From Candidatus Zhuqueibacterota bacterium (GTDB taxonomy: Bacteria; Zhuqueibacterota; Zhuqueibacteria; Residuimicrobiales; Residuimicrobiaceae), in contig CAUJEL010000004.1 in NCBI GenBank assembly GCA_963169875.1, positions 1 to 48,399 of the forward strand: 48,399 bases of DNA. The letters are read 5' to 3'. The notes under the pieces were generated by a model, which worked only from the letters and a program-made list of their open reading frames with translations, had not been told where the DNA came from and ran no database searches. A program made the position numbers and the translations under genes. This document shows positions 1-48,399 of this stretch, one piece after another (position 1 is the stretch's first letter; the number at the start of each line of letters is the position of its first letter).

Positions 1-261
1 GCATTTTGCACACACTATGCGTGGCACGCGTGCCGTCAAGTAGGCTTGATGCTGGAAAAAGTCTAAATGTCGCCAGGTTCTGGTGTTGGTATCATGTACC
101 GCACAACCTAACTTTGCACATTCAGGACAGCTAAAATGAGACCCACGCTTGAAATCAATCGTCAGGTCCAGGCGCCGATTAGTGGGGTCAAATTTGACAT
201 CTGATACATGCCAGGGCTCTTCAAGACCGAGCGCTAAACTAAAGAGGTCTGCTGTTGCCAT
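1..261 (-). CDS. ISL3-family transposase, N-terminal 87 residues (partial)
   Basis: Reading the - strand from an ATG at 261 gives 87 open codons running off the left edge. The protein begins MATADLFSLALGLEEPWHV and then shows a cysteine/histidine cluster: CPEC, a further Cys, then H, and a closing CAKC at the very edge. This is the zinc-finger domain found at the start of IS204/IS1001/IS1096/IS1165 (ISL3) transposases, which binds the element ends. The DDE catalytic core would lie beyond the edge. The start is supported by AGAAAGGA about 6 bases upstream. Whether the full transposase is intact cannot be told. Confidence 0.85.
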   Translation of the reverse strand, partial: MATADLFSLALGLEEPWHVSDVKFDPTNRRLDLTIDFKRGSHFSCPECAKLGCAVHDTNTRTWRHLDFFQHQAYLTARVPRIVCAKC

Positions 262-354
262 ATAATTCCTTTCTGATGTCTTGTTTGCATTGCTCATCAA
301 AAAGAAATTTACTAAAAATACTAGAATTTTACCCACTCAATGTTGTCGAGAACC
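1..354 (-). mobile_element. Left part of an ISL3-family insertion sequence, cut by the window edge
   Basis: The region holds the 5' end of an ISL3-type transposase followed by about 70 bp up to a likely terminal repeat. The stretch at 331-354 reads, toward the element, GGTTCTCGACAACATTGAGT and onward. A GGTTCT or GGCTCT start is usual for ISL3-family ends. The 8 bp just outside (355-362, tattaatt) would fit the 8-bp target duplication of this family. The other end lies outside the window, so the repeat and the duplication cannot be confirmed here. Confidence 0.55.
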
Positions 355-465
355 TATTAATTTGGCTGATCCAGTGATTTCCAATCCTCAATATATTGAA
401 ATATTTGTCAAATGACAAGAAATTAGCTGTACGCCGCCATGAATTTCCGTGGGAAAAACGATATC

Positions 466-494
466 TTGCATTTATGCACGGGTTCTTGTATATT
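466..494 (+). promoter_or_regulatory. Sigma-70-type promoter for the M28 peptidase gene
   Basis: TTGCAT (466-471) and TATATT (489-494) are separated by 17 bases. This places transcription start near 501, about 60 bases before the peptidase ATG. The call is by eye only. Confidence 0.45.
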
Positions 495-562
495 AGCGCT
501 AAAATGAAACCATCCGGGCTGGCACAACGTAAAAGATACTATTTGAAAGGATACAAAAATAT

Positions 563-2149
563 ATGAGCACGCGCCCCGCTTCTTTTTTGGCCTGCCTGTG
601 CATTTTCGGCTTTTTAAATTTTGGCAGCGATGCACCACCACAGTCATCGTTGCAGGCGATCGATCCGCTCGAAATCGAGCAGCACCTCCGTTTCCTCGCC
701 GCGGATTCCATGCTCGGACGCAATACGCCCAGTCCCGAATTGGAAGAAGCCGCAGAGTATATCGCCCGTTATTTTTCTTCCCTTGGCATTAAACCAGTCA
801 GGGATAACTATCTGCAAACATTTGCCCTCAATCAGATATTCCTGGGGGACAGTAACGCCTGCCAAATAATCGCGGCCGGCGGCCTCAAGCGGGATTATGC
901 GATTAAAAAAGAATTTATGCCCTACGAAATGACGGCCAACAAGACGGCGGCCGGGGAAATCGTCTTCGCTGGCTATGGCATTTCCGCACCCGAACTCAAT
1001 TACGATGATTATAAGGATATAGACGCCAGGGGCAAAATTGTCTTTGTCCTCAAGCGCGGTCCACGCCAAAAGGACACCGCCAGTCCTTTTTTTGCGCAAA
1101 AGGATGTGAGTTTCAACCGGGTCGATGAAAAGATCAAAACCGCCATTGAAAAGGGCGCAGCCGGCATCCTGCTGGTGACCGACCCGCTCCACAATCGCAT
1201 GCTGACCCCGCGCGGTTTTCCATGGCCCAATTTGTACAAGGGATTCCCGCCCGAGGCGGTCCCCGTTACTCTGGCGAAAACAGAAATGGACAAAATTCCC
1301 GCTGTCCAGGTGGGTGAAGAGGCCATCGAACAGTTGTTCGGCAGCGTGGCGGCGTTGAAAAAATTGCAGCACGACATCGACAGCACCATGACGCCGCGCT
1401 CTTTCAAAATTGACGGCGCATATGCCACCTTGCAGACGCAAACCCGGCAAAAAGTCATGTACACCAGCAACGTCATCGGCTGGATCGAAGGCGCGGATGC
1501 GAAATTGAAAGAAGAGGTCGTGGTCATCGGCGGACACTATGATCACGTCGGCTACCGTAAAAACACGCCGGCCGGCCAGGACAGCGTGTTTAACGGCGCC
1601 GATGATAATGCCTCTGGAACAGTTGGCATGATGACCGTGGCCAAAGCCTTCGCGACGGCCGGCAAAGCGCCCAAACGCAGCGTGGTGTTCATCGCCTTCG
1701 CGGGTGAAGAGAAAGGTTTGTTCGGATCGACCCATTATGTGGCCGACCCCCTGTTCCCATTGGAAAAAACCGTGGCCATGCTCAACCTCGACATGATCGG
1801 GCGCAATCACATCGATTCGCTCAGCATCACCGGCACGCGATCGAGCAAAGAACTGGCGCAGCATCTGTTCAAGGCCAACAAGGATGTGGGCTTCAAACTC
1901 GATACGTCCAATGATAAATATTTACGCGGCGGCAGCGATCATGCCCCTTTTGTCCGTAAGGATATCCCCGTGCTTTTTTATTTTGCCGGAGATCATGAAG
2001 ACTATCATAAAATCAGCGATGAAGCAGCCAAAATCAATTACCCCAAAGTGGCGCGGACTTCAGAACTCTGCTTCAGAACCGCCTGGAGGGCGGCCAACAA
2101 TTCCAAACGGCCCATTTTTATCGATGTGACCAAATCCAACACCAAATAA
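563..2149 (+). CDS. Secreted M28-family metallopeptidase with PA domain
   Basis: A 528-residue zinc-dependent exopeptidase, likely exported. The N-terminus has a hydrophobic stretch (FLACLCIFGFLNFG). Residues roughly 110-250 resemble a protease-associated (PA) domain inserted before the catalytic core. The M28 metal ligands are visible in order: GGHYDHVG, GADDNASGT, AFAGEEKGLFGS, LNLDMIGRN and the late GGSDHAPF / GDHEDYH histidines. Members release N-terminal amino acids from peptides in the periplasm or outside the cell. GAAAGGA about 12 bases before the ATG supports the start. It is followed 14 bases later by a secreted protein gene, so the two are probably co-transcribed. The exact substrate is unknown. 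Confidence 0.9.
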   Translation: MSTRPASFLACLCIFGFLNFGSDAPPQSSLQAIDPLEIEQHLRFLAADSMLGRNTPSPELEEAAEYIARYFSSLGIKPVRDNYLQTFALNQIFLGDSNACQIIAAGGLKRDYAIKKEFMPYEMTANKTAAGEIVFAGYGISAPELNYDDYKDIDARGKIVFVLKRGPRQKDTASPFFAQKDVSFNRVDEKIKTAIEKGAAGILLVTDPLHNRMLTPRGFPWPNLYKGFPPEAVPVTLAKTEMDKIPAVQVGEEAIEQLFGSVAALKKLQHDIDSTMTPRSFKIDGAYATLQTQTRQKVMYTSNVIGWIEGADAKLKEEVVVIGGHYDHVGYRKNTPAGQDSVFNGADDNASGTVGMMTVAKAFATAGKAPKRSVVFIAFAGEEKGLFGSTHYVADPLFPLEKTVAMLNLDMIGRNHIDSLSITGTRSSKELAQHLFKANKDVGFKLDTSNDKYLRGGSDHAPFVRKDIPVLFYFAGDHEDYHKISDEAAKINYPKVARTSELCFRTAWRAANNSKRPIFIDVTKSNTK

Positions 2150-2163
2150 ACAGGGAGACTGTC

Positions 2164-3000
2164 ATGAAAAAAAGTATCGTCCTATTCACCCTTCTTCTTG
2201 TGGCCCTTGCCATGGCGCAGGAACCAACCGTCCTGGCCTACAAATTTAATCCCGGCACAACCTATACCTACGGCTTGACAGATAGCACCAATATGGTACA
2301 GGAGATGGGCGGACGAGAGATGATCACCAACGCAACAGTGAGCGGAAAATTGGCCATCGCTTCGCAGTCCGTCAACGAAAAAGGGGAATCAACCTGCTGG
2401 GTTTCCTTCTCCGAGCTGTCCACCAAGATAAAAAATGCCATGATGGATACGACCATCGTCCTGGATGAACTCCTGGGGAAACGCAACGAAATCGTTTATG
2501 CGGCCAATGGAAAGCCGCTGCAGATTACGGTGCTGGATTCCTTGCCGAAAATGGGACAGATGATGCGCATGGGGATGAGCCCCGACGCGATGCTGAAACG
2601 GATTTTTGCCAGAATGCCCGAACAAGCGGTTGCCATCGGCGGCACCTGGAAAGAGACGGAAACGGACTCGATGAAACAGGGCGGACTCGATATCGTCATC
2701 ACACCCGATGTGACGTATACGGTCAAGTCCGTTGAAGAAGTCGCCGGTCATTCCTGCTTTAAAATCGAATTTGCCGGCACCAACGCCATGACGGGCAAGG
2801 GGAGTCAGATGGGCGCCGAGATTTTTCTGGAGGGCGAAGGCAATATCCAGGGTTGGCTCTATTTTGCGCCCGGGGAAGGCCTGCTGCTTTCGATCGATGC
2901 TTCCACAGATCAGGAACAGACGATCGCCATCAGCGGTGCGGCCAATATGACCATCGCGCAAACAGTGGCCAAGAAAACAAAGCTGAATTATATTCCCTGA
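2164..3000 (+). CDS. Exported protein of unknown function (DUF6263-like)
   Basis: A 278-residue protein with a clear signal peptide (MKKSIVLFTLLLVALAMAQ, cleavage after the AMA region). The mature part looks like an all-beta lipid- or ligand-binding-type exported protein: Y-F/Y alternation at the start, then a long domain containing the phrase AIGGTWKETET and a closing conserved-looking CFKIEFAG. The overall pattern resembles DUF6263 proteins, but I am not certain of the family. No lipobox cysteine and no catalytic motif is seen. It lies 14 bases after the M28 peptidase and has its own RBS (GGGAGACTGTC). It is probably in one operon with the peptidase. Confidence 0.7.
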   Translation: MKKSIVLFTLLLVALAMAQEPTVLAYKFNPGTTYTYGLTDSTNMVQEMGGREMITNATVSGKLAIASQSVNEKGESTCWVSFSELSTKIKNAMMDTTIVLDELLGKRNEIVYAANGKPLQITVLDSLPKMGQMMRMGMSPDAMLKRIFARMPEQAVAIGGTWKETETDSMKQGGLDIVITPDVTYTVKSVEEVAGHSCFKIEFAGTNAMTGKGSQMGAEIFLEGEGNIQGWLYFAPGEGLLLSIDASTDQEQTIAISGAANMTIAQTVAKKTKLNYIP

Positions 3001-3047
3001 AAAAAGCGATAAATTTATAACTTTACAATACGTTGTCAAGCTGCAGT

Positions 3048-3101
3048 GTTTGTAGTTCCGGCCATATCCGGTGTAATTCCCGCCTGGCCGGAACTACAAA
3101 C
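3048..3101. repeat. Perfect 17-bp inverted repeat between genes
   Basis: Arm gtttgtagttccggcca (3048-3064) is repeated exactly in inverted form at 3085-3101, with a 20-base loop. There is no T-run after it, so it is not a typical terminator. It could be a short palindromic repeat element, an mRNA-stabilising hairpin after the exported-protein gene, or a remnant of a mobile element. It lies just upstream of the RBS of the next gene. A GTG-started extension of that gene would have to read through the hairpin, which argues for the later TTG start. Confidence 0.75.
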
Positions 3102-3126
3102 GTTTCCTGTTAAAGGAGAATCCGCT

Positions 3127-4527
3127 TTGCGAAAATTTTCGATTTCAAGCACTTTTCTCTTTGGTCTTTATCTTCTTTTCACCGCTCTGATTTCTGCTCT
3201 GGATGCCCGGGAAAAAATCACCGCCGCTGAGTATCAGCAGCGCCGCGACAAGGTGGTCTCACTGATGGACAACCAGTCTGTTGCCCTGCTCAGCAGCGGG
3301 ACAACCAAAGCGCGCGCCGGCGATCTCAATTTTCCATTTTATCCTGACCCCAATTTTTATTACCTCACCGGCTGCAAAGATGCGGGCGCTTTTCTGCTGC
3401 TGGCACCCCAGGGGATAAAAATAGAGGGCGCCGCGGCAACCCAGGTCCTGTTCCTGGCAAGCGGATATAATGCTTACACGGGTGATTTGCGCGGCGAAGT
3501 GCCTGTTCTGGACAGCTCCGGCGCCATGGTCATCGCGGATAAGAAGCACTTCGATGAGATCCGCCATCAGGTGCTCTCACGGGCCGATGCCCTGTATGTG
3601 CCTGCCTGGCCGCAGGGTTTTCTCCATGATCCCATTTCCGACAAACGTTTTTTCATCGAACGCGAAGCCAAAAAGGCCATCAAGGAAAAATATTCGCAAC
3701 TGCCGATTAAATCCATTTCCGCTCCGCTGGCGCAGATGCGCCAGCTCAAATCGGAACAGGAAATCGCGCTGCTGAAACAGGCGGCCTCCATCACCAGCCG
3801 CGCCTTGTGTGAAGTGATGCGCAGCGCCGAAACGGGCATGTATGAATACGATCTCCAGGCGATTCTCGAATATGCGTTCAAACGGCTGGGCGCAGAAGAC
3901 GTTGGTTTCAACAGCATCGTTGGATCCGGTCCGAATGCCATCATCCTCCATTACGATAAAAACCGCCGCTGCATTGAGGCGGGTGAATTGGTGTTGATGG
4001 ATGTGGGCGCGCAATATGAAGGATATGGTGCGGACATCACCCGCACGTTTCCCGTCAGCGGCCGTTTTTCTCCCGCACAGCGGGAGCTGTACGAAATTGT
4101 CCTCCGCGCCAACCGCGAAGCCATCCAGATCATGAAGCCGGGCGTGCCGTTCAAAGAGGTGGAAGCCAAAGCGGCTGCGGTGGTTGCCGATGGTTTGCAG
4201 AAGTTGGGGATCATCCCGGAGGCGAAAGCGGTTAAAAATTATCTGCCGCACGGCGTCAGCCACCACATCGGTCTGGAGACCCATGATGCCGGCGAATACA
4301 AACTGCTGCAAGCGGGCATGGTCATCACCATGGAGCCTGGCATTTATATACCGGTTGAGAGTACGGACGTGGATGTCAAATACCGCGGGATCGGCATTCG
4401 TATTGAGGATGATATTCTCATCACTCCCAATGGACACGAGGTGATCACCGATGAGGTGCCGCGTACGATAGCAGAGATTGAAAAATTGATGAAAGAAAAA
4501 GGTCTGGGACAAATACGGATCAGATGA
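3127..4527 (+). CDS. pepP: Xaa-Pro aminopeptidase (M24B), exported form
   Basis: This enzyme cleaves the N-terminal residue from peptides with proline second. I start it at TTG 3127, because AAAGGAG lies 8 bases upstream and translation from there gives a signal peptide (MRKFSISSTFLFGLYLLF, then LISALDA). A GTG at 3046 would add 27 residues coded by a hairpin. The length is then 466 residues, near the family norm of about 440-470. The aminopeptidase P N-terminal domain is followed by the creatinase-fold core with the five metal ligands: VLMDVGAQYEGYGADITRT (two Asp), HGVSHHIGLETHD (His), TMEPGIYI (Glu) and GIRIEDDI (Glu). Its stop overlaps the next start (ATGA). Confidence 0.9.
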   Translation: MRKFSISSTFLFGLYLLFTALISALDAREKITAAEYQQRRDKVVSLMDNQSVALLSSGTTKARAGDLNFPFYPDPNFYYLTGCKDAGAFLLLAPQGIKIEGAAATQVLFLASGYNAYTGDLRGEVPVLDSSGAMVIADKKHFDEIRHQVLSRADALYVPAWPQGFLHDPISDKRFFIEREAKKAIKEKYSQLPIKSISAPLAQMRQLKSEQEIALLKQAASITSRALCEVMRSAETGMYEYDLQAILEYAFKRLGAEDVGFNSIVGSGPNAIILHYDKNRRCIEAGELVLMDVGAQYEGYGADITRTFPVSGRFSPAQRELYEIVLRANREAIQIMKPGVPFKEVEAKAAAVVADGLQKLGIIPEAKAVKNYLPHGVSHHIGLETHDAGEYKLLQAGMVITMEPGIYIPVESTDVDVKYRGIGIRIEDDILITPNGHEVITDEVPRTIAEIEKLMKEKGLGQIRIR

Positions 4528-5111
4528 TGGACGAATACCGGCTGCATCAACAAATAAAATTCATCCTGGAGATCGATAAACTCAAACAGGTGCTGCGGCA
4601 GACCTATGTGCTGCAGGAGAGGCGCCGCGAGAATTCCGCGGAACACAGCTGGCAGTTGGCGCTCATGGCCACGTTGCTTGCCGAATACTGCACCGCGCCG
4701 GTGGACGTGCTGCACGTAATCCGCATGGTGCTGGTGCACGACATCGTCGAGATCGATGCCGGCGATACCTATTGCTACGGCGATCAGTCCGGCAAGAGCG
4801 ACAGGGAGGAGGCCGCGGCGCAGCGATTGTTCGGCCTCCTGCCGCACGATCAGGCCGAAGAGATGGCGGCGTTGTGGCGCGAATTCGAGGCGCGTGAGAC
4901 CATGGAGGCGCGCTACGCCGCGGCGTTGGACCGGCTCATGCCCATGCTCCTCAACTATCACACAGAAGGCCAATCATGGCGGGAACATGGCGTGAGCAAA
5001 GACCAGGTCATCGCCCGCAACCAGCATATCGCCGAAGCCGCGCCGGAGTTGTGGACGTTCGCACGTAATATGATTGAAGATGCCGTGCGAAGAGGGTATC
5101 TGCTGCCCTAG
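4524..5111 (+). CDS. HD-domain phosphohydrolase (YfbR/HDDC2-like)
   Basis: A 195-residue protein of the HD superfamily. The metal-binding residues are visible as the His in ENSAEHSW, the HD pair in MVLVHDIVEIDAGD and the later Asp in AAALDRLMPML. The order and length match YfbR/HDDC2-type 5'-deoxynucleotidases, which dephosphorylate deoxynucleoside monophosphates. Substrate identity is inferred only from the family. The ATG overlaps the stop of the aminopeptidase gene by 4 bases (ATGA), which indicates translational coupling. A second ATG directly follows at 4527, so one residue of the start is uncertain. Confidence 0.85.
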   Translation: MMDEYRLHQQIKFILEIDKLKQVLRQTYVLQERRRENSAEHSWQLALMATLLAEYCTAPVDVLHVIRMVLVHDIVEIDAGDTYCYGDQSGKSDREEAAAQRLFGLLPHDQAEEMAALWREFEARETMEARYAAALDRLMPMLLNYHTEGQSWREHGVSKDQVIARNQHIAEAAPELWTFARNMIEDAVRRGYLLP

Positions 5112-5387
5112 TGTGATCTGCTCATAAACCGCCAAGCCGTTTCTTTTATGAGGATACAACAAGTTTTTATTGAAATACTATCCCGGTTTTACAAGCTGCT
5201 GTCGATGCTGTTTTGCTGTTTTCTTTTCTTTGCGATACTCTGCGTCCCAGGCGGTGTATAATTCAGGCTGGATAATTTTGTTGATTTTATTTGTTTCTTT
5301 TATTACTTTCAAAAATAATCCAGACTACCCCGGTTTTTCAACAGATGCACCTGCCGTTTGTAAACTTTTCTGATCGATCTCACTTGG

Positions 5388-5434
5388 ACGACACCTTTTA
5401 AGAACGCTGAATCTTGGGTGTCGTTTATCTTTTT
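5388..5434 (+). terminator. Likely rho-independent terminator or attenuator before asd
   Basis: acgacacc (5388-5395) pairs with ggtgtcgt (5417-5424), followed by a T-rich run (ttatcttttt) to 5434. The loop is long (21 bases), so the structure is weaker than usual. It lies 62 bases before the asd start and could end the upstream operon or attenuate a leader of asd-lysC. The rest of the 5112-5496 gap is AT-rich; I see no gene and no known riboswitch core in it. Confidence 0.45.
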
Positions 5435-5496
5435 AGGCTGGGGCATAAGGATATAAGCCAATAAGGGCTAATGGTATAACGTAATAGGGATAAAAA

Positions 5497-6561
5497 ATGG
5501 AAAAGATCAGAGTTGCGGTTTTGGGCGCCACCGGCATGGTGGGACAATATTTTCTGCATCTGTTGCGCGATCATCCCGATTTCGAGGTCGCCGCTGTCTG
5601 CGCCAGCGAGGCGCGCATCGGCCAACCCCTCCTGGAAGCCAGGGCCCTGCATCCGGCGGGCATTCCGGTGCAGATGGCGCACTTGCACTTTTCCGCACTG
5701 GATGCCAGGTCGCTTGCCGATCTCGGCGTGGACATCGCTTTCTCCGGCCTGCCGGCGGATATCGCCCGCGGCATTGAGATGGACCTGGCCAACCGCGGCA
5801 TTCACGTTTTTTCCAATGCCAGCTCTTATCGCATGGATCCATCAGTGCCCATCCTGATCCCGGAAATCAATGCCCCTCATCTGGAACTGGTTGAGCGGCA
5901 GCTGCAACAGCGCAAGGGATTCATCATCACCAACGCCAATTGCACGACCACCGGGTTGGCCATTTCGTTGCTGCCCCTTCTCCCGTTTGGCATAAAACGG
6001 TTGATCGTCGCCAGCTATCAGGCAGTCTCCGGCGCGGGATATCCCGGCATTCCCGCCATGGATATCAGCGGCAACGTCATCCCCTACATTGACGGCGAAG
6101 AACCCAAGGTGCGCAAAGAGTGCGGTAAAATTTTTGCAAAAGTCGGACCCGACGGCCTGGAACCCGCGGAGTGGCAGGTTTATGCGCACTGCATCCGCGT
6201 ACCCACACTGGTCGGGCATCTGGTCTCAACGCATGTTGAATTGTCTGAATCCCTGCTTCCTGAAAAAGTCCGGGCGCTTTTTGATGATTTCCAGGCGCCC
6301 GCTGATGTGGCGGGACTGCCCACGGCGCCGCTGAAACCGATCATTATGGCAGCAGAACGCAACCGTCCGCAGCCGATGCGGGATGTTGATGCCGGTGGAC
6401 CGGCCCGGGCCGCGGGTATGGCTGTCACGGTGGGCCGCCTGGAGGTCGAGGGCAATATTGTTCGTTTCGTCAATCTGGCTAATAACCTCGTGCGCGGTGC
6501 AGCCGGCGGTTCGGTGCTCAATGCGGAATTGTGCTTGCGCAAGGGATTGATTGGACGTTAG
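5497..6561 (+). CDS. asd: Aspartate-semialdehyde dehydrogenase, archaeal/fungal-like type
   Basis: This enzyme reduces aspartyl phosphate to aspartate semialdehyde with NADPH, the branch substrate for lysine/diaminopimelate, threonine and methionine. The N-terminal NADP loop is GATGMVGQ (residues 10-17). The catalytic cysteine is in TNANCTTTGL (Cys149). The conserved SYQAVSGAG and the C-terminal-domain HCIRVPTLVGH histidine region follow. The wording around the active site and the length (354) fit the archaeal/fungal subtype (TIGR00978-like) better than the E. coli subtype. The RBS is weak (TAGGGAT). Aspartokinase follows 44 bases later, so two consecutive pathway steps share an operon. Confidence 0.92.
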   Translation: MEKIRVAVLGATGMVGQYFLHLLRDHPDFEVAAVCASEARIGQPLLEARALHPAGIPVQMAHLHFSALDARSLADLGVDIAFSGLPADIARGIEMDLANRGIHVFSNASSYRMDPSVPILIPEINAPHLELVERQLQQRKGFIITNANCTTTGLAISLLPLLPFGIKRLIVASYQAVSGAGYPGIPAMDISGNVIPYIDGEEPKVRKECGKIFAKVGPDGLEPAEWQVYAHCIRVPTLVGHLVSTHVELSESLLPEKVRALFDDFQAPADVAGLPTAPLKPIIMAAERNRPQPMRDVDAGGPARAAGMAVTVGRLEVEGNIVRFVNLANNLVRGAAGGSVLNAELCLRKGLIGR

Positions 6562-6605
6562 CGCGTCGGAGTATTGGAAGTGATGAGATAGCGAGAGGTT
6601 GAAGG

Positions 6606-7985
6606 ATGATTGTCTTGAAAATTGGTGGTTCATCTTTACGCAGTCTGGATTCCCTGAAGCAGGTGACCAGCATCATTGCTGCCATGCCTGAGCGCGAAAA
6701 AATCGTCGTCCTGTCGGCGGTCAGCGGTGTGACCAACCATCTGATTCGCAGCGCCCAGGAGGCGGTGCAAACAGAACGGAAAATTGCCGGATTGCTGGAT
6801 TATCTCGAGGTCCTGCATCGCGAATTGATCGTTGGTTCCATTCAGGATCCTGAGATTCGCCACCATGCCCTGGATGAAACAGCCTATCTTCTGTCGCGTC
6901 TGGAAAAACTGTTGTACGGCGTCGCCTATACCGGCGAATGCAGCCGCCGCATGCGGGATCTCATCTTGTCTGTGGGAGAGCGGCTGGCCGTGCAGCTCCT
7001 CGCCGCCAACCTTAATGATCGTGGCGTTGAAGGTATCGCCATGGACGCGGACAAGATCGACATCATCGCCAGCGGCGAGTTTGCCAATGGCAATGCGGAA
7101 CTGGAACTCACGGCGCGCCTTCTGCCGCAGCACTTGCTCGATCCGCTGCACCGTGGTGCTGTTCCCGTCATCACCGGCTTTTTCGGACGCACGGAACAGG
7201 GGCATACCATCACCTTCGGCCGCGGTGGCACTGACTATAGCGCCGCCATCGTCGCCTATGCGATGGATGCCGAGGAGTTGCAGATTTGGAAAGACGTGGA
7301 TGGCTTTCTCACTGCCGATCCCGAAGTGGTGCCGGACCCCGATCCCCTCAATTACCTGGCCTATGAAGAGGCGGCTGAGCTTTCCTATTTTGGCGCCGCC
7401 ATCCTGCACCCGCGCACCGTCGAACCCATCGCCAAGAAGGGCATTCCCGCGGTCATCAAAAACACCTACAAACCCGAGGCGCCGGGTACGCGCATCGGCC
7501 CCGAACGCCACCTGCATCAGGAGATCATCAAAAGCGTGGTGGCCAACCGCAAGATCGGTATGCTAAGGTTGCACGGCGCCAGCCTCGGCCAGCAGGTGGG
7601 ATTTCTTAAACTGGCGGTGTCGGCCCTCAGCGACGCGGATATCAATATCATCTCGGTCATCACCGCGCAAACCGCGGTCAACTTGCTGCTCAACAAGGCG
7701 GATGTCGAGCGCAGCGCTGCGCGTATTGCGGAACTGCAAATCCCGTATCTCGATCATATCGAACCGGTCACGGATGTGGCATTGATTGGCGTGGTGGGGG
7801 AGGGGATCGCGGAGACCAGGGGATTGGCGGCGCGCGTCTTCACTGCGGTGGCCCAGGCAGGCACTAATGTGGAGATGATCGCTTCCGGCGCTTCACGGGT
7901 GACGCAGTATTTCATCATCAAGGAGAGCCAGATCGAATCCACCGTGCAGGCGATCCATCAGGCTTTTTTCCGGAAAAAGAGGTGA
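6606..7985 (+). CDS. lysC: Aspartokinase
   Basis: It phosphorylates aspartate, the first step of the aspartate-family pathway, and feeds the neighbouring Asd. The 459-residue protein starts with the kinase motif KIGGSSL, and the substrate/ATP region GRGGTDYSAAIVAYAMDAEE is clear. Two ACT-type regulatory domains occupy about residues 320-459 (MLRLHGASLGQQVGFL and VALIGVVGEGIAET). They normally bind lysine or threonine for feedback inhibition. There is no homoserine dehydrogenase fusion. GAGAGG precedes the ATG. No terminator with a T-run follows directly. Confidence 0.93.
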   Translation: MIVLKIGGSSLRSLDSLKQVTSIIAAMPEREKIVVLSAVSGVTNHLIRSAQEAVQTERKIAGLLDYLEVLHRELIVGSIQDPEIRHHALDETAYLLSRLEKLLYGVAYTGECSRRMRDLILSVGERLAVQLLAANLNDRGVEGIAMDADKIDIIASGEFANGNAELELTARLLPQHLLDPLHRGAVPVITGFFGRTEQGHTITFGRGGTDYSAAIVAYAMDAEELQIWKDVDGFLTADPEVVPDPDPLNYLAYEEAAELSYFGAAILHPRTVEPIAKKGIPAVIKNTYKPEAPGTRIGPERHLHQEIIKSVVANRKIGMLRLHGASLGQQVGFLKLAVSALSDADINIISVITAQTAVNLLLNKADVERSAARIAELQIPYLDHIEPVTDVALIGVVGEGIAETRGLAARVFTAVAQAGTNVEMIASGASRVTQYFIIKESQIESTVQAIHQAFFRKKR

Positions 7986-8061
7986 CTGATTCATCGATCG
8001 CCCAAGGAATCCTTCCTCTGAAGGCTTCTATATGCTCTGCTCCCCCTGTCATGGTGTAACC

Positions 8062-8106
8062 ATCTTTTAGCATCCGCGGCAGATTTCGGCGAAGACGCTA
8101 AAAGAT
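8062..8106. repeat. 10-bp inverted repeat downstream of lysC
   Basis: atcttttagc (8062-8071) pairs exactly with gctaaaagat (8097-8106) around a 25-base, partly self-complementary loop. There is no T-run. It lies between convergent genes and may end or stabilise the asd-lysC message. Nothing else is recognised in 7986-8246. Confidence 0.5.
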
Positions 8107-8246
8107 CCCTGCAAGGATGACATTTGGGAAATATAAACTCAACCGCATGGGGAACTCTATCATGGTGTTGATTCTCTGTGTCTTCAGGTCTTTGTGGTGA
8201 GAAAAAAATCCCAGAGCCACAGAGGCTTAATCAGTTGTAAAATGTC

Positions 8247-8549
8247 TTAATCCAGCCATCCCTCAAAATATGCCACATGAGCCTCACAGCGGCAGTGCTT
8301 GTTCCAGGGTTCCGGGCAACGGCGGATGAGCCCGATTTTTTCCTCCCCTTTCTGCCTGTCATAAGGCCCCTGCACGCGAACACTGGTTTCCCCACAAAAA
8401 CGATCGTGACAGATTTCCAGGAAACAGGTCTGGCAAGTGTCGCAAAAAAACCATGACTCGGTCATCTCATCGCCCATGACACTGCCGGAAATCGAAGCGA
8501 TGGCGCTGCGCTGTTCGAATTCTTTTTTGCAGTCGGGACAGGCAGGCAT
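8247..8549 (-). CDS. Small zinc-ribbon-like protein of unknown function
   Basis: A 100-residue protein with several cysteine pairs: CPDC near the start, CDTCQTC in the middle, then CHDRFC, and a late CPEPWNKHCRC. These look like one or two zinc sites. No enzymatic motif is seen and I do not know a function. The start is at ATG 8549, which has AAAGGAG 8 bases upstream. A GTG three codons earlier would put the RBS inside the gene. That RBS lies in the last codons of the macrodomain gene, whose stop is 5 bases away, so the two genes are co-expressed and probably coupled. Confidence 0.75.
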   Translation of the reverse strand: MPACPDCKKEFEQRSAIASISGSVMGDEMTESWFFCDTCQTCFLEICHDRFCGETSVRVQGPYDRQKGEEKIGLIRRCPEPWNKHCRCEAHVAYFEGWLD

Positions 8550-8554
8550 TGTTA

Positions 8555-9088
8555 TCACTCCTTTTGCAAATGTGCCAGCCGAGCCCGATACAGCCGCGCA
8601 TCCTCCGCTTCAAAGCAGCAGAAAATCACCGACTCGGGTGTAGCGTGTTTCCCCAACCAATCGCAAACCGCGGCCACGGCAATATGGCAGGCTTCTTCCT
8701 TGGGATACCCATAGATGCCGGTGGAGATGCAGGGGAAGGCGATGCTTTTCAATCCATGTTTGCTGGCAAGTTTCAACGATTCGGTGTAACAGGAGCGCAA
8801 TTCCCGGTCTTCGCCGTGTCCGCCACCACCATAGACCGGTCCGACGCTGTGGATGACATGCCGGGCTGGCAGGTTGTATCCTCCGGTGAGGCGTGCCTGG
8901 CCCGTCGGACAACCGCGCAGGGTGATGCATTCCGCCAGCAGGCCGGGTCCGGCAGCACGATGGATGGCGCCGTCCACGCCACCGCCGCCGCGCAGCGAAG
9001 AATTGGCCGCATTGACGATGGCGTCGACATCGAGCCGGGTGATATCGCCTTGCCAGACAGAAATTCTGGAGTTCGCATTGGCTGGCAT
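8555..9088 (-). CDS. Macrodomain protein (ADP-ribose binding / O-acetyl-ADP-ribose deacetylase type)
   Basis: The protein is a single macrodomain. The ADP-ribose-binding signatures are complete: GDIT and the following VDAIVNAAN, then NSSLRGGGGVDGAIHRAAG, the substrate loop FPCISTGIYGYP, and the closing VIFCCF strand. Such proteins (MacroD/YmdB type) hydrolyse O-acetyl-ADP-ribose or remove ADP-ribose from proteins. I start at ATG 9088 (MPANANSRIS), with AAGGGCAG just upstream. A GTG at 9115 would add nine residues. The gene sits directly before the zinc-ribbon gene and forms a two-gene operon with it. Confidence 0.9.
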   Translation of the reverse strand: MPANANSRISVWQGDITRLDVDAIVNAANSSLRGGGGVDGAIHRAAGPGLLAECITLRGCPTGQARLTGGYNLPARHVIHSVGPVYGGGGHGEDRELRSCYTESLKLASKHGLKSIAFPCISTGIYGYPKEEACHIAVAAVCDWLGKHATPESVIFCCFEAEDARLYRARLAHLQKE

Positions 9089-9559
9089 TTTTACTGCCCT
9101 TGATTGGGTGCACACAATATGTCAGACTCATTCGCGGGTGCAGGCAAATAGCACCAGTACAACGATAGATCGGACACACGGGAGCAATATAATTTTTTAT
9201 GGCGCTATTAGCAAGCAGATTGTATCCCCGGATTCTTGTAAATTGGCCGTAGTGATTGCATACCCGCATTTCAAGGGTGTAATGACTGAGGAGTTCATTC
9301 ATCGTTGCCACCTGATCAGGGGTATACCTGCGCGATGGTTGACTTGCATAACAGATGCTTCGTGCCTTCAAGTTTTTGTGGTGAGCCCATAAATTACGGA
9401 ACCGCGGAGTTTGGCAGGATTCTTGCAAAATGAAAACTGGAAAATTAAATCTGAATGTACAATATGGGAGGCGCTATTGTAAAATATTGTAATTAAAGGA
9501 ACAGAAAGTGACCGGAAAATTCTATCATGAAAAAAAAGAACGGAGAGGAGAATAGAACT
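9089..9559. other. Non-coding gap between divergent genes
   Basis: About 470 bases. I find no convincing gene on either strand. A long - strand frame crossing the gap reads mainly as out-of-frame macrodomain sequence. A purine-rich RBS (GGAGAGGAG, 9542-9550) belongs to the next gene and decides its start at 9560 rather than at the ATG at 9527. Confidence 0.5.
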
Positions 9560-10705
9560 ATGACATGGAGTCAACAAACTGTGACAAAGGGGCGTACACG
9601 ATTGTACCTGCTGACTCTGACAGTTTGCCTGAGTCTGTTTGCATCGACCAGCGCCTTTGCGCAATTGAGAATCAGAAACAGCGCAGGTACTGAAATAATA
9701 CGGGCGAGTCAGTCGGGGTCCTTGAGTGTCGGCACGACCAGCGCCAATGCCAAAATGACCGTGGCGGGCAATGGGATCATCGGCAGCGGCATGGCAAGTG
9801 CCACACCACCGTCGAATGGTCTGATCGTGGAAGGCAGAACGCTCATTGGCACCGCTTCAAGTTCCTATTCGCACAAAATGATAGTGATCGATAGTCCGAA
9901 CTATGCGGCGGGTATTTATACAGAAGTAGGTCCTGCAGCGGGAGATGGTGCCGATGGGGAAGCCATCACTGCTTAGGCATTCGCACCTGCTACAGACATA
10001 GCAGCTGACCCATCCGTACGCATCGGTGTAGATGGTGCCCTGATCGCAGTCGGCGGTCCAGTGGCGCAGGGATTGATGGGTTATTATTGGGGCGGTTATG
10101 GTGATACGTATCCCGCCATGGCGTGCGCCGTTTATGCCGGTCTTTTTGCATATAATGCCGGCTGGAGTCAATCGATACGTTCTGCGCGGCGTGCGGCCTT
10201 GTTTGTCAACTCCGATGATCACGACCCCGCAGATCCGGAAGGACAGGATTGGGCGATCTGGCAGCAAGGCGCAAAAAATTATTTGCATGGTTATACCGGA
10301 ATCGGCACGCAGGATATCGGAACAGCCGGAGCTTATTATCATTTGACGGTCAACGGGCTGGCCCGAAAACTGGGCGGCGGCTCATGGGCCACCTTTTCCG
10401 ATCTTCGCCTCAAGGACATTCAGGGCGCTTTTACGCCGGGCCTCGATGCCATCACCAAGCTCTCACCAATACGATTCCATTATAAAAAAGACAACGCTCT
10501 GGGATTGGCAGCTGAAGAGGAGTTTGTCGGCCTGGCAGCCCAGGAAGTTTCCAAGGTCATACCCGAAGCGGTCCGGGAGGCGGAGCACGGATATCTCATT
10601 CTCAATAACGATCCCGTCATTATGGCTTTGATTAATTCGGTCAAGGAATTAAAAGCTGAAAATGATGAGCTGAAAAGCCGGATGAAAAAACTGGAAAACC
10701 GCTGA
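9560..10705 (+). pseudogene. Secreted S74/tail-fibre-type surface protein interrupted by one amber codon
   Basis: The frame from ATG 9560 gives a signal peptide (LYLLTLTVCLSLFASTSAFA) and runs to a TAG at 9974-9976. The same frame then continues open to a TGA at 10703-10705 (382 codons including the amber). After the TAG the protein sense continues without a break (DPSVRIGVDGALIAVGG and onward). The C-terminal part is a chaperone-of-endosialidase (peptidase S74) type domain: SDLRLKDIQGAF, ITKLSPIRFHYK, FVGLAAQEVSKVIPEAV, then a short coiled coil (VKELKAENDELKSRMKKLE). One base change explains the break. It could be a true pseudogene, an assembly error or readthrough. The gene at 23497-24666 is a related intact protein. 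Confidence 0.8.
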
Positions 10706-10731
10706 TTTACCTCACCTGTACCTGATTTTAA

Positions 10732-10767
10732 GCCGGATGGTTCGCCGAATCCATCCGGCATTTTTTT
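10732..10767 (+). terminator. Rho-independent terminator
   Basis: gccggatgg (10732-10740) pairs with ccatccggc (10751-10759), followed by seven T residues (10761-10767). It ends the S74-type gene. Confidence 0.9.
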
Positions 10768-10937
10768 GCACCAATCGCTGATCGGGCCATGGACACTTAT
10801 TCCCCTGTTACCTGATTCCTTCATTTCCCCGTCATTTTCCGGTTGTTTTTCCTGTCCTGAATCAGTAATTTACCACCCAGTGATCGGCAGGAGATGCTTA
10901 AAATTCTTCAGGAATAACAAATCATAAGGGGTTGACC

Positions 10938-13535
10938 ATGAAACGCTTTTTCAGGTTGATCGTTTTAGTGTCCATCACTTTCATGATCCATTTTTCCCAG
11001 GCCCAGGATTTCATGATGCAGGGCTGGTACTGGGATTATCCCAAAACGGCCAGCGGCAAACTCTGGGCGGACACCCTGGCCGACAAAGCCGAGGCGCTCG
11101 CCGATGCGGGATTCACCTATCTCTGGCTGCCGCCCCTGTCCCGCGCCGCCTCCGGCGCCGTCAGCAATGGCTATGATCCCAAGGATTTGTACGACCTCGG
11201 CGAGTACGGCCTCGGCGCCACCGGATTCGGGACGCGCTCCGATGTCGATGCGCTGATCACCACGCTCAATGATCACGGCATCCAAGCGGTGGCCGATGTC
11301 GTTCTCAATCACCGCGATGGCGGTAAACCCGAAAGCAATCCCGCCGTCGCCGGATGGGTTCGCAATATGAACTGGACCAAGATCAACAATGGCGATCAAC
11401 CATACCCCTCGGACCGTTTTCGCCTCATCCTCACCCTGGGCGGCGGCAGTGGACGCGGCGCCGGCACCTACTGGTTCAAGTTTGGCTCCAAATCGCAGCA
11501 CGCCAATTTCTACAATTTCCCCTACAAAGTCTACATGGAGACCAAAACCGTCGGTTATCAGGGGTTGACGCCCGATAGCGAATCCGAACCCAACGGCGGC
11601 GGCGGCTGCGGCGAGGGCAACAACACCATTCGCCTCGGCGTGGATATGAACGCCAGCATCGACGGACTCGGCTGCAAGATCGACGAATTCGCTTTGACTC
11701 TGAATAGCGGTGATTTTAATGCGGCCGGCGATACCCTCTTCATCTACCTGGGCAACCGCAATGTCACCGGACTGGGCAGCTATTCCGATCATACCGCGCT
11801 GGAACTCTATTACAGCGGCGGGGGCGGCAACATCGAAGGCGCCCTGGTTTATCAGACCTGGACCGATTTCACCACCATGCCCAGCGGCAGCGGCGCCATG
11901 AATTATCTGAATTTCAAACCCAACGGCAGCGCAACTCAGCTCTCCGGCGACTGGGACGCCATGTACTTTTTCTACGACTATGACCAATATGCAGTCAGCA
12001 CCCGGACCGCGCTCTTTGACTGGACACGCTGGCTGTGGAACGATGCCGGCATCCGCGGCTTGCGCATGGATGCGGTCAAGCACTTCCCCTACGCCTTTGT
12101 CGGCGATCTGCTCGATCATCTGCACGACAACGGCATCGATCCTGGCATGGTGGTGGGCGAATTCTATGACGGCAACAGCGCCACCTTGAAGGGCTGGGTC
12201 GACAATGTTATGGCCAACATGGACGCTGATACCAAAGCCGCCATTCAACCGCGCATTTTTGATTTTTCGTTGCGCTCCGCCCTGGAAGCCGCCTCGGATC
12301 AGTTCGGCTATGATGTGCGCAATGTTTTCAACGCCAGCATGGTGGATGCGCAGGGCGCCAGCGGCTTCAACGCCGTGACATTCACCGATAATCACGATTT
12401 TCGCGACAGCGGCCAGCCCATTGATAATGATCCCATTCTCGCTTACGCCTATATTCTCACCAACAACCAGGTCGGCATGCCCTGCGTCTATTACCATGAT
12501 TATTACAAACGCGGACTCCAGGAAAAAATTGACGATCTCATGTATCTGCACCGGCACTATATCTATGGCGCCACGCAGCGCGATTATCTCAGCCGCTTCA
12601 GTACGCCCTACTCGCAAAGTTTCACTTCCGGATATGCCAGCACAACCTTGATCTATCAATTGAGCGGCGGCGTAGCCGGCAAGGATGTCATTGTCGCCAT
12701 TAATTACGCCGGCGAGCCTCTGCTCGTCACACAGCAGGTCAACACCACGACGATGGGTTTGGCAGTGGGAGATACATTGACCGATATGCTGGGCAATTCC
12801 TTAACGGGGATGCCTCAGGTGCAGGCGGACGGCACCGTTCAATTACAATTGCCCGCGCGCAGCTATTCGGTGTGGGTCAAAGGCGGAGAAATGTACCGGA
12901 TCAAACTCGAGGCAAAAGTGCTGCTCGAAGGTCCCTATGATTCGTCGCTTCACGCGATGAGCACCCATTTGACCGCTTCCATGCCCACCCAATCCCCGTA
13001 CCCGGAGGACCCCTGTACGGTCTCTTCCATTCCAGCCGATGTGACGGACTGGGTGCTGGTGCAGCTGCGCAGCGATCCCGCGGGCCCGGCCCTGGCCTCC
13101 ACCAGCGCCTTGTTGCGCAACGACGGCCGCTTGCTATCCAATGAAGACGGCACGACGGCTCTTAGACTGCTTGCCGCGCCAGGCACCTATTACCCGGTCA
13201 TCGTACACCGCAATCATGTCGCAGCCCTGTGCTCGTCGATCGTGATCAAGAGAATGCCGACACCCCTGCGCGATTTCACCATGGGCGCCAACCATTATTA
13301 CGGGACGGATACGGTCGTGGAACTGGAACCGGGGATCTGGGGCCTGTGGTGCGGAGATATGGACCAGGATCATGATGTGGATGTATCCGATTATGCGTCC
13401 TGGCTTTCCTCTTCCCGGTCTGGCGATAGCGGATATCAGAGCGGCGATTTCAATCTGGATGGCCACGTGACCACGCTTGATTACACCAAGTGGTTTGAGA
13501 ACGCACGGGCGGGCGCTGCCTCGCCCATGCCATAA
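10938..13535 (+). CDS. Secreted GH13 alpha-amylase with inserted domain and dockerin-like C-terminus
   Basis: A starch-type glycoside hydrolase. The signal peptide is MKRFFRLIVLVSITFMIHF followed by SQA. The four GH13 motifs are present: VADVVLNHR; GLRMDAVKHF (nucleophile Asp near residue 378); VVGEFYDGN (acid/base Glu near 407); FTDNHDFRD (Asp near 486). Between motifs I and II lies an extra Gly/Asn-rich beta-type region (about residues 150-340, with GGGGCGEGNN), unusual for a plain amylase and perhaps carbohydrate-binding. The last 60 residues carry two Ca-binding repeats of dockerin type (DMDQDHDVDVSDYASW and DFNLDGHVTTLDYTKW). ATG 10938 is preferred over TTG 10932 because AAGGGG lies 6 bases before it. 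It is flanked by terminators, so it is its own unit. Confidence 0.9.
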   Translation: MKRFFRLIVLVSITFMIHFSQAQDFMMQGWYWDYPKTASGKLWADTLADKAEALADAGFTYLWLPPLSRAASGAVSNGYDPKDLYDLGEYGLGATGFGTRSDVDALITTLNDHGIQAVADVVLNHRDGGKPESNPAVAGWVRNMNWTKINNGDQPYPSDRFRLILTLGGGSGRGAGTYWFKFGSKSQHANFYNFPYKVYMETKTVGYQGLTPDSESEPNGGGGCGEGNNTIRLGVDMNASIDGLGCKIDEFALTLNSGDFNAAGDTLFIYLGNRNVTGLGSYSDHTALELYYSGGGGNIEGALVYQTWTDFTTMPSGSGAMNYLNFKPNGSATQLSGDWDAMYFFYDYDQYAVSTRTALFDWTRWLWNDAGIRGLRMDAVKHFPYAFVGDLLDHLHDNGIDPGMVVGEFYDGNSATLKGWVDNVMANMDADTKAAIQPRIFDFSLRSALEAASDQFGYDVRNVFNASMVDAQGASGFNAVTFTDNHDFRDSGQPIDNDPILAYAYILTNNQVGMPCVYYHDYYKRGLQEKIDDLMYLHRHYIYGATQRDYLSRFSTPYSQSFTSGYASTTLIYQLSGGVAGKDVIVAINYAGEPLLVTQQVNTTTMGLAVGDTLTDMLGNSLTGMPQVQADGTVQLQLPARSYSVWVKGGEMYRIKLEAKVLLEGPYDSSLHAMSTHLTASMPTQSPYPEDPCTVSSIPADVTDWVLVQLRSDPAGPALASTSALLRNDGRLLSNEDGTTALRLLAAPGTYYPVIVHRNHVAALCSSIVIKRMPTPLRDFTMGANHYYGTDTVVELEPGIWGLWCGDMDQDHDVDVSDYASWLSSSRSGDSGYQSGDFNLDGHVTTLDYTKWFENARAGAASPMP

Positions 13536-13543
13536 AAAGACAA

Positions 13544-13584
13544 GCCCCGGGTGTCGCAGAAATTGCAGCACCCGGGGCTTTTTT
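13544..13584 (+). terminator. Strong rho-independent terminator after the amylase gene
   Basis: gccccgggtg (13544-13553) pairs perfectly with cacccggggc (13569-13578), followed by six T residues (13579-13584). Confidence 0.93.
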
Positions 13585-13711
13585 GTTTAACGCGGGCGGA
13601 CACTCGGTCCCGTTCGCGCCGGAATGATTCCTGCTTTTTTTCTTTCAATTCTGTCATCTGACCATATTTTATTGCCTGCAGTTTGCTCCTGCCAGAGGGG
13701 AACGCAGGAAC

Positions 13712-14410
13712 TCATGGGGACAGCCTGCCGCGCTGAAAATTTAACTTTTCCGTCGTAAAAATCAAAAAAGAGCGGTGTTGATCCTGTTCAGTGCATCGTT
13801 CAATTTTCTTAAAACCAGCCGCAGATAAGGCGGAGGTAATTTCCGCTTCCGAGAACGAGCGCATCCCATATGGAGCAAATCCTCTTTTATCCAAATCCTC
13901 GTCAACAGTGAACGTGAGGACGAAAAGTCCTTTAGGCCGTAAAACACGGTAGACTTGTTCAAATCCTTGCACAAGATCTTTCCAATAAAAGATCGAATTC
14001 ACCGAGCTGATCTTATTAAAAGTGCCGTCATCATAGGGCAGTTTTTCCACACAGCCCAACACGAGTTCAAGCCGTCCCTGCAAGATTGCCTTGTGAAATC
14101 TCTTTTGTGCACCCTTCACCATGGCGCTGGAGGTGTCGATGCCGGCAATCGGCCCCTGGGTGACGATTGCCAGCATTTTGGCGAGCATATAGCCGCCGCC
14201 AAAGCCGATATCCAGGACGCTGTCCTGCGATTCCAGGCGCAGCGATTTCAGGGTGCTGTCATTGAGCACGGCATTGTGCCGGTTCCACAACGGTCCTAGG
14301 AGAAAGCGCCCAAACAGGCCATGTGGGTGAACCATCTGTTTTGCGAGAAATGATTTTATCAAAGCGACCTCATACAGTGGGTGCACTGTTCTGGCAGACT
14401 TCCACGACAA
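13712..14410 (-). CDS. Class I SAM-dependent methyltransferase
   Basis: The SAM-binding motif is VLDIGFGGGYML, followed by an acidic residue after the next strand (IAGIDTSSAMV) and a methyltransferase-11-type body ending with a post-motif FVLTFT strand. The protein resembles small-molecule methyltransferases of the UbiE/Methyltransf_11 group. The substrate is unknown. The start is uncertain: TTG at 14410 is the longest, and GTG codons a few residues later are also possible. The family-like sequence begins around FLAKQMVHPHGLFGRF. It stands alone between the amylase and a sorting-domain protein. The 206-base gap upstream shows no clear promoter. Confidence 0.8.
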   Translation of the reverse strand: MSWKSARTVHPLYEVALIKSFLAKQMVHPHGLFGRFLLGPLWNRHNAVLNDSTLKSLRLESQDSVLDIGFGGGYMLAKMLAIVTQGPIAGIDTSSAMVKGAQKRFHKAILQGRLELVLGCVEKLPYDDGTFNKISSVNSIFYWKDLVQGFEQVYRVLRPKGLFVLTFTVDEDLDKRGFAPYGMRSFSEAEITSALSAAGFKKIERCTEQDQHRSFLIFTTEKLNFQRGRLSP

Positions 14411-14616
14411 GCTGCAGTAACTTTGCGTCGGGATATTTTTTCTTCACGAAGGACCTCTGGGCCAGCACATTCAAGAATTGCTGATACCGATTAGGCAAGC
14501 GTATAAAATTTGAACAGGGCTGCATTAGGCCGCCGGGTTTGGGCGGCCTCCACTTCATGAACACGTACGCAAGGAGAGCGCGGGTTCAATGACCGCACCC
14601 TCCAGTTGACTTTTCG

Positions 14617-16503
14617 CTATCTGATCAACGCCATCTTGCCGTGGCGGATATCCAATCCGGCCTGCAGCGAGTAAAAATAGACGCCGCTGCTGAGCGCCAG
14701 ACCGCGGTCATCGCTGCCGTTCCATTGGAAACGGTAGTAGCCGGGCGCGGAGGATTTAATCTGCATGGATCTGACCTGGCGTCCCAGGGCGTCATGGATG
14801 TGCAGAGTCACGACCTGACCGGCCAGGTGTGGCGGAATGGAGAAGCGAATCTCGGTCGCCGCATTGAAGGGATTGGGAAAATTATTCTCCAGCTCAAAGC
14901 TGAGCGGCAGCGCGGCGTCGGTGTTGGCGTCGACGCCGGTGTATCCGGACATGGTGAAATTCGCATCGGTAATTTTGGTCCCGGAGTTGAGCGTATAGTA
15001 CTTCATGGCCGGCGCGGCAATGGCCCCGGCTTTATAAATGCCGACGCGCCATTTGCCATCCTTGAGACCTGTAAAATTAAACTTGCCCTCGGCGTTGGTG
15101 TATTGGTAAAAATAGGTGTTGTAAAAAATGGGCTGCTCTTCGACGGCCATGACATAGATGCCCGGCGCCGCAAGACCGGCCGGACCGGTGATGACGCCGC
15201 TGATGCTGTTGGGCCCCTGTTCAAGTTCAAACACAAAATCCTTGACCACGGTATCGCCGGCGGCTACGGCAAAGTTGGTGTGCGCAACCGGGGGATCGAT
15301 GGGCGTGTGCCCGACCGAGTAGGCGGTGAGTTGCTGGATGGTCGCCGGTTTGACGCCGACCGTATAATAGCCATTCCAGTCGCTGATGGATTTGCCGTTG
15401 AAATTTATCCCGCTCACCGGATCGGTGTAAACCGCATCGATTTCAGCGCGCATGATCGGCCTTCCGGCGAAGGTGCAGCGGCCTCTAATGAAGGCATTGT
15501 ATTTTTTCATGGTTATGTCGGCTGTGGCCGATCCATTCAAAGGCGGTTTCGGGAACTGAATGGAAGGCTCCTCATAGTACTGCGACAGATGCATGTAATT
15601 GGAAAGATAGAAATGACTGACCGAAAGGTCGCAGGGGCTGTTGTCCACACCGAGTGTATATTCGCCGTTCTGGTTCGTTTCGGTCATCAAAAAGCCCAGG
15701 GAACAGAAGAGGGTGAGAGCGGACACGGGTTTGCCATCTTCGGTCAGCACTTTGCCGGTGATCATGTACGGATGTTTCTGCAAGGCAAAATTGCGCGTGA
15801 CCAGTTGATTCTCCGGCACCACGACACCCATGGCCTGGGTGGTTTTATAAGCCCCGGTTCCATGCCCGGCGCCGTCGACATAGACGTCCCAGGTGCCTGG
15901 CGTGAGCGGGAACACATAATTCCCGAGACTGTCACTGATCGTCGACGAAAATTCGAATTCAGTGGGTCCGAGCTGGCGGCCGACGCTCAGACGCAGACCC
16001 GCCACCGGTGCGCCGGAAGCCGCATCGGTGAGTTTACCGGCAATGCCAGGGGCTTGCGCCTCGATGTTGAGGTGCAGCTTGAGCAGGCCAAAAGTGCCAT
16101 CTTCATCTTTCATGAAAATGAAAACCAATCCGCGCGGCCACAACATGGCTTGCTTGCCAATCAACGGAAACGTGATCTTGAGAAGACCATCAGCCGCACC
16201 TTCATCTCCCATCACAGACGCAAAAGGTTGTGTTGGATCGACGATCCAACCGATACCGTCAGTGACGTAGCCCCAACGCCAGTTCCACGAGTAATCGACT
16301 TCGTCGAACTGCCCGTTTTCGTTATAATCCGCGTAAATACCTCCTTCGAGCACAGCGCCGGGCCGTGAAAGCGTGCCGGTTATTTGCAGGATATACGGCA
16401 AAGAGGTGACTGTTTCCTCGGTTTTTCCGTTGATCCTGAAATTGCTGATGGCCAGCAGCTGCAGCGGCAGTAACAGGCATGAAATCAGTAACCACTTTTT
16501 CAT
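14617..16503 (-). CDS. Large secreted protein with carboxypeptidase-regulatory-like repeats and C-terminal sorting domain
   Basis: A 628-residue exported protein. The signal peptide is MKKWLLISCLLLPLQLLA. The middle carries at least four beta-sandwich repeats of the carboxypeptidase-regulatory type, each with a G-x-V/L-T-D...G-x-P-V...G-x-Y pattern (for example GKLTDAASGAPVAGLRLSVG, GKVLTEDGKPVSALTLF). The last ~90 residues form a sorting/FlgD-like domain beginning LENNFPNPFNAATEIRFSIP and ending LDIRHGKMALIR. This is typical of cargo of the type IX-like secretion route in FCB-group bacteria. A strong RBS (GGGAGG) precedes the ATG. It is probably a surface or extracellular adhesion or binding protein; no catalytic motif is seen. 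Confidence 0.85.
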   Translation of the reverse strand: MKKWLLISCLLLPLQLLAISNFRINGKTEETVTSLPYILQITGTLSRPGAVLEGGIYADYNENGQFDEVDYSWNWRWGYVTDGIGWIVDPTQPFASVMGDEGAADGLLKITFPLIGKQAMLWPRGLVFIFMKDEDGTFGLLKLHLNIEAQAPGIAGKLTDAASGAPVAGLRLSVGRQLGPTEFEFSSTISDSLGNYVFPLTPGTWDVYVDGAGHGTGAYKTTQAMGVVVPENQLVTRNFALQKHPYMITGKVLTEDGKPVSALTLFCSLGFLMTETNQNGEYTLGVDNSPCDLSVSHFYLSNYMHLSQYYEEPSIQFPKPPLNGSATADITMKKYNAFIRGRCTFAGRPIMRAEIDAVYTDPVSGINFNGKSISDWNGYYTVGVKPATIQQLTAYSVGHTPIDPPVAHTNFAVAAGDTVVKDFVFELEQGPNSISGVITGPAGLAAPGIYVMAVEEQPIFYNTYFYQYTNAEGKFNFTGLKDGKWRVGIYKAGAIAAPAMKYYTLNSGTKITDANFTMSGYTGVDANTDAALPLSFELENNFPNPFNAATEIRFSIPPHLAGQVVTLHIHDALGRQVRSMQIKSSAPGYYRFQWNGSDDRGLALSSGVYFYSLQAGLDIRHGKMALIR

Positions 16504-16609
16504 TTTTCCTCCCAGAATTTAACCTTATGGAATGTGTGGCTGAATTTTATAATTTAATACTGAAAAAGCACTGCAAGCAACAAATTTCTTAATTTTATTA
16601 CTTTTTTTT

Positions 16610-16836
16610 CGGCCTTCAGCGTTGATAAAGCGCCGCTACCGGGTCGATGAACAGGTAGCCCCGGCGGCGCAACTCCCTTCAGCCTGCTCCAGATAGCACT
16701 GCTACAAGGACGTTCATGGCGGGGCATCTTTCAATCGACCGGCCTTCAGCGTTGATAAAGCGCCGCTACCGGGTCGATGAACAGGTAGCCCCGGCGGCGC
16801 AACTCCCTTCAGCCTGCTCCAGATAGCACTGCTACA
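16610..16836. repeat. 97-bp perfect direct repeat, two copies 130 bp apart
   Basis: Positions 16610-16706 are repeated without mismatch at 16740-16836, with a unique 33-base spacer. Each copy contains an imperfect hairpin: gcgcc-gctacc pairs with ggtagc-cccggc-ggcgc, with a bulge on the 3' side. No gene is seen. The perfect identity means a recent duplication or a repeat kept alike by recombination. It lies between a divergent gene and the sugar operon promoter. Confidence 0.9.
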
Positions 16837-16893
16837 CAGCCTACGTTTTCGGGTGTTCGCACAATCGTCCGTGAAAATCAGGAAAATAATTGC

Positions 16894-16921
16894 TTGACAT
16901 TTAGTCATATCTTGTTAAATT
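16894..16921 (+). promoter_or_regulatory. Promoter of the sugar-uptake operon
   Basis: A perfect -35 box TTGACA (16894-16899) is followed after 16 bases by TAAATT (16916-16921). The transcription start would fall near 16928, inside the palindrome described next. Confidence 0.65.
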
Positions 16922-16926
16922 AATCG

Positions 16927-16940
16927 TGTAAACGGTTACA
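16927..16940 (+). promoter_or_regulatory. LacI-family operator
   Basis: TGTAAACGGTTACA is a palindrome with a CG centre and one asymmetric position pair. This is the shape of LacI/GalR-family operators. It directly overlaps the predicted transcription start, so a bound repressor would block the promoter. A LacI-family gene lies three genes downstream in the same operon and is the obvious ligand. The assignment is inferred from position and form. Confidence 0.7.
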
Positions 16941-16966
16941 TTCTATTACCGAAGGGACCCCTGGTC

Positions 16967-18226
16967 GTGCGCCGTTTTTCTTGTCTGCTCTTGATTGTAG
17001 TGGCTGCATGGTTGATGCAGTGTCATCGTCCAGCCGATCAGCGCACGGTTCTGACATTCTGGGCCATGGGGGCGGAAGGCGAAAATATTCACCCCTTGCT
17101 CCCCGCTTTTGCCGCGCAACATCCGGAAATCGACCTGCGCGTGCAAACCATTCCCTGGGGCGCCGCACACGATCTGCTCCTGACCGCCTTCGCCGGCGGC
17201 TCCCATCCGGACGTCTGCCAGCTCGGCAATACCTGGATCCCGGAATTCCAGGCCATCGGTGCCATCCAGTCCCTGCAGCCGTTTCTCGCGGACTCGTCGA
17301 TCCTGGCTGACGACTATTTCCCCGGGATCTGGGAGACCAACAAGCTGAATGGTCAGGTCTATGGCATTCCCTGGTATGTGGATACACGCCTGTTGTTCTA
17401 TCGCAACGATCTCCTCGCTGAAGCCGGTTACCCCCAACCTCTGGCAAATTGGGGTGAGTGGCTCGAGGCCAGCCGCCGCATCGTGGCCAGGCATCCAAAA
17501 TCCTACGCGCTTTTTCTCTCGACGATTTTTAATGATTGGCAGGTACCCGTCATACTTATTCTTCAGAATGGCGGACGGCTGCTGCGCGATAATGATTGTT
17601 ATGGCGCGTTTGATGAACCGGCGACGCTGGAAGCCCTTTCCTTTTACTGCGATTTTTTTCAGCAAAACCTCGCTGTGCGCAATATGAGCGAAGTCGCCAA
17701 CATTTTTCAGGGATTCAACGATGGTGTTTTCAGCATGATGATCACCGGGCCGTGGAATGTCAGCGAGATGCGTAAACGCATGCCCGAACTGCAAGGCCGG
17801 TGGACGACCGCGCCGCTGCCGCGTAAAATCAATGGCGCCTCCCTGGCGGGCGGATCCAGTCTGGTTATTTTTGCCGACACACCCCATGCCCGCGCAGCTT
17901 GGTCGTTCATCCAATACCTGTCGCAAACATCAACACAACAGCAATTTTTCCGCCTGACGCGCGATTTACCCGCTGTCAAGGCCGCCTGGCGTACGCCCGA
18001 AATCGAGACGGATGCGGAGATTCAGAATTTTTACCGCCAACTCGAAGATGTGCTGCCGACGCCCAAAATCGCCGAATGGGAACAGGTCGCCGTCAAACTG
18101 CAGGAATATCTCGAACAGGTTATTTTTCAGCGTCTGACGCTGCAAGAGGCTGTACAGCGCCTCAACCGGGACGTGGACCGCATTCTCGAAAAACGGCGCT
18201 GGATGGTGTCCAGGGGATTGCTATGA
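16967..18226 (+). CDS. ABC sugar transporter, extracellular solute-binding protein (family 1)
   Basis: A 419-residue binding protein of the maltose/multiple-sugar type. It begins with an export signal (MRRFSCLLLIVVAAWLMQCH). The cysteine may be lipidated, although LMQC is not a standard lipobox. The mature protein shows the usual features: LTFWAMG at the start, FAGGSHPDVCQLGNTWIPEF, YGIPWYVDTRLLFYRNDLL, and the MMITGPWN motif that often contacts the sugar. It delivers substrate to the two permeases that follow. The start is GTG with GAAGGGA upstream. Its stop overlaps the next gene's start (ATGA). The neighbouring GH1 enzyme suggests a beta-glucoside or short beta-glucan as cargo (inference). 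Confidence 0.9.
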   Translation: MRRFSCLLLIVVAAWLMQCHRPADQRTVLTFWAMGAEGENIHPLLPAFAAQHPEIDLRVQTIPWGAAHDLLLTAFAGGSHPDVCQLGNTWIPEFQAIGAIQSLQPFLADSSILADDYFPGIWETNKLNGQVYGIPWYVDTRLLFYRNDLLAEAGYPQPLANWGEWLEASRRIVARHPKSYALFLSTIFNDWQVPVILILQNGGRLLRDNDCYGAFDEPATLEALSFYCDFFQQNLAVRNMSEVANIFQGFNDGVFSMMITGPWNVSEMRKRMPELQGRWTTAPLPRKINGASLAGGSSLVIFADTPHARAAWSFIQYLSQTSTQQQFFRLTRDLPAVKAAWRTPEIETDAEIQNFYRQLEDVLPTPKIAEWEQVAVKLQEYLEQVIFQRLTLQEAVQRLNRDVDRILEKRRWMVSRGLL

Positions 18227-19107
18227 AGCATCGCAAAGCGCTCATACCCTATTTCTTCCTGATGCCGGCATTGATCACACTGCTGGTCTTTTTCTTCGTG
18301 CCGGTTGCCGCTTCCTTGCTCATGAGTTTCACCGATTTCGATATCTACGCCATCGGCCAACTGGCCCGGGCCCGATTCAATGGACTGGATAACTATTCGC
18401 GTCTGCTTTCCGATCCGCTGTTCTGGAAAGCGCTGCTGAATACAGCCTACTTTGTCTTTGCCGGCGGTCCCCTCACCATCCTCGTGGCGCTGATCACGGC
18501 CATCGGTCTCAACAGCCGCCGCTTGCGCCTGCGGCAATGGTTCCGTCTCGGTTACTTTATGCCCGTCATCACCTCTCTGGTGGCTGTGGCCGTGGTGTGG
18601 CGCTACCTCTACCATCCGCGCTTCGGACTCTTGAATTATCTGCTCTCTTTTCTTAACATCGGCAGCATCAACTGGCTCGGCGATCCGCAATGGGCCATGC
18701 CCGCCATCATCATCCTGGCGATCTGGAAAAACTTTGGCTATTATATGATGATTTATCTCGCCGGTCTCCAGACCATTCCCGATTATCTCTATGAGGCCGC
18801 GCGGCTGGACGGCGCCAACTGGTGGGGACAGTTCCGTCATGTGACTCTGCCGCAGCTGGCGCCAACCACTTTTTTCGTCACCCTGATGACCATCATCGGC
18901 TATTTTCAACTCTTTGCTGAACCCTATGTGATGACGCAAGGCGGTCCCATCAACAGCACCCTCAGCGTCGTCTTTTATCTCTATCAGCAGGGATTTCGCT
19001 GGTGGCAGATGGGATACGCCTCAGCCATCGCCTTCATGTTGTTCCTGATCATTTTCCTCCTCGCCATGGTGCAGGTATTTGCGCGTAAACAGCAGGAGGC
19101 CGCATGA
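18223..19107 (+). CDS. ABC sugar transporter permease, MalF/UgpA type
   Basis: A 294-residue inner-membrane protein. I start at ATG 18223, which overlaps the stop of the binding-protein gene by 4 bases; longer frames upstream are out-of-frame readings of that gene. Six membrane segments can be picked out, the first being FFLMPALITLLVFFFVPVAA. The EAA loop that docks the ATPase is YEAARLDGANWWGQFRHVTL. It pairs with the next permease (again an ATGA overlap). No ATP-binding subunit is encoded in the cluster, so a shared MsmK/UgpC-type ATPase elsewhere is expected. Confidence 0.9.
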   Translation: MKHRKALIPYFFLMPALITLLVFFFVPVAASLLMSFTDFDIYAIGQLARARFNGLDNYSRLLSDPLFWKALLNTAYFVFAGGPLTILVALITAIGLNSRRLRLRQWFRLGYFMPVITSLVAVAVVWRYLYHPRFGLLNYLLSFLNIGSINWLGDPQWAMPAIIILAIWKNFGYYMMIYLAGLQTIPDYLYEAARLDGANWWGQFRHVTLPQLAPTTFFVTLMTIIGYFQLFAEPYVMTQGGPINSTLSVVFYLYQQGFRWWQMGYASAIAFMLFLIIFLLAMVQVFARKQQEAA

Positions 19108-19979
19108 GCATTCCCCTGAGGGCCATGGCACAGGCGCAAAAGCCGCTGTTAAGGCGTCTGCGTAAGAGTGTGCCCGTCATCCTGCTGCATCTGGCCATGC
19201 TGTTCGGTCTCTTGCTGACGCTGCTGCCGTTCTGGTGGATGGTCATGGCTTCCTTCATGCCCAATGGCGAGGCGAGCACTTTCCCGCCACGTTTCTGGCC
19301 ATCGCAGTGGAGCCTGGGGCAGTATCAAACCCTGTATGAGCGCCTGCAAATCGGCCGCTTCTTCATGAACAGTCTGATTCTGGCAAGCGGTGTCACCCTG
19401 GTGAGTTTGCTGGTCAACTCCATGGCGGGTTACGCCTTTGCCAAGTTCGCATTCAGAGGCAAAAAAACCATATTTGCTTCGCTGCTCGCCAGCCTGGTGA
19501 TCCCGGGACAGGTCACCATGCTGCCGGTGTTTCTGCTGCTCAAGCACATGGGATTGTTGAACTCTTATTTCGGCATTATCATTCCGGGCATGGCGAGCAT
19601 TTTCGGCATTTTCCTCATCCGCCAATACCTGCAGGGGATACCGGACAGTCTCATCGAGGCGGCCCGGATCGACGGGGCCGGTGATTTCAAAATCTACTGG
19701 CGCATTGTGCTGCCGCTGGCCATGCCGATCCTGGTGACCCTGGCCTTGTTCACCTTCATGGGCACCTGGAATGATTTCCTGTGGCCGCTGATTGTCCTCA
19801 ACCGGCAGGATATGTATACCCTGCCGGTGGCCATCGCCAATCTGATGGGAGAGCATGCACCGGATCCGGAATTGATGATGGCGGGCGCAGTGGTGACCAT
19901 CTTGCCGATTCTGATCCTGTTCATGGCGTTGCAAAAATATTATATCCAGGGTATCCTCATGGGAGGCCTCAAGGAGTAA
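19104..19979 (+). CDS. ABC sugar transporter permease, MalG/UgpE type
   Basis: A 291-residue inner-membrane permease, partner of the preceding one. The first membrane helix (VILLHLAMLFGLLLTLLPFW) comes after a short basic N-terminus. The EAA loop is IEAARIDGAGDFKIYWRIVL, followed by the usual FMGTWNDFLWPLIVL stretch and the C-terminal YYIQGILMGGLKE that is typical of this subfamily. The start codon overlaps the upstream stop (ATGA). Confidence 0.92.
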   Translation: MSIPLRAMAQAQKPLLRRLRKSVPVILLHLAMLFGLLLTLLPFWWMVMASFMPNGEASTFPPRFWPSQWSLGQYQTLYERLQIGRFFMNSLILASGVTLVSLLVNSMAGYAFAKFAFRGKKTIFASLLASLVIPGQVTMLPVFLLLKHMGLLNSYFGIIIPGMASIFGIFLIRQYLQGIPDSLIEAARIDGAGDFKIYWRIVLPLAMPILVTLALFTFMGTWNDFLWPLIVLNRQDMYTLPVAIANLMGEHAPDPELMMAGAVVTILPILILFMALQKYYIQGILMGGLKE

Positions 19980-20092
19980 TAACCAGCGTCCAGAGATGGC
20001 CCATCTCAGTGATCACATATGGACGCATCGGGTTAAAAACCGATAAGGTTGATTCAAACATAAATTCGGTGTTAAAAATAAGGCGGGTGGAT

Positions 20093-21121
20093 GTGTTAAA
20101 TATACATGAAATCGCTGCCAAGGCCGGCGTCTCCATTGCGACGGTTTCCCGGGCATTAAATAACAGCGGTCCGGTCAGGGAGGAAACGCGGCAGCGGATT
20201 CTCCAGATAGCCCATGAATTTGATTATGTGCCCAATCCCATCGCGCGCTCGCTCTCGACGCAACATACCGACACGATTGGACTTATCCTGCCGGAAATGG
20301 TCGATGAATTTTTCATGGACATCATCCGCGGCATCGACGAAGAGGCTTATCGCACCAAACACTATGTCATGGTTTCCAGCTTTCATACCCAGCGCAACAT
20401 CGCTGAGATGCTGCTGGAGTTCATGAGCAGTGGCCGCGTCGATGGCGTCATCATCATGGTGCCGGAGGGGCAGATCGAATTGACCGGCACGTTACGCAAG
20501 AGCAAACGGCCGGTGGTTCTACTCAATCCCCCCGCCGGCGTTGACTCTTATACATGGTTCAAGATAAACAACCGTCAGGGTGCTTTTGCCATTGTCGATC
20601 ACTTGCTCAGTCACGGCTACCGCCGCCTGGGCATGCTCACCGGGCCGCATCGCAATTCCGATGCCGAGGAGCGCGCCGTGGGTTTTCGCGAAGCGCACCG
20701 GCTGCGCGGCCTGGAGGTGGAAGAGTCACTGGTCATATCGGGCGATTTCAGCGCCCGTTCCGGGTATTACGGCTTCATGCGTCTCATGAGCCTGATGGAA
20801 AAACCAGATGCAGTATTTGCCGCCAATGACATGATGGCCGTTGGCGCCTACCAGGCCGCCAGGAGCCTGAATCTGCGCATCCCACAGGATGTGGCTGTGG
20901 TGGGTTTTGACGATATTTTTCTCAGCCAACTGCTGACACCCCGTTTGACAACCGTGCATGTGCCCATCGTCGAGTTGGGCAGCAAGGCGGTGCGACACCT
21001 GATTCGCATGATCAATGGAGAAGTCGATACCTCGGTGCCCTACCATGAAGAGCTGGCCACCGGACTGGTGATCGGCGGATCCTGCGGCTGTGACATGTCC
21101 ACGGTGACAGCGCCGTTTTAA
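20093..21121 (+). CDS. LacI-family transcriptional regulator
   Basis: A 342-residue repressor. The N-terminal helix-turn-helix is LNIHEIAAKAGVSIATVSRA, followed by the hinge helix region (PNPIARSLSTQHT). A periplasmic-binding-protein-like sensor domain follows (DTIGLILPEM, VFAANDMMAVGA, VAVVGFDDI). I choose GTG 20093, which has AAGG with GGCGGG upstream; GTG 20087 is possible. It most likely binds the operator at 16927-16940 and controls its own operon, with release by a sugar. The 113-base gap before it may hold a weak internal promoter (TTGATT, then TAAAAA after 18 bases). The C-terminus ends with a Cys-rich GGSCGCDMST stretch. Confidence 0.9.
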   Translation: MLNIHEIAAKAGVSIATVSRALNNSGPVREETRQRILQIAHEFDYVPNPIARSLSTQHTDTIGLILPEMVDEFFMDIIRGIDEEAYRTKHYVMVSSFHTQRNIAEMLLEFMSSGRVDGVIIMVPEGQIELTGTLRKSKRPVVLLNPPAGVDSYTWFKINNRQGAFAIVDHLLSHGYRRLGMLTGPHRNSDAEERAVGFREAHRLRGLEVEESLVISGDFSARSGYYGFMRLMSLMEKPDAVFAANDMMAVGAYQAARSLNLRIPQDVAVVGFDDIFLSQLLTPRLTTVHVPIVELGSKAVRHLIRMINGEVDTSVPYHEELATGLVIGGSCGCDMSTVTAPF

Positions 21122-21134
21122 TCCGGGAAGCCAC

Positions 21135-21926
21135 ATGTCAGAATCCCCAAAAAGCTCGCTTGAAGAGAGCATAGTCGCTGCGCTCAGCGGTGACGACCTC
21201 CGCATTTTCCCCTTTCTGCCCTACCTGCTTCAAGATCTCTGGGAGATGGGTGCTGCCCCTGGCGATATCCTGCAACTGGTGCAAGGGAATTTTCCCGGCC
21301 GGCGCGGTTTGAAAATTCTTGATCTGGGCTGCGGCAAAGGCGCGGTGTCGATTCAACTGGCCGCGGCTCTGGACTGCTTCTGCCATGGCATCGACGCCAT
21401 GCCCGAATTTATCGACGAGGCGCACGCCAAAATGCAAGAGTACGGCATAAGTGGCCGCTGCCGTTTCGAATGTGGCGACATTCGCTCGCAGGTGGATGCC
21501 TGGTCGGATTTCGACATCATTGTTCTGGGCGCCATCGGACCGGTATTTGGCGATTTACAGCAAACGCTGACAACGCTGTCAGGTTGCTTCAATGAAAAGG
21601 GCGCCGTGATCGTTGATGATATCTATACAGCGGAGCAGGACGATGCAGTGGAAAGCGGCATAGGGGGTAAACCGGCGCTTCTCGATCACATCGATCGCGC
21701 CGGCATGGTTCTCGCCGATGAAATCGTGCGCAGCGGTGCCGAGGTCCCGGAACCGAACAGGGAGATGCTCACCCTGATCGAACATCGCGCCCGGGAACTC
21801 ATGAAGGCCCATCCACAACACGCCGGCCTGTTTGCGAATTATTTGACCAATCAGAGAGAAGAGACCGATCTCCTGGAACGGGTTCATAATACGACGATGC
21901 TCATCAAAAAGAGAACAATCCTATGA
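21135..21926 (+). CDS. SAM-dependent methyltransferase inside the sugar operon
   Basis: A 263-residue class I methyltransferase. The SAM loop is KILDLGCGKGAVSIQLA, followed by GIDAMPEFIDEA and the GDIRSQ acidic motif. The C-terminal third is mostly helical. The substrate is unknown. It lies 13 bases after the LacI gene and its stop overlaps the GH1 start by 4 bases (ATGA), so it is translated with the sugar genes. That placement is not typical of such operons and suggests either a modified sugar or a chance operon member. Confidence 0.85.
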   Translation: MSESPKSSLEESIVAALSGDDLRIFPFLPYLLQDLWEMGAAPGDILQLVQGNFPGRRGLKILDLGCGKGAVSIQLAAALDCFCHGIDAMPEFIDEAHAKMQEYGISGRCRFECGDIRSQVDAWSDFDIIVLGAIGPVFGDLQQTLTTLSGCFNEKGAVIVDDIYTAEQDDAVESGIGGKPALLDHIDRAGMVLADEIVRSGAEVPEPNREMLTLIEHRARELMKAHPQHAGLFANYLTNQREETDLLERVHNTTMLIKKRTIL

Positions 21927-23308
21927 CAATCCCATTTCCCGCGGAGTTTCTCTGGGGAGCGGCCACCGCGGCCTATCAGATCGAGGGCGGCGCCGCGGAA
22001 GACGGCAAGGGACCTTCCATCTGGGATGTCTTTTCCGCTCAACCCGGCAAAACCTGGCAAAATCAAACCGGCGCGACAGCCGCGGATCACTATCATCGCT
22101 GGCAGGAAGACATCGCCATCATGCAAAAGATAGGTCTGCGCGGATACCGCTTCTCGCTCTCCTGGCCGCGCATCCTGCCCCAGGGTACGGGCGCGGCCAA
22201 TCCTCGTGGCCTGGATTTCTATGACCGCGTCATCGATGCGCTGCTGACCGCCGGCGTCGAACCCTACGTCACCCTCTATCATTGGGATCTGCCCCATGCG
22301 TTGCATCTGCAGGGGGGATGGTTGAATGCGGCCAGTCCGGACTGGTTTGGCGAATACGCGCGTATTGCCGCAGAACGCTTTGGCGATCGCGTCCGCAACT
22401 GGATGACCTTCAATGAACCGCAAATTTTTATCCAGGCTGGCTATGTCACGGGCGTACACGCGCCGGGGCTCAAACTGCCCATGGCGGAAGTGCTGCGGGC
22501 AGCGCATCACGTCCTGCTGGCCCATGGTACAGCGGTGCAGAGCCTGCGCGCGCATTGCCGCACGATGCCGCGCATCGGCATGGCCTCCTGCGGCATTCCC
22601 GTATCGCCCGCCAGCGAAACAGCCGCGGACATCGAGGCGGCACGGCAATATATGTTCGCCAACCGCGCCTTTACCATGGAGAGCAACAGCTGGTGGCTCG
22701 ATCCCATCTTCAAAGGCGCTTATCCCGGTGACGGGTTGAAACTCTACGAAGGGCACCTGCCCCATTTCGAGGCGGAGGATTTCAAGCTGATCTCCCAAAC
22801 CCTTGATTTTTTCGCGATCAATTTCTATTTTGGGCCATCGATCCGCGCCGGTTCCGGGGGTATCCCGGAGCGGCTTGACTATCCCATGGGCTACCCGCAA
22901 ACCGGCTTTGCGGACTGGCCGATCACGCCGGAAGTGCTCTATTGGGGAACCCGCTTTTGCTACGAACGCTATGGATTGCCCATTTACATCACTGAGAACG
23001 GCTGCTCCAATCCCGATCGTATCAGTATGGACGGAAAGGTGCACGATCCGCAGCGGATTGATTTCATGCGCCGTTATCTGGCACAGCTGGGGCGCGCGGT
23101 GGCTGAGGGAGTGGATGTGCGCGGTTACTTTTATTGGAGCCTGCTCGATAACATCGAGTGGGCTGAGGGCGTCAAGGCCAGGTTTGGTTTGACTTTTGTG
23201 GATTTTCCTACGGGACAGCGTCTTCTCAAGGATTCCGCGCACTGGTACCGTCACTTCATCGCCAGTGGGGGGGACGTTGATGTAGAAGATGAGCACACAG
23301 GTGTATGA
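21923..23308 (+). CDS. GH1 beta-glucosidase
   Basis: It hydrolyses terminal beta-glucosyl (or related) residues from short sugars, probably in the cytoplasm because no signal peptide is present. The 461-residue length is normal. It begins FPAEFLWGAATAAYQIEGG, the family's N-terminal signature. The acid/base glutamate is in TFNEP (Glu165) and the nucleophile in YITENG (Glu358). It is the last gene of the LacI-controlled operon and gives the main clue that imported sugars are beta-glucosides. Confidence 0.95.
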   Translation: MTIPFPAEFLWGAATAAYQIEGGAAEDGKGPSIWDVFSAQPGKTWQNQTGATAADHYHRWQEDIAIMQKIGLRGYRFSLSWPRILPQGTGAANPRGLDFYDRVIDALLTAGVEPYVTLYHWDLPHALHLQGGWLNAASPDWFGEYARIAAERFGDRVRNWMTFNEPQIFIQAGYVTGVHAPGLKLPMAEVLRAAHHVLLAHGTAVQSLRAHCRTMPRIGMASCGIPVSPASETAADIEAARQYMFANRAFTMESNSWWLDPIFKGAYPGDGLKLYEGHLPHFEAEDFKLISQTLDFFAINFYFGPSIRAGSGGIPERLDYPMGYPQTGFADWPITPEVLYWGTRFCYERYGLPIYITENGCSNPDRISMDGKVHDPQRIDFMRRYLAQLGRAVAEGVDVRGYFYWSLLDNIEWAEGVKARFGLTFVDFPTGQRLLKDSAHWYRHFIASGGDVDVEDEHTGV

Positions 23309-23496
23309 CGGACAGGGACTGGCCTGCAGGGCAGGGTTCGTGCAAGCCAGTCTGTTATTGCACTGCAAACGGTTTCTGCAACGGTTGTACGCGACCGCTG
23401 ATTCTGCGACCGCTGCGGCTGATACCTGGGCGGTCATGGTGAGCGTCGATTATTCCGCGTGTCACGGTTATGCTCCTGCGACACACTGCGGACTTG

Positions 23497-24666
23497 TTAT
23501 TTCAAAGCCAGGTCTTTATCTTTGGCCATTTGCACAACCAGGGCTTGCATCTCCTTGTGTTGCTGCTCCAACCCGCTCAGCTTGTTGCGCAAAAAGAGGT
23601 TTTCTTCTCTGACTTTGGTTAATTCATCATCCATTTTCGCGATTTTATCCGTTTGCAGTCCGGTTCGCTTGATGAGCGCCTGCACCCCGGCAATGGTGAC
23701 GCCATCCATGCAGATGGTGTTGATGCCGAGACTGTCCTCGCCGCCGAGCTGAAAGGCCGCATGAAAATCCTGCGCCATGGGGCCGATGTATTTGATGGTT
23801 GCATCGCTGTTTTTATAATTCCATTTGCTGATGGGCAGGTTTTGTATTTTGCCGAGCAGCACTTCACCATCCAGCGACTCAAAGTTCTCTTTTATATTCC
23901 TGTCACAATAGTTATTCCAACCGCTGTGACCGCCGCGCATATAAACACCGAACATAGAATCGGAATAAGAGGTCCACAGCCGGTATCCGCCAATAAATCG
24001 CATGGTCAATTCATTATCCGTGGATGAGTACATTCTTGAAAAAGGCGTGTTGTCGCCGATAACCATGGATCCTTCACGTCCATTGGTGCTGCCGCCGGCG
24101 CCAAACGCCACTGAATGAGGACCTGTGGCCCAGGTGTCATAACCGATAGCAACGGTGTAATCGCTGGTTGCATGGCTATACGCGCCCAGAGCAAGCGCGC
24201 TTTGGCCGGTCGCATAAACTTGCCTGCCAATCGCAACTGAGTAGGCTGCGCTGGCCCGCGGCATATAGCCCATGGCGATGGAATATAAGGCGAGTCTGGG
24301 ATTGGCGGTTCCGTCATCATCCCACCAGTTAGTTTCAGCCACACCGGCTCTGAATGCAGCGGTGCGCGGATACCAGTGCATGCGGGCGCCGCTGCCGACG
24401 GCCAACACACTCCCGGAATTGATCTGCCCGGTTGCCAGCACGCCATTGTATCCGCCTACCTCAAGATGCGCGCGTGGATTTGTTTGAGCGATACCCACAT
24501 GGCCGTCGCCGTTAATTTTCAAGAGATTGGTCGGTGTGTTGTTGTAGACGTTGAAACTGCTGCTGGCCGCCGAGGTCGGCAGGGTGATGGCAGTTTCCTG
24601 GCCGAGCGCAGTGCCAAGCAAAAACATGACTAATAAGAAGCAGAACACTTTCGTAATATTACTCAT
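23497..24666 (-). CDS. Secreted surface protein: YadA-head-like repeats plus S74 chaperone domain
   Basis: A 389-residue exported protein. ATG 24666 is chosen because AGGAGG lies 6 bases upstream; a TTG at 24684 would include that RBS. After the signal peptide comes a trimer-type start (NLLKINGDGHVGI). A run of YadA-head-like repeats follows, with the A-x-x-S-V/L-A-I/L-G pattern (LYSIAMG, AYSVAIG, QSALALG, DYTVAIG, PHSVAFG). The C-terminus is an S74 endosialidase-chaperone-type domain (DRNIKENFESLDG, YIGPMAQDFHAAF, GVQALIKRT) and a coiled coil of about 45 residues. Such proteins usually form trimers and may self-cleave. It is related to the broken gene at 9560. Confidence 0.85.
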   Translation of the reverse strand: MSNITKVFCFLLVMFLLGTALGQETAITLPTSAASSSFNVYNNTPTNLLKINGDGHVGIAQTNPRAHLEVGGYNGVLATGQINSGSVLAVGSGARMHWYPRTAAFRAGVAETNWWDDDGTANPRLALYSIAMGYMPRASAAYSVAIGRQVYATGQSALALGAYSHATSDYTVAIGYDTWATGPHSVAFGAGGSTNGREGSMVIGDNTPFSRMYSSTDNELTMRFIGGYRLWTSYSDSMFGVYMRGGHSGWNNYCDRNIKENFESLDGEVLLGKIQNLPISKWNYKNSDATIKYIGPMAQDFHAAFQLGGEDSLGINTICMDGVTIAGVQALIKRTGLQTDKIAKMDDELTKVREENLFLRNKLSGLEQQHKEMQALVVQMAKDKDLALK

Positions 24667-25398
24667 CAGAGCCTCCTGACCCAAAGGATAATAATTCCGT
24701 ATTCTACGATGAACCGATAGAATTGTGTAGGGGAAAAAACGTTATGTGACTCGAGATGCTTTTCTGCTGCAGGCTGCCTGGAGGTTCAAGCTCTTATTGG
24801 ATGCTTTACCATTTAAACGAAGAATGATGTGGAATATTAAATTCGCAAACGATCAGCTCCCACTCGGGGATAGTTAAAATTCGGAATATTTTGCTGCTAA
24901 AGATTTACATCCGAATTTTCTGTTCAGTTTGGCGATTTTAGAATCAGGCGAGGAGCGGAAAGAGCGGGTGCATGATCCACCCCTGCGCGATCAAGAAATA
25001 GCCTTATTTACAAAATAGCCAATCAAGTTTTAAACAGCAAGAAAAATCTTGAAAATCGCATCGCCGGTCAGAGCGGGGTCGTTACGGCCGGGGTTCTGAA
25101 AATTGCACAAGCCGTGCACCGTTTTGATCACGGCGATGCTGTCAAAAATTCCTATCAACACACCCGCCGAAAAAAATCTTGCGTTTCCATGTTTCATTTA
25201 TTATTTTTATTATTCTGCAGCATTTCATCATCGCGGCGGGGTTGGTACCATCCAGGGAACCTTGAAAAAACAACGGTTTTTCCAAATCCACGCATCCTCG
25301 ACCCGGTTATTTCTGCAAAATCGGCGGCATAAATTGCGCACATTTTGGCGCCAATTACATAAGTGACGCGCGGTGATTTTACCTTGAGGCGGGACAAC
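24667..25398. other. Long non-coding gap
   Basis: About 730 bases between divergent genes. Short frames on both strands have no recognisable protein sense. No tRNA-like fold, terminator or clear promoter stands out. A degraded gene around 25020-25170 is conceivable but cannot be shown. Confidence 0.4.
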
Positions 25399-26106
25399 AT
25401 GGACGAAACTAATCAGCAAAAAGTGATCTCTTTTTATGATGACTTTGCCAACGAACAACTCAAAACCGGCATAAATGTTCGGCACCGGACCATATTTCAT
25501 CTCCTGAAAAAAGCAGGGTTAAGACGTCAGGATCAGGTGCTTGAAATCGGCTGCGGTGTCGGCACGTTGACCTATTTGATCGGGAAATATTGTTCCAGCG
25601 GCAAGGTCCTCGCCACCGATATCAGTCCGAAGAGTATTGAATGGGCCAAATCGCGGACGAAAAAATTTGCCCATGTCCACTATTTGGTCACGGATATGCA
25701 AGACTTTTCTTCGCCGGAAAAATTTGACTTCATCGTGCTCCCCGATGTGCTCGAGCATATTCCCTTGCAGGAACATGCCGCGCTGTTTGCGACCATTTCC
25801 CGGCACTGTCATGCGCATTCCATCATCGCCATCAATATCCCGGATCCGTATCTGCTGCAATGGTATCACCGGCACGAGCCCGAGAAACTGCAAATCATCG
25901 ATCAGCCGCTGTATACCAATATTCTTCTACCCGCCATATATGCCAATGGCTTTTTTCTCGCACATTTGCAGCGCTATTCCTTGCATACCACTGAACCCGA
26001 TTATCAGTGGCTGCTGCTGAAACCCCAGTTGGAATGGACCATCCTCCACCCAAAAAATAAATGGCGCCAGAAATGGCAATCACTCCGGGCACGGATTTAC
26101 GGCTGA
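25399..26106 (+). CDS. Class I SAM-dependent methyltransferase
   Basis: A 235-residue methyltransferase starting at ATG 25399, after GAGGCGGG. SAM motifs are VLEIGCGVGTLTYLIG and VLATDISPKSIEWA, with the catalytic-domain phrase FIVLPDVLEHI. It resembles methyltransferases that act on sugars or lipids and is 22 bases before a glycosyltransferase, so the pair may modify a glycan or glycolipid (inference). Confidence 0.85.
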   Translation: MDETNQQKVISFYDDFANEQLKTGINVRHRTIFHLLKKAGLRRQDQVLEIGCGVGTLTYLIGKYCSSGKVLATDISPKSIEWAKSRTKKFAHVHYLVTDMQDFSSPEKFDFIVLPDVLEHIPLQEHAALFATISRHCHAHSIIAINIPDPYLLQWYHRHEPEKLQIIDQPLYTNILLPAIYANGFFLAHLQRYSLHTTEPDYQWLLLKPQLEWTILHPKNKWRQKWQSLRARIYG

Positions 26107-26128
26107 TCCACTTGTATCGAACAACCCT

Positions 26129-27205
26129 ATGGAAAAACCAAACCTGTTTCTCTCGGCGGTGAGCTTTCCCAGCTTTGTGAAGAAAGATATTGCTGCGCTG
26201 CAAAAAAAATACACGGTGCACATTTTCCAGTTTCACGCTTTTCCCAAATGGCAGACGCCGTTCATATTCCTGCGTCAATTATTCGCGCTTCTGATACGCT
26301 TACGTATCACCGATGCCTATGTAAGCGAATTTGGCGGGTATCACAGCTTCCTGCCCGCATTGATAGCCAGACTGACGGGAAAACCTGCGCTCATCATTGT
26401 GGCTGGCACCGATTGCGTCAGCTTTCCCTCCATTAAATATGGGCACATGCGCAGGAACTGCCTGGGACGAGTTACGCGATGGTCCTACCGGCTAGCCACA
26501 CATATTACAGCCGTGCATAAATCACTGCTCTTTTGTGAGTATACTTATCAGGACCGCGACCATCGCCATCAAGGCATTCAGGCCTTCTGCCCCGGACTGC
26601 GAACTGAAACCAGCGAAATCCCGTACGGGTATGAAGTGGATTTTTTTCGCAATGTCGCCGCTGCAAAGACGCCGGACTCGTTCATAACAGTCGCCATGGG
26701 CGCCAATGATCCGGCTCGGTTCCAGCTGAAGGGCATCGATCTGGTGGTGTGGGCGGCGAGGAGGTTTCCGCACTATACGTTCACGGTCGTCGGCAGCGAT
26801 CTGCCCCAGCAAGCCCCGCTGCCGTCAAATCTTCAGACCATTGGCGTAGTTGATGCGGAGCGCTTGCGGGCGCTCTACAGTGCGCATGAGTTCTATCTGC
26901 AGCTCTCCATTTCCGAGGGATTTCCCAATGCGCCCTGCGAGGCCATGCTTTGCGAATGCATCCCCATCGGCAGTCCTGTCGGCGCCCTGCCGGATATCAT
27001 TGGTGATAGCGGATTCATTTTGATGCAAAGGAACCGCGAACTTTTGGCAACACTCCTCGAACAGGCCGTGAATTGCGAGAAAGCGCGGTTGAGCCGGGCG
27101 GCCCGGCAGCGCATTATAGAACGGTTTCCGCTTGAGAGAAGGGAAAAGGAACTAACCGCACTGATCGAGAGGTTGCTGGAGAGCAGCAGGCGTCGCAAAA
27201 AGTGA
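26129..27205 (+). CDS. Glycosyltransferase family 4-like (GT-B fold)
   Basis: A 358-residue glycosyltransferase. The C-terminal donor-binding half carries the E-x7-E type motif (LSISEGFPNAPCEAMLCE), preceded by the KGIDLVVWAA and FTVVGSDLP strands. The N-terminal half lacks a clear Rossmann glycine motif but contains IIVAGTDC and an Arg-rich acceptor side. It probably transfers a hexose to an unknown acceptor at the cytoplasmic face of the membrane. It is co-directional with the methyltransferase just upstream. Confidence 0.82.
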   Translation: MEKPNLFLSAVSFPSFVKKDIAALQKKYTVHIFQFHAFPKWQTPFIFLRQLFALLIRLRITDAYVSEFGGYHSFLPALIARLTGKPALIIVAGTDCVSFPSIKYGHMRRNCLGRVTRWSYRLATHITAVHKSLLFCEYTYQDRDHRHQGIQAFCPGLRTETSEIPYGYEVDFFRNVAAAKTPDSFITVAMGANDPARFQLKGIDLVVWAARRFPHYTFTVVGSDLPQQAPLPSNLQTIGVVDAERLRALYSAHEFYLQLSISEGFPNAPCEAMLCECIPIGSPVGALPDIIGDSGFILMQRNRELLATLLEQAVNCEKARLSRAARQRIIERFPLERREKELTALIERLLESSRRRKK

Positions 27206-27299
27206 ATCTGGAATACAGGGCTTCTTATGATGGCCAATGCCGGGCTTGACCCAGTGACCCTGGCAAGCCGTACATAACATTGGATCCCAACCGAAACAG

Positions 27300-27470
27300 C
27301 CCGGCGGGCTCTGCGCACCCGGCGGGCTCTTCGCGCCCTGCGAGCTCTGCGCACCCGGCGAGCTCTGCGCACCCGGCGCGCTCTTCGTATCCAGCGAGCT
27401 CTGCGCACCCGGCGGGCTCTGCGTACCCGGCGGGCTCTGCGTACCCTGCCTGCTCTGCGCATCCGGCGGT
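27300..27470. repeat. 18-bp minisatellite, nine units plus a partial one
   Basis: The unit cccggcgggctctgcgca is repeated head to tail from 27300 to 27461 with point differences, then decays. Because 18 is a multiple of 3, both strands stay open and give hexapeptide repeats. No RBS, family or conserved flank supports a protein. I treat it as a tandem repeat between a glycosyltransferase and a convergent DUF2200 gene. Confidence 0.85.
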
Positions 27471-27520
27471 TTATGAAAGAGAAACCATCTTCCGGATCAT
27501 GAAACAGAAGGAAGCCGAGA

Positions 27521-27871
27521 TCATCGCCGCAGAATCTTCTCCATCGCTTTTCCTTGTGCCAGTTCATCGATCAGCTTGTCCAGGTGGCGGATTTTCTGCA
27601 TCAGCGGATCCTGAATCTCTTCCACACGAACTCCGCACACCACGCCTTTAATCAGCGCACTGTTTGGATGAATGGCTGGTGCTTGCGCAAAAAAAGTCTC
27701 GAAATCGTTTTCCAATTCTATTTGCCGCTGTAACCCCGCCTGGTCATAGCCAGTCAGCCAGCAGATAATCTGGTCAACTTCTTCTTTCGTGCGATTCTTG
27801 CGTTCTGCTTTTGCGATGTACAGCGGATAAACCCTCGCGAACTTCATGGCGTTTATTTGCGGCTTGTTCAT
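27521..27871 (-). CDS. DUF2200-family protein
   Basis: A 116-residue cytoplasmic protein that matches the DUF2200 pattern over its whole length: [20 protein letters not shown], then [30 protein letters not shown], and the end [15 protein letters not shown]. Its function is not known. A GGAG sits 8 bases before the ATG. It follows the ADP-ribosylglycohydrolase gene by 31 bases on the same strand, so the two may be co-transcribed. Confidence 0.88.
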
Positions 27872-27902
27872 GTTTTGGTCTCCAGAGCTATGGTTATGCG
27901 CC

Positions 27903-28859
27903 TTATTTCTTCATCATGGTCAACAGCCGGTCAACGCGCGCATGGAGGTCATTATGGTGGCGGAGGTTTTCAACCCACGCTTGTGGTATTCCCGTGAAAC
28001 CAAACCTCGCTCCGAGTATTGCTCCGGCTACCGCGGCGTTGGTGTCAGCATCGCCGCCCTCATGTATGACTGATAGAATGCCTTGACGGTAAGTGGAGGG
28101 GTGCAGCAAGGCCCAAATGCCTGCAGCCATTGCTTTCAGCGTGTATCCAATAGCATCCGGTTCATCCAGGCGCAGTGCGGTGATATCCGGCTGTGATGCC
28201 CGGTCCATGTACTCCCTTACTCCGGGATCGTACGTGTCAGCGCGGGCCGACAAGTCGTGCAAGAGAACGTCCATGGCTGTGGTGTTGTGGAGCAATGATC
28301 TGATCGCCAGACACACAACAACACAAGAAGCCACACATCTGGGATCATAGTGCGTGATCTTGCACACGGCCTCCGCATTCCTTCTGACGGCCTCCGGCGA
28401 CGCGTTCTCCCACACGCCGAGCACAGAGGTTCTCATGACGCCGCCGTTGGCAGCGGCCTGCTTTCCTGATGAGAGCCAGACCCGTTGTGAAGCACGATGC
28501 GGTTGGGTACAAAAATCTGATGAATACACCACAGAAGCCACTGTCGCACCGATGCCCATTCCTCCACCGGCAGCCCATTGATGAATGCGGACCGCCACAT
28601 CCAGAATATCCACCTTGCCCTTGCTCAAGAGACTGTCCAGTATGCAAAGCATCTGATCCGTATCATCTGTCCAGTCCCCCACAGCCCAGCGGCAGCGGTG
28701 TGCATCCTGTTTGATCTGTGCGTAGTGTTCCAAGCCATCGGGGTAATAAATTCTGACCTGTTGTTTGGACAGAAATTCGGTGCCCAGTCCGAGGGCGTCA
28801 CCCACGGCATGACCAAAGATAACACCTCGTACTTTATCGGAAAATTGATTACTATCCAT
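27903..28859 (-). CDS. ADP-ribosylglycohydrolase family protein (DraG/ARH-like)
   Basis: It removes ADP-ribose from proteins or small molecules using two metal ions. I start at ATG 28859 ([16 protein letters not shown]); an upstream extension of 37 residues has no family sense. The conserved sites are [11 protein letters not shown] at the start, the metal motif WTDDTDQ and the late [20 protein letters not shown]. The length of 318 residues is normal. The family includes dinitrogenase reductase-activating DraG, but nothing here points to nitrogen fixation. It lies at the 3' edge of the cassette-like region. Confidence 0.9.
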
Positions 28860-28995
28860 ACAGACTCTTCGTTGTTGGGATGAAACGTGAACGGACACCG
28901 GCCCGCAGGGTATGGGGGGCCTGGCAGTCACAGTTTTTACGGCTATGCAGTCTTGCCGTTGAAATCGCACGCCACGCCGAGCGTGGCGAGTCCAC

Positions 28996-29262
28996 TTTTT
29001 AATAAATAATAGACTTTATGAGAGTTCAGCAATTTAAAAAGTCTTAAAAGTCGGGATGAAGCGAGATAGCCATAATGCCAAGTCCTCAACATTTCCATGT
29101 GCTCTAATTTGAGTATCGGTGACTTGGAAAGCCAATAGTCACGGTCGTCTAAATCGTCGGTAGATGCACGCATCGAAAATTGCGATTTATCCGATCGTTG
29201 GAAATTATTATTGCCTGATTATTTCATAATTTTTTCTCGTATAATTTCTTTTGCGGTACAAC
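28996..29262 (-). pseudogene. Relic copy of the nucleotidyltransferase/partner cassette start
   Basis: This stretch aligns base by base with 31641-31914, which holds the start of a nucleotidyltransferase gene and its small upstream partner. In the relic the partner frame has a stop at codon 3 (ATGAAATAA), but otherwise reads on (DDLDDRDYWLSKSPI, then EMLRTWHYGYLASSRL). The nucleotidyltransferase start reads MAISLHPDF and then stops. Similarity ends near 28996, just after the position equal to DYLL of the other copy. It is a truncated, decayed duplicate and codes for nothing useful. Confidence 0.8.
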
Positions 29263-29351
29263 GTTCGGCGTTGCGGCAGCAGCGGAAAAAGCGTAAGAAT
29301 TTCAATATGACCAATGAACCAGCGGCTATCCGCACCGGCCGCTGGTTAAGC
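29256..29351 (-). other. attC-like recombination site 1 (after the DUF1593 cassette)
   Basis: On the - strand the site begins GCTTAAC (29351-29345, exact RYYYAAC) and ends GTTGTAC (29262-29256, GTTRRRY with one mismatch). Between them the 5' arm CGGC-C-GGTGCGG-A-TAGC pairs with the 3' arm with two extra bases (C and A) on the 5' side and one mismatch. A separate perfect hairpin, ggtgcggc/gccgcacc, lies just outside at 29370-29387. Confidence 0.55.
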
Positions 29352-29423
29352 ATGAATCATGTGCTCAATGGTGCGGCGAGCCGCACCCCTCAACTGCAAC
29401 AGCTTACTGGCGGTTGTCCTGTT

Positions 29424-30857
29424 TTATTCAGGCACTATAGTTACAATGATTCTTTTATATCTTGATAATTGAGGATTGCCTTTATCGGTAACTTTTAAAA
29501 TCAAATGTGAAGTTTCTTTTTTTACGACCTTGGGAGCGATTACATATGCTCCATGAGAATTCTCCGCTCCCTCAATCTGCATCTTTTCCTTGCATGAACC
29601 AGCCTCTGGATAGTTGAACCATAAGTAGCTGAGATTATCTCCATCAGGATCGGTTGAGCCGCTTGCATCCAAAGCAAAGCCCTCACCTGATTCTACAGTC
29701 ATTTCCCCGGAATGTCCTAATACTGGAACTGGCGGATGATTGGCATCTTGATAGCTTTTTGTACACCAATCCATGCGGGCTGCAAAATCATTTTGAAAGT
29801 CATCACGCCAGCGCCATAGTGTCACTTTATCATCGCTGAAAGATACTGTATCCTTTATTACCGCACGTCCATATTCACCATGAATATACGGCGTATAATT
29901 ATCTTTGGCATTTGTCCAAATTTTTCTCGTTTCAGGCGCGATTACAACAATCGATCCTCCTTTTTTAATCAAAGAAAAATCGGGTTTATAAAGTTCGTAA
30001 CGACCTCCCCAACCGCCCCAGTCGGGATGCTCTGCTGCATTGAGGCCATTTGGAATTAATGATAAAAATGAAGGCGTATCTCCTTCGACGCCCCAGGCCA
30101 CATCCGGATATGCGGCGCCAAGAGGACCGTGACCTTGCTGAATATTTTGCGCTATCCAGGTATTGCTTATTTTATCATTATTTAAACCATTCACAAATGT
30201 ATTAATTCCAGTCCATGTAGCGCTGTCATAATGATCGCCTGGGCTGACAATATAAAACAAATCCAGGAAATTATTTCGAATCCAGATGCCGGAGTCGTCC
30301 TGATCGGATATGGCATAAATCCTCAGTTTCGAAATTAATTTTGTGGCATTTGCTTCTGTTGTTGATTTTCTGATCTTATACAATGCCTGGGCAAGCGTAT
30401 TGACACCTCCCCAAACTGATATCCACAATGGACGCTCATCTTTTTCTTCCAGGATTCTTATGATCCAATCCGAACCTTCAGAATCTTTACCATCTCCGAC
30501 TCCCAGCATTCCATATTTTGGCAAACCACTCTTTACAAGTTTTAATAATGCATCCGCACTTGGGAATCCGGATTCATGCCTGATAAGATTTGCATACACT
30601 TTACCATAGGCGAGAATAACTTTTTCAATAGATTCGGGATTGACCATATCTCTATGCCAGCAGGAGGTTGTAGCAATTAATCCCTTTATATCAATTTGAT
30701 TAGAATATAATAATAAGCGGACGAGAGATTGTGTATCGTCCGGATCCGCTTCAATATCGGTTAATATAATAACTCTTTGTTTTTGAATTTCCTGGGCAAA
30801 AAGGGACTGAGAAGAGAGTATTATGGTTAACATAATCAAAAACAAAACTGCACGCAT
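29424..30857 (-). CDS. Exported DUF1593 nucleoside-hydrolase-like protein (Sde182-like)
   Basis: A 477-residue secreted protein. The signal peptide is MRAVLFLIMLTIILSSQSLF, ending AQ. The N-terminal domain has the nucleoside-hydrolase-like metal motif DIEADPDDTQSLVRLLLY and the WGGVNTLAQAL region. The C-terminus is an Ig/PKD-like domain (SGSTDPDGDNLSYLWF), as in cellulose-binding Sde182-type proteins. It probably acts on a polysaccharide or glycoside outside the cytoplasm; the substrate is unknown. It is preceded by a structured repeat (30897-30996) and followed by an attC-like site, so it looks like one gene cassette. Its AT-rich composition differs from the housekeeping genes nearby. Confidence 0.82.
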   Translation of the reverse strand: MRAVLFLIMLTIILSSQSLFAQEIQKQRVIILTDIEADPDDTQSLVRLLLYSNQIDIKGLIATTSCWHRDMVNPESIEKVILAYGKVYANLIRHESGFPSADALLKLVKSGLPKYGMLGVGDGKDSEGSDWIIRILEEKDERPLWISVWGGVNTLAQALYKIRKSTTEANATKLISKLRIYAISDQDDSGIWIRNNFLDLFYIVSPGDHYDSATWTGINTFVNGLNNDKISNTWIAQNIQQGHGPLGAAYPDVAWGVEGDTPSFLSLIPNGLNAAEHPDWGGWGGRYELYKPDFSLIKKGGSIVVIAPETRKIWTNAKDNYTPYIHGEYGRAVIKDTVSFSDDKVTLWRWRDDFQNDFAARMDWCTKSYQDANHPPVPVLGHSGEMTVESGEGFALDASGSTDPDGDNLSYLWFNYPEAGSCKEKMQIEGAENSHGAYVIAPKVVKKETSHLILKVTDKGNPQLSRYKRIIVTIVPE

Positions 30858-30896
30858 AAGTGATTACCTCAAGTATTTTTTGTCTATCTGATAAAT

Positions 30897-30996
30897 CGCG
30901 GCGCTGAGCAATAGCCCCCGCAGGGGGCGTGTCTGCCCGAGTGCCTGGTCCCGCCTGAGCGGAGGGAAGGCTCAGACACTCGATGCCCAGCGCCGT
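30897..30996 (-). repeat. Structured leader repeat, copy A
   Basis: About 100 bp, roughly 90% identical by eye to 32984-33085. It folds as an outer stem cggcgctgagca with its near complement, an inner cccccgcaggggg hairpin and a gcctgagc hairpin. Both copies end about 40 bases before the ATG of a secreted-protein gene on the - strand. It may be a shared 5' leader or part of a long recombination site. Confidence 0.75.
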
Positions 30997-31113
30997 GATA
31001 CAACCCGAGCAACATGCAGGCTGAATCGTCTGCAGTACTCGCTTGTTCGCGAGCGCTTGCGCGAGCGAGTGCTGCCAGCAGACCCGCGCGATTTCCGAGA
31101 CGCGCAAGCGTCT

Positions 31114-31242
31114 CGGAAACGACACGGCCCACCGGTGCAGGGCGAGCGCGTCATGCACTTCAAACACATAATTTATAGCGACAGCGATACATACTCGAAA
31201 TGAGGCTGATTGCCCGGCATCCGCTGCGGCCGAGGGTTGTAC
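31114..31242 (-). other. attC-like recombination site A (after the nucleotidyltransferase cassette)
   Basis: On the - strand GTACAAC (31242-31236) opens the site and GTTTCCG (31120-31114) closes it. The 5' arm CGGCC-G-CAGCGG-A-TGCCGGGC pairs with GCCCTGCACCGGTGGGCCG, with two extrahelical bases (G and A) and two mismatches. It is a diverged sister of the site at 33107-33233. A perfect 12-bp hairpin (tttccgagacgc, loop gcaa, 31092-31119) and a larger palindrome (31029-31082) adjoin it. Confidence 0.65.
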
Positions 31243-31274
31243 CGGAGACTGAGATACAATTCAGGTAAAAATAT

Positions 31275-31720
31275 TCAGGGCAACTTTTTAAGATCAATGA
31301 GATCTTTTTCGCGACCGCTTGCTTTCTTGTTTTTCTTTAGGTCTTTTAAATTGATGATATATACTTTCACATGATCGATTAAGGCGATTGTTTTATTTTT
31401 GAAGCATTCATCAAGTTAACACCTGAAATGCTTGTGAGAACCTCAATACGCACAGGTGCGTTTCCAAGCCTTACAATTTAGTTTTGATGCAGAAATAGAT
31501 CGGCAGATAACTCGGGAACTTTAAAACCAAATTTATCTAGAACTTTCACCATTTTTGAAGCAGTCGGTGGATTAGTTGCTATCCAGATATCGATATCCGC
31601 GGTTACACGAGGATACCCATGGTAACCTACTGCGTATCCACCTATTAATAAATAATCGACTTTATGAGAGTTCAGCAATTTCAAAAAGTCTGTGAAGTCG
31701 GGATGAAGCGAGATGGCCAT
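31275..31720 (-). pseudogene. Nucleotidyltransferase (DUF6036-like), broken by nonsense and frameshift
   Basis: From ATG 31720 the frame reads MAISLHPDFTDFLKLLNSHK and the nucleotidyltransferase core GGYAVGYHGYPR, TADIDIW. It then stops at TAA 31478-31480 after DLFLHQN. The same frame continues in sense (IVRLGNAPVRIEVLTSISGV), so a single change such as AAA to TAA explains the stop. Near 31412-31415 a one-base deletion shifts the frame. The sense resumes as TIALIDHVKVYIINLKDLKK and ends ...DLKKLP at 31275. The repaired protein would be about 148 residues, a normal size for the family. Such proteins often act as toxins or in phage defence with a small partner; this one must be inactive. Confidence 0.88.
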
Positions 31721-31873
31721 AATTCAAAGTCCTCAACATTTCAATGTTTCCAGTCTTTTTATTGGTGATTTCGAAAACCAATAATTACGATCGTCTAAAT
31801 CGTCTGTTAATGCATTTATCGAAAATTGCGATTTATCCAAACGTTGGAAATTCTGATTCCCTGATTTTTTCAT
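31662..31873 (-). pseudogene. Small partner gene of the nucleotidyltransferase, frameshifted
   Basis: From ATG 31873 the frame gives MKKSGNQNFQRLDKSQFSIN, then DDLDDRNYWFSKSPIKRLET, and a stop at 31733 (46 residues). Compared with the relic at 29.1 kb, one base is missing before ATGTTGAGG. Restoring it extends the protein as MLRTLNYGHLASSRLHRLFE and IAELS to a stop at 31662. This is the usual shape of the short proteins that precede DUF6036 nucleotidyltransferases (YWL-S/A-K-(S/T)P...RLE...YG...RL...FE). Its end overlaps the nucleotidyltransferase start by about 60 bases, as expected for a coupled pair. Confidence 0.75.
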
Positions 31874-31908
31874 ATTTCTTTCTCTAATAATTTTAAGTTT
31901 ACTTTGCG

Positions 31909-32104
31909 GTACAATGGATGGCGGCTAAGCTGCCGCATGATCAATTTCAATTAACCACAAAACGAAACAAGTTTATGCTGAAAACCAAATTTATTTCTCT
32001 TAACCAACGAGGTACTGAAAAGCAAACTATAAAAGCGAAAAACCACCATTAGCAATGTTGATTGCACCCACGCTCATCTGGTCAGCTTGAGCCGCTGGTT
32101 ATAC
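31909..32104 (-). other. attC-like recombination site 2 (after the secreted-unknown cassette)
   Basis: On the - strand GTATAAC (32104-32098) and ATTGTAC (31915-31909) are the outer boxes. The 5' arm GCGGCT-C-AAGCTG-A-CC pairs with the 3' arm GG-CAGCTT-AGCCGC. This leaves exactly two unpaired bases, C and A, 6 bp apart, on the 5' side. That is the extrahelical-base pattern that marks the attC bottom strand. The variable loop between the arms is about 145 bases, AT-rich and non-coding. Confidence 0.7.
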
Positions 32105-32984
32105 GGCACTGTTATTTATCACTTCTCATCGGAGGTAAGCGCCTCCTATGAGACTGTATCCAAATTGAAAACTCGAAGGTCCTAATATCATTCCATTAAC
32201 CAGAGGATGAACACCTTTAAATTTCCAGGTGGCATCATCCTCGCATAACTGTTCCTGATGTCCAGCGAAAGCTACTCGAACAATACTCATTACGCCAGAT
32301 TTTGCAGGTGGGATAATTACCTGCATACCATTTGATCCAAAGCCTTCGACACTTCGAGTAGGCATACATTCGCAGACTACACTAAATCCGCTGACATGAA
32401 TAGATCCAATCCACTTGCCTTCTGAATTCTTGCGAAGTCGCACATCTCCATAGCTAGCATAGTGACCTTTATTGCGCATATAACCAACATACATGCTATC
32501 GGGCATCCAACATTCCAAAGCCAGAAATGGTTTTCCTTGACCCAGTTCATTCGTCGAATCTGACTGTGCTACACGAGCAAACCATAAAGCCATAGCTCCA
32601 TTTTCAGGCCATTGGGGTGTGCGTCCGTCTATATCAAATGTTTTCATTTTGACGATTTCAAGAAATGAAATGCCCCAATCCGCATGTGCCGGATATTTAC
32701 TTAAATGTTCCTTTGCCCAAGGTATTTGTTCAACAGCAAGCTCATTAACTGTAATGAACCGCAGAAACGATGGAATTTTCTCTTTGACAGTTAATGGATC
32801 AAATAATAAATAACTGACAATCTCTTCAGGCCCATCCACAACCCATTTCGTTTGTGCACCTTCTGGAAGTGATAGATTCTGAGCAGTAGCATTTACAGCT
32901 AGCAAAAAAGAGAACATAAAAGAAACCAATAAAAATAATTTCTTCATACCTTCCTCATTTCAGTTGTTGCAGTGCCGTATAATC
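32097..32984. repeat. 15-bp inverted repeats flanking the secreted-unknown gene
   Basis: GGTTATACGGCACTG (32097-32111) and CAGTGCCGTATAATC (32970-32984) are inverted copies with one mismatch. They fall at the outer edge of an attC-like site on one side and at the end of the structured repeat on the other. They may reflect shared core boxes rather than a transposon. Confidence 0.6.
32126..32947 (-). CDS. Exported protein of unknown function
   Basis: A 273-residue protein with a signal peptide (MKKLFLLVSFMFSFLLAVNA, ending TAQ). I do not recognise the family. The mature part is rich in Trp and Met, has the phrases WMPDSMYVGYMRNKGHYASY and GSIHVSGFSVVCECMP, and three cysteines that could form a disulphide. 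It is AT-rich compared with the chromosome core. It lies between the structured repeat copy B and an attC-like site, and 15-bp inverted repeats flank it (32097-32111 and 32970-32984, one mismatch). It looks like a single-gene cassette. Confidence 0.7.
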   Translation of the reverse strand: MKKLFLLVSFMFSFLLAVNATAQNLSLPEGAQTKWVVDGPEEIVSYLLFDPLTVKEKIPSFLRFITVNELAVEQIPWAKEHLSKYPAHADWGISFLEIVKMKTFDIDGRTPQWPENGAMALWFARVAQSDSTNELGQGKPFLALECWMPDSMYVGYMRNKGHYASYGDVRLRKNSEGKWIGSIHVSGFSVVCECMPTRSVEGFGSNGMQVIIPPAKSGVMSIVRVAFAGHQEQLCEDDATWKFKGVHPLVNGMILGPSSFQFGYSLIGGAYLR

Positions 32985-33085
32985 GCGGCGCTGAGCAGCA
33001 GCCCCCGCAGGGGGCGTGTCTGCTCGAGTGCCTGGTTCAGCCTGAGCGGAGCGAAGGCTCAGGCACTCGATGCTCAGCGCCGCGA
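32984..33085 (-). repeat. Structured leader repeat, copy B
   Basis: Sister of 30897-30996, with the outer stem cggcgctgagca/tgctcagcgccg complete here (12 bp). The same internal cccccgcaggggg and gcctgagc hairpins are present. It lies 37 bases before the ATG of the secreted-unknown gene. Confidence 0.75.
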
Positions 33086-33106
33086 TTCAGCCCGAGCAAC
33101 GCGATG

Positions 33107-33233
33107 GCTGAACAAGACGGCCCACCGGTGCAGGGCAACGCCAGGTTTGGTTTTACGTTTATATTTTGAACTCTGCGGTACCAACTATAAAAGAAAACGA
33201 TAGCCCTGCATCCGGTGCGGCCGAGGGTTGGGA
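33107..33233 (-). other. attC-like recombination site B (after the HTH/nucleotidyltransferase cassette)
   Basis: On the - strand TCCCAAC (33233-33227) opens the site and GTTCAGC (33113-33107) closes it. The 5' arm CGGCC-G-CACCGG-A-TGCAGGGC pairs with GCCCTGCACCGGTGGGCCG without mismatch: 5 bp, extra G, 6 bp, extra A, 8 bp. Two extrahelical bases on the same arm, 6 bp apart, match the attC architecture closely. The loop is about 65 bases. Confidence 0.75.
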
Positions 33234-33235
33234 AA

Positions 33236-33769
33236 TTATCGTGACAATTTATTATTAAATATCAAAAACTCTGAAGATTTGTTTTCAACACGCGACCATC
33301 TTTCAATTTCCGCGATATTTATTTTATTTTCAGTGGCAACCATTACAGCCTGTTCAAGACATTGCAGGTCATTCCAATGATAGAATCCTGCTAATCTGTC
33401 TTTTACGCAGTCAGTCGGGGATAACAAGGCAAGTGAACCGGTGCTAAAATTAATTGTCACAATTTCTTTGGCAGGTTCACTTCCAATGGATAGAGGACCA
33501 GCAGGAAATTCGACAATGAATTTTGAAAGTGGGTTCTTGAAATAACGATTTTCTTCATGAAATCCAATTTCTGCAAGTGCTAAACGAATCTTATTTCGAT
33601 TTGATGAGATATTTTCGATAAAATCAAGATCAAAGGACTGGTAGCGGTTGGAGGAGTAAATCGAGACGCATGCCCCTCCAGAGAGTACACAATGAATATC
33701 ACATTTATTTAGATGCGACCAAACGAAAGCCGCTAATTCTGCCAAGGACATATGCTCGATAGGCTTCAT
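33236..33769 (-). CDS. Nucleotidyltransferase-like protein paired with an HTH regulator
   Basis: A 177-residue protein of the nucleotidyltransferase-fold type found in AbiEii/DUF6036-like systems. The GG...D-x-D core reads VLSGGACVSIYSSNRYQSFD, then LDFIE. A later conserved phrase is LLSPTDCVKDRLAGFYHWND. Such proteins act as toxins, or modify tRNA or proteins, in toxin-antitoxin and phage-defence modules. Its ATG overlaps the stop of the HTH gene by 4 bases (ATGA). The stop lies 3 bases from an attC-like site. It seems intact, unlike the related pair at 31.3-31.9 kb. Confidence 0.8.
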   Translation of the reverse strand: MKPIEHMSLAELAAFVWSHLNKCDIHCVLSGGACVSIYSSNRYQSFDLDFIENISSNRNKIRLALAEIGFHEENRYFKNPLSKFIVEFPAGPLSIGSEPAKEIVTINFSTGSLALLSPTDCVKDRLAGFYHWNDLQCLEQAVMVATENKINIAEIERWSRVENKSSEFLIFNNKLSR

Positions 33770-34095
33770 ACAGGTTTGCCTTTTCTTCGAGGCCTTTTTC
33801 TATCCATTTGCAGCGAAGCTTGCTCATCTTTAGGCAAGAATTCGAAGGTTTTTTTAAAGAGGGATTCAAGCTCAGTCTTGAAGGGATAGCGGGGATTGAT
33901 TGCATAGATGATGGTTTTACCCACACTACGGCTAAATAGAATGCCACCGTTTTCAAGACGTTCAAGTTGTTTTTGAATTTGGCTCAAGTCGGTGTTGTAA
34001 TAACGCGATATTTCTCTCGCATATCCCTCTTTGCGAAATACAAGATATAAAAGTATACGTTCACGATTTGTTGAACCTAAGATCGCTTCTAGCAT
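33766..34095 (-). CDS. Winged-helix regulator, probable antitoxin
   Basis: A 109-residue protein with an ArsR/MarR-like winged helix-turn-helix (ILGSTNRERILLYLVF, AREISRYYNTDLSQIQKQLE, RLENGGILFSRSVG) and a basic tail (MDRKRPRRKGKPV). Its position before a nucleotidyltransferase, with translational coupling, is that of AbiEi-type or similar antitoxins that repress their own operon. Two copies of a TGACC-N8-AGGTSA palindrome lie directly upstream and overlap the RBS (AGAGGT). That makes autoregulation likely. Confidence 0.82.
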   Translation of the reverse strand: MLEAILGSTNRERILLYLVFRKEGYAREISRYYNTDLSQIQKQLERLENGGILFSRSVGKTIIYAINPRYPFKTELESLFKKTFEFLPKDEQASLQMDRKRPRRKGKPV

Positions 34096-34097
34096 AA

Positions 34098-34164
34098 TGA
34101 CCTCTTATATAGGTGATATGACCACAATAATAGGTCAATATAATCATTTTATTATAGAATGCAA
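34098..34164 (-). promoter_or_regulatory. Cassette-borne promoter with a doubled operator
   Basis: On the - strand TTGCAT (34164-34159) and TATATT (34142-34137) are 16 bases apart. Directly downstream are two palindromes of the same form in + strand reading: TGACC-N8-AGGTGA (34098-34116) and TGACC-N8-AGGTCA (34119-34137). Their starts are 21 bp apart, two helical turns. The first overlaps the RBS of the HTH gene and the second overlaps the -10 box. This is a typical autoregulated toxin-antitoxin control region. Confidence 0.7.
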
Positions 34165-34173
34165 TTGATTTTT

Positions 34174-34299
34174 CCAACGAAAAGTGTCACCTGCCGGCGC
34201 CGCTCAAAAAGTTGCCATAAAATAACAAAGCCTTTCTTATTGTGCAATAAATTGGACAAATGAAAGGCGGTGCCGGTCAGGTGAACACATGGGTTGGGC
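34174..34299 (-). other. attC-like recombination site D (best match)
   Basis: On the - strand the site begins GCCCAAC (34299-34293, exact RYYYAAC). Its 3' box is GTTGGAA (GTTRRRY except the last base). The 5' arm GTGT-T-CACCTG-A-CCGGC pairs with GCCGG-CAGGTG-ACAC: two extrahelical bases, T and A, 6 bp apart on the 5' arm. Outside them CCAAC pairs with GTTGG. An unpaired spacer lies between the arms and the boxes, as in attC sites. It follows the DUF4258/YgiT-like pair by 10 bases. Confidence 0.78.
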
Positions 34300-34309
34300 G
34301 AACTGATGA

Positions 34310-34525
34310 TCACGAAAACTCAAAAACTGGAGTCTTAATAGTTCTTTGGGGCTTTGGATTTCCAAGAATAAGTTTTTGAATTTTTTCGACGGCTTTGGGA
34401 GAAAAAAATTGCTCCCCTGTCTCTTTATTAACTCTCGCTGGGACATTTTCAATGATGATAAATTTGCCATCCTTGAAAATCGAATAGGTTACTTTTTCAT
34501 CAATTAAAAGTTCTTCTCTTACCAT
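34310..34525 (-). CDS. YgiT/MqsA-like small protein, probable antitoxin
   Basis: A 71-residue protein beginning MVREELLIDEKVTYSIFKDG and carrying the phrase ENVPARVNKETGEQFFSP. This aligns with YgiT-type antitoxins, in which the same place reads VPA-x-VC-xx-CGE-x-YFSP. The zinc cysteines are replaced here (VNKETGE), so it would not bind zinc. GTAGGAGA lies 8 bases before the ATG at 34525. The gene starts inside the last codons of DUF4258 (26-base overlap), which is usual for DUF4258/YgiT pairs. Confidence 0.78.
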   Translation of the reverse strand: MVREELLIDEKVTYSIFKDGKFIIIENVPARVNKETGEQFFSPKAVEKIQKLILGNPKPQRTIKTPVFEFS

Positions 34526-34835
34526 TGTATTGTCTCCTACGTATCTTAAAATCGATCCAATCATCACAGTTTGGTTCGTACAACGTAATAATTTTTAAAA
34601 TTGGACGAGTTGGGTAACTGCAATGAATATGTAAAGGACGATTTCTTTTTGTATATCCAAATATCAGGCAACTTGGGCCGTATTTATCCTTTGGATAATC
34701 CTCTATTATTTCACCATTTAAGAAAGCTTGGCGTATTTCCTCTACCCGAATATTTTGCAGAATAGATTGGTCAGCTGCATGTTTTGAAAACTCAAAATCA
34801 TCTCTTAATACTTTATTTTGAATATCCAGGAACAT
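34500..34835 (-). CDS. DUF4258 protein, probable RelE-superfamily toxin
   Basis: A 111-residue protein. It matches DUF4258: FSKHAADQSILQNIRVEEIR near the start, then GEIIEDYPKDKYGPSCLIFG, RPLHIHCSYP and KIITLYEPN. DUF4258 proteins are related to RelE-type mRNA interferases and pair with YgiT-like antitoxins. Here the toxin gene precedes the antitoxin gene, the order seen in mqsRA-like modules. There is no strong RBS. It forms a two-gene cassette with the next gene and the attC-like site D. Confidence 0.8.
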   Translation of the reverse strand: MFLDIQNKVLRDDFEFSKHAADQSILQNIRVEEIRQAFLNGEIIEDYPKDKYGPSCLIFGYTKRNRPLHIHCSYPTRPILKIITLYEPNCDDWIDFKIRRRQYNGKRRTFN

Positions 34836-34903
34836 GTATTAATCCATTTTATTACGCTATTCAAAAATAGTTCGAAGTTTATTAATTTGCAAGTACTTCT
34901 ACC

Positions 34904-35013
34904 GCCCAACATTATATCCCGGATTCTGTGTTATCAAGTGTAACCGGTAACCCGAAGGGTGGTAGAATTCCGGATAGGTTTGCCCGTTAACACCGAATCC
35001 GAGTATATTAACC
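34904..35013 (-). other. Candidate attC-like site F (weak)
   Basis: On the - strand an exact GTTGGGC box (34910-34904, GTTRRRY) sits just before the DUF4258 cassette. A 13-base arm ggattctgtgtta (34921-34933) is matched in inverted form at 34988-35000 (taacaccgaatcc) with one mismatch. The opposite box is not clear and the two-extra-base pattern is missing. The rest of 34836-35261 is non-coding, with a smaller palindrome caatagccg/cgcctattg near 35116-35159. Confidence 0.4.
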
Positions 35014-35261
35014 AGCACAACACCTGTTATTTTCTTAAGCGGTGTATTTAATTTATTGATTTTATGTTACTCAATATGTTGTCCTCCACCAATACGGTGC
35101 GATTTGACCGTTTATTGCAATAGGCGGCGATACAACCCCTCCCAGGGAAACGGCTATTGGTTTTAATGATTTTACAAAGATATTCTATTAAACGCATGCA
35201 AAATGCAGAAATAATTTACACTTTTTCTATTGGAAAAATAAGAGATGTAAAACGATGTTTA

Positions 35262-35789
35262 TCACTCACGGGGTAGAATACCATAATTATTGTGCAGGCC
35301 GCTGAGGTGGTGAAGTATATGTCCGGCCATGAGGAAAGCCAGGGCACGCGCCGACACGGTCTTGCCGCTGGCTGTGCCCCTGCGTTCCCAGTTTTGCCCG
35401 TCAAAAGTACGCAGCAGCATCAGATTCACCCGACGCACCGCGACGAGTTCTGCGCACAGCTCTGCCAACTCGCGATTTGCGTAATTCGAATGGTCAACAT
35501 AGCCATTTTCGTCAAAAGAGGGCAGGGGTGCGGTTTCGCCGCGGCTGATGCAGAGCGCTCTGTAGCCAAACACCCACTCCCCATCGATCATATGGCCGAA
35601 TACCTCGCGGATGCTCCATTTGCCTTCAGCGTATCGATACTTTTCGCGCTCAGCGGAAACCGCTGCGGCGTACTTTTGGATGGTTTCAATCTGTTTCTCC
35701 AGAATCGATAAAATATCGGTTCCGGGGACCAGTGAGACGTATTTTTCATAGTAAGGGGCATATTCATCAGCGGCGGGTCGATGTGTCAT
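35262..35789 (-). CDS. DinB-family metalloprotein
   Basis: A 175-residue four-helix-bundle protein of the DinB/YfiT type. The metal-binding histidines can be seen in REVFGHMIDGEWVFGYRALC and in MAGHILHHLSGLHNNYG. Members are thiol-dependent S-transferases or hydrolases; the substrate here is unknown. I start at ATG 35789, which has AAGGAG 10 bases upstream; an upstream start would place the RBS within the gene. It is the first gene of the - strand accessory block. The gap 35814-36012 beyond it shows nothing recognisable. Confidence 0.85.
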   Translation of the reverse strand: MTHRPAADEYAPYYEKYVSLVPGTDILSILEKQIETIQKYAAAVSAEREKYRYAEGKWSIREVFGHMIDGEWVFGYRALCISRGETAPLPSFDENGYVDHSNYANRELAELCAELVAVRRVNLMLLRTFDGQNWERRGTASGKTVSARALAFLMAGHILHHLSGLHNNYGILPRE

Positions 35790-36012
35790 GGGGTGTTTTC
35801 TCCTTATGATCATTGGTTGAGCCTAATGAAGCCAATGATTCTCTGCCTTCGACAGGCTCAGACCGCAAGCGGCATCGCCTGCTGTTTGCAGCGACGCGGA
35901 GCATCACGGCCGGGTTTGCCACAGACATCACCGCAAGTCGACGAGTCTGGTCTACCTACGTCAATGTCATTTCAACAAATATTTTACCTTACTGCAGGAC
36001 AATACCCCACGA

Positions 36013-36267
36013 CTATGCAGTCAGCAGAACGCTGAGCTCATCCATCACGCGTTGTTCATCGCCGCCCTCCACAGCGACAAGCACCTCGTCTCCGCATTTC
36101 AATCGCATCATTTGTAACAGCCCCGGGCTGTTGACATAAACGCTCAGACCATCCTGGCGGGTGAATTGAACCATGGCGCCATGTTGTCTCGCGATATTGG
36201 AAATCTGGAGTGCCGCCTGACTCGTAATGCCTCCGGGTGTGGATATCTGTATGCTGCTTTTTAACAT
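36013..36267 (-). CDS. HPr-like protein lacking the phosphorylatable histidine
   Basis: An 84-residue protein with the fold pattern of HPr, the phosphocarrier of the sugar phosphotransferase system. Normal HPr carries GLHARPA with His15. Here the matching place reads TPGGITSQAALQ, so His15, Arg17 and Pro18 are all replaced. The Ser46 region seems kept (VYVNSPGLLQMMRLKCGDEV), as does the end VAVEGGDEQRVMDEL. It cannot take phosphate from enzyme I. A regulatory role like Crh (Gln at 15, Ser46 kept) is possible but inferred. Start ATG 36267 has GAGGAG upstream. It lies 51 bases after the SelB gene on the same strand. Confidence 0.8.
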   Translation of the reverse strand: MLKSSIQISTPGGITSQAALQISNIARQHGAMVQFTRQDGLSVYVNSPGLLQMMRLKCGDEVLVAVEGGDEQRVMDELSVLLTA

Positions 36268-36318
36268 GACTTCCCAGCTCCTCACATGATTTCAATGCAA
36301 GACCCTGCCAAAGCAATG

Positions 36319-39300
36319 CTATGGCTCATCCACGACGATCCTGCGCACATCCCCCAGCCGCTCGGTGCGGCCTCTGTGATCGAAATAGCCCAGCATCGGC
36401 ACCGCATACTTGCGCGAGGTGCCCAATAACTCGCGGAATTCGCCAACGGTTATCTCCTCTTTACTCCGTCCGAACGCCACCAGTTTTTCTTCCGCTTCAT
36501 CGAGAACACTCTGCAGAAAGAAAAAATCTCCCTCGAGGCGCACCACCCGCCCCATGCCCTGCAGCGCGCCGAGGATACGGCGCACGTCCGCAACCGGAAT
36601 CGCCAGGGCTTTCGCCAGCTCGGCCTCTTCCGGTGGCGAAAAAGGCGATGCCCCCAGCTGCGCCACAATCTGCCCGGCTCGTTTTTCATCGGCGGGACTC
36701 ATGCGAATCTCGTGCTGCGCCAGCTTGACCCACTGTGGCTGCTCAACAACCTCTCCTCGGTTCACCAGGTCCGCCAGGGCCATTTCAAACAGTTTGGGTG
36801 TTACGCCCTGGCCCATGGCGGCGCGCAGTTCGGCCTTGCCCATGCCGGGCCGCAGCGGTTCGCGCTCATGAAATGCCTCTAATGCCGTCCTGATCAGCAT
36901 CTGCAAGCGCTCATAGCCTTGCAGATGTAAAAAAGCCCGGCGGCCAGCCAGGGTCAATGCCATCACCTGATTCTTTTCCAGGCACTGCTCCAGGACGGTG
37001 TGTACTATTTCCGGTGCCAGTCCGCTGATCGCCTGTAATTCGGATTCGTTCAACGGACTGAAAGGCCGGCTGAGCAGGGTGGAGGTGATGATCTCCAAAG
37101 GATCGGGATTTTCCAGGCTGCGCAAGCGGGTGAGGACCCCGGCATCGAAGCGCCGGTGCGGCTGCGGCGACGTATCGAGCACGATGCCGCCGCCGATGCT
37201 GTAGGCGGGCGAATAGTGGCGGATGACAAAGGGATCGCGGCGCATGGCCACGGCGGGCTCTTCCAGCAGCAGTTGCACCAGTGCGGTCTGACCGGGCTGC
37301 AAACGCTCGCTTTCCAGCAGTTTGACGCGCGCCAGGATCTCACGCGTGCCGAGATGCAGCCGTACCCGGCTGCGGTTGAGGAGTTCCTTGCGCGCGTTTT
37401 TGAGCAGATGCAGCCGCCCGTCCATCAGGGTCGTGGCTGTGAACTGTCCCGGCGTGGCGAGCACATCACCGCGCTGGATTTCTTCCTTGCTGATGTTCTG
37501 CAGATTGATGGCGGCGCGATTGCCGATGGTGATCTCGTTCACTGTATCGCCGTGCTGCTGCAATCCGCGCACCTTGACCAGCCGTCCCTCGGGGAGCAGT
37601 TCGAGCATTTCGCCGATACGGGCCCGGCCCGAGAGCACAGATCCGGTTGCCACCGTGCCAAATCCCTTGATGACAAAAGAGCGGTCCACGGGCAGCCAGA
37701 AGACGCCGCGATCCGGCCTCGCTTCAGTCGTGCCGGCCAGCTGCAGCAGGGCCGCGCGCAGCTGGTCGATGCCTGCGCCAGTGGTGGAAGAAACTGGATA
37801 GACCGGCGCTTTTTCCAGGAATGTGCCGCGTACGCTCTCCCGCACGTCCTGCTGCACCAGATCGAGCAGATCCGCATCGACCAGATCGATCTTGGTGAGA
37901 ACAATGATGCCGCGTTTGAGTTGCAGCAGGGAGAGAATATCGAGGTGCTCGCGCGTCTGCGGCATGACCCCGTCGTCCGCGGCGATGACCAGCATGGCCA
38001 GATCGACCGTGCTGATGCCGGCGACCATGTTTTTGATAAAGCGCTCGTGCCCCGGCACATCGATGAATGCGATCTCTTTGCTGAGAAATGCAAAGCCCAA
38101 ATCGATGGTCATACCCCGCTCCTGCTCTTCGATGAGCCGGTCAGGGTCTGTGCCGGTCAGGGCTTTCACCAGGGAGGATTTGCCGTGATCGATATGGCCC
38201 GCGGTGCCAATGATGATGGACATAGGCGCGCTGGATTCCTCATCCAAACCGAGACAGTCAACCAGTTCGGTATAGACCCCCGCAGTCCATCCCAGGAGCG
38301 CCGCGTTCTCCACGCCGTCAGGATGGATATGCGAACGATCCTGGGCATTGTACCAGGCCCAGGTCTCGCCGGTCTTTTCATAGACTTCCTGTACCATGCT
38401 CAGCCAGTTGGTGCCGATATCGGCGGCATCTTCCATGAGTTCGTAATCGCATAAACCCTTGATAGTGGTGTACACATAGGGCGCCTGAATCAGCGGATAA
38501 TTCCAGATCGATCCGTTGTGATCATATTTCTTATCCGTGAGCGTGCAGCCGCCCGGCGCTATGAAAGCCTTGAGGTGCTCATGCATGGACCTGGCGCGAC
38601 TCTCATCTACCATCTCCACGAAGAGCGGCATGAAACTGGCCAGCGTATGAACTTTGAATAAGGTTTTGTTTATAAAATCATTATCAAGGTAGCGACGGCT
38701 TTCCTGATCCCAACAAAGCTCCATGAGTTTTTTAAGATGTGTGGATTTTTGCAGCAGCTGTTCGTCACCATGGCCGTCGGCTTCAACCTGCAGGTCATAA
38801 ATCATTTTGGCATTGCGGCTGATCAGGGCGTTGAGATCGACGGCGTTGATATTTCTCGGATCCGTGAATCGCGGCGAATCCAGCCATCCCGATTCAGCCT
38901 GCGCCATTTTCTCCGCGGGCCATGTGCCCCCCTCCTTGACGGGATGGTAACGGTACAATCCCGTGGGCGTGGTGTGCGGTTTGCTGGTCCAGAAGCGGAA
39001 TTCATGCACCACTTCGGGCAAAACGCGGCGCAGCCACTCCTTATCGCCGGTGGCGCGATAGACATCGCGCACCATCCACGGCAGAAACGGCGGCTGCGAA
39101 TGGTTCAGCATACTGCGATGGTTGGAAGCGGGGACGTAACCCAACTTGCGCAAGAGGAAGATCAGATTTTCGACATTATGCCGCGCCGAATCGATCATTC
39201 TCATGCGCAGCAAGCCCAGGTTGATGAAATAGGTATCCCAGTAATAGAGCGCTTCGGGTTTGCCTTTTCCGGGGATGATATACGGATTCGGCACGCCCAG

Positions 39301-39393
39301 CAGATGCTCGGTGTCCTGAAGAGTTTCACGCATGCATTCTTCGCGGATGCGTTTTTTTAATTCTGGGATCAAGGAATGAAAATTTTGGCTCAT
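36319..39393 (-). CDS. selB: Trehalase-like glycosidase domain joined in frame to SelB
   Basis: One open frame of 1024 residues from ATG 39393 (GAGG 6 bases upstream). Residues 1-390 resemble the (alpha/alpha)6 glycosidases of the trehalase (GH37) group: [53 protein letters not shown]. From residue 391 the sequence is a full Sel[20 protein letters not shown] (G1), [11 protein letters not shown] (G3), LTKIDL (G4), three beta-barrel domains and the C-terminal winged helices that bind the SECIS hairpin. The SelB part alone is 634 residues, the normal length, and starts with its own ATG (38223) with GAGGAA 12 bases upstream. So this may be a true fusion or two genes where the first lacks a stop. 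SelB implies selenoprotein synthesis in this organism. Confidence 0.88.
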
Positions 39394-39702
39394 TCTCAAC
39401 CTCGCTTTGTTAATGAAGCTTGCGGTTTATTATGCCGATTTACATCGCCATGCAATATAGGGATGCCTGAACGGTATGGATACAGGCATGTAAGCCCGTA
39501 CGCATCGCCTGGGGATTGTGATTGATGGTTAAATGGGAGGTTTGTTTTTATTTGCTTCATTTCGCTATTGAGGGATCAGCTTAAAGCCCGAACACAGCTG
39601 CTTCTGTTTACAAAGTAACGCGCCCTGGTGTAAAATGCAAGATTATTTTTAATCCTTTTAACGATAATAAAAATAAAATGCTGACTCCGCTTCATCTCTG
39701 CC
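39394..39702. other. Non-coding gap
   Basis: About 310 bases, AT-rich at both ends. No gene, terminator hairpin with T-run or clear promoter is seen. Confidence 0.4.
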
Positions 39703-40572
39703 TCATCTGGATAAATAACTCAGCAGCGGCCGCAGCAAGACCAGGCGAAGGCGCGCTTGATGGTACCGGGCCGGGTCCAACTGCCGCAACAGAGTCATGT
39801 AACTGCGAATATAAGCGCGCAGTTCACCGCTGGAGGGCGGACGGATTTCCAGGGTGATCGGACCGGAATAACCGCTCTTCTGCATGGCCTGTAACAGCTG
39901 GCCAAGAGGCAGATCTCCGCCGGCGCCAAACGGCAGGTGCGCATCCTCATCACCTCGGCAGTCCGAAAGGTGCGCGCAGCGGATGATATCGCGAAACGCG
40001 TGGAACTGTTCGACAGGATCATATCCGCTTACCTGAAAGTGAGCGGCGTCATAACACATGCCCGCACAACGGTCGCCCAGAGACGCCTTGGCGCGTTCAT
40101 AAAATGCGCGAAATTCCTGGGGCGAATAGTTCGCGATGTTCTCAAAGAAAACCGGGATTTGCAGGCGTGACAACGCAGCGAAGAGCATTTCTTCGCTGCT
40201 GTCAATTGGTTTGCTGGCGAATTTTGCTTCCGAAGGATGAGAGATGATGTGCTGCAACCCCATGTCACGGTGATGCCGGTTGAGGATGGCGATGGTCTCA
40301 TCGATTTGCGCCTGATAGGCAATGCAGGAAAAATCCCAGCCGTCGTCATCCACAATGGGCAGATGAAAGGCGGTGTGCATGCCTTTGAGTTGAGGAAGGA
40401 CGGCCGGCAATTCCGCAAATACTCTGCGGTTGAGTTCAATGAAATTAACGCCGAGTTTCTTCATGGCAGAGGTGATGTCTGCCGGATGCCAATTTTCGTA
40501 TCGTTCTACCGTGAAACCGATAAGCACATGTCTACCCGCTTGAAAAGAGATGCCTTTACTGATCAAAACCAC
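39703..40572 (-). CDS. Sugar phosphate isomerase/epimerase-like TIM-barrel protein
   Basis: A 289-residue protein of the xylose-isomerase-like / AP-endonuclease-2 superfamily. Metal-site phrases are visible: HIISHPSEAKF, PVFFENIANY, MCYDAAHFQVSG, IRCAHLSDCRGDEDAHLPFG and the last-strand Glu in ITLEIRPPSS. Such enzymes isomerise or epimerise sugars, or cut abasic DNA; the wording is closer to the sugar group. The start is GTG 40572, 12 bases after the DUF2752 gene, whose last codons hold an AAGGA, so the pair is probably coupled. Confidence 0.82.
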   Translation of the reverse strand: MVLISKGISFQAGRHVLIGFTVERYENWHPADITSAMKKLGVNFIELNRRVFAELPAVLPQLKGMHTAFHLPIVDDDGWDFSCIAYQAQIDETIAILNRHHRDMGLQHIISHPSEAKFASKPIDSSEEMLFAALSRLQIPVFFENIANYSPQEFRAFYERAKASLGDRCAGMCYDAAHFQVSGYDPVEQFHAFRDIIRCAHLSDCRGDEDAHLPFGAGGDLPLGQLLQAMQKSGYSGPITLEIRPPSSGELRAYIRSYMTLLRQLDPARYHQARLRLVLLRPLLSYLSR

Positions 40573-40584
40573 ACAATTCGCGCG

Positions 40585-41046
40585 TTAATTCCTTGAAAAA
40601 AGATTAAAACGCTGCAGGATCAGAAATATCCAGTTCAGAGGCAGGGCTGCAAGGATCAGGACGCGCACCCATTTTGCCTCCCGTTCGCTCAGTTCGATGT
40701 ACCACTTTTTTTTCATCACAAGACCGCTCAGCGTATTGATCCCTGTAACGATCATCGCGAGATAGACAAATGTAAAAAAGGGATTTGCCCACAATGCGCC
40801 CAGCAGATGCCCGCGACTCAGCTCCAATCCGGCATGGGTGGCGCCGCAGACAGGACAGGGAATGCCTGTCCACAGCCGAAAAAAGCAAACCGGCAGCTGC
40901 TGCAAAACACCGGAAAAGAAAAGGGATGCAGCGATTCCGGCTGCTCCGATCACCAATATGAACAGCCCGGCTTGTAAATGTAAAAAATTTGTGGAACGAA
41001 ATTTTATTTGCATGCGTATTAAAAATTGTAGGCATTCATGATTCAA
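40585..41046 (-). CDS. DUF2752 membrane protein
   Basis: About 153 residues with three or four membrane segments (LHLQAGLFILVIGAAGIAAS; FTFVYLAMIVTGINTLSG; VRVLILAALPLNWIFLIL). The DUF2752 signature is PCPVCGATHAGLELSRGH with the CxxCGxTH motif, followed by ALWANP. The function is unknown. The start is uncertain: TTG 41046 has a GGGATGGA-like RBS, and an internal ATG at 41013 lacks one. Confidence 0.8.
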   Translation of the reverse strand: MNHECLQFLIRMQIKFRSTNFLHLQAGLFILVIGAAGIAASLFFSGVLQQLPVCFFRLWTGIPCPVCGATHAGLELSRGHLLGALWANPFFTFVYLAMIVTGINTLSGLVMKKKWYIELSEREAKWVRVLILAALPLNWIFLILQRFNLFSRN

Positions 41047-41147
41047 TCATCCATCCCATTGTGGCAAATCCCCACCGCTCTGACTAGAGGAAAATAAGCT
41101 TCAGTGCGGTGAAAAGCAAGCATTATTATCTTATGCATGGAGGCACC

Positions 41148-42197
41148 ATGTCACTTGTTCATAAGCATTTTTCATGCTACTTCATGATCCTTTTGCTGGT
41201 AATCCCCATGGTCATGATGGCCCGTGATTCATCGGAGAAGATCAACGGCGGACGCCCCTGGCTGGGCGTCTACCTGGGCGATTTCGAATCGGATAACGCT
41301 AAAGCAGCTCACCGCTATGGCGCCTTGGTGCAGGAGGTTATCAAGGACAGTCCCGCCGAAAAGGCCGGCATCAAGGAGGAGGATGTCATCCTCAAAATGC
41401 AGGATCAGATGGTTCGCGATGCAGATGATGTGATCCGCGATCTGGCAAAAATGAAGCCCGGAGATGAAGTTACTTTTCAGGTGCTGCGCGATGGCGTGGA
41501 AAAATCGCTCAAAGCCAGACTGGGATTGCACCAGGAAGACAAGCCAGCCGCAGCAAGGGAGCGCCGTAGCAGGAACGAAAAAACGCTGAAAGTGAAGCTG
41601 CCGGAAAAATTCATCTTCTCATCGGGCACCAGCCGGCTTGGGGTTCGGATCCAGGAGATGGATGACGACTTGGCCGGCTATTTTAATCTCAAAGCGGGTG
41701 AGGGCGTGCTGATCACGGAGGTGGAGGAGGATAGCCCGGCGGAGAAAGCCGGTTTTAAAGCGGGCGATGTGATCACCCGGGTCAGCGGTAAAAAGACCGG
41801 CACACCGGACGAGCTGCGCGAACAGATTCGCGATGTTGAAAAAGGCAAAACCGCTGCGATCACATACCTGCGCAAAGGCGCTGCCAATACGGTGAACGTG
41901 GAACTGGATGAGTCGGATACCTATTTTCTGCCAATGGGGCCGCTGGAAAATCTCCCCCGCATTTATGATGATGCCATCCGCTCACATATGGACAAAATGC
42001 GGGAGGAAATGGAAAAATCCAGGGATAAAGACCAGCGCTATTACTGGGATGATCAATCCCGCCAGCGGTCGAAAGATTCCCTGCGCGAATCTCTGAAGGA
42101 TGAGATGCGGGACTTGAAAAATGAGCTGGATCATCTCAAGGAAGAGATGGGCAAACTCAAGCAGGAACTGCGGCAGGAATTTGAGAAAAGCCATTGA
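41148..42197 (+). CDS. Exported protein with two PDZ domains and a C-terminal coiled coil
   Basis: A 349-residue protein. ATG 41148 follows GGAGG and gives a signal peptide (HFSCYFMILLLVIPMVMMA). Two PDZ domains are clear. The first starts GGRPWLGVYLGDF and has the DSPAEKAGIKEEDVILKMQ loop; the second has GEGVLITEVEEDSPAEKAGF, then KAGDVITRVSGKK. There is no trypsin-like protease domain, so it is not a DegP/HtrA but a stand-alone PDZ protein. The last 70 residues are charged and heptad-like (DEMRDLKNELDHLKEEMGKL), a coiled coil for oligomers. It probably acts as a periplasmic scaffold. Confidence 0.85.
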   Translation: MSLVHKHFSCYFMILLLVIPMVMMARDSSEKINGGRPWLGVYLGDFESDNAKAAHRYGALVQEVIKDSPAEKAGIKEEDVILKMQDQMVRDADDVIRDLAKMKPGDEVTFQVLRDGVEKSLKARLGLHQEDKPAAARERRSRNEKTLKVKLPEKFIFSSGTSRLGVRIQEMDDDLAGYFNLKAGEGVLITEVEEDSPAEKAGFKAGDVITRVSGKKTGTPDELREQIRDVEKGKTAAITYLRKGAANTVNVELDESDTYFLPMGPLENLPRIYDDAIRSHMDKMREEMEKSRDKDQRYYWDDQSRQRSKDSLRESLKDEMRDLKNELDHLKEEMGKLKQELRQEFEKSH

Positions 42198-42225
42198 GTC
42201 ATGGGCAATGGGGACCGTCCCTTTG

Positions 42226-42264
42226 AAAAAAAAGGCTCTCTGCGACAAGCAGAGAGCCTTTTTT
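42226..42264. terminator. Bidirectional terminator
   Basis: ggctctctg (42234-42242) pairs with cagagagcc (42250-42258). An A-run precedes it and a T-run follows it, so it serves both the + strand PDZ gene and the - strand serC. Confidence 0.93.
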
Positions 42265-42287
42265 GTTAAGAGGATCGTGTATGAATA

Positions 42288-43370
42288 TTAATGTTTTGCT
42301 TTGAAATCCTTCATGAACGCGGTCAACTTTTCCACGCCTTCGACGGTCATGGCATTATAGAGGGAGACGCGGATGCCGCCCACGGAGCGGTGACCTTTCA
42401 AACCGATCAATCCGGCCTGTTTGGCTTCGCTGATGAAGGCGGCTTCCAGCTCTTCACTGGTGAGCCGGAAGGGGATGTTCATCCAGGAGCGCGAATCGGT
42501 ACGCACCGTGCCACGATAAAAACCGTCGCTGCCGTCAATGGCACTGTACACCAGCTCTGCTTTCTTGCGGTTGATGGCTTCGATGGCCGGCAGGCCGCCC
42601 AGATCTTTCACCCACTGCAGGGTCAGCTGCATGATGTAGATGCCAAATACGGGCGGCGTGTTGTAGAGCGAATCGTGCTTGATATGGGTTTCATAGGCGA
42701 GCATGGTGGGCAAGCCCTTGTTGGCTTTGGCGGCGAAATCGTCGCGGATGATGGCCATGGTGACACCCGCCGGACCGAGATTCTTTTGCGCACCCGCATA
42801 GATCATGGCGAATTTTTTGACATCGAACTGGTGCGACATGATATCGGAGGACATGTCACACACCAGATTTTTGTCCTGCAGCGCCGGAAAGTCGTGGTAC
42901 TGCGTGCCAAAAATGGTGTTGTTGGAAGTCATGTGCACATAAGCAGAGGCCGGATCCAGGTCCCAGGCATCCGGGGTGGGCAGCCAGGAAAAATTATCCG
43001 CTTCGGACGAGGCAGCCAGGCGACCCTTGGCGATGATGTTGGCTTCTTTATACGCACGACGCGCCCATTCGCCGGTGACGACGTAATCCGCGGATCCGCC
43101 GGCCGGGATAAAGTTCATCGGCAGCATGGCGAACTGCAGACTGGCGCCGCCGCCCGTGAAGATGATCTGGTAATTATCAGGAATGCCGAGCAGCGTGCGC
43201 AACAGTTCCTTGGTATTGGCGAGAATGGCTTCGAAATCTTTGGAGCGATGCGAAATTTCCAGAACCGACATGCCGGAGCCTTTATAGTCGGTGAACTCGG
43301 CCTGGGCTTTTTCCAGGGCCGTCAGGGGCAGGGTGGAGGGACCCGGATTGAAATTATAGATGCGTGCCAT
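42288..43370 (-). CDS. serC: Phosphoserine aminotransferase
   Basis: The enzyme converts 3-phosphohydroxypyruvate and glutamate to phosphoserine, the second step of serine synthesis. It begins MARIYNFNPGPSTLPLTALE, the family signature. The pyridoxal-phosphate lysine is in IYAGAQKNLGPAGVT, and the GGGASLQFAMLPMN phosphate-binding stretch is present. At 360 residues the length is normal. A good RBS (AAAGGAGAT) precedes the ATG. It is the last gene of a DUF1015-serA-serC run on the - strand. Confidence 0.96.
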   Translation of the reverse strand: MARIYNFNPGPSTLPLTALEKAQAEFTDYKGSGMSVLEISHRSKDFEAILANTKELLRTLLGIPDNYQIIFTGGGASLQFAMLPMNFIPAGGSADYVVTGEWARRAYKEANIIAKGRLAASSEADNFSWLPTPDAWDLDPASAYVHMTSNNTIFGTQYHDFPALQDKNLVCDMSSDIMSHQFDVKKFAMIYAGAQKNLGPAGVTMAIIRDDFAAKANKGLPTMLAYETHIKHDSLYNTPPVFGIYIMQLTLQWVKDLGGLPAIEAINRKKAELVYSAIDGSDGFYRGTVRTDSRSWMNIPFRLTSEELEAAFISEAKQAGLIGLKGHRSVGGIRVSLYNAMTVEGVEKLTAFMKDFKAKH

Positions 43371-43393
43371 GATAATCTCCTTTATTTAAAAAA

Positions 43394-43535
43394 CATCTGT
43401 ACAAGGCCTCTCCCGTGGCCGATGGGGATCGCCTTCGGAGAGGACTCCTGCAAACTCTTGTTTGAATGATAAACCCATCTGCAGGCCTCACCAGAGGCCG
43501 GGGTGGGTTGCCCTCTGCAGATGGCTTCTGCAGTT
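43394..43535. repeat. Two diverged ~60-bp palindromic repeats between serA and serC
   Basis: Copy 1 (about 43394-43453) and copy 2 (about 43476-43535) align as CATCTG...GGCCTC...CC...GGCCG...TGGG...GCC...CTGCA. Copy 2 contains perfect arms ccatctgcag (43475-43484) and ctgcagatgg (43515-43524). They lie in the 171-base gap between serA and serC, with no T-run. They may process or tune the two cistrons, or be a small repeat family. Confidence 0.6.
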
Positions 43536-43541
43536 TTAGTA

Positions 43542-44426
43542 CTAGGCCAACTCGCCTTTGGCGAATTGGTCCATCAGTAACACGACTTCATCGCTGATGC
43601 GCAGCAGGTTTTCTTTGGTTGAAGCGCCGATATGGGGTGCAAAAACTGTATTGGGCGCTTTGAGAATCGCTGCATTTTCCGGGGGCTCGGCGACGTAGAC
43701 GTCGGTTCCGTATCCGCCCAATTTGCCGCTCTGCAGCGCCTCGAGGATATCTTCCTCCACCACGGTTTTGCCGCGGCCGGTGTTGATGAGGCAGGCGCCG
43801 TTTTTCATCTGGGCGATGCGTTCTTTATTGATCAAGCCCGTGGTCTCCGGCGTCAATGGCAGATGCAGCGAGAAATAATCGCACAGGGGCAGCAATTCAG
43901 CCAGTTCTTTCTGACCATCGATATACTCACTGGACACCGGCACGACATCGTAGACATAGACTTTCATGCCAAAGGCCTTGGCGCGTTTGGCCACTTCCAG
44001 GCCAATGCGCCCACAGCCGATGATGCCCAGGGTTTTATTCAAGAGTTCGGTGCGCTTGAGATCTTTCTTCAACCACTGCCCGGCCACGGTGCTGTTGTGG
44101 GCGGTGATCAACTGATTCGGCAGTGCGATCATCAAGGCGAACGCCAGTTCCGCCACTGCCACGCTGGAGGCTTTGGGTGTATTGTAGACCTTGATACCCT
44201 TGCTTTTGGCGTGTTCGCGATCGACATTGTCCAATCCGACGCCGCCGCGAATGATCAGTTTGAGGTTGGGCGCGGCATCGATGAATTCCCTGGTGCATTT
44301 GGTCTTGCTGCGAATCAGCACCACATCGGCGCTGCCCACCTGGTTTTTATCATCAGTCACTTCGCCATATTTCGCCAGACGGCCGGGCAGGCTGGCATCA
44401 AAGCTGTCGCTCAATAATATTTTCAT
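43542..44426 (-). CDS. serA: D-3-phosphoglycerate dehydrogenase, short form
   Basis: It oxidises 3-phosphoglycerate to 3-phosphohydroxypyruvate, feeding SerC. The NAD-binding loop is GIIGCGRIGLEVA. The catalytic Arg lies in NTGRGKTVVEE, the Glu in VAEPPEN and the His in FAPHIGAST. The protein has 294 residues with no C-terminal ACT domain, so serine feedback of the E. coli type is not expected. Length and the IIRGGVGLDNVD substrate-domain motif fit short SerA proteins. It is 18 bases after the DUF1015 gene. Confidence 0.92.
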   Translation of the reverse strand: MKILLSDSFDASLPGRLAKYGEVTDDKNQVGSADVVLIRSKTKCTREFIDAAPNLKLIIRGGVGLDNVDREHAKSKGIKVYNTPKASSVAVAELAFALMIALPNQLITAHNSTVAGQWLKKDLKRTELLNKTLGIIGCGRIGLEVAKRAKAFGMKVYVYDVVPVSSEYIDGQKELAELLPLCDYFSLHLPLTPETTGLINKERIAQMKNGACLINTGRGKTVVEEDILEALQSGKLGGYGTDVYVAEPPENAAILKAPNTVFAPHIGASTKENLLRISDEVVLLMDQFAKGELA

Positions 44427-44444
44427 GATAGACTCCTGTTTAAA

Positions 44445-45686
44445 TCAGTCCAATTTATGAATGACTAATCCACTGCGCAATTTGGGTTCAAACCAGGTTG
44501 ATTTCGGCGGCATGATCATGCCCGCATCCGCCACCGCGATCAATTGATCGATGGAGGTGGGATGCATGGAAAACGCCACCTGAAACTTGCCGGCATCCAC
44601 CAGTTTGACCAGCTCTTCGTTGCCGCGAATGCCGCCGATAAAATCGATGCGATTGTCCGTGCGCGGATCCTGGATGCCGAGAACGGGTCCGAGGATGTTT
44701 TTCATCAGAATGTTGACATCGAGATTATCCAGGGCATCTTTGGGATCGAAGATGCCTGGCTTGCAGGTGAGCAGGTGCCACGCCCCATCGATGTACATGC
44801 CGATTTCATGTTCCTGGAGCTCAGGCGCTGTTTTGCCCCGGGACTCCATCATAAAGTGATCCGCAACGCGGCTCATGAATGCCTGCACGGTTAATCCATT
44901 CAGATCCACGACCACGCGGTTATAGGGCAGAATCATCAAATCAGTGTGCGGAAAAATGACCACGAGGAAGAAATTGTAGGATTCTTCACCTGTATGATTT
45001 GGATTATTGGCTTTGCGCTCGCGGCAGAGATTGCTGGCGGCCGCCGAACGGTGATGGCCATCGGCGACGTAGAGCTGATCCAGCTTCGCAAAACCACGCT
45101 GAATCCGGCTGATCAGTGCGGCGTCAAAAACCGACCAGACAACATGACGGACTTGATCACTGCTGGTAAAGTCCACCCGGGGGGCGGTTTGCGTGATCTG
45201 CTGCAGATAACCATCCAGTTCGGGTTCGGAGAGGTACATGAGAAAAACAGGTCCGATCTGGGCATTTTGCCTGTCCATGAGTTTGGTGCGGTCCGCCTCT
45301 TTGCTGGCGCGCGTCAATTCATGCTTGCGAATCCGGTTGGCATCATAATCCTCAACCGAGGCGAGACAAAAAAAGCCGGTCTGCGTGTGTCCGCGCCAGC
45401 TTTGTTGATAGACATAGATGCCGGGTTTCTCATCCTGTTTGAGAATGCCCTGATCGATGAAGGATTGCAGGTTTTCGCTTCCCTTGGCGTAAACAGCGTC
45501 GCTGTAAAGGTCCGTACCCACGGGAAGATCGATTTCGGGTTTATTGACATGCAGGAATGAGAGGGGATTGGATTTGGCCATTTCCCGGGCTTCTTCGGAG
45601 GAAATGACGTCATAGGGGGGCGCTGCAACTTTTGCGGCTAGCGGATCCTGCGGACAGAGTCCGCGCAAGGGCTTAACCGTAATCAT
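44445..45686 (-). CDS. DUF1015 protein at the head of the serine operon
   Basis: A 413-residue cytoplasmic protein of the DUF1015 family: PLRGLCPQDPLAAKVAAPPY and DVIS at the start, RKHELTRASKEADRTKLM, LYVADGHHRSAAA in the middle, and MHPTSIDQLIAVADAGMIMP, then PPKSTWFEPK, at the end. The ADGHHR motif resembles the core of ParB/sulfiredoxin-like proteins, a fold that includes free serine kinases. That, and its place before serA and serC, suggests a role in serine or phosphoserine metabolism. This is inference; the activity is not known. No phosphoserine phosphatase gene is seen in the window. Confidence 0.85.
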   Translation of the reverse strand: MITVKPLRGLCPQDPLAAKVAAPPYDVISSEEAREMAKSNPLSFLHVNKPEIDLPVGTDLYSDAVYAKGSENLQSFIDQGILKQDEKPGIYVYQQSWRGHTQTGFFCLASVEDYDANRIRKHELTRASKEADRTKLMDRQNAQIGPVFLMYLSEPELDGYLQQITQTAPRVDFTSSDQVRHVVWSVFDAALISRIQRGFAKLDQLYVADGHHRSAAASNLCRERKANNPNHTGEESYNFFLVVIFPHTDLMILPYNRVVVDLNGLTVQAFMSRVADHFMMESRGKTAPELQEHEIGMYIDGAWHLLTCKPGIFDPKDALDNLDVNILMKNILGPVLGIQDPRTDNRIDFIGGIRGNEELVKLVDAGKFQVAFSMHPTSIDQLIAVADAGMIMPPKSTWFEPKLRSGLVIHKLD

Positions 45687-45810
45687 AAATCTCCTTTGTT
45701 AACTGTTCTTTTTTTCGCCCTTTAATTTACAACAATCTTGACAAATTTCAAGGGTAAAATTGCGCGCACTGATATTTAAAGATACAACAGGTGCTAAAGT
45801 GTCCGCAACG

Positions 45811-46131
45811 TCAGGGCAATCGGGTGCGTCGAGGGGTGGGCGATTTATTTTGATCGATAATTTTCTGCACTTCTTTTTCAGGCAGTATCCGCAGTAAAAA
45901 CAACAGACGTCCCTGCACGCCGCAGAACAGCCAAAAAACATCAATCCCATGAACGAGCCTTATTCGATAACACGGGAATTTGCAGCCGGGCAGTTTTCGG
46001 CACGCATCCGCCAGGGAGGCGGGATCGTTTTCGAGTTCGATGATTTTGGCGGCCATATTCTTTTGCAGTCGCTGGGGCAAGCCGGACAAATCCTGCCGCG
46101 CGCGTTGGCTGAATTCAAAGTGATGGTTCAT
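45811..46131 (-). CDS. RelE/ParE-family toxin
   Basis: A 106-residue protein beginning MNHHFEFSQRARQDLSGLPQ, the usual RelE/ParE start. The sequence continues with KIIELENDPASLADACRKLP, CYRIRLVHGIDVFWLFCG and LLFLLRILPEKEVQKIID. The family cuts mRNA on the ribosome or inhibits gyrase. The C-terminus is longer and more basic than usual (NKSPTPRRTRLP). Its ATG comes one base after the antitoxin stop, so the pair is coupled. Confidence 0.82.
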   Translation of the reverse strand: MNHHFEFSQRARQDLSGLPQRLQKNMAAKIIELENDPASLADACRKLPGCKFPCYRIRLVHGIDVFWLFCGVQGRLLFLLRILPEKEVQKIIDQNKSPTPRRTRLP

Positions 46132-46132
46132 C

Positions 46133-46396
46133 CTATTCTTCACCTTCGATGGCTCGCAGAAAATCGTCCGCGCTGAGGGTTTCCCCGGCATCATACTCCA
46201 GACGCGCCTGATCGAATTGCTGTTCGAGTTTGCAGTGTTTGGCCAGGATATAGTCCTCCAGGGAATCGCCGTCGATTCCGGAGAGGATGGCATAGGGCAG
46301 GCCCTGACGGGTGATGACGAGATCCTCTTTGTCATGGGCTTGTTTGAGATACCGGGAGGAGGAGCGGGCGAGTTCGCGGATGGTGATGAATTTCAA
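46133..46396 (-). CDS. Phd/YefM-family antitoxin
   Basis: An 87-residue protein. It starts at TTG 46396 (reading MKFITIRELARSSSRYLKQA), with GGAG 8 bases upstream; the ATG at 46423 lies before that RBS. The N-terminal DNA-binding fold and the VITRQGLPYAILSG phrase are typical of Phd/YefM antitoxins. The C-terminal half (YILAKHCKLEQQFDQARLEY) should wrap the toxin. It forms an operon with the RelE-like gene and normally represses it. Upstream, the AT-rich 46397-46600 region would hold its promoter. Confidence 0.85.
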   Translation of the reverse strand: MKFITIRELARSSSRYLKQAHDKEDLVITRQGLPYAILSGIDGDSLEDYILAKHCKLEQQFDQARLEYDAGETLSADDFLRAIEGEE

Positions 46397-46625
46397 GGTA
46401 TGATCTCCAATATGTACATACAATTATATGTACAATATACAGCAAAAAATAAAAGGGTGCAATGGATTTTTGCGTGATGGACGGGTAGAAGAGGCGGGAA
46501 ATCAAAAGATGCCAGCCGGAGAGGTATGTGATAAGATTAATAAAAATAATATAATTGACTGTTTGACTTACCAACGAAGAAAGTGATGCAGGGCAAGAAA
46601 AAAGTTAAAAAAACAGATTTTTCCC

Positions 46626-46654
46626 TTGCTTATTTGTAAACAATAGATTATTTT
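46626..46654 (+). promoter_or_regulatory. Promoter of the division cluster
   Basis: TTGCTT (46626-46631) and TATTTT (46649-46654) are 17 bases apart. The start of transcription would be near 46661. Confidence 0.5.
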
Positions 46655-46657
46655 TAA

Positions 46658-46672
46658 GGGTGAATGAGGGTG
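46658..46672 (+). promoter_or_regulatory. Putative MraZ-binding boxes
   Basis: GGGTG (46658-46662) and GGGTG (46668-46672) are direct repeats with a 10-bp period, right at the predicted transcription start of mraZ. MraZ is known to bind short G-rich direct repeats about 10 bp apart upstream of its own gene. A third GTGGTG motif occurs at 46689-46694, off the strict period. Confidence 0.55.
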
Positions 46673-46716
46673 TTTTGTCCCATTTTGTGGTGCGGTTTTC
46701 CTCCTTTTATGAGTGC

Positions 46717-47199
46717 ATGATGGCTGGATTGCAGGGAACATACAGCGTTTCTTTTGACAGCAAACGGCGCCTCGCGGTTCCGGCCAAACTTCGCTATGCC
46801 TTGCCCGATGGCCTGCGCGATAAACTCTACATCACCCGCGGCATCGAAAAATGCATCACCGGCTACAGCTGGGATGAATGGCAAAAATTCCAGACCATTC
46901 TTAATAAACTAAAAATTGATGAAACAACCAAGCGAAAAATAAAGCGCCAGTTCATCGGCCGCGCGGCCGAAGTGGATTTGGACAAACAAGGGCGTTTGAT
47001 TATACCCGATGACCTGGTGAATTACGCAGAATTGCAGTCCTGCGAAGAAGTGCTGGTGGTGGGATGCGGCACAACCCTGGAAATCTGGAATCCGCGTCTC
47101 TTCGAAGAGGATGGCGCCTCCGCTGAGGAGGCCATTCAAAAAACGCTGGGTCAGATACCACTGGATTTCGATGAGCTGCTCACTATGCAGCCGAATTAA
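46717..47199 (+). CDS. mraZ: Transcriptional regulator MraZ
   Basis: A 160-residue regulator with two AbrB/SpoVT-type halves. The first reads GTYSVSFDSKRRLAVPAKLR and the second VDLDKQGRLIIPDDLV; both keep the D-x-K-x-x-R/G-R-L core. It assembles as a ring and regulates the division and cell-wall cluster that follows. I start at ATG 46717 (or 46720), close to the usual MraZ start; a GTG at 46660 would overlap the predicted binding boxes. The RBS is weak. rsmH begins 17 bases after its stop. Confidence 0.93.
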   Translation: MMAGLQGTYSVSFDSKRRLAVPAKLRYALPDGLRDKLYITRGIEKCITGYSWDEWQKFQTILNKLKIDETTKRKIKRQFIGRAAEVDLDKQGRLIIPDDLVNYAELQSCEEVLVVGCGTTLEIWNPRLFEEDGASAEEAIQKTLGQIPLDFDELLTMQPN

Positions 47200-47216
47200 C
47201 GGGGCAGGAGGGGTGT

Positions 47217-48140
47217 GTGGAAGGATTTCACAAATCGGTTCTCCTCCCGCAGATTGTTGAATTGCTGCAGGCTCATCGCGCCAGACTGATTTGTGATGTG
47301 ACGGCCGGCGATGGCGGGCACAGTGAAGGTTTCCTGAATCAGATGCCGCTGGATGGATGCGTCATCGCCATGGACCAGGATCCACAGGCTTTACAGCGGG
47401 CGCAACAACGGCTTGCGCGGTTCGGCGATCGATTCATTGCCATCAAGGGTAATTTTCGCAATTTTTCATCTCTTCTTCCACATACCGGCCGGGGGCAGGT
47501 TGACGGAATTCTTGCCGACTTGGGCGTGTCCGCCCTGCAGATAAACGATCCGGCCAAAGGCTTTATGTTCTCCGCGGATGGGCCTCTGAGTATGCAGATG
47601 GATCCTGACAGCGGTTTGACCGCGGCTGACGTGGTCAATTCCTTTGAGGAGCGGCAATTGGCGCAAATAATCAGGGATTTCGGCGAAGAACGGGCGTGGC
47701 GCCGCATAGCTGCGGCCATCGTCCGGGCGCGCAACCGTCAACCGCTCACAACGACGCGGCAATTGGCCGACATCGTGCAACGCACGGTTCCCGGCCCTCA
47801 TACCATCAAAAGTTGTGCGCGGGTGTTCCAGAGTCTGCGCATTTATATAAATCATGAACTCGAAAATTTACAACTATTTCTCCCGCAGGCGGTCGCTGAG
47901 ATGAAGCAGGGAGCCAGACTCGCGGTTTTATCCTATCATAGTCTGGAAGACCGCTGCGTCAAAGAGTTCATGCGCGATCAGGCGCATCCGTGCATCTGTC
48001 CCCCAAAATTGCCGCGGTGCGTTTGCGGCGCCACGCCGGCGCTCAAGCTCATCGGGAAACTGATTGTGGCGGGGCAAGATGAAATAACCCAGAATCCCAG
48101 CGCGCGCTCAGCGCGGCTGAGAGTTGCCGAGAAGATCTGA
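47217..48140 (+). CDS. rsmH: 16S rRNA (cytosine-1402-N4) methyltransferase
   Basis: It methylates C1402 in the ribosomal decoding centre. The protein begins FHKSVLLPQIVELL, then the SAM site CDVTAGDGGHSEGFL. Other family phrases are GILADLGVSALQINDPAKGF, DFGEERAWRRIAAAIV and VLSYHSLEDRCVKEFM. The cysteine-rich stretch CICPPKLPRCVCG is normal for the family. The start is GTG with AGGAGG 5 bases before it. At 307 residues the length is typical. It is the second gene of the mra cluster. Confidence 0.96.
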   Translation: MEGFHKSVLLPQIVELLQAHRARLICDVTAGDGGHSEGFLNQMPLDGCVIAMDQDPQALQRAQQRLARFGDRFIAIKGNFRNFSSLLPHTGRGQVDGILADLGVSALQINDPAKGFMFSADGPLSMQMDPDSGLTAADVVNSFEERQLAQIIRDFGEERAWRRIAAAIVRARNRQPLTTTRQLADIVQRTVPGPHTIKSCARVFQSLRIYINHELENLQLFLPQAVAEMKQGARLAVLSYHSLEDRCVKEFMRDQAHPCICPPKLPRCVCGATPALKLIGKLIVAGQDEITQNPSARSARLRVAEKI

Positions 48141-48141
48141 C

Positions 48142-48399
48142 ATGTACAGGGCCTTGCGAACCAGTAAATACCGTCCACCCAGCGGCCGCAAAGGGGCACG
48201 GGATAAATACCGCGTGGTTCTCTTTGCTCTGACCATCATCGCCGTCCTGGTTTTTCTCAAGGTCTGGCAAAAGGTCAATGTGGATCATCAATACCGCTTC
48301 AATGGCAAGCTGCAGACGCAGCTGTCTGCATTGGAAGGGGAGAATTCACTTCTGGAAGCCAGGATCGAAGAGCTGCGCTCCAGAGAACGGCTGAGTGAC
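48142..48399 (+). CDS. FtsL-like cell division protein (partial, runs off the edge)
   Basis: 86 codons are visible from ATG 48142, one base after the rsmH stop. The basic N-terminus (MYRALRTSKYRPPSGRKGAR) is followed by one membrane helix (VVLFALTIIAVLVFL) and a heptad-like coiled coil (LQTQLSALEGENSLLEARIE). Size, topology and place after rsmH fit FtsL, the divisome protein that bridges FtsB and FtsQ. The sequence itself is poorly conserved in the family, so the name rests mainly on position. Confidence 0.75.
   Translation, partial: MYRALRTSKYRPPSGRKGARDKYRVVLFALTIIAVLVFLKVWQKVNVDHQYRFNGKLQTQLSALEGENSLLEARIEELRSRERLSD

Follow-up and report, generated by a model that had tools for sequence, protein, structure and literature searches.

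The hairpin at positions 34172..34299 (minus strand) raises the question of whether it is a recombination site of an integron or a hairpin of another kind, lying as it does on a contig that encodes no integron integrase. It was studied within the window, i.e. the whole 48,399-nucleotide stretch of DNA analysed here, which is the entire contig C4 of a 5.0-Mb draft genome in 215 contigs, where contig joins are a caveat. A CALIN is a cluster of attC sites lacking integron-integrase (IntegronFinder; PMC9024848). The hairpin is almost certainly an attC of an integron gene cassette, located in a CALIN that the IntI integrase of this genome, whose gene is on contig C111, could serve in trans. In kind, it is an ordinary attC in a CALIN setting of a candidate-division-KSB1-like bacterium.

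Sequence and fold of the target site

Read on the minus strand from 34299 to 34172, the target runs GCCCAAC-CCAT-GTGT-T-CACCTG-A-CCGGC ... GCCGG-CAGGTG-ACAC-TTTTC-GTTGGAA. The R'' (GCCCAAC, 34299-34293) and R' (GTTGGAA, 34178-34172) boxes enclose an imperfect palindrome of 128-nt span with an unpaired central spacer, a long terminal loop and extrahelical bases in one arm, namely T at position 9 and A at position 16 of the 5' arm, the 3' arm being free of bulges. The first-pass annotation of this DNA had described the same boxes and arm layout, which are borne out by the sequence, and had confined the extra bases to the 5' arm, which holds over the lower 15 pairs. Of the span that it gave, 34174-34299, the right end is correct but the left end should be 34172, as GTTGGAA needs 34172-34178. 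The exact core box that it placed at the inverse position does exist, but this is R'', which fits RYYYAAC at 7/7 positions, and not R', which fits GTTRRRY at 6/7 with GTT intact. The deviating base is the last of R', an A where a pyrimidine is expected, and it counts against the attC reading.

When the two strands were folded separately with DNA parameters, as had been proposed, both were well folded in comparison with shuffled sequences: the plus strand reached -29.2 kcal/mol (z -5.2) and the minus strand -23.9 kcal/mol (z -4.3), with 0/200 shuffles as good in either case. The plus strand corresponds to the attC bottom strand, i.e. the recombinogenic strand, and the bottom strand is the one preferred by integron integrases (PMC8946536). 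As the bulges and the cassette genes are both on the minus strand, the polarity of the target agrees with gene direction. The opposite orientation, for which R' on the plus strand would be a perfect GTTGGGC, was rejected on account of the bulges, the gene direction, the leave-one-out model and the positive controls. The target shares with attC sites (59-base elements) of sedentary chromosomal integrons the RYYYAAC/GTTRRRY boxes, the unpaired spacer, a variable terminal structure, two extrahelical bases on the 5' arm of the top strand, the directional tie to cassette genes and the G|TT exchange, and differs from them in an R' that ends in A.

Geometry, covariation and chance expectation

A lenient stem scanner proved too permissive, with many false matches in coding DNA, and was replaced by a stricter scan and then by a fixed geometry. 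In the stricter scan the target ranked second in the window with a score of 49, and scores of at least 40 with equal boxes occurred at 0.017 per shuffled window. The fixed geometry, common to all good sites, places the second extrahelical base, invariably A, 15 nt from the AAC of R'' and the first one at position 9; its stems have 4, 6 and 5 pairs, and roughly 15 nt of 3' arm precede GTT. The target scores 15/15, while dinucleotide shuffling of the 48-kb window, repeated 200 times, gave no site at 14.5 or above on either strand; in eight stretches of this genome used as controls the score never exceeded 11.5, and in stretches with a dispersed repeat that are outside the array contigs it was at most 12.5. 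The geometry was derived from the sites after inspection, so the independent tests weigh more.

The same geometry was identified in two sets of positive controls, five sites adjoining the IntI of the Planctomycetota array BJHQ01000022.1 (L035) and eight adjoining the IntI of an array in the same family (G005:C6). Both arrays resemble the target in the 15 nt from AAC to the extrahelical A and in their one-sided bulges but, unlike the window array, they adjoin their integrase. The sites of both arrays have the polarity of the target and point away from intI, and the controls L035, L106 and C111 agree in polarity relative to intI. In an alignment of nine sites, comprising eight of the source genome and one of the Planctomycetota array, 10 of the 13 stem pairs have changes on both sides (compensatory), and paired cells amount to 98%, compared with 69% for shuffles; when the partner is slid by one base, pairing falls to 33-37%. 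A leave-one-out covariance model recovers the target at full length and on the minus strand only, with 32.8 bits and E 1.6e-6, E-values from such models being rough. Across the whole genome the full model finds 13 attCs on C4, C12, C41, C111, C152 and C153.

The cassette and the surrounding array

The target ends a gene cassette of 733 bp (34178..34910, minus strand), which begins with the TT after the G (34911) of the upstream R' and has the G of the target R' (34178) as its last base. It is opened by an R' box, GTTGGGC (34905..34911, minus strand), where the cassette homology described below starts. The hairpin upstream of 34905 (to ~35020), when tested as an attC, folds no better than shuffles (z -0.1) and would be a weak or degenerate attC at best. 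The cassette encodes, on the minus strand, a DUF4258 protein of 111 aa (34500..34835; Pfam PF14076, 83.6 bits) and a YgiT-like protein of 71 aa without cysteines (34310..34525; recognised by a weak TIGR03831 match below cut-off and by its translation), whose stop codon is 10 bp ahead of the target R''. Because it is paired with the YgiT-like gene, the DUF4258 protein is probably the toxin of a toxin-antitoxin pair, and the YgiT-like protein probably the antitoxin.

Every cassette gene from 35.0 to 28.9 kb is on the minus strand. The next cassette (33113..34177) carries an ArsR/TrmB-like winged-helix gene (33766-34095) and a gene (33236-33769) that appears nucleotidyltransferase-like from a reading of its sequence, without a family match. 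A second attC, TCCCAAC..GTTCAGC (33107..33233, minus strand), begins 2 bp past the stop codon of the latter and also scores 15/15; the target, put forward by the first-pass annotation as the best single candidate, is a strong site tied with this structurally equal one. The remaining sites, likewise on the minus strand, are more decayed. The site at 31114..31242 is of the same type with a decayed R' (GTTTCCG), and has 104 bits in the covariance model, of whose training set it is part, and 13/15 in a relaxed geometry. That at 31909..32104 (GTATAAC..ATTGTAC), with no GTT in its R', is a probable degenerate attC seen in the sequence and missed by the covariance model. The last attC of the array, at 29256..29351 (GCTTAAC..GTTGTAC), has a partly decayed stem and is found by both the geometry and the covariance model. 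Duplicated gene remnants (28986-29270 and 31632-31923, with blocks ~83-89% identical) follow two of the array attCs, which suggests that they are decayed duplicate cassettes.

The sites at 29256, 31114, 33107 and 34172 are within one 5-kb stretch that has no local integrase and, as contig C4 has no intI, this is not a complete integron; the array is a five- to six-site CALIN. It has at least two attCs without intI in the contig region, among chromosomal genes, as is typical of CALINs, but differs from that type in that another contig of the source genome encodes an integrase, accompanied by its own array and available in trans. Vibrio-type arrays consist of near-identical repeats, whereas the sites of the window array differ more among themselves.

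On its left flank the array is bordered by a gene (27903-28970) for which no relative was detected in five genomes of the family, and at its other edge by a DinB-family gene (35262..35813, minus strand). In G001, a genome of the same genus, the DinB gene is a core gene that neighbours SelB (contig C62), as it does in the window. Neither the covariance model nor the geometry scan identified an attC at this G001 locus, and thus the array is either specific to the window's lineage at this position or was lost in G001. In the same region of the window, the frame of a trehalase-like glycosidase continues without a stop into SelB (36319-39399; 1026 aa), while in G001 and G005 an in-frame stop (TAG and TAA, respectively) parts the two.

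Integrase encoded elsewhere in the genome

The sole IntI above the NCBIfam cut-off in the genome is on C111, with 354 bits against 265. Beside it is a divergent cassette array with attCs that reach 15/15. Its alignment with IntI4 of Vibrio cholerae (PDB 2A3V) extends across the catalytic residues R, HxxR, H and Y. Its closest named relative, at 57% identity, is from a candidate division KSB1 MAG, which is the reason for calling the host KSB1-like. IntI above the cut-off was identified in 17 of 40 sampled genomes, the source genome included. The C111 IntI (L008 5190-6500) is 436 aa long, with ~120 residues ahead of the usual integrase start; open frames of comparable length also exist in a few relatives (G039 and G017), most being 325-390 aa. 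At the same locus, the first cassette gene by intI (4700-5128) matches the PADLOC candidate defence family PDC-S43 with 102 bits.

By analogy with known integrons, the plus strand of the window (the attC bottom strand) would become single-stranded, allowing R'' to pair with R' and L'' with L', and the two extrahelical bases and the unpaired spacer would mark the strand. The IntI tyrosine recombinase would bind and cut a single strand of R' after the G of GTT, whereupon the 733-bp DUF4258/YgiT-like cassette would be joined to attI or another attC, with replicative resolution. The C111 IntI could act in trans on the C4 array, where its present-day activity is presumed. Structure, polarity, genome context and past cassette movement are demonstrated by the sequence itself; bottom-strand folding, IntI binding, cleavage and replicative resolution are inferred from established integron biology.

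Natural exchange of the cassette

The strongest evidence for the attC reading is provided by the borders of the same cassette in G001. The 733-bp segment (34910->34178) recurs there at another locus (C202:10316-11047) with 91% identity, within another small attC cluster whose neighbours are unrelated to those of the window. At the opening G|TT point the two genomes are 18% identical upstream and 85% downstream, and at the target R' they are 86% identical up to GTT and 19% beyond, so that both homology borders coincide with predicted IntI cleavage points (G|TT). For the core DNA surrounding SelB, identity between these genomes is 74%. That the cassette is more alike than the host core DNA suggests an exchange after the split of the two hosts. 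These borders show that a cassette ended by the target moved in the past; they speak for past movement rather than for mobility at present.

Alternative explanations

The main rival is that the target is a relic, a former integron site now inert after loss of the integrase and drift of R'. This is possible though rather unlikely, and it overlaps with the attC reading, whose claim concerns identity first and activity second. The absence of both intI on the contig and an integrase belonging to the array, an R' that is one base off, and the visible decay of the array sites at 31114, 31909 and 29256 all speak for a relic, and the decayed sites and missing integrase count against the preferred explanation. 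However, 15/15 scored pairs are intact in the target while its neighbours decayed, the genome encodes on another contig an IntI whose catalytic residues are intact, and the cassette has moved and is better conserved than the core DNA of its hosts.

It is highly improbable that the target is an intrinsic terminator or another RNA hairpin of the toxin-antitoxin operon, even though its position close behind a stop codon, its good fold and the four T that come after its stem on the minus strand would suit one. The first-pass annotation had dismissed a terminator partly because there was no T-run, a point that these four T correct. The target yields no terminator-like call and no Rfam match, it spans 128 nt with a long loop at its tip, it has the exact attC geometry with a box motif at either end, and sites adjoining IntI share its fold. 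There is equally little chance that it belongs to a dispersed palindromic repeat family (REP/MITE-like) unlinked to cassettes. The genome does contain a dispersed 130-nt palindromic repeat, some copies of which are flush with attC R' boxes, but a DNA search found the target to be single-copy, the 13 covariance-model matches, on six contigs, are grouped at a few cassette-bearing loci, and the cassette borders fall at G|TT on both sides; a repeat family in unrelated intergenic regions, which the annotation had named as the outcome that would speak against it, was thus not observed. Its attC interpretation is supported by every prediction open to computation: the boxes, the extrahelical bases placed as in attCs that adjoin integrases, the polarity, the IntI of the same genome, the clustering at cassette boundaries and the cassette ends in the other genome.

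Cassette modules and significance

Apart from the identity of the target as an attC, it is conceivable, though doubtful, that this lineage builds cassettes from separable modules, in which the gene pair swaps attC types with R'' as the breakpoint, and the dispersed palindromic repeat supplies the first cassette bases, joined at the IntI crossover. In another genome (L112 1501-2110; G009:C210) the same DUF4258/YgiT-like pair recurs at 79% identity with a different attC-like hairpin behind it, and homology with the window stops at R''; A-type attC sequence without the gene pair was found in G009:C168 and G004:C450. The strongly palindromic 130-nt repeat is present in some two dozen copies, full or partial, among them 32981-33113 and 30894-31025 in the window, L008 490-627 and L042 3700-3841. 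In three cassettes, at the window 33107, C111 621 and C12 3618 sites, it begins exactly at the attC crossover (G|TTCAGCC) and stands ahead of the first gene, and several copies outside arrays begin with ATTCAGCC. The repeat could be a leader of cassettes, or else an element that targets attCs.

The attC kind is well known, and a search of the open-access literature for integrons in KSB1 returned nothing relevant; neither this member nor its lineage had appeared in the literature searched. The locus adds a well-supported integron array in a KSB1-like lineage, with natural evidence that a cassette was exchanged between two genomes of the same genus. It also offers a small, checkable case of attC modules switching partners, which bears on the origin of gene cassettes, and the modular construction, if true, would be a natural trace of cassette birth.
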